A DNA stretch of 42,030 nucleotides, taken from Candidatus Anoxychlamydiales bacterium (GTDB taxonomy: Bacteria > Chlamydiota > Chlamydiia > Chlamydiales > SM23-39). The DNA is taken from assembly GCA_011064875.1 (NCBI GenBank), contig JAAKFV010000007.1, positions 1-42,030 of the forward strand, in the 5' to 3' direction. The stretch's first letter is position 1; each line of letters begins with the position of its first letter. Below the pieces are notes generated by a model. That model did no database searches. It was not told where the DNA came from and worked only from the letters and a program-made list of their open reading frames with translations. Positions 1-42,030 of the stretch are shown here, piece by piece. The translations under genes were made by a program, and so were the position numbers.

Positions 1-47
1 TGATCCGTTGCTTCTAGAATAGCTTCACTAAATTTAATTTGTCTCAT
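1..47 (-). CDS. 2-oxoacid dehydrogenase E1 beta subunit, 5' end only
   Basis: Only the first 15 codons lie in the window. The reverse strand reads MRQIKFSEAILEATD, the usual opening of the E1 beta subunit of pyruvate/acetoin-type TPP dehydrogenases. The ATG at 47 lies inside the end of the E1 alpha gene (stop at 34-36), a 14-base overlap in another frame. That overlap is typical of alpha/beta pairs translated together as a heterotetramer. The identification rests on this short N-terminus plus its position straight after E1 alpha; the rest of the gene is outside the window. Confidence 0.7.
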   Translation of the reverse strand, partial: MRQIKFSEAILEATD

Positions 48-1014
48 AATTAACTTCTTTTTTATATACCCCTGTTAAAGCTTCTTCTTTAGAAGGAAAC
101 GGACTGTTCTTGGCAAACTGAAAAGCCTCTGTTATTTCATTTTCAATCTTATCTTCCATTTGTTTTATTTCTAAATCATTAATAATATTTTGTTTTATTA
201 ATTTTGTTTTAAAAATTTCAACAGGACATTTTTTTTCTTTTTCTAAAACTTCTTTTTTAGTTCTATATCCTAAATGGTAATCATATTCGGGACCACAATG
301 TGCTCTAAATCTATATGTTTCAAATTCTAAAAACATTGGTTTTTTTTCATTAATCATATAGTCCATCGCCTGTTTAGACAGTTGGTATACTTTCTCTATA
401 TCATTTCCATTTTCTTTTTTCGCTAAAATACCATGACCTTGAACAATTTTTATCAAATCTCTATTGTTAGATTGTCTTTGATTCAAAGGTGTTGTAACTG
501 CTAAAAAATTATTTTCACAAACAAAAAGTATAGGAAGATTTTTTAAAGATGCAAAATTTAAACACTCAAAAAACACTCCTTCTTCAGTAGCGCCATCTCC
601 TAAAAAAACACAGGTAATTTTATTTTCATTTTTTAAAAAAGAGCCAAATGCTGTTCCAACAGCAATTGGAATAGACCCTGCAACTATAGAAATTGCACCT
701 AGCATATTAACACTAAGGTCAATTATGTGCATCGAACCGCCTTTTCCCTCGCAGCAGCCTGTTTTTTTACCATATAACTCTGCGATAAAACTTTTTAAAT
801 TTCCTCCTTTTGCTAAATAATGAGCATGCGCTCTATGATTACTAAAAATAATATCGTTTGATCTAAGAGCTTTACAAACTCCAACAGCGATAGCTTCTTG
901 ACCAATGCTTAAATGAACAGGACAACGCATTTCTTGTTTTGTATATTCTTCTGCAATCCTCTCTTCGATTCTTCTGATTCTTAACATCTGAAATAAAGTA
1001 TTTTTGTAATCCAT
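34..1014 (-). CDS. TPP-dependent 2-oxoacid dehydrogenase E1 alpha subunit
   Basis: 326 residues, the normal length for the E1 alpha family (PdhA/AcoA type), which decarboxylates a 2-oxoacid using thiamine diphosphate. The TPP motif is visible: GDG at 139-141, closing with NN at 168-169. The early segment around 55-75 (SNHRAHAHYLAKGG) and GKGGSMH near 90-96 are also family-typical. It lies 26 bases after the kinase fusion gene and overlaps E1 beta. No E2/E3 gene is visible here. The setting is a sugar-nucleotide operon, so it may serve a glycan pathway (for example an acyl or keto-sugar substituent) rather than central metabolism; that is inference from context. A house-keeping pyruvate dehydrogenase role remains possible. 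Confidence 0.85.
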   Translation of the reverse strand: MDYKNTLFQMLRIRRIEERIAEEYTKQEMRCPVHLSIGQEAIAVGVCKALRSNDIIFSNHRAHAHYLAKGGNLKSFIAELYGKKTGCCEGKGGSMHIIDLSVNMLGAISIVAGSIPIAVGTAFGSFLKNENKITCVFLGDGATEEGVFFECLNFASLKNLPILFVCENNFLAVTTPLNQRQSNNRDLIKIVQGHGILAKKENGNDIEKVYQLSKQAMDYMINEKKPMFLEFETYRFRAHCGPEYDYHLGYRTKKEVLEKEKKCPVEIFKTKLIKQNIINDLEIKQMEDKIENEITEAFQFAKNSPFPSKEEALTGVYKKEVNYETN

Positions 1015-1040
1015 TATTTTTGGCTCTTCTTATTTTACAA

Positions 1041-2567
1041 TTATTTTAATAACCTTGTAACAAACTTAACAAAGGAAATTTTATCAGTACAACTTTTATT
1101 ACCAACAATTTGAACATTCAAAGCAGAAGCAATAGATCCCAAAAAAGCAGATAAAATGAGCGGATATTTTTTTGCCATACATAAAGATGCAATAGCTAAA
1201 AAACTATCTCCGGCTCCAACCCTATCTATTACATTTGTAACAAAAGCTGGAATGTTCTCTGTGATTCCATTAGTTGAAAAACAATAAATTCCTTTTACTC
1301 CACGAGTAACACAAATATTTGAGCAATTCATTTTATTCGCAATTTTTAAAGATATTTCGGATAAATTACTATGTCTATCATGAGCAGCTAAACGAATCTC
1401 TGGTTCATTTAAAGAAATAAAATCTGCTTTTTTGTAATGAGAGATAACATTGAACCCTCGATTACCACTATTAATTTGTGTATTAATGGCTAGATAAGAA
1501 TTGAGCTTAGAAATTGCATTGATGATTTTCTTATTTGTAAATCCATTACCAAAATCACACACTAAAATTAAATCAAAACAATTTCCTTTTGTTTGAAGGT
1601 AGCTTATAATTTGATTTGTTTCAAATTCGCCCAATAAGTTTTTATTGCTTGAATAAGTTTCAAATAGTTTATTTAGTGTCTTGCCATCCTTTAAAATATA
1701 CCTTTTTTTCAAAAGTGTAGAATGATTTTCATGAAAAACTGCTTGAAGATCAACTTTTTTATCTAATTTTTGTTTTATAAAGGTTTTATTTGGGCAATTT
1801 TTTCCTATGGAGGTTAGTAAAGTTACGTTATCACAAAATTCAGAAATATGATTGGCAATAATTAAAGATCCTCCAAGAAAATCTTCCTTTTCTTCATATG
1901 ATGCCACCAAATGTTGACCTTTTCCAGATTGTCCGAGTAGTTCAACGTATTGATATTCATCAATTATCGCATCACCTATAACTAAAACTTTTAACTTAGA
2001 CAAATCATTAATTTTTTGAATAATCTGATCAATTGAATATTTTTTATTAATTTTTTGGATGAATAATTTAATTTCATCTGAAATTGGTTCAACATATTTA
2101 TTAATCAAAGAAGATGAGCTAAAAACTATATCATCAGTGAAATAAATCTGCCCCCCATTTATTTTTACTTCTCTCTCTTCTTCTATAATTTTCCCTGTAA
2201 TATCATTTTTCGCATCCTCGTATTCTTTTCCTTTCACATAATAATCAGGCTTTATAGCTTTTATCGCATTCATTGCTTCTTTTGAAGTATTCATAACTAC
2301 ATAATCAACAGATGACAAAGCTGCTATCGATTCTAATCTTAATTTTTCATTAAAAGCAGGTCTTCCAGGTCCTTTATTCACAAATTTATCAGGTGTAACA
2401 CTTACAACTAGCTTATCTCCCTTTTTTTTAGCTTCCTTAAAATGTCTAATATGTCCTGGATGTAAAAGGTCAAAAACTCCGTGACATTGTACTATTTTTT
2501 CACCTTTCTTTTTATGAGATTGCAATATTTTTTCAATCTCTTCCAAACTTATTATTTTGTTATGCAT
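1041..2567 (-). CDS. Fused nucleotidyltransferase (N) and PfkB sugar kinase (C), HldE-like with reversed domain order
   Basis: 508 residues in two domains. Residues ~22-165 are a cytidylyltransferase-like nucleotidyltransferase with HGVFDLLHPGH (HPGH at 36-39). Residues ~190-508 are a PfkB/ribokinase-type kinase with the sugar-binding GG near 232-233 and the catalytic GAGD at 451-454. E. coli HldE has the same activities but in the opposite order (kinase first). The likely role is to phosphorylate a heptose 7-phosphate and activate it as an NDP-sugar in the cytoplasm. This fits the adjacent GmhA-like isomerase, whose stop overlaps this start by 8 bases, and the GT9 heptosyltransferase-like gene at 8246-9556. 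The exact sugar and nucleotide cannot be read from the sequence. Confidence 0.8.
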   Translation of the reverse strand: MHNKIISLEEIEKILQSHKKKGEKIVQCHGVFDLLHPGHIRHFKEAKKKGDKLVVSVTPDKFVNKGPGRPAFNEKLRLESIAALSSVDYVVMNTSKEAMNAIKAIKPDYYVKGKEYEDAKNDITGKIIEEEREVKINGGQIYFTDDIVFSSSSLINKYVEPISDEIKLFIQKINKKYSIDQIIQKINDLSKLKVLVIGDAIIDEYQYVELLGQSGKGQHLVASYEEKEDFLGGSLIIANHISEFCDNVTLLTSIGKNCPNKTFIKQKLDKKVDLQAVFHENHSTLLKKRYILKDGKTLNKLFETYSSNKNLLGEFETNQIISYLQTKGNCFDLILVCDFGNGFTNKKIINAISKLNSYLAINTQINSGNRGFNVISHYKKADFISLNEPEIRLAAHDRHSNLSEISLKIANKMNCSNICVTRGVKGIYCFSTNGITENIPAFVTNVIDRVGAGDSFLAIASLCMAKKYPLILSAFLGSIASALNVQIVGNKSCTDKISFVKFVTRLLK

Positions 2568-3159
2568 TTTTTATAGAAACCAAATCCGATTTTTTAATAT
2601 TTTGAATTTTCTCAAAAAGATCAATAACAGTATGAAGAAGAAACATATGCCCCATTTCTACTAAACCATAATCAATTCTACCAAGCCAAAAGTTTAACTC
2701 GCCGAGTTGTCTCAAAGGATTAACGGAATCAAATCCAGAAAGAGTTATTACTTTTGCTCCTTTTTCTTTTGCTATTTTACAAGCATTTATAATATTCAAA
2801 GAATTCCCAGAACTACTAACGGCAACTAAAAGATCTTGTCTTTTTAAATTAACCTTTAATGCTTCACTATAACATTTTTCATATCCAAAATCATTTGCTA
2901 AACACGTTAAAACATTTGTATCTACTAAAGTAGATGCTGGAATTTTTAGTGCTTTAACTAAATCATTACAAAAATGTGAAGCAATTCCTGCACTCCCACC
3001 ATTACCTATTATATAAGTTAAACCATCATTTTTTTTTGTTTGAAGCAAATATTTTTTAAACAAAGAAAAGCTCTGATCAATATCTATTAAATCTTTTTCA
3101 GTTGTACAAGTAATATCTAAGATAATATTTTTAAATTCTTCTAATCTTTTATAAATCAT
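2560..3159 (-). CDS. GmhA-like SIS-domain phosphosugar isomerase
   Basis: 199 residues, near the ~190 of GmhA (sedoheptulose-7-phosphate isomerase, first step to activated heptose). SIS-domain phosphate-binding segments are clear: GNGGSA at 52-57 and SSSGNS at 115-120. The C-terminal segment EMGHMFLLH supplies E168, H171 and H176, comparable to the Glu/His active-site region of GmhA. The start overlaps the preceding epimerase stop as ATGA, and its stop overlaps the kinase fusion by 8 bases, so translational coupling is likely. A related SIS isomerase for another phosphosugar is the alternative, but adjacency to an HldE-like enzyme favours heptose. Confidence 0.8.
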   Translation of the reverse strand: MIYKRLEEFKNIILDITCTTEKDLIDIDQSFSLFKKYLLQTKKNDGLTYIIGNGGSAGIASHFCNDLVKALKIPASTLVDTNVLTCLANDFGYEKCYSEALKVNLKRQDLLVAVSSSGNSLNIINACKIAKEKGAKVITLSGFDSVNPLRQLGELNFWLGRIDYGLVEMGHMFLLHTVIDLFEKIQNIKKSDLVSIKNA

Positions 3160-4160
3160 AATTTTTGTTTTTGGTTAGGTGTTAAATATTTAAACCAATT
3201 TTTAGTTGCTTTTTCAATGCTTTTTTCATCCCAAATAGGAGCGTCTTTAAAATCTTCAATATGTTCTAATAATTTTTTCACTCCATTTTCAAATGAAATT
3301 TTTGCCCTCCACCCTAAATTTTTATATATTTTGGAAACATCTGCAAAAGTTTTCTCAGGCTCTCCAGGTCTTTTAGGAACGTTAACAAACTCACCTTTTA
3401 ATAATCGAACCAATTTATTAACACTATAGTGGCCTGAGCTTCCAACATTAAATATTTCACCAGTTATATCAGAATCTGCAGCTTTGTAAATAGCTTCTAC
3501 AATATCTGAAACATAGGTAAAATCTCTTGTCTGAGTTCCATCACCAACAACAGTAAAAGGCTTGTTATTTAATTTTTGAGCTAAAAACACTCCAAAAACA
3601 GCTCCATATGTTCCCGTCGTTCTAGCTCTTGGACCATATACATTAAAAAATCTAAGAGAAATAGAAGGAATCTTATAGAGCTTTTCAAAGTGCATTACCA
3701 ATTCTTCTCCTAAATATTTTGTTAAAGCATATGGATACTGAGGAGAAATTGCAGAAGTTTCTGGTGTCGGACAAACCTTTGGTATTCCATAACAAGAAGA
3801 AGATGCAGCATAAATAAAACGTTTCACATTAGTTTTTTTTGAGGCTTCTAAAACATTAAAAGTTCCATCAACATTAGTTTCAAAATAATCTCTTGGTTTT
3901 TCTATTGAAGGAACAATATCAGCAAGTGCCGCTAAATGAAATACCCAATCTACATTTTCAAACAAGGGAATTAACTTGTCTTTATCTCTAATATCAACAT
4001 TATAAAATGAAAAGTTAGGAAATTTGTGAGCTTTTTCTAAATTTTTTAGCCAACCAGTAGATAAATTATCGATTACTATAACTTCATGATTTTTCTTTAA
4101 TAGAAAATCTACCAAATGACTTCCAATAAATCCTGCGCCACCAGTAACTACAATTCTCAT
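3156..4160 (-). CDS. NAD-dependent sugar epimerase/dehydratase (extended SDR, GalE-like)
   Basis: 334 residues, a full-length extended short-chain dehydrogenase. The NAD-binding Rossmann motif TGGAGFIGSH is at 6-15, the serine stretch YAASSSCYG at 117-125, and the catalytic Tyr-x3-Lys is YALTK at 144-148. FNVYGPRA downstream is usual for UDP-sugar 4-epimerases. It acts on an NDP-sugar in the cytoplasm; 4-epimerisation is likely but the substrate is unknown. It lies between a second SDR gene (8-base gap) and the GmhA-like gene (ATGA overlap). Given the heptose-type neighbours it could equally be an NDP-heptose epimerase. Confidence 0.8.
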   Translation of the reverse strand: MRIVVTGGAGFIGSHLVDFLLKKNHEVIVIDNLSTGWLKNLEKAHKFPNFSFYNVDIRDKDKLIPLFENVDWVFHLAALADIVPSIEKPRDYFETNVDGTFNVLEASKKTNVKRFIYAASSSCYGIPKVCPTPETSAISPQYPYALTKYLGEELVMHFEKLYKIPSISLRFFNVYGPRARTTGTYGAVFGVFLAQKLNNKPFTVVGDGTQTRDFTYVSDIVEAIYKAADSDITGEIFNVGSSGHYSVNKLVRLLKGEFVNVPKRPGEPEKTFADVSKIYKNLGWRAKISFENGVKKLLEHIEDFKDAPIWDEKSIEKATKNWFKYLTPNQKQKL

Positions 4161-4168
4161 AATCAGCT

Positions 4169-5161
4169 CTATTCTAAATTAATTTCTTTCATAGTTTCGA
4201 TATTGAAATATAATTTATTTCTTAAAGAATCCTTTAATTTTTTTTGCTCAAAAGCTGAAATTAAACTCTCAACAGCATCTTTTATAGTATAATTAGCCTT
4301 AAACCCTAATTTCTTTTCAATCTTCTCTGATGATATATGATATGATCTATTATCATTAGTAGGCACAACTTCCATGTCAACTTTTCTTTTTCTAGACACT
4401 CTATTTTTAACCATTTCACTTATCTCTAAAACACTATAATTTTGATATCCAGCATTAAAAATTTCGCCTTGCACTTTCTCTTTCGGAGCCTCTAAAATCG
4501 TAATATAGGCTCTAACCATATCATCGATATGTATGTTTGGTCGTAGCTGAGATCCTCCAACAACCTTTATTTTGCCATTATTGTAAGCATGGTTTGTTAA
4601 AATATTTACAATAACGTCTAAACGCTGCCTTGGAGCATATCCACAAACAGTAGCAGGTCTTATTACTGTTCCAATAAAATTATTATCAATATTACTTAAG
4701 AGTATTTTTTCACACAGAGCTTTGAATCTTGAATAGTCAGTTAAAGGCTCTAAGGACATGTCCTCAGTAACATTTTTTTCTTTTTTTATTCCATATACAG
4801 AAGACGACGAAGCATAGATAAATCTTTTAATTTTATGTTTTTTACAAATTTTAACAAAAGGCTCAAACGAGTCTAAATTTACAGATTTTCCAAGTTTTGG
4901 ATTTAACTCAAAGCTTGGATCATTAGAAATACAAGCTAGATGAATTACTGAGTCACAACCTTGAACAGCCTTTTCAATTTTATTAAAATCTCTTATATCA
5001 CCTTTTATTAAAGTAAGATTAGATTTGTTTTCTAATTCATCAAAAACATTCTCTCCATATAAAAAAAGATCATAAACAACTACTTTATAACCTTTTTTCA
5101 AAAGAGCAGGAATCAGCTTAGATCCAACGTATCCTGCTCCACCAGGAACAAAAATTTTCAT
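4169..5161 (-). CDS. Second NAD-dependent sugar epimerase/dehydratase (extended SDR)
   Basis: 330 residues from the ATG at 5161. An upstream in-frame ATG (5173) adds only MREH; the inner start is preferred because GAGAG sits about 5 bases before it and because MKIFVPGGAGYVGS places the NAD-binding motif right at the N-terminus. Further SDR signs are YASSSSVYG at 116-124 and catalytic YSRFK at 143-147. It is clearly divergent from the neighbouring SDR (3156-4160), so the two are not a recent duplication and probably do successive or alternative steps on an NDP-sugar. It is the first gene of the minus-strand glycan operon. The 132 bases up to the divergent ABC gene are AT-rich, with no promoter I trust. 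Confidence 0.78.
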   Translation of the reverse strand: MKIFVPGGAGYVGSKLIPALLKKGYKVVVYDLFLYGENVFDELENKSNLTLIKGDIRDFNKIEKAVQGCDSVIHLACISNDPSFELNPKLGKSVNLDSFEPFVKICKKHKIKRFIYASSSSVYGIKKEKNVTEDMSLEPLTDYSRFKALCEKILLSNIDNNFIGTVIRPATVCGYAPRQRLDVIVNILTNHAYNNGKIKVVGGSQLRPNIHIDDMVRAYITILEAPKEKVQGEIFNAGYQNYSVLEISEMVKNRVSRKRKVDMEVVPTNDNRSYHISSEKIEKKLGFKANYTIKDAVESLISAFEQKKLKDSLRNKLYFNIETMKEINLE

Positions 5162-5293
5162 ATGCTCTCTCATTTTTTACTTTTGATTATCAAAAAAATC
5201 ATGAACTTTTGTAAGTAATATATTTTTATACATTTTCTTTTTTTCTTCAATCCTTTATTATACGAATCTCTATCAATGGGATAATATTGCAAT

Positions 5294-7141
5294 ATGTTTA
5301 TAAAAAAAATTAAATCTAATCCATTATATTCTTATTTAGCCGGAGATAAAAATAAGAATTTATATATTTTTCTTCTAAATTTCATTCCTGCAATATTAGC
5401 AGGCTTAATGGAAGGGTTATCATATGGATGTATTTTATTTTCTGTTAAGGTTTTGAGTAAAGAACCGGTAACCTCCATTCCTATCTTTTCTTTTTTAAAC
5501 GGATTTATACAAAGTTTATCTCAAAACCGCCAATTTCTATTTTTCATAATATCCGCTCTGATCATTCAATTTATTAGAAGTTCCTTTGTTTTTTCTTCTC
5601 AATATGTCACATCTCAAATTTCTTTAAAAATAGCTGTGAAAATGCAAGTTAAAATTTACAAACAGATATTTAATTTTACTTATCCTTTTGTTAGTAAATA
5701 TCAAGCAGGAGATCTTATAAGTTATAATACTTCTCCAAATGTCATTCCAACAGTTTTAATGCAATTAAATAATGGACTATCTTCATTAATGATGGGATTA
5801 ATATCTCTAGTCTGGCTTATAAAAATTGATTATATTTTAACATTTTTTTTATTGCTTTTTTTCTTCTTAGTAAACGCATTTTATAAATTACTAATAAAAA
5901 AATTAAATAGCCTTTCCATGAGTTTAAGTAAAGATGAGGTTAAGTTTAGCTCTCAAGCTAATCAAAATATTAATGGCATTAAACTTATCCATATGTTTAA
6001 CCGACAAGAGTCTATAGTTAATAGGACTAAAAATATCCTAAGAAAAATAGCTCAATCTAATGCCCAAATAAATTTTTGGAGGACCTTAATTCAATCTTTT
6101 GGAGAGATCATTGGTATTGTAGTTATAGGTTTAATGCTAATAACAGGCGCTTTTTTACTAAGACATACTGAATCTTTTATTTCTTCCCTTTTAGTATTTA
6201 TTTTTATTGCTTACCGTTTATCAACTAGGCTCCAAACATTTATGAATAGCATTGCTGAAATCACCAGTTATAAAGGTTCTCTTCTCAGACTTCAGCAAAT
6301 TCTAAAAGATGATGATAAAGAATACATACCCCAAACAGGGGTAGAATTAAATAAATTTTCCCAACAAATAAAATTTAAAAATGTCTCCTTTAAATATTAC
6401 GAGAGAAAAAAAACAGCCCTCGATAATTTTGATTTTTCTTTTAATAAAGGAAAAACTTATGCGATAATTGGAAAATCAGGAGCAGGAAAATCCACTTTAG
6501 TTGACTTACTTTTAAACTTATACCCTCCAACTAAGGGATCTATTATTGTAGATGGATTAGAATTAGATAAAATATCACTAAGTAGTTGGAGAGAAAAAAT
6601 AGGAATAGTAAATCAAGATATTTTTTTGTTTCACGATACAATTGAAGATAACATTAGATTTGGAAATGAAAAAGCAAGCATGGAAGATATTATAAAAGTC
6701 TCAAAACTAGCATATGCTGATGATTTTATTGATAAACTCCCTGAAAAATATGAAACCATAGTTGGTGAAAAGGGCCAAAAACTATCTGGCGGAGAAAGAC
6801 AAAGAGTAGCATTAGCCCGGGCTCTAATTAAAAACCCTGAAATACTAATATTGGATGAAGCTACAGCTCAACTAGATTCCCATTCAGAGAAATTGATTCA
6901 AGAAGCTATAGATAATTTAAGAAAAGAAAAAACAATAATAATCATAGCACATAGATTATCTACAATAGTGAATGCTGATGAAATTATAGTTATTAATGAT
7001 GGTAAACTTATAGAAAGTGGCTCGCACGAAGAACTTTTACAAAAAGAAGGTCACTACTCATATTTTTGGAGCATCCAATCTAAAAAGAAAAGAGATAGCA
7101 ACAAGAAAAATATTTTTGCAGAAGCAAAAAATCTATTTTAA
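5294..7141 (+). CDS. ABC exporter half-transporter (MsbA/PglK-like)
   Basis: 615 residues with a transmembrane domain (~25-330, about six helices) fused to an ATPase domain. Walker A GKSGAGKST is at 393-401, the signature LSGGE at 497-501, Walker B ILILDE at 517-522 and the switch His at 553. This is the layout of type IV exporters such as MsbA (lipid A flippase) and PglK (lipid-linked oligosaccharide flippase), which work as homodimers in the inner membrane. It is divergent from the glycan operon at 34-5161 and convergent with the GT90 gene, so export of a lipid-linked glycan is a reasonable inference. The Lys-rich tail after ~600 has no known motif. Peptide or drug export cannot be excluded. 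Confidence 0.85.
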   Translation: MFIKKIKSNPLYSYLAGDKNKNLYIFLLNFIPAILAGLMEGLSYGCILFSVKVLSKEPVTSIPIFSFLNGFIQSLSQNRQFLFFIISALIIQFIRSSFVFSSQYVTSQISLKIAVKMQVKIYKQIFNFTYPFVSKYQAGDLISYNTSPNVIPTVLMQLNNGLSSLMMGLISLVWLIKIDYILTFFLLLFFFLVNAFYKLLIKKLNSLSMSLSKDEVKFSSQANQNINGIKLIHMFNRQESIVNRTKNILRKIAQSNAQINFWRTLIQSFGEIIGIVVIGLMLITGAFLLRHTESFISSLLVFIFIAYRLSTRLQTFMNSIAEITSYKGSLLRLQQILKDDDKEYIPQTGVELNKFSQQIKFKNVSFKYYERKKTALDNFDFSFNKGKTYAIIGKSGAGKSTLVDLLLNLYPPTKGSIIVDGLELDKISLSSWREKIGIVNQDIFLFHDTIEDNIRFGNEKASMEDIIKVSKLAYADDFIDKLPEKYETIVGEKGQKLSGGERQRVALARALIKNPEILILDEATAQLDSHSEKLIQEAIDNLRKEKTIIIIAHRLSTIVNADEIIVINDGKLIESGSHEELLQKEGHYSYFWSIQSKKKRDSNKKNIFAEAKNLF

Positions 7142-7178
7142 TTCAGATTTAATCTTTTCTTATAAACAATTTTTTTCT

Positions 7179-8258
7179 TTAGATTTCAGAGAGTTTTGTT
7201 AAAAGCTTGAATATATAAGAAAGAGTCGCTTCATTTGTGAGGTTTTCATTAGCAAACTTATTTGCATTTTCTGAAATCTTTTTAGCTTTTTTATCGTTGT
7301 CTTTGAGCCAATGTATTTTAGATATTAAGTCTTTATCTGAATCGAATTCTAAATAGTGTTTATCGCTTTTAACACCTGAGTAATACCACTCTAAATAATC
7401 GGAGCTATTTTTTAAGACGACGGAATTTGAAAAAAGCTGCCAAAAAAACGAACCTGAAAAAGCATTGCCATCAACAGATAATAGATATTTATATTTGATT
7501 TGATCTATAGGAGATGCTTTTTCTTTTAGCTCAAAATTTTCAATTAAATATTTTTTGTTTCCTTCAGATAGCTGAGAAATATTGGAAAAAGAAGCATCTA
7601 TTAAGTGGGGATAATGCTGCGCTAGCTTTACGATTTTTAATCTTTCATTTTTTTCTAAATCTAAAAACCCTGTAGTTGTCCCCCTCCAAAAAGCTTGAGA
7701 TGCCTTTTGATCCCAATTTAAATGTACAGCGGCTTTACTCAAATTGTCTAATAAAAGATCATTTTTCTCCATCCATTCGATGTGAGGAAATAAAATAACT
7801 TTATTATTATTTTGTTTTTTTGAAATACAAAATATTGGAGATTCTAAACACTCTATTAGTTTTGGATTATCTAAGGAGTCTGAGATTGAGTATAAAAATT
7901 CTATATCTGGAAATTTAATAAACTTTTTTGATCTTTGCATAAAATTGTGAAATCTCACAAATCTAGGATGAAATTTTAGATTCAAGAAATTTTGGTACTT
8001 GATTCTATTATTTTTTATTTTTACTTTAATGAGCTCTGCTTCTTTTAAAAAATTTTGATCTTTTAGATTTTGAATTGTTTGATCGATTTCATTTTTTTTA
8101 TTTTGAAAATTTTTTAACTCACTATTTATCTGTCTTTCCATCCAGGGAGAGAAATTTTTAATTTTTTCATTTAAAATTTTTTTGGATATTTGAAAATTGA
8201 AATTATCCTTTTTTACAGCGAGATAAAAACCTTTTAAATTCTGTTTTAGCTTTTGCAT
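7179..8258 (-). CDS. Glycosyltransferase family 90 (CAP10-like)
   Basis: 359 residues with recognisable GT90/CAP10 features in the C-terminal half: FWRGTTTGF, YKYLLSVDGNAFSGSFFWQL, then SSDYLEWYYSGVK and a closing helix of the KAKKISENANKFANENLT kind. GT90 enzymes transfer xylose or other sugars from UDP-sugars to capsule, LPS or protein acceptors. The N-terminal ~110 residues are Lys/Asn-rich and helical with no motif I recognise. No signal peptide is visible, so a cytoplasmic or inner-membrane-face location is likely. Its start overlaps the GT9 gene by 13 bases, implying coupled translation and a shared role in building a surface glycan. Confidence 0.75.
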   Translation of the reverse strand: MQKLKQNLKGFYLAVKKDNFNFQISKKILNEKIKNFSPWMERQINSELKNFQNKKNEIDQTIQNLKDQNFLKEAELIKVKIKNNRIKYQNFLNLKFHPRFVRFHNFMQRSKKFIKFPDIEFLYSISDSLDNPKLIECLESPIFCISKKQNNNKVILFPHIEWMEKNDLLLDNLSKAAVHLNWDQKASQAFWRGTTTGFLDLEKNERLKIVKLAQHYPHLIDASFSNISQLSEGNKKYLIENFELKEKASPIDQIKYKYLLSVDGNAFSGSFFWQLFSNSVVLKNSSDYLEWYYSGVKSDKHYLEFDSDKDLISKIHWLKDNDKKAKKISENANKFANENLTNEATLSYIFKLLTKLSEI

Positions 8259-9556
8259 TCAAACCTCTTTATTTTAGCTAAAATATCATCAATTTTGATT
8301 GTATTTAAACAGTCCATAGATTTGCAACCATTTTTCATATGGCATGGATTGCATTCCATATTTTGTACAATAGGAATAACGTTTAGTTTTTTCTCTGTCC
8401 AGTGATTCACATTATTAATTCCTGAGTAAATAACTATTGTAGATTTATCTAAAGCTGTAGATAGATGCAATATAAATGAATCAACACAAACAACGAGCTT
8501 TGCATTTTTTACAATGTATGAGAGCTCAGAAAAATTAAGTTTATCTGAGAGATTAAATAGGCTTTTTTGATTTAAATTACATTCTAAATCTTGAGATTTT
8601 ATAATCTGTGAAATTAGAGATGTCTCATAAAATCCTTTTCCTGTAAAAACTATTTTCTTTCCTTTTTTAAGAAGTTCATTTGTTAATTTTTGCCATTTAT
8701 TTATATCCCACATTTTTTTTAAACTACCAGCACCAATATGAAAGATGATATAATCATTTGGCAAATTAAAATTTTCTAAACTTTTCTGATTTTGATCTTT
8801 ATATCTATTTACAAACTCTTTAGTAAAAATATCGTTAGATATTTTTACTAATTTTGGTTCGATATTAAAATCTTCATTATTTGAATCTACATTTAAAAAT
8901 TTTAATAAATCTAAATGATATGAAAAAACATGCTGATTCTTATTTTCCCAAATTAAAGAATGCGATAAAAAATTTTCAAAACCTGCACTTGAATAGCCTA
9001 TTCTTATTGGGACTTTAGCTTTATAAAAAAGATATATGGAATTTGGGAAATGATAATGCAAGTCTATAGCTACTTCAAAATTTTCTTTTTTGATATCATG
9101 AATCACTTTTTTTCTAGAGATATAATAATTTCTAATTTTTTTAAAATTAGAAATTTCTTCTCTATTTATCTTCCAATGATCTACAACAAAAATTTTATCT
9201 ATAAGAGAAAAATTCTCTATAATTTGTTTAGAGACACTTGAACAAACAAACCCTATTTTAGCATCTGGATATTTTTCTTTTAAAATTTTCGCTGCTTTTA
9301 AAGAGATCAAAACATCGCCTAGATGAGCGATATTAGATAGAAGAATTTTTTTAGGATTTTTTATAAAATTTTCTAATTTTATTTTTTCATTTTTTAGAGT
9401 TATTTTTGATTTGAAAAAATCAAATTTCAAAATTTTTATAATTTTGAAATAAACAAATGAAAAAAAATCTACACTTTTTAAAAAGGTATAAAGAAGAGGG
9501 TTTTTGACGAGGTATTTCCCTTTAAGGGGGGAGACTTTATTAATTTTCTTTTTCAT
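8246..9556 (-). CDS. Glycosyltransferase family 9 (heptosyltransferase-like)
   Basis: 436 residues. The GT9 fold is indicated by LLSNIAHLGDVLISLKAAK near 72-90 and by the C-terminal nucleotide-sugar site FHIGAGSLKKMW, then VCVDSFILHLSTALDK and VIYSGINN. A Cys cluster near the end (MECNPCHMKNGCKSMDC) is common in this family. GT9 enzymes move heptose from ADP-heptose to LPS core. The GmhA-like and HldE-like enzymes at 1041-3159 could supply its donor, although those genes are in a separate operon. The start overlaps the uvrB stop as ATGA. The first ~65 residues are an extra basic extension before the usual family start. Donor sugar is inferred, not seen. Confidence 0.8.
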   Translation of the reverse strand: MKKKINKVSPLKGKYLVKNPLLYTFLKSVDFFSFVYFKIIKILKFDFFKSKITLKNEKIKLENFIKNPKKILLSNIAHLGDVLISLKAAKILKEKYPDAKIGFVCSSVSKQIIENFSLIDKIFVVDHWKINREEISNFKKIRNYYISRKKVIHDIKKENFEVAIDLHYHFPNSIYLFYKAKVPIRIGYSSAGFENFLSHSLIWENKNQHVFSYHLDLLKFLNVDSNNEDFNIEPKLVKISNDIFTKEFVNRYKDQNQKSLENFNLPNDYIIFHIGAGSLKKMWDINKWQKLTNELLKKGKKIVFTGKGFYETSLISQIIKSQDLECNLNQKSLFNLSDKLNFSELSYIVKNAKLVVCVDSFILHLSTALDKSTIVIYSGINNVNHWTEKKLNVIPIVQNMECNPCHMKNGCKSMDCLNTIKIDDILAKIKRFECKS

Positions 9557-11541
9557 TTAACTATTTCTAAGTTTTGATAGTAGTGCATCAAATCTCTGAG
9601 TTTTGCTGCATCTTCAAATCTCATCTCTTTTGCAGCTTTTTTCATCTCTTTTTGAATTTCTTTTATCTTAGCTTCGAGATCTTTAGTTGTATGAGTTTTT
9701 TTAAGATCGATTTTTTTAACATCTGATTCAATATCTTCTTTTAATCCAAATGTTTCTTCTAAAGTTTCGATTTTAGCTTTTTTTACTGTTTGAGGAGTTA
9801 TGCCATGCTTTTTGTTAAACTCTTCTTGCACAATTCTTCTTTTTTGAGTTATTGCAAGAGTGTGTTTGATGGCTAGAGTCTCATTATCTGCATACATGAT
9901 AACTCTACCATTTACATTTCTAGAGGCTCTTCCGCAGGTTTGAATAAGAGATGTCTCTGATCTTAAAAATCCTTGCTTGTCAGCATCTAATATAGCAACG
10001 AGTGTTACTTCTGGAATATCTAATCCTTCTCTTAGAAGATTGATACCGACTAAAACGTCGAATTTCCCAAGTCTAAGATCTTTAATGATAGCAATACGCT
10101 CTAAAGTATCTATATCTGAATGTAAATATTTTGCTTTAACATCAATATCGTTTAAAAATTTAGAAAGATCTTCTGATAGTCTTTTGGTAAGAGTGGTAAC
10201 TAATATTTTTCCGCCTTTTTCTTTCTCTTTTCTAATCTCTTCTAAAACATCATCTACTTGGCCTTCAGCTTTTTTTACTTCAATTTTTGGATCTAAAAGA
10301 CCTGTTGGTCTTATAATTTGCTCAACGATTTCGCCTTTAGATTGAGCTACTTCAAAATCAGATGGTGTTGCTGATACATAAATTACTTGATTTATCTTTT
10401 CAAAGATCTCATCGAATTTAAGTGGTCTATTATCGTAAGCTGATGGAAGTCTAAACCCAAATTCAATTAAAGACTCTTTTCTCGATCTATCGCCATTGTA
10501 CATAGCTCTCATTTGAGGAATGCTTTGATGAGACTCATCTATAAACATCAAAAAATCTTTTGGAAAATAATCCATTAAGCAAGGCGATGGTTGACCTGGA
10601 AGCCTTTGAGAGAAATGCCGAGAGTAGTTCTCTACTCCCTTACAAAATCCCATCTCTTTCATCATCTCTAAATCGTAGATGGTTCTTTCTTTAATCCTTT
10701 GTTTTTCGATAAGTTTATTTTCTTTTTCGAAAAAATTAATTCTATCTTCTAGCTCTTTTTTGATGCTATTTATTGCTAAAAATCTTACATCTTCAGGAGT
10801 TACAAAGTGAGATCCTGGAAAAATTTCAATTTTTTCTACTCTTTGAAATATTTGAGCGGTTAAAGGATCAATAATTGAAATTCTCTCTATCTCATCTCCA
10901 AAAAATTCTATTCTATAAGCTATATCGTCTTCGTAAGCTGGAACTATCTCTAATACATCGCCTCTTACTCTGAAATTTGCGCGAGATAGATCATAATCAT
11001 TTCTTTTATAGTGCAATTCAACTAAGTGAAGTAAAACATCATCTCGTCTAATCTCTTGGCCTACCTTTAAAGATAGAACCATTTGAGAGTAATACTCAGG
11101 AATACCAAGTCCATATATACAAGAGATTGAAGAGACTATTATTACATCATCTCTTTCAATTAAAGAACGAGTCGCACTAAGTCTCATCTTATCGATTGTA
11201 TCATTGATAGCTAGATCCTTTTCTATATAAGTGTCTGTTCTAGCTATATAGGCCTCTGGCTGATAGTAATCATAGTATGAGACGAAATATTCAACAGCAT
11301 TTTCTGGAAAAAATGTTTTAAACTCTTGATAAAGCTGGGCTGCTAGAGTTTTATTATGAGCTAAAATAAGTGTTGGCTTTTGCGTTTTTTGAATAATTTG
11401 AGCCATAGTAAAAGTTTTACCAGAACCTGTGATACCCAAAAGAACTTGGTTCTCTTTTTTTTCTTTTATGCCACGGGTGAGCTTTTCAATAGCCTGAGGC
11501 TGATCTCCTTTTGGCTCAAAATCGGTAGTTAACTTAAACAT
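9553..11541 (-). CDS. uvrB: UvrB, nucleotide excision repair helicase subunit
   Basis: 662 residues, the normal UvrB length. UvrB is the damage-verifying subunit that receives DNA from UvrA and recruits UvrC. Walker A GITGSGKT is at 36-43, the DNA-gripping beta-hairpin region YFVSYYDYYQPEAY at 85-98, and the DESH helicase motif at 335-338. The C-terminal UVR motif for UvrC contact is visible in the last ~40 residues (KEMRFEDAAKLRD). All key motifs are intact. It starts inside the end of the upstream tyrP (8-base overlap) and ends in an ATGA overlap with the GT9 gene, so it is the fourth gene of a compact six-gene transcript. Identification is secure. Confidence 0.97.
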   Translation of the reverse strand: MFKLTTDFEPKGDQPQAIEKLTRGIKEKKENQVLLGITGSGKTFTMAQIIQKTQKPTLILAHNKTLAAQLYQEFKTFFPENAVEYFVSYYDYYQPEAYIARTDTYIEKDLAINDTIDKMRLSATRSLIERDDVIIVSSISCIYGLGIPEYYSQMVLSLKVGQEIRRDDVLLHLVELHYKRNDYDLSRANFRVRGDVLEIVPAYEDDIAYRIEFFGDEIERISIIDPLTAQIFQRVEKIEIFPGSHFVTPEDVRFLAINSIKKELEDRINFFEKENKLIEKQRIKERTIYDLEMMKEMGFCKGVENYSRHFSQRLPGQPSPCLMDYFPKDFLMFIDESHQSIPQMRAMYNGDRSRKESLIEFGFRLPSAYDNRPLKFDEIFEKINQVIYVSATPSDFEVAQSKGEIVEQIIRPTGLLDPKIEVKKAEGQVDDVLEEIRKEKEKGGKILVTTLTKRLSEDLSKFLNDIDVKAKYLHSDIDTLERIAIIKDLRLGKFDVLVGINLLREGLDIPEVTLVAILDADKQGFLRSETSLIQTCGRASRNVNGRVIMYADNETLAIKHTLAITQKRRIVQEEFNKKHGITPQTVKKAKIETLEETFGLKEDIESDVKKIDLKKTHTTKDLEAKIKEIQKEMKKAAKEMRFEDAAKLRDLMHYYQNLEIVK

Positions 11542-12772
11542 TTTTATTCAAATAACCGCTGATAAGATTTTTCAAAAAACCCATCTCTTCTAAAATATCT
11601 AATCCAATTATCGCAAGCGCAATTAAAATCACTACGACAAGCAAAATCCGCCCTTTGAAAGATTGATAAAATTTCGCTTCTTTTACTTGCCATGTCATTA
11701 AAGCAGGTAAAATACATAAAAGTACTGCAACAAAAACTCCAGCGAATTGAAGAGCTGTTAAAAAAACCCTTTGATAACCATATAAGAAGATTAGAGGTGG
11801 CAAAAAAGTTAAGATACACGCTAAAAACCTACCTTTTTTATTTCTTTTGATTTTAAAGCCGTCTGATAAAAAGTCTGTCAAACTAAGTGTCACTCCAATA
11901 AAAGATGTGATGATTGCGCAAAAAGAGAAAATATTTGCTATTTTAGCAACCCAAGGAAGTTTTAATACGTTAATCAAATTATTAATTAAAGGTGCTGTTG
12001 ATCCTTGCCCTTCTATATACATTTGAGCAAGAGAGTTATCACCTGTTACCTTTACTGTTCCTAATACTAAAAATTCCCATACTACATAGATTATAAAAGG
12101 AATTAAACTACCTATTACCAAAGCTAATTTCATTTTTTTTACATCATGACGCATATAATTCGTAAGTGTTGGAATAATTATATGGAACCCATAAGAGGTT
12201 AATAAAATAGGAAAGCTAAATACGAGAGCTTTTTTATCAACATGCTTTATCAAATCAAAGTCTGTATGAGATGGAAGTAATATCGCTAAGACTAAATAAG
12301 CAGCAATAAGTCCGAACATCAATATTCTATTTATATAATCAGAGCTAGCAGAACCTAAATAAACGAAAATTCCAAAAATAACAACTAAAGGAAGCGGACC
12401 AGCCCAAACAGGGAGAGTATATCCTGTAAAATATTTTATAGCTTCTGTAAATAAAGGGGCAGATCCTGCCATGTAAGCTGCTGTTAGAGAATATAAAAGT
12501 AGGAGATAAAATACCCAAGCTACAGCCTTTCCCCAAAAGCCTAGGGTATGCTCAGCCATGGTAACTAAATTCACATTTCCTTTAACAGAAAGATTCGCCT
12601 CTAAATATAAAAAAGCAGTAATTAGCATGTATCCCCAAAAAAAGAGCAAAACAAAAAGGGTTGGGAAAAAGCCAGCAAAACCAGTCGTTACTGGAAGACC
12701 TAGCATTCCAGCTCCAATAGTCGTTCCAGAAATCAATAAAATGGATCCCAAAAATTTATTTGTCTTTATCAT
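11534..12772 (-). CDS. tyrP: Aromatic amino acid permease (TyrP/HAAAP family), downstream copy
   Basis: 412 residues, about 11 hydrophobic segments. The N-terminus GSILLISGTTIGAGMLGLPV is the family signature of the hydroxy/aromatic amino acid permeases (TyrP, Mtr), inner-membrane symporters for tyrosine or tryptophan. The Shine-Dalgarno AGGTG lies 7 bases before the ATG. It follows the other tyrP by 26 bases and overlaps uvrB by 8. Tandem tyrP copies are known in Chlamydia (tyrP_1/tyrP_2), where aromatic amino acids come from the host. The copies differ enough in sequence to be an old duplication, so they may differ in substrate (Tyr versus Trp), which cannot be told here. Confidence 0.9.
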   Translation of the reverse strand: MIKTNKFLGSILLISGTTIGAGMLGLPVTTGFAGFFPTLFVLLFFWGYMLITAFLYLEANLSVKGNVNLVTMAEHTLGFWGKAVAWVFYLLLLYSLTAAYMAGSAPLFTEAIKYFTGYTLPVWAGPLPLVVIFGIFVYLGSASSDYINRILMFGLIAAYLVLAILLPSHTDFDLIKHVDKKALVFSFPILLTSYGFHIIIPTLTNYMRHDVKKMKLALVIGSLIPFIIYVVWEFLVLGTVKVTGDNSLAQMYIEGQGSTAPLINNLINVLKLPWVAKIANIFSFCAIITSFIGVTLSLTDFLSDGFKIKRNKKGRFLACILTFLPPLIFLYGYQRVFLTALQFAGVFVAVLLCILPALMTWQVKEAKFYQSFKGRILLVVVILIALAIIGLDILEEMGFLKNLISGYLNKNV

Positions 12773-12798
12773 GACAATTCACCTTTTTTGTTTAATAT

Positions 12799-13998
12799 CT
12801 ATCTAAAAGTAGAAATGAGCTGGTTAAATATTATAACAAAAGAAAATAGTAAAACCAGTATTAAAGAAATTTTTCCACCTTTTGCATGATATGAGCTTGT
12901 CTCTTTATTTATGTATCTACCTATCCATGCCATTAAAGCGGGAAATATACAAAATATTATAACAGCGCAATATGCTCCTGCAAACCCAAGTGCTTTAAAA
13001 AAAATATCTGGATAGCTAAGTGCAAAAATAGTTGGTGGTAAAATTGCTAAAATTGCAAGCCACCAGTTATTTCTATGATCAGGTTTTACTTTTAGACCAT
13101 CAGCTATAAAATGCATGAGGCCTAAAGACTGAGCTAAAAAAGAGGTTACTATTGCAAAAAATGAAAACCATGCAGCAAATGTTACAACTAGTTTAGATTG
13201 CAAAACATTTCTAAGTGAAATCGTCGCTTCATTACCTTCAATAAACGCTTCATATAGCCCGAACTTTCCGCCTACAGGAACAATACCTAAAATTAAAACG
13301 ATCCAAAATAGATAAATTAAAAGAGCAAAAAAACTTCCACCAAGTATTGCTTTTTTTGTTTTTTGTAAATCTCCTTTCATATAAGCAGTTACAGTTGGAA
13401 TCATATTATGAAAACCAAAAGATGTAACTAAAACAGCTAGAGGTAATAAGAAATATTTCATATTAACGTGTGCGAAAAAAGAAAACTGAACTTTTGAAAC
13501 CCCTAAAAATATCATAAATAGATAGGTAACAATTAAGCCGATCATTAAAAGACGATTTGAAAAATCAACAACTTTTGTTCCAAAATAGACTATAACACCA
13601 AAGAAAATAACAAAAAAAATGCTTGTTAAATTTTGAGATATTGCAAACGGCAAAAATGATGAAAATAGTTTTCCACTACCCGCAATATAGGCAACTAAAA
13701 GCGAATAAAATAAAAATAGATATAAAACCCAGCTAATTATTTTACCAGCTTTCCCAAAAGCTTTTTCAGACATAGATATAATATTTACTCTTTCATAAAA
13801 CCAACCATTAACTTCAATTAGTAAAAGACCTGTAAAGGTCATAAAAACCCAAGATACTAAAAGAAGTATTATTGAAGGAAAAAAACCTGTAAGTCCCAAT
13901 AATACAGGAAGGCCTAACATTCCAGCTCCAATGCAACTACCAGCAATAAGTAACATTCCCCCTAAAACACTTCCAGGCTGAAGTTTTAATTTTTTCAT
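12799..13998 (-). CDS. tyrP: Aromatic amino acid permease (TyrP/HAAAP family), upstream copy
   Basis: 399 residues, about 11 hydrophobic segments. GGMLLIAGSCIGAGMLGLPV near residues 13-32 matches the family signature and aligns with the start of the neighbouring copy. Further shared stretches are ASFGFHNMIPTVTAYM-like (here VTSFGFHNMIPTVTAYMKGD) and the closing FPALMAW segment. Inner-membrane uptake of tyrosine, tryptophan or phenylalanine is the expected role. Its ATG overlaps the thyX-like stop as ATGA, and the second permease follows after 26 bases. Tandem retention suggests that two transporters with different properties are needed. Confidence 0.9.
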   Translation of the reverse strand: MKKLKLQPGSVLGGMLLIAGSCIGAGMLGLPVLLGLTGFFPSIILLLVSWVFMTFTGLLLIEVNGWFYERVNIISMSEKAFGKAGKIISWVLYLFLFYSLLVAYIAGSGKLFSSFLPFAISQNLTSIFFVIFFGVIVYFGTKVVDFSNRLLMIGLIVTYLFMIFLGVSKVQFSFFAHVNMKYFLLPLAVLVTSFGFHNMIPTVTAYMKGDLQKTKKAILGGSFFALLIYLFWIVLILGIVPVGGKFGLYEAFIEGNEATISLRNVLQSKLVVTFAAWFSFFAIVTSFLAQSLGLMHFIADGLKVKPDHRNNWWLAILAILPPTIFALSYPDIFFKALGFAGAYCAVIIFCIFPALMAWIGRYINKETSSYHAKGGKISLILVLLFSFVIIFNQLISTFR

Positions 13999-15614
13999 CG
14001 CCTAGCCTTTGTTTTTTCGACCCTTCTAATTTCTTGATCCATACGCCCTAAGGAATAACCTTCAAAATCCACAAATTTAAAAAAGTTTTCAAACTCAGGA
14101 AATTTTTTACAAACTTGTTTTGCCATTTCTTGAGCAACATATCTATAATTTTGATGTCCAGCAGCACCTGATCTAAGTTCACAAAGCCACTGAAGCGATC
14201 TTAAATTTATATTGAAATACCAATGTAAATTGTATGCCATTGGAACTATATATTGAGCCTCTTCTTTTAGCTCATTTGCAATAGTATCGTATGTTTGCTT
14301 TGCTTTTTTCATAGCATTTTCATAATCTTTTTCCATCTCTGTTCCCATAATTTCTTTAGGAATAAAATAACCATAATCACATGTTAAAAGCTGCCTTTCT
14401 TGAGTTAACATTCTATGTCTTTGCAAATCTCTATATATCCCAAAATCTGCTACTACTTCAAAAGTAAATGGTGCGTTTTCTAAAGCTCTAAAAGATTTAT
14501 GTCTTCTATTTTTTCTAGCCGCTGTTGCAGCTTCAAAAATTCTAATAATCTCTTCATTGGATAAACTTTTTGCATACTTTTGAAAAGCAGCTAGAGATGA
14601 TTGATTAAACTCAAAAAGTAGACTAGAAGCTACTTTTGCAACCGAGTCTGGATCAAAATTTATTAAATATATACCAGGGTTTCTATGCTCTTCAACTAAT
14701 TTTGAGTGTTCATCTGATAAAATTTGCAGATTTTTTCTAGTTTTTTCAATAAATTTTGTATGCGAAATTTGGTATTTGCTTGTAGGATCTGCTCTTTTTA
14801 CAAAAGATGGCATCTCTTTATAAAGTTCTGAATAAACATCTTTTGATATCTCTTGCATTTCAGCTAAACTATGAGTCGATACTTTTCTAATTAAATTTTC
14901 ATAATATCTACCATTTCCAAATGTTCCTAAATTAGTTAAAGTACTAGCCGGCAAAAGCCCTCTTAAACAATCCAAAACTTTTGCTCTGAGAGCTGCTTTA
15001 TATGCAACTTCAGAAACATCTTCATCTTTTGGGAAATCTTTTTTTATTATTTTAGTGAGCGTTGGAATCAATTTTGAATAAGTATCAAAAAGGTGATTGC
15101 AGGTTTCTAAATAAATGTTTTTATAAGCAGATGTCATTAAAATCGGCTCTTTATAAAAAAGATATTCACCATTAACTTTTTTATCGAAATACATATATCT
15201 TGTAGATTTTTCTAAAGGCGAGCCTCCTATTCTACAATCTTCAATAATTTTAGCACCGAGAATTGAGACATTCTCTATTGCTAAATGAGCTCCACCTAGC
15301 TCCCCTATTGAATCATCTCCAAAACCATCTAAAATTCTATCATAAAAGTTATTAGCTTTTTCAACAGCTAGGCTTTGATCTTCTTTTTCATTACTACTTT
15401 GATCAAAGAGAGAAAAAGAGATCTCATCATTTAATATAAAGTCTTTTAAGAGAAGAGATCTTAAGCCCAATGATGATCTAGAATATCTAGAAAATAAAGC
15501 TCCTTTAATAACTTCAGGGAGATTTTTTAAAACGAAAATATTACTAGATGTGTTCGTGACATATTTTTTTAAGATGTCGATTTGCTCTTTAGTAAAATTT
15601 TCTGTTTTAATCAT
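13995..15614 (-). CDS. thyX: Double-module ThyX-like protein (chlamydial CT632 type)
   Basis: 539 residues from the ATG at 15614. An in-frame TTG five codons earlier is rejected because a strong GGAGG lies 8 bases before the ATG and overlaps that TTG region. ThyX makes dTMP from dUMP using FAD and methylene-folate; usual ThyX is ~220-250 residues. Here two ThyX-like halves are visible: the N-half has ...LEKSTRYMYFD and LRGLLPASTLTNLGTFGNGR; the C-half has the RHR motif (RHRMLTQERQL) and NLRSLQWLCELRSGAAGHQNYR. The canonical RHRxxS serine positions are not conserved (Thr and others instead). As I recall, C. trachomatis CT632 has this length and form. It is the first gene of the operon leading to uvrB. 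Confidence 0.82.
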   Translation of the reverse strand: MIKTENFTKEQIDILKKYVTNTSSNIFVLKNLPEVIKGALFSRYSRSSLGLRSLLLKDFILNDEISFSLFDQSSNEKEDQSLAVEKANNFYDRILDGFGDDSIGELGGAHLAIENVSILGAKIIEDCRIGGSPLEKSTRYMYFDKKVNGEYLFYKEPILMTSAYKNIYLETCNHLFDTYSKLIPTLTKIIKKDFPKDEDVSEVAYKAALRAKVLDCLRGLLPASTLTNLGTFGNGRYYENLIRKVSTHSLAEMQEISKDVYSELYKEMPSFVKRADPTSKYQISHTKFIEKTRKNLQILSDEHSKLVEEHRNPGIYLINFDPDSVAKVASSLLFEFNQSSLAAFQKYAKSLSNEEIIRIFEAATAARKNRRHKSFRALENAPFTFEVVADFGIYRDLQRHRMLTQERQLLTCDYGYFIPKEIMGTEMEKDYENAMKKAKQTYDTIANELKEEAQYIVPMAYNLHWYFNINLRSLQWLCELRSGAAGHQNYRYVAQEMAKQVCKKFPEFENFFKFVDFEGYSLGRMDQEIRRVEKTKARR

Positions 15615-15744
15615 TTTATTTTCCTCCAAAACTTTTTAAATATTTTAAGAATATCTCTTTTAACTTTTATCATCAATGGAGTGTTTTATTTTATTCAGGA
15701 TTTGCAATCTCAAAAAACATAATCCTTGATGCTTTTCAACCTTA

Positions 15745-17880
15745 TTAATAAGCGTTTCTTTCATCATGAATGATCATATACAATTCTTTACCCGTTTGAG
15801 ATTTTGCTCCAACATCTCTAAGCCACTCAGACATCTTAAAATTAAATCTTTTTCTAGATGATTTATTCATAAAAAGATCTAGAGGAAGTCTAATAGAAAA
15901 ACCTTTATCGAAATACCTCTTAGAATTAACGATATCGACTTTATCTGTAAAAGTTATCCAAGTAGAGATCTCAAATCCACTTTTAAAATATTTTAAAATC
16001 TCTAATTTTATGCCTTTATCTTTTGCTAAAAACTGACCTATAGATGTTTTAAGAGTTAAGTCAAGGGGTTTTACATCAAAATATAAATTCAAAAAGTATT
16101 GAAACCCTATATACTTTTCAAATTCCTCTTTGTTATTATTAAATTTTCTTATTTTATTTTGAAAATTTAGCCCGCTATATTTTCTTTTATAAACATTTGC
16201 TGCCTCTATTGAAAAAGCAAAGCTTGAATTTATTGGGTAATATAGAGTCTCCAAGGCTAGCCCTGCATAAGCTAGCTCAAAATAACCGAGGGCTATTTTT
16301 GCAAAAAAAGCTTTTTTTAAATTAAAGTTTTTTTGAATAAAAGCAGAATCAATATGAAATGAGTTTGTTTCAAAATATTTTACAAAATCAGATCTAACGT
16401 TGATAATTTGTGAAGGGTTGTAGACATCTTTACTACCTACTTGAGCGCTAGCTTGCTTTGCTATGTAGCTTAGCTGCAAATTATAATATAGTTCGTCGAA
16501 TAGATAACCATCTAGATTTGCTAAAAAACCACCATCATATTTAAATTTCCCTCTGCATGCTCCGAAAAAAGCATTTATTTTTGGTCGAACAGATAAAGAG
16601 TATGGGCTTTTTTTTCTGAGATATAAAATTTTTGAAAAATTTTCATCTTCCTTTAAAGAGTAATCATTTATTTGAGTTAAAGCATCGAGTTCAAATTTGC
16701 CCATTTTTTTTTCTTTAAAGGAATTTAAATACTCTTTTTTAAATGAATATTCATGAAGATTTATACCTTCTGATTCTACTCTTACAACTACGCTATAATA
16801 ATCATCTAAAGGAAAAAAACTTAAAACATTTTGGATTCTTAATTTTAAAATTTTTTCATTTCTATATCTTTGATTTATAATTTTTAAAGCTAGACATTTT
16901 TTATCATTGGAATCCACAAACTTAGATGCCTTCATTAGATCTAATCCCTCATCTTTGAAAGCTAAGGCTAGGTTATTTGAAAAATCTTTTTCTTCTGTTA
17001 GATTTGAGAAATCTAGATTTCTAAAATCTGAAAAAATAGGTGGATCTAGATATTTTGGAAAAAGCCCATTAGATTTTCCTATATTATAATAAGCAGTTAA
17101 AGAAGTAGCTACTTTTTTACCTCTAAGAGAATTTACGGAGAATTGAAAAACATCTAAAAAAGAAAAATTAATCCCTACATTTATTGGAAAATTTACATCT
17201 CTACCTTTAAAATGTTCTTTTGCATGATTTTTATAATCATTTGCATCTAGCTCTGCTAAAAAGCTAAAATTTTTAAAAAACTTTGATTTTTTTAAAAATG
17301 GAAAATATGAAAGGCCCGCAAAAAAACCATTTATCCTTCCCCCGCCGTAGCCGATAGACGCTTCAAAATTTTGATCAAAAAAATCTTTTGTTACAACTAT
17401 GTATTTTGAAAAAAACCTCTTTGATCCATAAAAATCGTTTAATCCAATTGCTATTTCTGGTAAAAACTCAAATCCATCTTTTTTTTTAAGCAGAGCAAAT
17501 TTTATATTTGCAGCTCTGTCAGCATCATCTCCAAACCCCATTTTTCCAAAACCTGGTTCTAACACATTTTTAAATATCCAAAAATTACCAGAGAGTTCTA
17601 AGCGATCGAAATACTGAAAATTAGCACTGAGGATCTGATAAGGAGAGCTATTAGAATAACAAAATGCAAAAGTGCCAACTTCGTTTGTTTTTGCAGATGG
17701 CATAGCAAAATAACCACCCAAGCACATTTGATTATAAGTAAAAGGCAGATTATTATTTATTTTACTTTCAATTTTCTTTACTTTGTCTAAATGTTCAAAA
17801 TATGAATCAACATTGCAAAACACCCTGTTTCCAAAACATATAAAAACTAATATAAATATTAATAAAAAAAATATTTTCAT
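15745..17880 (-). CDS. YjbH-family outer-membrane protein
   Basis: 711 residues with a clear signal peptide (hydrophobic residues 4-17, likely cut near GNRVFCN at ~20-25). The N-terminal third resembles the YjbH/YmcA family: GGYFAMPSAKTNEVGTF, ANFQYFDRLELSGNFW and especially FYGSKRFFSKYIVVTKDFF followed by GYGGGRINGFFAGLSYFPF. The rest alternates polar and hydrophobic residues as in a beta-barrel. In other Gram-negatives YjbH is linked to exopolysaccharide secretion, though its exact action is unclear. It is transcribed alone on the minus strand, 130 bases before the thyX-like gene, and divergent from greA. No Shine-Dalgarno is evident before the ATG. A link to the glycan genes nearby is inference. 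Confidence 0.7.
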   Translation of the reverse strand: MKIFFLLIFILVFICFGNRVFCNVDSYFEHLDKVKKIESKINNNLPFTYNQMCLGGYFAMPSAKTNEVGTFAFCYSNSSPYQILSANFQYFDRLELSGNFWIFKNVLEPGFGKMGFGDDADRAANIKFALLKKKDGFEFLPEIAIGLNDFYGSKRFFSKYIVVTKDFFDQNFEASIGYGGGRINGFFAGLSYFPFLKKSKFFKNFSFLAELDANDYKNHAKEHFKGRDVNFPINVGINFSFLDVFQFSVNSLRGKKVATSLTAYYNIGKSNGLFPKYLDPPIFSDFRNLDFSNLTEEKDFSNNLALAFKDEGLDLMKASKFVDSNDKKCLALKIINQRYRNEKILKLRIQNVLSFFPLDDYYSVVVRVESEGINLHEYSFKKEYLNSFKEKKMGKFELDALTQINDYSLKEDENFSKILYLRKKSPYSLSVRPKINAFFGACRGKFKYDGGFLANLDGYLFDELYYNLQLSYIAKQASAQVGSKDVYNPSQIINVRSDFVKYFETNSFHIDSAFIQKNFNLKKAFFAKIALGYFELAYAGLALETLYYPINSSFAFSIEAANVYKRKYSGLNFQNKIRKFNNNKEEFEKYIGFQYFLNLYFDVKPLDLTLKTSIGQFLAKDKGIKLEILKYFKSGFEISTWITFTDKVDIVNSKRYFDKGFSIRLPLDLFMNKSSRKRFNFKMSEWLRDVGAKSQTGKELYMIIHDERNAY

Positions 17881-17960
17881 TTATTTAATTTGGATAAATA
17901 GTTAAAAACAATAACAAAAAATAAAATATTATGCAAATTTATTTTAAAGAAACCTAAAAA

Positions 17961-17995
17961 TATCTTTAATATATCTTAATTATATCTTAAATCTT
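17961..17995. repeat. TATCTT repeats at 11-bp spacing upstream of greA
   Basis: TATCTT begins at 17961, 17972 and 17983, with a partial fourth copy (ATCTT) at 17991. The 11-base spacing puts the copies on about the same face of the helix, just upstream of the likely greA promoter and within the divergent region shared with the YjbH gene. It could be an operator, an UP-like element or chance in AT-rich DNA. Confidence 0.4.
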
Positions 17996-17999
17996 TTGT

Positions 18000-18028
18000 T
18001 TGAAAATTATATAAATTTGTCATATACT
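18000..18028 (+). promoter_or_regulatory. Sigma-70-type promoter of greA
   Basis: TTGAAA (18000-18005) and TATACT (18023-18028) are separated by 17 bases, close to consensus, with a predicted transcript start near 18035. A Shine-Dalgarno (AAGG, 18057-18060) lies shortly before the greA ATG at 18067. Chlamydial sigma-66 reads similar promoters. Confidence 0.55.
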
Positions 18029-18066
18029 GTTTATTTAGGGATAAAATCTATTTTATAAGGATATAA

Positions 18067-20217
18067 ATGACCTATTTAAAACAATTTATAGAAAAAATTA
18101 AATTAAATGATTATCAAGGATTTTTGAAAATCTTCGAAGAGTATTGTTTTAGTGATGAAGTAAATTATGAAGAATTAAAAAGCTTGCTTCTAGAGGCAGA
18201 AAAATCAGATCTAGCCGAAAATTTTGGTCAGCATGTTAATAGAGCCCTTTTTCTTTGGGAAAAACTAAAAGATGAAGATGAAAAGAATGAGATATTAAAA
18301 TTGATCTGTGATTTACAAAATAAAAACGATGAAGAACTAGCAGCTATCGTTTATGAACATTTAAAAAATAGATATTCAAAAGACCCTCTTTTCAATGAAA
18401 AAATAAGACTCATTGGCCTTCGTTCTAGAGAAAATTATCAAGGGGCTATTAGTAAATATGAGCTTTTAACTCATATGAAAAAGGGCAAGTTTGTTTTTCA
18501 TAAAGCTGGTTGGGGAACAGGAGAGATTTTAGATTTGTCTCTTTTAAGAGAAGAGATGGTTTTAGAATTTGAATATCTTATAGGCCATAAAAGTTTATCT
18601 TTTGACAATGCTTTAAAAACTCTCGTTCCTTTAAAAGATGATCATTTTTTATCTAGAAGGTTTGGAAACCCTGATCTTTTAGAAAAACAAGCAAAAGAAA
18701 ATCCGATAGAGATAATCAAACTTTTAATAAAGGATGTAGGACCACAAAATGCATCAGATATAAAAGAGGCTATTTGTGATTTAGTAATTCCTTCTAAAGA
18801 GTGGAATAGATGGTGGCAGAACGCGAGATCAAAAATTAAAAAAGATAAAAAAATTCAGTCCCCTAAAAGTTTAAGTGAACCTTTTTCATTAAGAGAAAAA
18901 GAGATAAATCATGAAGAGATTTTATATAAAAATTTAGAAGCGAAACCAAAGCCCAAAGAAATCATTCAAATGATTCACGCTTTTTTAAGAGATTTTCCTC
19001 AGATGTCAAAAAATGAAGAATTTAAAAATTCATTAACTATCAAACTTATAGATGTTCTGGGACATGAAGAGTTAGCTGAGGCTGAAAAAATACAAATTCA
19101 TTTCTTTTTAGACACCTTAAAAGTGGAAAAAGAGCTGATAAAAATCGATCAAATTATTAAAGACATTTCATCTCCTATGGATATTTTAAAAGATATCGAT
19201 ATTGTTAGTTTCAAAAAACGTTTTTTAATATCTATTAGAAAACACAAAAATGATTGGGAAATTATATTTTTAGATCTTTTTTTCTCATTAGAGCAAAACA
19301 TTTTAAGAGACTATATCTTGCAAGAGCTAATGAAAGCAAAATCCGATAAGTTAACAGATAAAATAAAAGAGCTATCTTCGCATCCTCTTTTATATCCTTC
19401 TGCGTTTGTATGGTATTTTCAAAAAGCTTTTTTTACAAAAGAAGAAGACTATCCTCTATCTAATAAGGATGGAAAAAACAAATTTTTTGAGAGCTTTTTA
19501 ATTCTTTTAGATCATTTAGAGAATAAGCCTCACTACAAAGATCTTGGTAAAAAAATGGTTTCACTAATTACTGCTAATCGCTATCAGATGATTCAAAGTG
19601 TCATGAATATTGCGAGCATTAATCAAGCAAAAGAGTATTTACTTTTAGCGACAAAATGCCGACTTTTAGATTATCATGATATAAAAATTATTCACTCACT
19701 TGCAAAAGTTGTTTTTCCTGTTGTATCAGATTATAAAAATGAGATTGTTGAAGAAACCGTTATTTGGGCAACAGAAAAAGGCTTATTAGATCTTAAAAAG
19801 AAGATCACTCACATATCAACTGTTGAAATACTAGATAATGCAAAAGAGATTAAAGAAGCAAGAGCACTCGGAGATTTAAGAGAAAACGCTGAGTATAAAG
19901 CAGCATTAGAGAGAAGAGCAATGCTTCAATCTGATTTAAAAAATTTAGCTGACCAATTAAATAACATCAAAATATTAACAAAAGATCTTATTGAGACAGA
20001 CAAAATAAGCATAGGAACAATAATAAGCTCATCTGATGAAAAGGGTAAAAAAATTACTTTTACAATATTGGGACCAATAGAAGCTGATATTGAAAAAAAT
20101 ATTTTATCTTTTCAATCTAAACTCGCGAAAGAACTTCTTGGAAAAACCATTGGTGAAAAATTTAAATATGAGTCAAAAACTTATACTATAACAGATATAA
20201 GAAGCATCTTTGAATAA
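18067..20217 (+). CDS. greA: GreA transcription elongation factor with long chlamydial N-terminal extension
   Basis: 716 residues against ~158 for ordinary GreA. The GreA unit is at the C-terminus (~580-716): the coiled-coil tip ARALGDLRENAEYKAAL with acidic D603 and E606 that reach into the RNA polymerase channel, then the globular domain ending TYTITDIRSIF. It rescues backtracked polymerase by stimulating RNA cleavage. The ~580-residue N-terminal part is mostly helical and charged, with a conserved-looking KAGWGTGEILD segment near 146-156 that is reminiscent of a CarD/Tudor-like start. Chlamydia GreA (~715 residues) has the same extension, so this length is strong taxonomic evidence. A good promoter and Shine-Dalgarno precede it. 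Confidence 0.93.
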   Translation: MTYLKQFIEKIKLNDYQGFLKIFEEYCFSDEVNYEELKSLLLEAEKSDLAENFGQHVNRALFLWEKLKDEDEKNEILKLICDLQNKNDEELAAIVYEHLKNRYSKDPLFNEKIRLIGLRSRENYQGAISKYELLTHMKKGKFVFHKAGWGTGEILDLSLLREEMVLEFEYLIGHKSLSFDNALKTLVPLKDDHFLSRRFGNPDLLEKQAKENPIEIIKLLIKDVGPQNASDIKEAICDLVIPSKEWNRWWQNARSKIKKDKKIQSPKSLSEPFSLREKEINHEEILYKNLEAKPKPKEIIQMIHAFLRDFPQMSKNEEFKNSLTIKLIDVLGHEELAEAEKIQIHFFLDTLKVEKELIKIDQIIKDISSPMDILKDIDIVSFKKRFLISIRKHKNDWEIIFLDLFFSLEQNILRDYILQELMKAKSDKLTDKIKELSSHPLLYPSAFVWYFQKAFFTKEEDYPLSNKDGKNKFFESFLILLDHLENKPHYKDLGKKMVSLITANRYQMIQSVMNIASINQAKEYLLLATKCRLLDYHDIKIIHSLAKVVFPVVSDYKNEIVEETVIWATEKGLLDLKKKITHISTVEILDNAKEIKEARALGDLRENAEYKAALERRAMLQSDLKNLADQLNNIKILTKDLIETDKISIGTIISSSDEKGKKITFTILGPIEADIEKNILSFQSKLAKELLGKTIGEKFKYESKTYTITDIRSIFE

Positions 20218-20285
20218 GAGTCCATTTCCAAAATATCTTATTTTCTGTATATTTTATTTAAGTACACAAAAATTTAGGCAAAAAA

Positions 20286-20930
20286 ATGGAAAATGAAAAT
20301 ATAAATCAAAATAATATTAAAAGTTTTCAACTAGTGATAGCTAGTAAAAACATACATAAAATAAGAGAGATCAAAACGATTTTAAATGAAGTTATTCCAA
20401 ATATAGATCTCTTAAGTTTAATAGATTTTCCTGAATATATTCCTCCAGAAGAATCTGGCACATCATTTGAAGATAACGCTAAAATTAAAGCAATTCATGC
20501 AGCTAAAGCTTTAAATAGATGGGTAATTTCAGATGATTCAGGCTTAGTGGTTCCTGCTCTTAATGGCGAACCTGGTATTTTTTCTGCAAGATATGCTGGA
20601 GATAAAGCAACAGATAGTGATAACAGAAAAAAACTTCTCTCAAAATTAGCTGATCTTTCTGATAATGATCTTTATGCATATTTTGAATGTTGTATAGCAA
20701 TTGCATCACCTGATAGTTTAAAAAAATCTGTGTGCGCAAAATGCGAGGGAAGAATTGAGACTCAAGAAAGAGGAGGAGAAGGGTTTGGCTACGATCCTTT
20801 ATTTGTAAAACACGATTATAATCAAACGTTCGCTCAACTAAAAGCGGCTGTTAAAAACAAAATATCACATAGAAGAAAAGCATTAGATAAGATAGCAATT
20901 ACTATTGAAAGTCTAGCAATAGCAAAATAG
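20286..20930 (+). CDS. rdgB: RdgB/Ham1 non-canonical purine NTP pyrophosphatase
   Basis: 214 residues, slightly longer than the usual ~197 because of an Asn-rich start (MENENINQNNIK). The enzyme hydrolyses dITP/XTP to monophosphates and keeps them out of DNA. Family motifs in order: ASKNIHKIREI near 19-29, the catalytic SDDSGLVVPAL with EPGIFSARYAG following, GEGFGYDPLF and SHRRKAL near the end. AGG lies about 8 bases before the ATG. Its TAG shares one base with the GTG start of the next gene, so the two are co-transcribed. No unusual residues. Confidence 0.93.
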   Translation: MENENINQNNIKSFQLVIASKNIHKIREIKTILNEVIPNIDLLSLIDFPEYIPPEESGTSFEDNAKIKAIHAAKALNRWVISDDSGLVVPALNGEPGIFSARYAGDKATDSDNRKKLLSKLADLSDNDLYAYFECCIAIASPDSLKKSVCAKCEGRIETQERGGEGFGYDPLFVKHDYNQTFAQLKAAVKNKISHRRKALDKIAITIESLAIAK

Positions 20931-21430
20931 TGTTATATCTTATTGATGGCTATAATCTTTTATTTAAATTTTTTCATAGTGAAAAAAATATACAAACTCA
21001 AAGAAATCTAGTTATTCAATTGCTTCAAGAAAAAGCATCTCTTTTGAAATTAAATTTTCATCTAATATTCGATGCTCATCATCAAGAAGAAATCGTAGCC
21101 CATAAAAGCGATATTAATCGTTTAAAAGTTATTTATACTCCAAAGGGACAAACTGCTGATGACTATATTTTAGAAAGAGTCTTTTTATCAAAAACCCCCT
21201 CTCAACTAACAATAGTAACCTCTGATAATTCCTTAGCTTTTCAAGCAAAAAATATGCTTGCTCAAACTAAATCTATAGCTGATTTTATAGATTTTTTAAA
21301 TGAAAAAGAGATTCAATCTACAAGAGAAAAAGAAAAGAATAAAGAAGAATTCATTGATACTAAACACAATATTCAAAGGCTTTTAAAAATTTTTGAAGAT
21401 AAACTAGAAGATAACGATGACTTTGATTAA
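20930..21430 (+). CDS. NYN-domain protein (YacP-like putative RNase)
   Basis: 166 residues. It begins with a GTG whose first base is the last base of the rdgB stop; no better start exists, since LYLIDGYNLLFKF is the first strand and acidic site of the NYN/PIN-like fold. Other family signs are LIFDAHHQEE and ADDYILERV, and LTIVTSDNSLAFQAK. These supply the conserved acidic residues expected to bind metal. YacP/Rae1-type proteins cut RNA at the ribosome in Firmicutes; that activity is not shown for this one. The tail after ~135 is charged and coiled-coil-like. It is cytoplasmic and translationally linked to rdgB. Confidence 0.75.
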   Translation: MLYLIDGYNLLFKFFHSEKNIQTQRNLVIQLLQEKASLLKLNFHLIFDAHHQEEIVAHKSDINRLKVIYTPKGQTADDYILERVFLSKTPSQLTIVTSDNSLAFQAKNMLAQTKSIADFIDFLNEKEIQSTREKEKNKEEFIDTKHNIQRLLKIFEDKLEDNDDFD

Positions 21431-21496
21431 TGATTTTTTTCAAAATTACTAAAAACTTCTATTACCCTAGAGTACTATATATTAAGCACATATATT

Positions 21497-21566
21497 ATTT
21501 GGCCACCTATAATATTTTATATGCGGCCAAATCTTTATTGCACCAAAAGATTTGGCCACTTATAAT
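21497..21566. repeat. Direct and inverted ATTTGGCC repeats upstream of the AAA ATPase gene
   Basis: Two direct copies, ATTTGGCCACCTATAAT (21497-21513) and ATTTGGCCACTTATAAT (21550-21566), agree at 16 of 17 positions. Between them GGCCAAATCTTT (21525-21536) is an exact inverted match to AAAGATTTGGCC (21546-21557), giving a 12-bp stem with a 9-base loop. GGCC is rare in this AT-rich DNA. The set could be an operator, a mobile-element end or a transcript hairpin. Confidence 0.75.
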
Positions 21567-21595
21567 TGACCCTTTAATCAACCGAATAATTAATT

Positions 21596-23056
21596 ATGCC
21601 TGAACAAAATATCATAGGAAGAAAAAATGAAAAAGAAACTTTAAAAGGAATTCTTAAAACAAATCAAGCTGAGTTTCTGGCCATATATGGCCGTCGGAGA
21701 GTGGGAAAAACATTTTTAATTAGAGAATTTTTTTCAAATAAAGGTCTTTATTTTGAAATTACCGGTCAAAAAGATGGATCTATTAAAGAACAACTAGAAA
21801 ATTTTTCTAAAATTTTTTCAAATATTTTTTTAAAGGGGATATCAATTAAATCTCCAGAAAATTGGAAAAATGCATTTGAGCTATTAACCAATCAAATAAA
21901 AAAACTAGATAGATCAAAAAAAATTATTTTTTTTCTAGATGAACTTCCTTGGTTGTCAAACAAAAAATCGAAACTTATGCAAGCATTAGATTATTATTGG
22001 AACCGCTTTTGGAGTACTAATAAGAATTTTATTTTGATTGTTTGTGGATCAGCAGCTTCATGGATGCTCGATAATCTTATTAACGCTAAAGGAGGATTAT
22101 ATAATCGTTTAACTCGAATAATTCATCTTAGACCCTTTTATCTTAAAGAAACAAAACAATATCTAATATCTAAAAATATTCATTTGAGTGAAAAACAAAT
22201 ATGCGATATTTACATGTCTTTTGGAGGGATACCATATTATTTAAATCAAATTATTAAGGGAAAATCAGCAACACAAATTATTAACAAAGTTTGTTTCCAA
22301 AAAGAAGGTATTCTATATGATGAGTTTGATAAATTGCTTGCAGCTTTATATGATCAATCAGATGTTCATTACTTAATCATTAAAAAAATTGCTAAAACTA
22401 TTCGAGGTATATCTCGAGAAAATCTTATAAAGCAAACTAAATTAAGCAGTGGTGGTAGATTAAATAAACGTTTAAAAGAACTAGAGATTAGTGGTTTTAT
22501 TCAAAGTTATGTGCCTTATGGTAACAAAATAAAAAACCAATTTTATCGAATTACAGATGAATATATTCTTTTTTACTTTCATTGGATTTTGCCAATCAAA
22601 CGAAAGGGTATCCAAGCTAATAAATCATATTGGAAGGCAAAAGCGAGAACTCCTGCAGTTTTATCTTGGGCAGGAAATGCTTTCGAAATTATTTGTTTAA
22701 AACATGTTGATAAAATTCTTCAAGCATTAGATCTTGAATCTATTTCATGTGAAGTAGGGTCTTGGAGATATCTTCCAAAAAAAGGAGAAAAAGAAACTGG
22801 AGCTCAAATTGACTTACTATTCGATAGAGAAGATGGAGTTATTACCATTTGTGAAATAAAATATTCAGACACCCAGTTTAAGATCGATAAATCATATGCA
22901 AAACAATTGATTAATAAAATAGATATTTTTGAAAAATATTTCCCAACCAAGAAACAAATAAATGTTGCCATGATCACTATGAATGGAATTAAACCTACGG
23001 TTTGGTCAGAAGAATTAGTACAGAACGAAGTAATTTTTAGCGATTTATTTACATAG
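21596..23056 (+). CDS. AAA ATPase with C-terminal DUF234/PD-(D/E)xK-like domain
   Basis: 486 residues. The P-loop GRRRVGKT is at 33-39 and the Walker B IFFLDE at 111-116, as in the archaeal-type/DUF4143-related ATPases common in microbes. Residues ~260-320 form a winged-helix-like segment. The C-terminal domain has GAQIDLLFD and ICEIKYSD, supplying D406 and E420-x-K422, a nuclease-like PD-(D/E)xK signature. The function of this family is not firmly known; defence or mobile-element roles are often suggested. The ATG at 21596 has no Shine-Dalgarno. The gene interrupts a run of conserved genes, is preceded by unusual GGCC repeats and stands alone, so acquisition by transfer is likely. Confidence 0.8.
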   Translation: MPEQNIIGRKNEKETLKGILKTNQAEFLAIYGRRRVGKTFLIREFFSNKGLYFEITGQKDGSIKEQLENFSKIFSNIFLKGISIKSPENWKNAFELLTNQIKKLDRSKKIIFFLDELPWLSNKKSKLMQALDYYWNRFWSTNKNFILIVCGSAASWMLDNLINAKGGLYNRLTRIIHLRPFYLKETKQYLISKNIHLSEKQICDIYMSFGGIPYYLNQIIKGKSATQIINKVCFQKEGILYDEFDKLLAALYDQSDVHYLIIKKIAKTIRGISRENLIKQTKLSSGGRLNKRLKELEISGFIQSYVPYGNKIKNQFYRITDEYILFYFHWILPIKRKGIQANKSYWKAKARTPAVLSWAGNAFEIICLKHVDKILQALDLESISCEVGSWRYLPKKGEKETGAQIDLLFDREDGVITICEIKYSDTQFKIDKSYAKQLINKIDIFEKYFPTKKQINVAMITMNGIKPTVWSEELVQNEVIFSDLFT

Positions 23057-23083
23057 TTTTACTTATTAAATAACTATATTTAT

Positions 23084-23365
23084 TCAATATCGAATTTCAA
23101 AACGATCAAATGATATCTCTTTTTTTGTGAAATTCTTTTTTATGCTAGCAATTGATCCATGACCTGGTTTTTTTTCTATTTCCTTTAAAAATTTCTCTAA
23201 AATTTCTCGATCTCCTATCGCTAAAACCTCAACAGAACCATCTCTTAAATTTTTCACATATCCTGTAATTTTCAATTCTTCTGCAAAGACCTTCACTTGC
23301 TGTCTAAAAAAAACGTCTTGAACATTTCCTTTAAAAATTGCATGAAGCTGGACTATTTCTTTCAT
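23084..23365 (-). CDS. acyP: Acylphosphatase
   Basis: 93 residues from the ATG at 23365, which overlaps the Dus stop as ATGA and has GGA about 6 bases before it; an in-frame TTG four codons upstream is less likely. The family pattern is FKGNVQDVFFRQQ with catalytic Arg (FFR) and the second catalytic residue Asn in GYVKNLRDGSVEV. The enzyme hydrolyses acyl phosphates. Most acylphosphatases have VQGV where this one has VQDV: an Asp replaces the Gly of the phosphate-binding loop. It is the last gene of a three-gene minus-strand set (yggT, dus, acyP). Confidence 0.85.
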   Translation of the reverse strand: MKEIVQLHAIFKGNVQDVFFRQQVKVFAEELKITGYVKNLRDGSVEVLAIGDREILEKFLKEIEKKPGHGSIASIKKNFTKKEISFDRFEIRY

Positions 23366-24330
23366 TCTTCTTCCCAATTAAACCTTTCAATTAATTTTAT
23401 TGTTTCATCTATGTTTACCGCTGCATTTATCCCTATTCTTAAAGATTTAATATCTCTACTCCCTCTTAAAAACCAACCGCTAATTCTTCTTAAATCAAAA
23501 ACAGCTTTGTCTTTTTTCTCTTCTATTAGATATGAAATATATTTTAAAAGAATTTTTTTTCTTGAAATATTTGGTTTGTTTTTATTAGTAAAATAACTTT
23601 CAATATCAGAGCTGAGCCATGGAGATGAGAGCATACCTCTTGCTATCATAACACCATCTACATTGGTTGATTCAAACATACTTTTTACATCATCTGGAGT
23701 ATATAGATCTCCATTTCCGATAACTAAAATATCATTTTTAGCTACGTTTTTACACTCTTTAATATAATCCCAATTAGATCTGCCAGAATATCCCTGTTTT
23801 TTTGTTCTACCATGAATAGTAATCATTTTTGCGCCTGCATCAATAGCAATTTTTACAATCTCACTAGCAACGATAGAGTTATCATCCCATCCAAGTCTTA
23901 TTTTTATACTAACTGGAATTTTTACTGCTTCTACTAATTTTTTTAAAATTTCAAAAATTTGTTTTGGATTTTTTAGCATTGCAGCGCCTGAACCATCTTT
24001 TGTAACTTTTTGAACAGGGCATCCGCAGTTAAAATCGATTATATCAAAACCCAAATCTTCTAATTTTCTTGCAGCATCCGTAGCAACATTTGAATTAGCG
24101 CCCAATAGTTGAGCACCGATTGGCAACATATTTTTAGTATATTTTAATAATTTAGTAGATTTTTCTCTGACTAGCGCCTCCATTTTAATCATCTCACAAA
24201 ACATCAGCCCGATATGAAAATCTCTTATTAATCTTCGATAAGCAAAATCTGTATATTCAGCGAGAGGAGCATATATGATATTGTGAGGAAGTTTTAAGCT
24301 GCCAATAGCGAAATCTTTTTTGAAACTCAT
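23362..24330 (-). CDS. dus: tRNA-dihydrouridine synthase (DusB/NifR3-like)
   Basis: 322 residues, normal for Dus. It reduces uridines in tRNA D-loops using FMN and NADPH. In order: LPHNIIYAPLAEYTD, GAQLLGANS, the catalytic Cys region DFNCGCPVQKVTKDGSGA, VSIKIRLGW, ITIHGRTKKQGYSG, VIGNGDLYTPDD and GVMIARGML at the flavin phosphate site. All key elements are present. Its start overlaps the yggT-like stop as ATGA and its stop overlaps acyP. As I recall, C. trachomatis CT644 (yohI) is the homologue and lies in the same neighbourhood. Confidence 0.94.
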   Translation of the reverse strand: MSFKKDFAIGSLKLPHNIIYAPLAEYTDFAYRRLIRDFHIGLMFCEMIKMEALVREKSTKLLKYTKNMLPIGAQLLGANSNVATDAARKLEDLGFDIIDFNCGCPVQKVTKDGSGAAMLKNPKQIFEILKKLVEAVKIPVSIKIRLGWDDNSIVASEIVKIAIDAGAKMITIHGRTKKQGYSGRSNWDYIKECKNVAKNDILVIGNGDLYTPDDVKSMFESTNVDGVMIARGMLSSPWLSSDIESYFTNKNKPNISRKKILLKYISYLIEEKKDKAVFDLRRISGWFLRGSRDIKSLRIGINAAVNIDETIKLIERFNWEEE

Positions 24331-24578
24331 TTTAAAAAATTAAGGACAATTTTTTCTAAAAACTGCAAAATCAAAAAACCGATTAAAGGAGAGACATCAA
24401 TCATTCCACCAATTGGAGGAACAATTTTTCTAAAAATATTTAGATATGGATCTGTATAATAAGCAATAAATCTCATGAAATTATGTTGTCTTAGCTGAGG
24501 AATCCAAGAACCTGCAACTCTAAGAATTAAAAAAATAGTATAACAAGAAAAAAGAAGTCTTATACTTTGAGCAATCAT
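24327..24578 (-). CDS. YggT-family small membrane protein
   Basis: 83 residues with two hydrophobic helices at about 6-25 and 58-75. The segment RVAGSWIPQLRQHNFMRF, then YYTDPYLNIFRKIVPPIGGMIDVSPLIGF matches the YggT family (compare DPylnpfRriiPpiggiDiSPi). It is an inner-membrane protein; osmotic-stress and cell-division links have been reported in other bacteria, but its action is unknown. It is the first gene of a minus-strand set with dus and acyP, joined by a 4-base overlap. No clear Shine-Dalgarno. Confidence 0.8.
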   Translation of the reverse strand: MIAQSIRLLFSCYTIFLILRVAGSWIPQLRQHNFMRFIAYYTDPYLNIFRKIVPPIGGMIDVSPLIGFLILQFLEKIVLNFLK

Positions 24579-24729
24579 AATAACATTTTTTTTTTACTTT
24601 GCTGTAATTTTACTCATAAAAGCTATTAAAGTCATGAAAAAATAAGCCTTTTAAATTTTTCTTTGAGCTTTCTTATAAATAGCTATAAGCGTTAAAATTG
24701 TAGGCTTTTAAATGTTAGGATTTTTTTTA

Positions 24730-26229
24730 ATGAAAGCTATTGGTATAGATCTAGATGCAGATGTAATAAATCTATCTATCATGAGTAAAAACAAAGATTT
24801 AATTAACATTAAATCTTTGGATATTAGTGACATCCCAAAGAGCGATGTAAAAAAGCTTTACATTGCCAATAAAGATAATTATTTAATCACATCAGCATTA
24901 GATTCATCTGATGTAATAATTAAAAGCTCTGATTTTAATATAAAAAATTCTTTATTTATAAAAAAGGCTATAAAATTTCATGAAAGCTCTATTTCTACAT
25001 TAGATATTGATAAAGTTATCATATCTACAATTCATTTTAAAAATGAATCCAAGTTAAAATTTTTTATTACAACAAAAGAGATGTTAAACAAGCATTTATT
25101 TAGGCTGAAACACATAAATATCGATCCAGATAAAGTAACTTCAACATCTCAAGCCTTAATTAGATTTATAAATTTTTATTTTAAAGATATAAAAAGCTCA
25201 TTTTTGGTTCATATAGCAAAAAGTAAAACAACCTGTGTTTTGATGAAAGATAACCAACCGATAAAAACTTATAGCATAAAAATTGGAACAAATAAATTAA
25301 TAGAAGCTTTAGATGATGACAAAGTATCAAAAAATTCAAAAATCGATGTTTTAAACTTAAATAGCAAGAGCAAATTAAAAACTCAATTAAATCATCTCAA
25401 AAAAGAGATCGAAAAATCTTTTATCTATTTTTGCAAGCCACTAGAAGAAAAACATCCAATGATTGTAACTGGCGATATAAATTATTTTACAAATATTTCA
25501 GAATTTCTACTGCATGATAAAGTAACAAAAATTATAAAAAGCCCACTTTTGGAAAAAAAGATAGAATATAAAAAATTTGCAATATGTATTGGTCTTTCTT
25601 TAGATGCTTTGCAAAAAGATTCTTTATCTCTGCAGTTTCGAGAAGGCGAATATACGCCAAGCAAAAAAATAGAAAATGTCGGTAAAAAAACACTTTTTTT
25701 AACTCTGATAATTTTAGCTTTTTGCTTTTTAATAAATTTTGGATCAAATCACTTTATAAAAGAAAAAGAGAACTTTTTGCAGCAAAGGCTCACGTTTCTT
25801 AGAAATTCAGAAAAACGATATTTAGATATTCAAAAAAAAGAGATTTTTAAAAATTTTTACGATGATTTAAATGAATTCGAAAAAAAACTTGAGCTTGAGA
25901 ACAAAAACTTTCCTTATATTTTAAATGCTCCAAGCGTTAGTGAAACCCTAACTTGGTTAAATAACCATGAATATTTAAAAGATGCAGAGATTACATCTTT
26001 TAATTACGTTTTAGAAAAATTTCCAACAGCTTTTACAAAAACAGATCCTTATTTAGCGAAAATTGATATAGAAATCAAAACAAAAAAACCGTCTTTAGCT
26101 AGAAGTTTTTATGATTCATTATCGAAGGGTCAAGGACTTGTTAATCAGGCTCATAAGATCTCATGGAAAGCTAAAGATGATCGTTATATAGCTACTTTTT
26201 ATTTAAAAAATATTAAAACCAAAAATTAA
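24730..26229 (+). CDS. PilM-PilN-like (GspL-like) assembly protein
   Basis: 499 residues from the ATG at 24730; an ATG six codons earlier is rejected because AGGA (24717-24720) lies 9 bases before the inner one. The start MKAIGIDLDADVINLSIM resembles actin-like PilM/GspL domains (~1-300). One membrane helix follows at ~321-338, then a coiled coil and a small periplasmic-type domain (~385-499) like PilN or the end of GspL. This layout suggests the inner-membrane platform of a type II secretion or type IV pilus-like system. Similarity is by architecture, not by strong motifs. The next gene is PilO/GspM-like. As I recall, CT646 has this position in C. trachomatis. Confidence 0.6.
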   Translation: MKAIGIDLDADVINLSIMSKNKDLINIKSLDISDIPKSDVKKLYIANKDNYLITSALDSSDVIIKSSDFNIKNSLFIKKAIKFHESSISTLDIDKVIISTIHFKNESKLKFFITTKEMLNKHLFRLKHINIDPDKVTSTSQALIRFINFYFKDIKSSFLVHIAKSKTTCVLMKDNQPIKTYSIKIGTNKLIEALDDDKVSKNSKIDVLNLNSKSKLKTQLNHLKKEIEKSFIYFCKPLEEKHPMIVTGDINYFTNISEFLLHDKVTKIIKSPLLEKKIEYKKFAICIGLSLDALQKDSLSLQFREGEYTPSKKIENVGKKTLFLTLIILAFCFLINFGSNHFIKEKENFLQQRLTFLRNSEKRYLDIQKKEIFKNFYDDLNEFEKKLELENKNFPYILNAPSVSETLTWLNNHEYLKDAEITSFNYVLEKFPTAFTKTDPYLAKIDIEIKTKKPSLARSFYDSLSKGQGLVNQAHKISWKAKDDRYIATFYLKNIKTKN

Positions 26230-26234
26230 AAAAA

Positions 26235-26882
26235 ATGTTAAACGATATTTATAGAAAAATTGGAAAAATTTGTATCTACAAAAAAAAGTTGATTTTTGTT
26301 CTCATTACTTTTTCATTTTTAATAGGTTTTGTTTTAACTTTTTCATTTTATAAGTTTTCCAAACTAAATGATTCAGAAAAAAAACTACTTTTTTTAGAAA
26401 AAAAATCTGTTAGCACAATATCTAAAAGAAAAGAGATAAAAGATTTTATAGAAAAGAAAATTTTATTTGATAAAAGTTTTGTTGAAAAAAAGCTAGAGCA
26501 TTTAACATTTTTAGAGAATGAAAAATCAATTTTATCCAATCTCTTACTCCATCCGGCATTCTCAAGCAGCTCTCAAATCAAAAAAAGAATAAGCTTTATA
26601 AACAGCGATCAAAATAGACTAAAATTTTTAGAAGAGAACATAAAAAATTCTACTTTTATTAAAGAGTCTGATCTATCGCAACTAAAGAGTTTAGAAATTG
26701 ATGATATTGATCTTCAAAAGCTTTTATCATTATTAGAAGATGTTCAAATAGATGGATACTTTCCAGAAACCCTCTCCCCTCAACTTTTAATAAAAAGCTT
26801 TACCCTAAGCAAAAAAAGAGAGAATATATTCTCATTAAACATGAAAATTTTTAAACGTGAATTTTTAAGACAAAAAATATGA
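26235..26882 (+). CDS. PilO/GspM-like inner-membrane protein
   Basis: 215 residues with a short basic cytoplasmic start, one membrane helix at ~19-40, a long coiled coil (~45-110) and a small C-terminal domain (~150-215). This bitopic pattern matches PilO and GspM, which pair with PilN and GspL in the secretion or pilus platform. It starts 5 bases after the PilM/PilN-like gene and overlaps the next start by 4 bases, so the three are one operon. No sequence motif confirms the family; the call rests on topology, size and neighbour. CT647 is the probable chlamydial counterpart, from memory of gene order. Confidence 0.5.
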   Translation: MLNDIYRKIGKICIYKKKLIFVLITFSFLIGFVLTFSFYKFSKLNDSEKKLLFLEKKSVSTISKRKEIKDFIEKKILFDKSFVEKKLEHLTFLENEKSILSNLLLHPAFSSSSQIKKRISFINSDQNRLKFLEENIKNSTFIKESDLSQLKSLEIDDIDLQKLLSLLEDVQIDGYFPETLSPQLLIKSFTLSKKRENIFSLNMKIFKREFLRQKI

Positions 26883-28162
26883 ATAGAAAAAATATAATTT
26901 TAGCACTTTTTATATCCACAATTTTAATTTCTTGTTCATCTAGATATCAAGAAAATGAAATTAGTTGTATTCAAATAGTTGATAGAAATGGCCTTAGCGA
27001 GACTATCTCTTCTGAAGATACATTAAAAAAATACCAAAATACTAATTTTGAAGATGTTCAACCATATAAAAAAGTTTTAAGAATTTATAATAAAGATGCT
27101 AGTAATAACACTACATCAATTTTAACTGCTTATCATGAAAATGGCCAAATCTGGAAATATTTGGATATAAAAAATGCAAGAGCTTTTGGTAAATACAAAG
27201 AATTTTATCCAAATGGAGCTCTAAAAATTGATGCTACTGTAATATCTGGAACAGCTGATTTTAATGATCAAGAGAGCTGGCTTTTCGATGGAACCAGTTT
27301 TGTTTACAATGAAAAAGGCACATTAATATCAAAATTTTATTATGAAAAAGGCACTCTTCAAAATGATGCTCTTTATTATTTCTCAAATGGCCAAATAAAA
27401 AAAATTGTTCCATATGTAGATGATGAAATTACCGGAGAGCTTAGACAATACACAAAAGATGGCGAAATTTTATTAAAAACCACATATAAAAATGGGATTA
27501 AACATGGATCCAATATCGGATTTTTCTCAAAAGAAAACATAGCCTTTATTGAAGAGTATGAAAACAACCTTCTACTAAACGGACAATACTTTAAAAAATC
27601 TAGAATAAAAATGGCGACAATCAAAAATGGTGATGGAGAGAAAGCTATTTTTAAAAACCAAAAAATAAAAAAACTTATCGAATATAAAAATGGAAAACCA
27701 GAAGGAAAAGTTCAAATATTTTCATTAGATGGATATCTTCAAAATGAATATTTTCAAAAAGATGACATTAAAGAAGGAATAGAGACAGAATATTATAAAA
27801 AAAATGAAATCCCTAAAAACTATAAAAGTAGTAATCCAATTCCGAAATTAGAAATTACTTGGAGCTCTAATAACATCCATGGAACTATAAAAACATGGTA
27901 TAAAAACTTAAAATTAGAATCTCAAAAAGAATATGTACATAACAAAAAAAATGGGCCTCATTTTGCTTGGTATGAAAATGGCGCTGTTATGTTTATAGAA
28001 GAATATGAAGATGATACTTTAACAAAAGGCTCATACTATCAAATAAATCAAAAAGATCCTACATCTACCATAATAAATGGAAATGGAACAGCCACTTTAT
28101 TTGATAAAGAGGGAAGATTTATAAAAAAAATTACATATGCTCAAGGAAAACCACTTCAATGA
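26879..28162 (+). CDS. Lipoprotein with YwqK/MORN_2 repeats
   Basis: 427 residues. The signal peptide ends in a lipobox LISC with Cys19, so it should be an envelope lipoprotein. The body is made of MORN-variant repeats such as YHENGQIWKYLDIKN, EFYPNGALKID, YFSNGQIKKIVPY, WYENGAVMFIEEYED, about ten in all. These repeats occur in YwqK-family proteins; in Bacillus YwqK is an antitoxin, but that role does not carry over to a secreted lipoprotein. It overlaps the PilO-like gene by 4 bases and the cyclo-ligase by 4. As I recall, C. trachomatis CT648 is of this family at this position. Function unknown. Confidence 0.75.
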   Translation: MNRKNIILALFISTILISCSSRYQENEISCIQIVDRNGLSETISSEDTLKKYQNTNFEDVQPYKKVLRIYNKDASNNTTSILTAYHENGQIWKYLDIKNARAFGKYKEFYPNGALKIDATVISGTADFNDQESWLFDGTSFVYNEKGTLISKFYYEKGTLQNDALYYFSNGQIKKIVPYVDDEITGELRQYTKDGEILLKTTYKNGIKHGSNIGFFSKENIAFIEEYENNLLLNGQYFKKSRIKMATIKNGDGEKAIFKNQKIKKLIEYKNGKPEGKVQIFSLDGYLQNEYFQKDDIKEGIETEYYKKNEIPKNYKSSNPIPKLEITWSSNNIHGTIKTWYKNLKLESQKEYVHNKKNGPHFAWYENGAVMFIEEYEDDTLTKGSYYQINQKDPTSTIINGNGTATLFDKEGRFIKKITYAQGKPLQ

Positions 28163-28689
28163 TGCTAAAAAAAAATAACATTAGAAAAAAATTTATAAAA
28201 CTTAGAAATGAACTCTCCCCAGTTAGAAGATCTATTGCATCTAAAAATAGCTTAAAAATTTTAAAGTTAAATTTTTCTAAAATTTTATCTTTTGCTCCAA
28301 AATCAAAAGAGATAAATCTTTGGCCACTTAATAAAAAATTAGCTGCAGAAAAAAGATTATATCTTCCCAAAGTTAATGAATTAAATTTAGATATTTTTGA
28401 AGTAACTGATTTAGATGAAGAGCTAATAAAAGGTAAATTCAACATTTTAGAACCAGATCCAACTAAATGTAAAAAAATTGCTCCAAGTGAGATTTCATGC
28501 ATTTTAGTTCCTGCAATTGTTTTTGATAAAAATAATAATAGATTAGGGTTTGGAAGAGGATACTATGACAGGTTTTTACAAAATCTAAATTGCACTAAAT
28601 TGGGAGTTGGTTTTTTAGAGCAGTTAGATCGATCAAAACTCCCTCATGAGATACATGATATAAAGCTAGATCATCTTTTTCTATTTTGA
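28159..28689 (+). CDS. ygfA: 5-formyltetrahydrofolate cyclo-ligase
   Basis: 176 residues, slightly below the usual 180-200. The enzyme turns 5-formyl-THF into 5,10-methenyl-THF with ATP. Family signs are the basic start NIRKKFIKLRNEL, ILVPAIVFDKNNNRLGFGRG and YYDRFLQN, then the closing LPHEIHDIKLDHLF. Two ATGs lie side by side (28159 and 28162); the first overlaps the lipoprotein stop as ATGA and the choice changes only one residue. It completes the conserved chlamydial run that I recall as CT644-CT649. Folate recycling here may also serve the ThyX-like enzyme. Confidence 0.92.
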   Translation: MMLKKNNIRKKFIKLRNELSPVRRSIASKNSLKILKLNFSKILSFAPKSKEINLWPLNKKLAAEKRLYLPKVNELNLDIFEVTDLDEELIKGKFNILEPDPTKCKKIAPSEISCILVPAIVFDKNNNRLGFGRGYYDRFLQNLNCTKLGVGFLEQLDRSKLPHEIHDIKLDHLFLF

Positions 28690-28775
28690 AAAGTATTTCA
28701 AAAAAATGACCTTCTCCACAGCTTAAGCTAGGAGATCAAAAAAAAAATTGACTATTCATTTCGTATATAAGTAAA

Positions 28776-29804
28776 ATGAAAAAAAATACGTATATGAAAA
28801 AAAAATTAACTTTATTATTTTTAACTCTCACAATTTTTTGTTTCTCAGAAGAAAAACAATCGTGTAGACAAACATGTAATTATCAAAACCGATCCAGCAG
28901 TATTCGGCCATTAACTTATTCAAAACCGATCTATCCAAAAAAATATTTTACTGAATTAAATTATCTTCTTATGAACTTTTTCGAAGATGGTATAGAGTAT
29001 GCTGAAATAGTTAATGATGGTTCGAAAAAATTTAGAAATGAACAAAAATTCAATCCAGGACTTCGAATAACTTTTGGGTTTTCTCTATCAAAAACATCTT
29101 TAGCAGAAAAATATTTGGATTTAACATGGACTTATATAAAAATGAAAAGAGGCTCCGATACAAATGTTAGAGGCACGATATACAATTTATTTCTACCTCC
29201 CAATTTTTTAAATAGCATTAGAGCATCTGCTAGTTTATCTGGAGACTTTAATACTTTAGATTTCAACATATCAAAACCGTATCACGTTAGTAAATATTAC
29301 ATATCTAAACCTTCGATCGGTATTAGAGGAGCTTTAATTAATCAAAAATATAAAATAGCATATGATATAGCAAATACAATCACTACCCTAAGAGCTAAAA
29401 ATGATTACTTAGGAGTTGGCTTAAAAGCAGGATATTCAGCTGATTTTATTATAACATCCAATTATTCTTTTTACGCTAAAACTAATTTTGCTCTGCTTTA
29501 TGGAAGAATAGATTTATCTCAAAAATCTCCTGGTGAAGTATCCGCCTTTACTAGATATACTATCAAAGAAAAAACATACCGAGTTCAACCAAATTCAGAG
29601 ATCGCTTTTGGGTTAAGTTTTGATAGATCATTTAAAAATACCATAAATAAATTATCGATTAAAGTTGGCTATGAATTTTTACACTTTTGGGATCAGATTC
29701 AGCTAAAAAGATTTATGGATGAAGATCCTACAGCTGTTAAAACAGTCTCTAGAAATAATTTAAAATTCAATGGTTTGGTATTTAGCTTGTCTTTTGATAT
29801 CTAA
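28776..29804 (+). CDS. Outer-membrane beta-barrel protein (Lpg1974/MOMP-like)
   Basis: 342 residues with a signal peptide (KKKLTLLFLTLTIFCFS) cut near residue ~24. The rest is rich in alternating strands: NYLLMNFFEDGIEYAEIV, FNPGLRITFGFSL, YLDLTWTYIKMK, YLGVGLKAGYSADFI, LSIKVGYEFLHFWDQI and a final strand NGLVFSLSFDI. This resembles the Lpg1974/chlamydial MOMP-like porin families found in environmental chlamydiae. A porin role is inferred. The second ATG (28794) may be the true start, since neither has a Shine-Dalgarno and a TATATA at 28764-28769 sits only 6 bases before the first. It is convergent with the Asp-box gene, one base apart. Confidence 0.6.
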   Translation: MKKNTYMKKKLTLLFLTLTIFCFSEEKQSCRQTCNYQNRSSSIRPLTYSKPIYPKKYFTELNYLLMNFFEDGIEYAEIVNDGSKKFRNEQKFNPGLRITFGFSLSKTSLAEKYLDLTWTYIKMKRGSDTNVRGTIYNLFLPPNFLNSIRASASLSGDFNTLDFNISKPYHVSKYYISKPSIGIRGALINQKYKIAYDIANTITTLRAKNDYLGVGLKAGYSADFIITSNYSFYAKTNFALLYGRIDLSQKSPGEVSAFTRYTIKEKTYRVQPNSEIAFGLSFDRSFKNTINKLSIKVGYEFLHFWDQIQLKRFMDEDPTAVKTVSRNNLKFNGLVFSLSFDI

Positions 29805-29805
29805 T

Positions 29806-31233
29806 TTATTCCCTAAATACCCGTATTATCGGTGTTGTTAATAATAATTGATCTAAAGCTCTTATTGAATGAATAATTACATCACCAGGTGATACATCAA
29901 ATGCTGCATAAACATATCTACCACTATCATCCGTTGTTATAGAAGCTATTATAAAAGAATCTGAACCTGTTAATGTTTCAGGAGGAGAAAAAGTTTGACC
30001 AAAATCAGATGAAGAGCTTGCATCCTTTGCAGAACCTGTACTATCCCAAATAACATAAACATTTTTACCAGTTTTATCAGTTGTAATCGCAGGATTTGTA
30101 TTTGCGGTACCTGATGAAACGGTTATAGGAGAAGAAAAGGTAGCTCCAAAATCTGTAGATCTTGATAATAGAATCCTTCCACCAGTGTCTACCCGATAAA
30201 CTAGATAAACATATTGTCCAGTATCATCGATTGCTATTTCTGGCTTAGTAGCTTTCCCAATACTCGATACAATATTTACAGCGCTAGAAAAAGTAGCTCC
30301 AAAATCTGTAGATCTTGCAAACTGTATATTGGTATTTCCTACATCTATTATTTTCTCCCATACTGCATAAACGTATTTTCCAGAAGTACTTGTCATAATT
30401 CTTTGGTTAGTTGCATTTTGATCATCTGCAGAAAGGGTAATAACAGATCCAGGTAGAGTCCAGCTAGCTCCAAAATCTATCGATCTAGATGTTTGAACTC
30501 TTGTTTTAGATGTACCCCCATCTACCCTTTGCCATATCGCATATACATACTGACCAGAACCATTTGTTGTGATTTCTGAAGAACTAGCATCCTCTCCAGT
30601 TGCTGAAAGAGCGATTGCAGATGCACCAGCTGGCCAAGTAGCTCCAAAGTCAGTTGATCTAGATGTTGTAATTATATTATCTGCACCAACTGTTTGTTGC
30701 CAACTTGCATAAACAAACTGCCCTGAACTATCTGTTGCTACATTCGGTTGGACCGCCACTGTAGCTGTTGATAAAACTTTAACAGAACCTATTGGAGTCC
30801 AGCTAACACCAAAATCTATAGATCTAGAAAGTTCAATCTGAAATGTTCCTGCTGGGGATCTTGGCCAGATACCATAGATATATTGTCCGCTCTTTGACAT
30901 GGTTATATCTTCTGAGCCTGAGAAAGTTCCTGCAGCTGCTGATAGATTGAAAGAAGATGTCCAATTAACTCCAAAATCATTTGAAATTGCTGCCTGGACA
31001 GCTGTAGAACCCCCTCGCCAAATAATAGCAACATTGGCACCTGTTGCATCGGTAACTATAACTTGGTCAGTAGAATCAATCCCCGACGAACTTCTCTGCT
31101 CAGGAGGCAATTGCCAAACAACTTCAGAAAAGGCCTTTATTGTAAAAAATGAAGAGATTATGAATGAAAAAAAATATAAACTACAAACAAACAATCGAGA
31201 TTTATTACTTGAAAAAAAAAATTTAAAAATCAT
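29806..31233 (-). CDS. Secreted Asp-box (BNR/sialidase-like) repeat protein, eight repeats
   Basis: 475 residues. A signal peptide is likely (CSLYFFSFIISSFFTIKAFS, cut near 37). About eight repeats of ~50 residues follow, each with a strand such as SGQYVYAIWQR and then an Asp box such as SRSTDFGATW. Asp boxes shape beta-propeller blades in sialidases and sortilin-like proteins; eight repeats could make one propeller. The catalytic Arg triad of sialidases is not evident, so enzymatic action is unsupported and binding is as likely. AAGGAG lies 8 bases before the ATG and falls inside the end of the short paralogue upstream. At DNA level two repeats share 24 identical bases. Confidence 0.75.
   Translation of the reverse strand: MIFKFFFSSNKSRLFVCSLYFFSFIISSFFTIKAFSEVVWQLPPEQRSSSGIDSTDQVIVTDATGANVAIIWRGGSTAVQAAISNDFGVNWTSSFNLSAAAGTFSGSEDITMSKSGQYIYGIWPRSPAGTFQIELSRSIDFGVSWTPIGSVKVLSTATVAVQPNVATDSSGQFVYASWQQTVGADNIITTSRSTDFGATWPAGASAIALSATGEDASSSEITTNGSGQYVYAIWQRVDGGTSKTRVQTSRSIDFGASWTLPGSVITLSADDQNATNQRIMTSTSGKYVYAVWEKIIDVGNTNIQFARSTDFGATFSSAVNIVSSIGKATKPEIAIDDTGQYVYLVYRVDTGGRILLSRSTDFGATFSSPITVSSGTANTNPAITTDKTGKNVYVIWDSTGSAKDASSSSDFGQTFSPPETLTGSDSFIIASITTDDSGRYVYAAFDVSPGDVIIHSIRALDQLLLTTPIIRVFRE
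30141..30318. repeat. Near-identical DNA repeats inside the Asp-box gene
   Basis: A 24-base stretch encoding the Asp box is identical at 30141-30164 and 30295-30318, about 154 bases apart. Related but diverged copies occur through the rest of the gene. Such identity in a repeat gene allows unit gain or loss by recombination. Confidence 0.7.
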
Positions 31234-31504
31234 CTTTTTTTCTCCTTAATTCTTTATAAACAGTCACATTATTCGATATGCTTTGAGGATCTGAGAAAGA
31301 AGATCCATAAAATTGTGATGCTGACATTTGAATAACATCTTTTATACCATCTGATCTTGTCCAAACTATATAAGTTTTGACGCCATCATCTGATATGGTT
31401 ATTTGAGGATTTTTAGCATTTTCAACCAAAGCTAAAAGTTTATCCGTTGATAAAAAATTCAAAATTATCAAAAACAAAGCAAATAAATTAAGCTTAGATT
31501 TCAT
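31223..31504 (-). CDS. Short Asp-box family paralogue with one repeat
   Basis: 93 residues from the ATG at 31504 (AAAGG 7 bases before it; an in-frame TTG at 31519 is less likely). It has a signal peptide (LFALFLIILNFLS...) and then one repeat: VENAKNPQITISDDGVKTYI, VWTRSDGIKDVIQ and a decayed Asp box SASQFYGSSF. The start matches the N-terminus of the 449-residue paralogue (VENAEFP), while the repeat best matches that protein's last repeat (RSDGTKDVIQ, PKTVSN). This suggests loss of the middle repeats by recombination. It ends with an unrelated basic tail overlapping the next gene by 11 bases. It may be expressed or be a remnant. Confidence 0.6.
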   Translation of the reverse strand: MKSKLNLFALFLIILNFLSTDKLLALVENAKNPQITISDDGVKTYIVWTRSDGIKDVIQMSASQFYGSSFSDPQSISNNVTVYKELRRKKDDF

Positions 31505-31632
31505 AAAAATACCTTTCAATTTTTTAAAAAATTGAAAGAATATTAAAAAAAAATTTATTAATAGACAATTTTTATTTTGTATTGTGATTCTTTCTTTAAA
31601 TTTAGAGATAAAATATATATATCCTTAACTCA

Positions 31633-31655
31633 ATAGGCGCTTTTAAAGCGCCTAT
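31633..31655 (-). terminator. Hairpin after the 449-residue Asp-box gene
   Basis: ATAGGCGCTTT and AAAGCGCCTAT form a perfect 11-base inverted repeat with one base between them, 16 bases past the stop of the minus-strand gene at 31672. The GC core stands out from the AT-rich surroundings. There is no strict U-run after it on the minus strand, so termination is likely but not certain. Confidence 0.55.
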
Positions 31656-31671
31656 AAATTCTTATTTAAAT

Positions 31672-33021
31672 TTAATTTGAAACTGTCTTTGGAACAGAAA
31701 AAGTAACGCCGTAATCGTTTGAATGAGATTCTTGTATCACATCTTTTGTACCATCTGATCTCGCCCAGCTAACATATACTTCTTTTCCTGATTGATTAGT
31801 CATTACTCTTGGATTTTTTGCATCCTGACCTACTTGAGATAAATCCAAACCATATGTTGTCCAAGTAGCGCCATAATCATTTGATTTACCTAATTGAACA
31901 ATATCATTGTATCCATTTGATCTTACCCATACCACATATGTATTTTTACCATTAGTATCAGTTGTAATATCTGTATCTTTACAATTCTGCCCATACTTAT
32001 TTAATACATGTGGAGCTGTAAAAATCTTGCTTGAGTCTGTTGAAAATACAACATGAACATCTGTAAACATTCCATCAAACGTGTACCAAGACACATAAAT
32101 GTATTTAGCATCATTGCTAGTAACTATTCTAGGATTGTCCACTGAAAATCCAACAGGTGATAGATCTATTACATCAAAAAATGTAGATCCATTATCTGTA
32201 GATTTTCTAAATTGAGTTACGTAATTTGCGCCATCATATCTCGCCCAAATAGCATAAACTGAAGTTCCATCAGTTACAATTCTAGGATCTCTTGCATTTT
32301 CATCTGTTTCAGATAAATCTACAGTTGAGTTCCAATTTGCACCATAATCAGGAGAGTGTTTAAATTGAATAATATCGTTTATACCATTTGATCTTGTCCA
32401 AATGGCGCAAACACAATTTTCATTTATATTCGTTGCAATTTGAGGAGTATTAGCATTTTGTCCAACATCTGATAAATCAACCGGATTTGAAAAGGTTTGA
32501 CCAAAATCTGTAGATCTTGAAAATTGAATTATATCATTTGCTGAGTTAGATCTTTGCCAAATTGAATAAACATGATCACCTATAAAATTAGTAATCATAT
32601 GAGGATTTGAAGCATTTTGTCCAGTAGCTGATAAATCTTGAGGGCTAGTCCAATTTTGTGCAAAGTTAAGAGAACTAGAAAATTGAACAATATCATTCGT
32701 ACCATTTGATCTCACCCATGCCGCATAAACATTTTTTTCTGTAGAATCGTTTGCAAAACATGGAGTTGTAGCATTTTGCCCTATGTCAGATAAATCTATA
32801 GGCTTATTCCAATTAGCTCCATAATCCGAAGAGCTGGTTACTTGAATGATATCATTTGAAGAATCATTTTTTGTCCAAAGATCGTAAGAGTATTGTCCCT
32901 GTCCATTCGTTATAATATAAGGAAATTCAGCATTTTCAACAGCTGCAAAAATTTGATTTTGAGATATAAAACTAATTAATAAAAAAAGCAAAAACAATGA
33001 ATTTTTAATCTTAAATTTCAT
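31672..33021 (-). CDS. Secreted Asp-box (BNR-like) repeat protein, eight repeats
   Basis: 449 residues with a signal peptide (SLFLLFLLISFISQNQIFA, cut near 27). Eight repeats of ~53 residues follow, for example GQNANTPQIATN, AIWTRSNGINDIIQF, SPDYGANW, VDLSET. The Asp box S-x-D-x-G-x-x-W/F is present in most repeats, and DLSxxGQNA marks each junction. No transmembrane segment or anchor is seen, so it should be periplasmic, surface-bound or released. AAAGG lies 7 bases before the ATG. It is a paralogue of the genes at 29806 and 31223 on the same strand. A beta-propeller fold is inferred; function is unknown, and binding of host or surface glycans is one possibility. Confidence 0.75.
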   Translation of the reverse strand: MKFKIKNSLFLLFLLISFISQNQIFAAVENAEFPYIITNGQGQYSYDLWTKNDSSNDIIQVTSSSDYGANWNKPIDLSDIGQNATTPCFANDSTEKNVYAAWVRSNGTNDIVQFSSSLNFAQNWTSPQDLSATGQNASNPHMITNFIGDHVYSIWQRSNSANDIIQFSRSTDFGQTFSNPVDLSDVGQNANTPQIATNINENCVCAIWTRSNGINDIIQFKHSPDYGANWNSTVDLSETDENARDPRIVTDGTSVYAIWARYDGANYVTQFRKSTDNGSTFFDVIDLSPVGFSVDNPRIVTSNDAKYIYVSWYTFDGMFTDVHVVFSTDSSKIFTAPHVLNKYGQNCKDTDITTDTNGKNTYVVWVRSNGYNDIVQLGKSNDYGATWTTYGLDLSQVGQDAKNPRVMTNQSGKEVYVSWARSDGTKDVIQESHSNDYGVTFSVPKTVSN

Positions 33022-33148
33022 AACATAACCTTTGTTAAAAAAAATTTAAAAAAATGTTAAATAATTAATTAATAATAAACAATTTTTTTTTGAATTTTTA
33101 TTAGTTAATAATTCGAATTTTTTAGTTTTTATCAGATTCCAAAAAAAA

Positions 33149-33580
33149 TTATTTTATATTTTTTTTAGGTTTGCAAGACAAGCAAGATGTTTTTTTATTA
33201 TTTTGATCTTGATCATTTTTTTGATCTTTTTTCGGTTTAGGTTTGCAATATTTAGAACCAGGACATGAGTGAGCTGTTACCATGGCTCCAGCTGCTACCT
33301 CTGAACAAACCGAATAATACCCTTCATATGAACATCTCCAAATTACTGTATATGGAGTATAAGATGAAGTAGCATCGTAGTTAGATATCCACTCTGTTGA
33401 TGTTTGATCTGTACTCCAAACAGATTGCTCTTCTGGAGCAAAGTTTTTTTGAGCGATCACTTTTCCATCTGCAGATTGAACAATAGCTGTTAATTCAAAT
33501 GGACTATCATTAAATAACTTAATTCCATCAGCAAAAAGAAAAAAACTAGGAAATAATAAAAAAATTAAAATTTTTCTCAT
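33149..33580 (-). CDS. Small secreted Cys/Lys-rich protein, unknown
   Basis: 143 residues. A signal peptide is clear (RKILIFLLFPSFFLFADG, cut near 17-18). The mature part starts KLFNDSPFELTAIVQSADG, a beta-rich domain to ~100, followed by HSCPGSKYCKPKPKKDQ and a Lys/Gln/Asn-rich tail ending SCLSCKPKKNIK. There are six Cys, four of them in two CxxC-like or CxxxxC pairs, so disulphides in the envelope are plausible. I do not recognise the family. It lies 127 bases upstream of the Asp-box gene on the same strand and is divergent from the NlpC/P60 gene. Confidence 0.6.
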   Translation of the reverse strand: MRKILIFLLFPSFFLFADGIKLFNDSPFELTAIVQSADGKVIAQKNFAPEEQSVWSTDQTSTEWISNYDATSSYTPYTVIWRCSYEGYYSVCSEVAAGAMVTAHSCPGSKYCKPKPKKDQKNDQDQNNKKTSCLSCKPKKNIK

Positions 33581-33663
33581 TTTTCTTTTTTCTTTGTCTA
33601 AATTTAGAGATAATATTAAGAAAAATAAATATCAATATCTAAATTTCTACAAAATAGATATGA

Positions 33664-34440
33664 ATGAAAAATAGATATCTAAAAGTTATAAAAGAAACTC
33701 CGATACTAAATACTGATAATTTCAGATCTATCTTTGGAGGCATTGATCAAAATTCTTTAAAAACAGATGAAAAGGGGCACATTAGAGCAATAGAGTTTGT
33801 AGCTCTAAAAGATATGGTATTTAAAATAGAGGAAAAAACAATTTTTCCATACATATATAAAATCAGTTCAACTTTTTATAAATCTGAAAATCTCTACATA
33901 GATTCTAGATTCACAATACCTCTGAGTTCTTCTGTAAATATAAATCCCAATTATATCTTAACCCCAAATAAGATAATAAAAAGACTAATATCACATCTTG
34001 GAGAAAAATATATTTGGGGGGCAAATTACTCAAAAGGAATAAAAAATCTTTTAAAATTTTATCCACCATCAAATAAAATCAATAAAGATGTTTTAGATAA
34101 ATGGATTTTAAAAGGAGTTGATTGCTCCGGAATTTTATTTGAAGCAACTAATGGCTTTACTCCCAGAGATACTAAAGATCTTTTAAATTATAAAAATCCT
34201 GTTTTAATTGAAAATCTCTCCATCTATGAAATATCAAAAAAAGTAAAGCCGCTTGACATAATCGTTTTTAAAGGTCATATTGTAATCATTTTAAATGAAA
34301 ATTACACAATAGAAAGCAGAGAAAATTTTGGAGTAATTAAAACTCCTTTAATTGAAAGAATAGAAGAAATTCATCAAACAAAAAAACCAAAAAATATCTA
34401 TCAAAGCTCACAAGATTACGTCATTAGAAGATGGATCTGA
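33664..34440 (+). CDS. NlpC/P60 cell-wall peptidase
   Basis: 258 residues. The C-terminal NlpC/P60 domain (~105-258) has YIWGANYSKG, the catalytic Cys in GVDCSGILFEATNG (Cys154) and the His in FKGHIVIIL (His205). The N-terminal ~95 residues form a likely SH3-like targeting part. Such enzymes cut peptidoglycan stem peptides; the C. trachomatis NlpC/P60 protein acts on septal peptidoglycan, as I recall. No signal peptide is seen with the ATG at 33664, so export is unclear; an earlier ATG at 33660 runs into a stop. It stands alone, divergent from the small Cys-rich gene. Confidence 0.85.
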   Translation: MKNRYLKVIKETPILNTDNFRSIFGGIDQNSLKTDEKGHIRAIEFVALKDMVFKIEEKTIFPYIYKISSTFYKSENLYIDSRFTIPLSSSVNINPNYILTPNKIIKRLISHLGEKYIWGANYSKGIKNLLKFYPPSNKINKDVLDKWILKGVDCSGILFEATNGFTPRDTKDLLNYKNPVLIENLSIYEISKKVKPLDIIVFKGHIVIILNENYTIESRENFGVIKTPLIERIEEIHQTKKPKNIYQSSQDYVIRRWI

Positions 34441-34575
34441 TCTTTTCCTCTTTTTTTTAAATTAAGCTCATTTGTATTTATTTATAAAAAACACCCATAT
34501 TATCAAACTATTTATCACTGATTCTTTCAATAAAATAACAATAAATTGTTTTTTTTTAATTTATGATATTATTGT

Positions 34576-34604
34576 TTGACGTTTTTTTTATTTGTTCTTA
34601 TATA
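34576..34604 (+). promoter_or_regulatory. Strong sigma-70-type promoter of the autotransporter gene
   Basis: TTGACG (34576-34581) and TATATA (34599-34604) are 17 bases apart, near consensus, with a run of T between them. The predicted transcript start is near 34611, giving a leader of about 65 bases before the ATG at 34677. It is the best-looking promoter in the window. Confidence 0.6.
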
Positions 34605-34613
34605 GGTATATAT

Positions 34614-34621
34614 AGGGGGAG
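34614..34621 (+). promoter_or_regulatory. Strong Shine-Dalgarno-like AGGGGGAG with no start codon after it
   Basis: AGGGGGAG is an unusually G-rich purine run for this DNA. No ATG, GTG or TTG lies 5-12 bases downstream; the nearest candidate is ATA at 34628. It may belong to the transcript leader, or mark a lost start. It is about 55 bases from the ATG at 34677, too far to serve it. Confidence 0.35.
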
Positions 34622-34676
34622 TTTTTCATAAATATTCATTTTTGGAATCAAATATTGAGGTTCCAATTAGAAAATT

Positions 34677-37600
34677 ATGAAAAAAAAGAAACACTAAGTT
34701 GCTTACAAATATAATAAAAAACGCTCTAATATCAATAAAAAAAGCAAAAGTTTTTTTATTTATTTTATCTTTTTTCATTTTAAATTCTAAAGCAATTTTT
34801 GCTTTTGAAGTACCTGCTGACGGAACATTAGAAGATGGAATTAACGCTGCAAATTCAGTAGCTGAACAAATTAATATCAATGCAGGTGTAACCTTAAGCG
34901 CTCCTTTACCCGTTATTATAGGTACATATGTAATTAATGGAAATAGCAATACTCTTACAGGAAGTTCTGCCCATAGAGGATTTATCATATTAGGATCTGG
35001 CAATAGCCCTACAATTCAAGATATTACTATCACTTCAACAATTGCTGATGGGGGAGACGGAGGAAATTCATTTCAAGATGATGGTGGTTCTGGAGGAGGA
35101 GGGCTCGGAGCTGGAGGAGCGATCTATGTTGGAGATAGCGCAAGCGTAACATTATCTAATATAACATATACCACCAATAATGCTACAGGAGGTAACGCTG
35201 GAACCGTAGGAGCTGCGGGAATTAGTGGCGGAGCAGGCGGTGGAGGTCTTGGTGGTAATGCAGCGAATGCAACTGGTGACGATGGGACCGGAGGCGGAGG
35301 AGCCTTAGAAGGAGATGATGCTTCAGGTTCTACTGGAGGAGGCACATCTCCCTATGCTGGAGGAAATGGAGCTACTACCGGGGCTGATGGTTCTGCTGCT
35401 GGCTATGGTGGTGGCGGTGGTGGTGCAGCTAATACAGCAACTGTTAGAGCTCCTGGCGCCGGAGATTTCGGTGGTGGTGGTGGCGCTGGCGCTGGACCAT
35501 CAGGAAATGCGAATGCTGCAAATGCAGGATTTGGGGCCGGCGGTGGTGGCGGTGGAGTTGCTAGTGGTACAGCAGGAACGTCACCATTTGGAGGAGGAGA
35601 TGGAGCTGCAGGAGGAGCCACGGTAGCAGGTCAAGGTGGTGGTGGAGCAGCTCTTGGTGGTTCAATATTTATTGATTCTACTTCAACTGCAACTATAATA
35701 GAAGCAACATCATATCCTTTTACAACTACAAATACTTTAACAGCAGGAACAGGTAATGGCTCTCCATCTACATTAGGAAATCATATTTTTCTTGCAAGCG
35801 CGGGTAATTTATCAATAAATGCTGCTGGAACCTTTACTCTTACCCAAGCTATTGAGGCAGATTCAATAAATTCAACAGGAGGAATTGAAGTATTAGGAGG
35901 TGGTATAGTAAATCTTAGCGGGACTTCACCTGCACATTTAGTTAATACTTTCAGAGGGGATTTAACTATAACTGCAGGAACAGTTCAATATGATGCAGCT
36001 GTTAGTTTAGGCAATGGTACTGGAATAACTTTTCCATCTGCAGGAGCTGCTTCTACAAAAGTTTTAGAAGATACTTGGTCCATATCCGTAACTATATCAA
36101 ATCCCATTACAATGACAGGTGATGGAACACTCAAAAGAAATTTTGCTTCATTTGCTCACAATATGCGATTAACTTCTGCAATAGTTGGATCCGGTCGTAT
36201 TACAGTAATAGGAGTAGGAAGCATAAGACCACAAGCCGCTAGTCCCTCCTTTTCGGGCGGATGGAATATTGATGGACAAAGTGTTTCAACATCAGGAAAT
36301 CTTGTGTTTGATTCTCCTGGTACTTTAGGAACAGGAAGTATTCAAATACGTAATGGTAATTATTCCGCGGCAGCAAATTTGGGCGGAATGCTTATGTATA
36401 AGGGCACTGGTAATAATTCTCTTTCAAATAACATCGAATTACCTTTAGGAGACGGTACAATTGTATTTGGAGAAAGTAACTCAGCTTTAACTCTTAGCGG
36501 TATAATAAGCGGAGTTGGAAATTTGACCTTTGATCAAACAGGTACTACTGGATCGTGCTTATTAACAAATAATTCAAATTCTTATTCAGGAACTACAACA
36601 ATTCTTGATGGAACAGTGCATTCGAATGTAGCAGATGCAATATCTAATTCATCATCTATTACAATAACATCTCCTGGACAGCTTCAAATTAATACTGTTT
36701 CTCAAACTATCAAAAACTTTAGTGGAACAGGAAATCTTATACTAAATCAAGGATCCTCTAACACTCTTACTGTTAATCAAACTTCTGCCTTGACTCATTC
36801 AGGAGATATTTCAGGAAGTGGGAAATTTAATAAAGATGGAGCATCAACTTTAACATTTACTGCAGCGAAAACATATACAGGGGGTACAACTCTTACCGCA
36901 GGAACCTTAGAATTTGATAATGCTATAGCCGATGTGATTAAAGCATCTACTTCTGTAACAATAAACGGAGGAACTTTAGATATCTTAACTTCGTCTGCCG
37001 ATCAAGAAATCAATGAATTGAGCGGCTCTGGAGGGACAATAGATATAAATAATAAGATACTTACAATAAATAATGCTACTGGAGTAGGGGGTACTTTTTC
37101 AGGAGTAATTATAAATACAACAGGACCAGGTAATATTATCAAAATAGGAGCTAACACTCTAACACTTGGGGGAACCAATACTTATACAGGAACTACAGCA
37201 ATAAATGCGGGAAATATTACTTTACCATCTACAGGAGATATCTCTTCATCTTCTTCTGTTACTTTAAATAATGCGGCAAGTTCATTTATTCTTGCTTTAG
37301 AAGGGACTCCGTTTAGTCAAACTATTCAAACTCTTTCGGATGACGCAAGTGGCACAACAATTAATTTGAATGATAATACCCTTGTAATAGATCAAAGTGC
37401 ACTTGGGACGACATATTCGGGAGTTATTTCAGGAACGGGCAGCAATGCTAGCATTACAAAATCGACAGGTACTTTTGAATTAAAATTTGCAGGAGTTAAT
37501 ACATATGGAGGAACTACAACTGTTAATGCTGGAACTCTCTCTTTAACAACAGCAGGTTCAATTACAAGTTCTTCTTTAACAGTGAATACAGGAGGAACAT

Positions 37601-40600
37601 TTAATATTGAAACAGGGCCTGCAAATAAGACAGTTCAAACTCTTAGTGGAACGGGAGGTTCAATTACTACAAATAATAATCGTCTTACAATAACTCAAGG
37701 AGCAGGAGGAGGAACATATTCTGGAGTAATATCTGGATCAGGAAATGCTTCAGGAGAAAGTATTATTAAAGAGGGATCAGGAACTCTTACTCTTAACAAC
37801 ACTAACACATATACTGGATCTACAACAATAAATACAGGAATTTTAGACCTTGAAGCATCTGGTAATATAGCGACATCCTCTGCTGTAACTGTAACAAGTC
37901 CTGGACAACTTCAAATTTCAGCAGGCACCAAAACAATAAATGATTTTAGTGGCACTGGAAATTTGATATTAAATAACACTGGCGACACATTTACTGTTGA
38001 TCAAACAACGACTCCTTTAACTCATTCAGGAGTAATTTCAGGCACTGGAAAATTTGCAAAAGCTGGAGCTGCAACAAATTTATTTCTTGAAGGAGCAAAT
38101 ACTTTTTCTGGCACAACAACAGTTACCGCTGGAACACTTACGCTTAGAGACACAGGAGCCATCGCCTCTAGCACTGAGCTAATTCTAAATACAGGAGCTT
38201 TTGAAATAGTAACAACAGGATCTTCTCTTAGCAAAACTGTTGGGGCTCTATCTGGCAGCGGAAATATTGATTTAAATGAAAATATTTTAACAGTTAATCA
38301 AGGAGCTCTTAAAACATATACTGGTATAATTTCAAATTCAATATTAGGAGGAAGTTTTGTAAAAGAAGGATCATTTAAACTTAACTTTGGAGCTGCTGGA
38401 GCTCATACGTATACAGGAACTACAACAATTAGTGGAAATGAGTTAGATTTAACAACAGCAGGAAGTTCTATAGTAACTTCTTCTGAATTAATTTTAAGTG
38501 GAGGAACTTTTTCAATAACGGGAGGAGCAAAATCCATTAAAATTCTCAGTGGAGCATCAGGAGCAATAGACTTAAAAACATTTGTTCTTTCAATTGATCA
38601 AACAGCTGTTAGGTCATATTTGGGAACTTTTACTGATGCAGCTATAACATCTGGAATTACAAAAGACGGATCTAGCAATTTAACTCTAGGAGGAGATAGC
38701 AGCGCTGGTTATAGTGGTAATACAATTATCAATGCAGGAAAACTTATTTTAAATGATGCAGGAGACATATCTAATGGAGCAACTCTTACAATAACCTCTC
38801 CTGGAATTTTTGCATTAGAAACCGCTACACCCACTACAAAAGGCATCAATCAATTATCTGGAACAGGAAACATTGAATTAAATACAAATTCTTTAACTAT
38901 TACTCAGGGAACAGGACCTACAAGTTATTCAGGAATTATCTCAGGAACTGGGGGAATTGAAAAAGCGGGAGCTAATAATTTAACATTTGACAATGCAACA
39001 ACAGCTCATTCATATACTGGAGGAACAACAATATCTAACGGATCATTAATATTAGATACAGCCGCAAGTTCTATAGCAACTTCATCATCAGTTGCCTTAA
39101 CAGCTGGCAGTGCATCTTTAACTGTAACAGCAGCTGTTGGAGCCAAAGCAATTCAAACGTTAAGTGGCTCTGGATCTATCAATTTAAATGGAAATGATCT
39201 TACTATTACACAAGGGTCCGATCAAACCTTATCAGGGGTAATTGGAGGGGCATCAAGCGCGATTATAAAAGCGGGGTCCAGCAAGCTCACTTTGTCAGGA
39301 ACTAATACATATACAGGTGCAACAACAATTAGTGCAGGCATTTTAGAATTATCTACCGGAACGGGGAGTATATCAGCCTCTTCCTCTGTAGCAATAAGTA
39401 CTAGTGGAGCATCGCTTGATATTGCATCTTCTGCTGGGACAAAAACAATTAAAACCCTTTCTGGCGCTAGTGGCACAAATATTAATCTAAATAATAATGA
39501 TCTTACTATAAATCAATCATCACTTCTACCTGCATATGCAGGCATTATTACGGGAGTAAGCGGTGGCATTATAAAAGATGCTTCATCGGCAAATTTAATA
39601 TTAGGTGGAGCTAACACATATGCAGGACCAACAAGTATTACGGGAACTGGTGGAAAATTAATATTAAATGATACTGGAACTATTTCAGATTCATCATCTC
39701 TTACAATAATCTCCCCTGGAATTTTTGCAATAGAAACGTCTACCTCAACTGCAAAATCAATTAAAACTCTTTCTACAAGCGATGGAAATATCGAATTAAA
39801 TACAAATCCTTTAACAATAACTCAAGGATCTAATGCAACTTATTCAGGGATTATCTCATCATCTACATCAACGGGAGGAATTACCAAAGCCGGAACTTCA
39901 AAATTGACGTTAAGTGGGGCTAATACTTATACAGGTCCTACAAACATAATAGCAGGAACGCTTACGCTAGACCCTACAGGATCCATAGATGCATCTTCTA
40001 CTGTTACAATAACAAGTCCAGGTATTTTGGAAGCAAATAATGGAGCTACTTCTAAAGATCTTAACAATCTAAATGGAACAGGTAATATTGAATTTCCAAT
40101 AGATTCACTATTATCTATTTCTTTAATAACTTCAACCACATTTTCCGGAAATATTGATGATAGTGGTAGTAATTTTGGAGAAATAACTGTAAATACCCTT
40201 GGAGCCACTGATGTTTTTACTCTATCAGGAACCAATTCTTTTAAACAAATCGCAAAAGATGGGGATGGAGTTTTAAGTGTTAGCTCTGATAGTAATTTGC
40301 CGAATACTTTAATTGATCTACAAGGAGGAACTTTTAGAGCGACAGAAACATTTACTACTTCAACTCCTTTCAGCATAACTGTAGCAGGCAATAAAGCAAT
40401 CGAAGTTTTAACAGATAAAACACTAACACTTTCTGGTTCAATAACAGCTTCCAAGGATGTCTCAAAAACAGGAGCGGGAACTCTTAGTATAAACTCTGCA
40501 AATGTTGGAAACACAGGAGTTACAACTGTAGCTGCTGGAACAATGCTTATAAAACCTGCAGCTTCTTGGTCAGCTACTACGTTCAATATTAGCTCTGGAG

Positions 40601-42030
40601 CAAGCCTCACTGGAACCGGAACAGTTGATGCAGTTGTTACAAATGCAGGAACTATTTCTCCAGGCGAATCTATTGGTACAATAATAATTGATGGAGCATA
40701 TACAGAAAATGGGACTTTGGAAATTGAAATAACAGGTGCACCAACCAATCTTTCTGATAAAGTAGAGGTCATAGGCATTCCAGGAACAGCAACATTAAAT
40801 CCAGCAACTTCAACGCTTAGCGTAATACCACTATCTTCTACTGAATTTTTCCTAGAGGGAACTGAATATGTTATTATTACATCAACAGGCCTTAGAACTG
40901 GAACCTTTGGAACTGTTATTGATACAGATCCTAGGCTTGCATTTACCGTCAGATATGAAACTAATCGAGTAGTACTTATAATGAGTGATAGTGCGTTGTT
41001 CTTACCTATAAATGACATAATAAATCCAAATGCAAAAGCTGTAGCTGAATATCTTGGTAGTTGTAATTTTTCAAACCCTGATTTTGTAAGTATTTTAGTA
41101 TCGCTTTCATCTTTAAATTTAGAAAATTTAACAGATGCTCTTTTGCAGATATCTCCTGCTAGATTTGGAGCTTTGCAACTTACAAATTACACAAATGATC
41201 AAACGGTTTCAAAAATACTCACAGATCGTTTAAGAAAACTTTATCGTTGTAATAAGGCTTGCAAGGATAATAGAGATGAGCCTTGTCTAAAACCCAAAAC
41301 TTATGAATTTTGGGTCGAACCATTTAGTTATTTTACACATCAAAGAAATTTAGAAGATCAAAGACCATTTAAAAACAAGGTGTTTGGAACAATTATGGGA
41401 ACAGATTTTAATTTTTCAAATAAGATAAATTTTGGTGGAGCTGGTGGTTATTCATATGGGGATATTGATTGGAGAGGCAATTTAGGATACGCTAAGATAC
41501 ACAGTGCTTATGGATCTTTATATGCAAGTAACTATAATCATTTTGGATTTATTAATGCTTCAGTAATAGCTACAGGAAATTTTTATGATACAAAAAGAAA
41601 GATTCGTTTTGCAGATGTTGATAGAAAGGCTAAAGGTAAACATAAAGGGTTTGATATTACAACTCATCTAGGTGGAGGTTTAGATTTTTTAATGGCAGAT
41701 GATTTTTATTTTCAACCAACATTAGATGTTGATTACACTTATGTATGGCATGATGGCTTTAAAGAAAGGGGAGCAGATTCATTAAATCTTATTGTAGATA
41801 CAAGTAATTTTTCTAGGGTAAGGGGAGCTGCATTATTGAATTTCATTAAAGATATTAAACTAACTAATCTTTGTATATCGCCAGCGCTTAGAGCTGGCTA
41901 TGCATATGAAGATGAGTTAAGCAGCGCTAAAATAACATCTAGATTAGAAGGCGTTAGTTGTACAAAAAATAAATTCACTGTTCAAGCCTTTCATAAAAAT
42001 CATTCTAAAGGAATTGTTGGAGCTAATATT
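34677..42030 (+). CDS. Giant type V autotransporter with PATR-type repeats; start out of frame by one base, 3' end outside the window
   Basis: The frame with codons at 34681, 34684 and so on is open without a stop to 42030 (about 2,450 codons). Its reading is: signal peptide (KVFLFILSFFILNSKAIFA, 34747-34803), a Gly-rich part with GGAIYV (35041-35660), twelve ~101-residue units built on NTYTGTTTINAGTL (36540-40000), a linker, and a C-terminal autotransporter barrel from FWVEPFSYF (~41308). The barrel lacks only its last strand(s). The repeats match the autotransporter-associated beta-strand (PATR) family and should form a long beta-helix on the surface. The ATG at 34677 is in another frame: ATG, eight A, then TAA after six codons. 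With seven A it would read MKKRNTKLLTNIIKNALIS into the signal peptide. TTG at 34699 is the only in-frame alternative. Confidence 0.85.
34680..34687 (+). repeat. Run of eight A just after the autotransporter ATG
   Basis: The run follows ATG (34677-34679). Its length sets the frame: eight A lead to TAA at 34695, while seven (or ten) lead into the ~2,450-codon autotransporter. The frame-1 TGA at 34678-34680 blocks any upstream in-frame start. Homopolymer runs at this place are classic slip sites. Confidence 0.8.
35041..35660 (+). repeat. Glycine-rich segment of the passenger domain
   Basis: About 205 codons dominated by Gly and Ala, with GGGLGAGGAIYVGD, YGGGGGGAAN, FGGGGGAGAG and FGAGGGGGG. 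Local GC is far above the rest of the window because of GGN and GCN codons. The GGAI and FGGG style recalls, but does not equal, the GGA(I/L/V) motifs of chlamydial Pmp proteins. Confidence 0.75.
36540..40000 (+). repeat. Twelve ~304-base (~101-residue) repeats in the autotransporter
   Basis: The Tyr/Phe codon of the TYTG-like core falls at 36583, 36874, 37183, 37504, 37810, 38104, 38410, 38710, 39013, 39310, 39619 and 39928. Intervals are 291-321 bases, mean 304. Each unit reads roughly: KxGxxxLTLxGxNTYTG, TTTINAGTLxL, GSIxSSSxVT, KTIxxLSGxG, INLNxNxLTIxQG, TYSGVISG. Degenerate copies flank the set at ~36250 and ~40508. Confidence 0.8.

Follow-up and report, generated by a model that had tools for sequence, protein, structure and literature searches.

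Does an HldE-like enzyme with its two domains in reversed order, encoded beside a GmhA-like isomerase in an anaerobic chlamydial lineage, supply ordinary heptose, or is a different sugar made? The question is raised by a 42,030-nucleotide stretch of a Candidatus Anoxychlamydiales bacterium (GenBank assembly GCA_011064875.1, contig JAAKFV010000007.1, positions 1 to 42,030), here termed the window, which forms contig C75 in a draft genome of 1.58 Mb and whose fusion protein has its closest named relatives, at 70–71% identity, in Candidatus Anoxychlamydiales drafts. A heptose-type pathway had been proposed in the original prediction, accounting for heptose in an otherwise heptose-free lineage; the first part stands as the best reading and the second does not. 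The best explanation of the locus, with a probability of roughly 0.58, is an accessory cassette, shared horizontally, that makes a higher sugar in nucleotide-activated form; most likely this is a heptose derivative destined for a surface glycan.

Gene organisation

Six genes follow one another on the minus strand: SDR1 (4169–5173); SDR2 (3156–4160), NAD-dependent nucleotide-sugar epimerase/dehydrogenase-like; a GmhA-like SIS isomerase (2560–3159; 199 aa); the fusion (1041–2567; 508 aa), with an N-terminal HldC-like nucleotidyltransferase and a C-terminal PfkB kinase; an E1-alpha-like thiamine-diphosphate enzyme subunit (34–1014; 326 aa); and an E1-beta-like gene, cut off by the contig end after 47 bases (1–47), whose first residues resemble the E1-beta of locus L045. 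Overlaps of 4 bases between SDR2 and SIS, 8 bases between SIS and fusion and 14 bases between E1-alpha and E1-beta indicate tight coupling of these genes. The predicted position of the fusion beside a SIS_2/GmhA-like gene was borne out by these overlapping frames; the SDR genes (3156–5173) and the E1-like genes, absent from that prediction, belong to the same conserved unit.

Distribution and variants of the cassette

The fusion is not a chance product, since it is conserved across relatives with the same gene neighbours, at 53–71% identity in related Chlamydiota and 32–38% in other phyla. Searches with alignment A1 recovered it in 33 of 190 Chlamydiota genomes and in 50 of 398 genomes of a second phylum, that of a Pelagibacteraceae locus, and full-length fusions occur on two plasmids at 36–38% identity. 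On an Azospirillum oryzae plasmid, SDR2 (62%), fusion (36%), SIS, SDR1 (56%), E1-alpha (47%) and E1-beta form one run. A relative was also detected on 25 viral contigs; among the 19 examined, near-duplicates included, 13 encode the fusion in a single frame, an isomerase was matched on 13 and either E1 or transketolase on 12, and separate transferase and kinase matches are present in four (L211, L213, L214, L216). In the cyanophage S-SSM7, two neighbouring genes encode transferase and kinase, again with the transferase first, and one annotated as phosphoheptose isomerase lies about 0.8 kb further on. The reversed domain order is therefore common, being found in two phyla, on plasmids and on viral contigs, and is not specific to this lineage. 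That viral contigs (L199–L217) carry the fusion together with genes for an isomerase, for E1 or transketolase and for SDRs suggests phage carriage of the sugar cassette. Two fusion cassettes apiece are present in genomes G004 and G023 (L044, L045; L038, L039).

Neighbouring genes were surveyed at 20 of the 24 further Chlamydiota matches and at 40 of the 50 second-phylum matches. Within 9 kb of the Chlamydiota fusions (n = 20), SIS or SIS2 and SDR1 are present at every locus, SDR2 and a third SDR at 19, E1-alpha at 18, a methyltransferase at 16 and E1-beta at 15. At the second-phylum loci (n = 40), SDR2 was found at 18, isomerase-type genes at 11 and SDR1 at six; split transketolase halves alone occupy 15, E1 genes alone six, both none, and the remaining 19 gave no match to any of the thiamine-dependent genes in the panel. 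A strict exclusion between E1 and transketolase was considered, and no such rule is claimed because locus L037 has both. The wider fusion family may serve several sugars, since the second-phylum loci are often without thiamine-dependent, isomerase or SDR1 genes.

A second fusion class, FUS2, was identified in four genomes (G006, G066, G105, G195), with SDR1 and SDR2 kept at 50–61%; these cassettes add an isomerase, a transaldolase (329.7 against a cut-off of 281.95 in G006) and a GmhB/histidinol-phosphatase-type HAD (91.5 against a domain cut-off of 84.15 in the same genome). As a control, 16 canonical or E. coli loci spanning 152 kb gave zero fusion, cassette SIS, SDR1, E1 or transketolase matches, one SDR2 match at 32%, and one HAD match, which lies in the gmhB-holding E. 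coli stretch. The cassette is conserved as a unit.

Divergence from canonical heptose enzymes

Like HldE (RfaE) of E. coli, or the split pair HldA/HldC taken together, the fusion joins a PfkB kinase and an HxGH nucleotidyltransferase in one protein. As predicted, the order is opposite to that of E. coli HldE, in which the kinase comes first and the transferase second: Pfam places CTP_transf_like at residues 29–139 and PfkB at residues 193–495. The transferase domain (2079–2492, minus strand; residues about 26–163) retains the HxGH motif, and the kinase domain (1083–1991, minus strand) retains GAGD. Among NCBIfam models the nearest are HldE and its two domains, all matched under their cut-offs: 164.6 bits for PRK11316 (cut-off 521), 112.5 bits for rfaE_dom_I (cut-off 345) and 103.1 bits for rfaE_dom_II (cut-off 181.5). 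Foldseek searches with the predicted kinase fold returned HldA for all of the top seven matches (best E 2.6e-22; first non-HldA match E 9.4e-17), and the nearest solved fold is that of Burkholderia cenocepacia HldA, the model being of moderate quality (pLDDT 73.8, built from 5 sequences).

Substrate-site residues, named in the original prediction as a feature that could point to a non-heptose sugar, are partly kept and partly replaced. In a comparison of 70 fusions, the four FUS2 rows excluded, with 18 canonical kinases and 10 canonical transferases, the catalytic D264 of GAGD and the H353 and H356 of HxGH (E. coli HldE numbering) are retained in all 70, the window fusion included. The RISPE and DPK motifs, invariant in all 18 canonical kinase rows, are replaced in the fusions, with loss of R31, I32, P34, E35, D177, P178 and K179. 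In the transferase, Lys384 is kept, Asn346 becomes His in 69 of 70 and Asn375 becomes Thr in 70 of 70; these two positions would align with Asn30 and Asn59 of BpHldC under a presumed numbering offset of 12, which fits the types of all five listed residues. Both BpHldC residues are among those named from docking as functionally important (PMC7993394).

A phylogeny of each domain, which had been put forward as a check, sets the fusions apart from the canonical enzymes. In the kinase tree, canonical HldA (18 rows, support 97) is separate and the 19 Chlamydiota fusion kinases form one clade (support 100); in the transferase tree, canonical HldC (10 rows, support 99) is likewise separate, and the Chlamydiota fusions do not form a single clade in this short domain. 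Both trees were quick reconstructions in which the larger sets were represented by every second row, with long branches flagged in each.

The cassette isomerase shares with GmhA a SIS_2 domain (PF13580; 52 bits, cut-off 27), a serine-rich loop, the first zinc-site His and, in 41 of 46 rows, the last His. Its match to TIGR00441 (83.1 bits) is under the cut-off of 209.45, as is that of the canonical GmhA of the same genome (182.4 bits). At the positions matching E. coli GmhA 61, 65, 172 and 180, all seven canonical rows read His-Glu-Gln-His, whereas the cassette-type rows, which include one from a locus without a fusion (G019), read His-Asp-Glu-His in 41 of 46, as in the window, and His-Asp-Glu-Met in the other five. 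The Glu and Gln ligands are thus replaced by Asp and Glu in 46 of 46, and the loop after the first zinc site is shorter in the alignment. In GmhA orthologues, all four zinc ligands are reported to be completely conserved and their mutation to lower activity (PMC5705639), and E65 and H180 of E. coli GmhA have been proposed as base and acid (PMC5387315). Being without two of these ligands, the cassette SIS enzyme may act on a sugar other than the GmhA substrate. Together, the comparisons place the fusion and the cassette isomerase in subfamilies distinct by sequence from the canonical heptose enzymes.

The probable sugar product of the cassette

Evidence for a heptose-type product comes from HldE being the nearest family model, from the HldA-like fold predicted for the kinase, from the SDR1 match described below and from variant cassettes with a transaldolase, a GmhB-like phosphatase or a split transketolase; these last three partners also speak for a C7 ketose phosphate as starting material. 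In the proposed pathway, the SIS enzyme would isomerise a phosphorylated ketose, with sedoheptulose 7-phosphate the probable one; C1 would then be phosphorylated by the PfkB half of the fusion; a phosphatase would remove the distal phosphate, none having been found near the window copy and a GmhB-like HAD being present in sister cassettes; the nucleotidyltransferase half would make the NDP-sugar; SDR1 and SDR2 would oxidise and epimerise it; and the E1-alpha/beta pair, elsewhere a split transketolase, would carry out a thiamine-dependent two-carbon step. Gene content, domain order, conservation as a unit, separation from the canonical heptose set and the altered active-site residues are direct observations; that the substrate has seven carbons, which nucleotide is attached, how the steps are ordered and that a glycan is the destination are inferred. 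Counting against the heptose reading are scores far under the cut-off for every heptose-named model, the two replaced zinc ligands of the isomerase, the failure to find a GmhB-type phosphatase in the source genome and the sparser gene content of the second-phylum loci.

The best solved match of SDR1, which has the SDR-site YxxxK motif as YSRFK, is 6vo6/6vo8 (145 bits; next 89), taken here to be Cj1427, the heptose C4-dehydrogenase of Campylobacter jejuni. The step logic of the cassette resembles that of the capsule pathway in which this enzyme acts (GmhA, HddA, GmhB, HddC, Cj1427); it differs in that the cassette kinase and transferase are of HldE type, HddA being a GHMP kinase and HddC having a different transferase fold, and in the addition of SDR2 and E1-alpha/beta. 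In C. jejuni, GDP-heptose is formed by isomerase, C1 kinase, phosphatase and transferase and then oxidised by a C4-dehydrogenase, assigned as Cj1427 in a description that cites its structure paper (PMC10680097).

Production of a non-heptose NDP-sugar (a pentose, hexose or octose derivative) by the same architecture, the SIS, kinase and transferase having drifted to a new substrate, is a possible though not a probable alternative. The changed zinc ligands, the loss of seven kinase residues otherwise invariant and the two replaced transferase Asn all speak for such drift; the nearest models and folds, however, are those of heptose enzymes, and the FUS2 transaldolase and GmhB-like HAD and the split transketolase of other loci point to C7 supply.

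Within the preferred reading of a heptose derivative, a more specific and doubtful proposal is a two-carbon-branched sugar, in which SDR1 would oxidise C4 of the NDP-heptose, E1-alpha/beta would add a pyruvate-derived acetyl group, and a further SDR and a methyltransferase would complete a branched nine-carbon sugar. The proposal follows from the E1-like pairs AviB1/AviB2 and Pau11/Pau12, which have been proposed to install a two-carbon branch on a 4-ketosugar (PMC4753412, PMC4425429). Like these, the cassette pair appears to be free-standing, is placed among sugar genes next to an SDR that may oxidise C4, and is of similar size (325 and 345 aa for Pau11/Pau12; 326 aa for the window E1-alpha, 356 aa for the L045 E1-beta); the comparison covers gene setting and size, and the known pairs belong to actinobacterial antibiotic pathways. 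If correct, it would imply a nine-carbon product for surface glycans, with the same chemistry on viral contigs. Literature searches for the cassette, and for split transketolases with branched sugars, gave nothing relevant among the matches listed.

A role for the cassette E1 pair as the pyruvate dehydrogenase of the cell is not favoured, since the source genome encodes a further E1 on C11, as a frame of 670 residues, and an E2 on C25, and a long-frame E1 of this kind is also present in G002 and G003, which are without the cassette. In the source genome (G000), G001, G004, G005 and G018, the E2 genes lie on contigs other than that of the cassette.

A separate canonical heptose set

The premise that heptose is special to the fusion locus fails, as other contigs of this genome encode a canonical GmhA/HldA/HldC/HldD set. 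The canonical GmhA (C25) is 49% identical to that of E. coli, has the zinc residues His-Glu-Gln-His, adjoins LpxK and lies close to a presumably KdsD-like gene that combines SIS and CBS domains; on C65 an HldA-like kinase adjoins HldD, the latter scoring 351.7 bits (cut-off 274.6), and an HldC-like gene lies on C21. Synthesis of heptose solely through the cassette is ruled out by this set, which is found in nearly all relatives examined, including the fusion-less G002 and G003; of the 30 genomes searched, the gmhA model matched in 27 and HldD exceeded its cut-off in 25. The GmhB model TIGR00213 matched in only two of the 30, and profile searches of the source genome with TIGR00213 and TIGR01656 detected no GmhB-type phosphatase. 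At L078 (1644–6745), canonical GmhA, LpxK, the SIS and CBS gene, a dicarboxylate symporter and a 2-oxoacid dehydrogenase E2 form one run, and the canonical HldA-like protein at L048 (4537–5859) has about 120 extra C-terminal residues. Literature searches returned no paper on heptose or ADP-heptose in chlamydiae or on heptose in Protochlamydia lipopolysaccharide, and the word heptose is absent from the main text of the term-searched Chlamydiae papers naming Anoxychlamydiales.

A GT9 gene was predicted about 5 kb away and is indeed located at 8246–9556 (minus strand), about 5.1 kb from position 3159; its supposed link to the heptose-type locus found no support. GT9 matches (E ≤ 1e-40) were obtained in 5 of 14 genomes, namely four of the 10 with the cassette (the source genome G000, G001, G006 and G015) and one of the four without (G002; none in G003, G020 or G021), and a role as the cassette transferase is not supported, as presence does not track the cassette. 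With a GT90 gene (7179–8258, minus strand), the GT9 gene lies between the cassette and uvrB, a pair found beside the cassette also in G001 and G015.

These findings bear on whether the fusion is simply the HldE of the lineage, its halves exchanged, and provides ADP-heptose to the LPS core. The nearest family is HldE and a GT9 gene is close by, but this is unlikely given the independence of GT9 from the cassette, the divergent active sites of isomerase and fusion, the separate clades and the canonical set, because of which the fusion is not the source of ordinary heptose. Release of an activated heptose as a host-cell signal, ADP-heptose being an ALPK1 ligand in animals, is highly improbable, as ADP-heptose would already come from the canonical set, the added SDR and thiamine-dependent enzymes are typical of glycan precursors, and the cassette is found on plasmids and viral contigs as well as in many unrelated bacteria.

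Two heptose-type systems can be told apart in this anaerobic chlamydial lineage: one is canonical and conserved, with GmhA beside lpxK, and the other is a shared cassette of patchy occurrence whose active sites are altered. Members of the large fusion family are mostly annotated as PfkB kinase or HldE, and HldE-like matches should not be read as capacity for ADP-heptose, and hence for an ALPK1 ligand; once its conserved partners are named, namely the isomerase, the two SDRs, the thiamine-dependent enzyme and in some cases a transaldolase and a phosphatase, the product becomes a testable problem. Elsewhere in the window, inspection by eye identified a pair of related, neighbouring genes that resemble transporters of the aromatic amino acid permease type (11534–13998, minus strand) and a frame of at least 2444 residues that runs off the contig (34699–42030, plus strand), with Gly/Ser/Thr-rich repeats and an autotransporter-like appearance.
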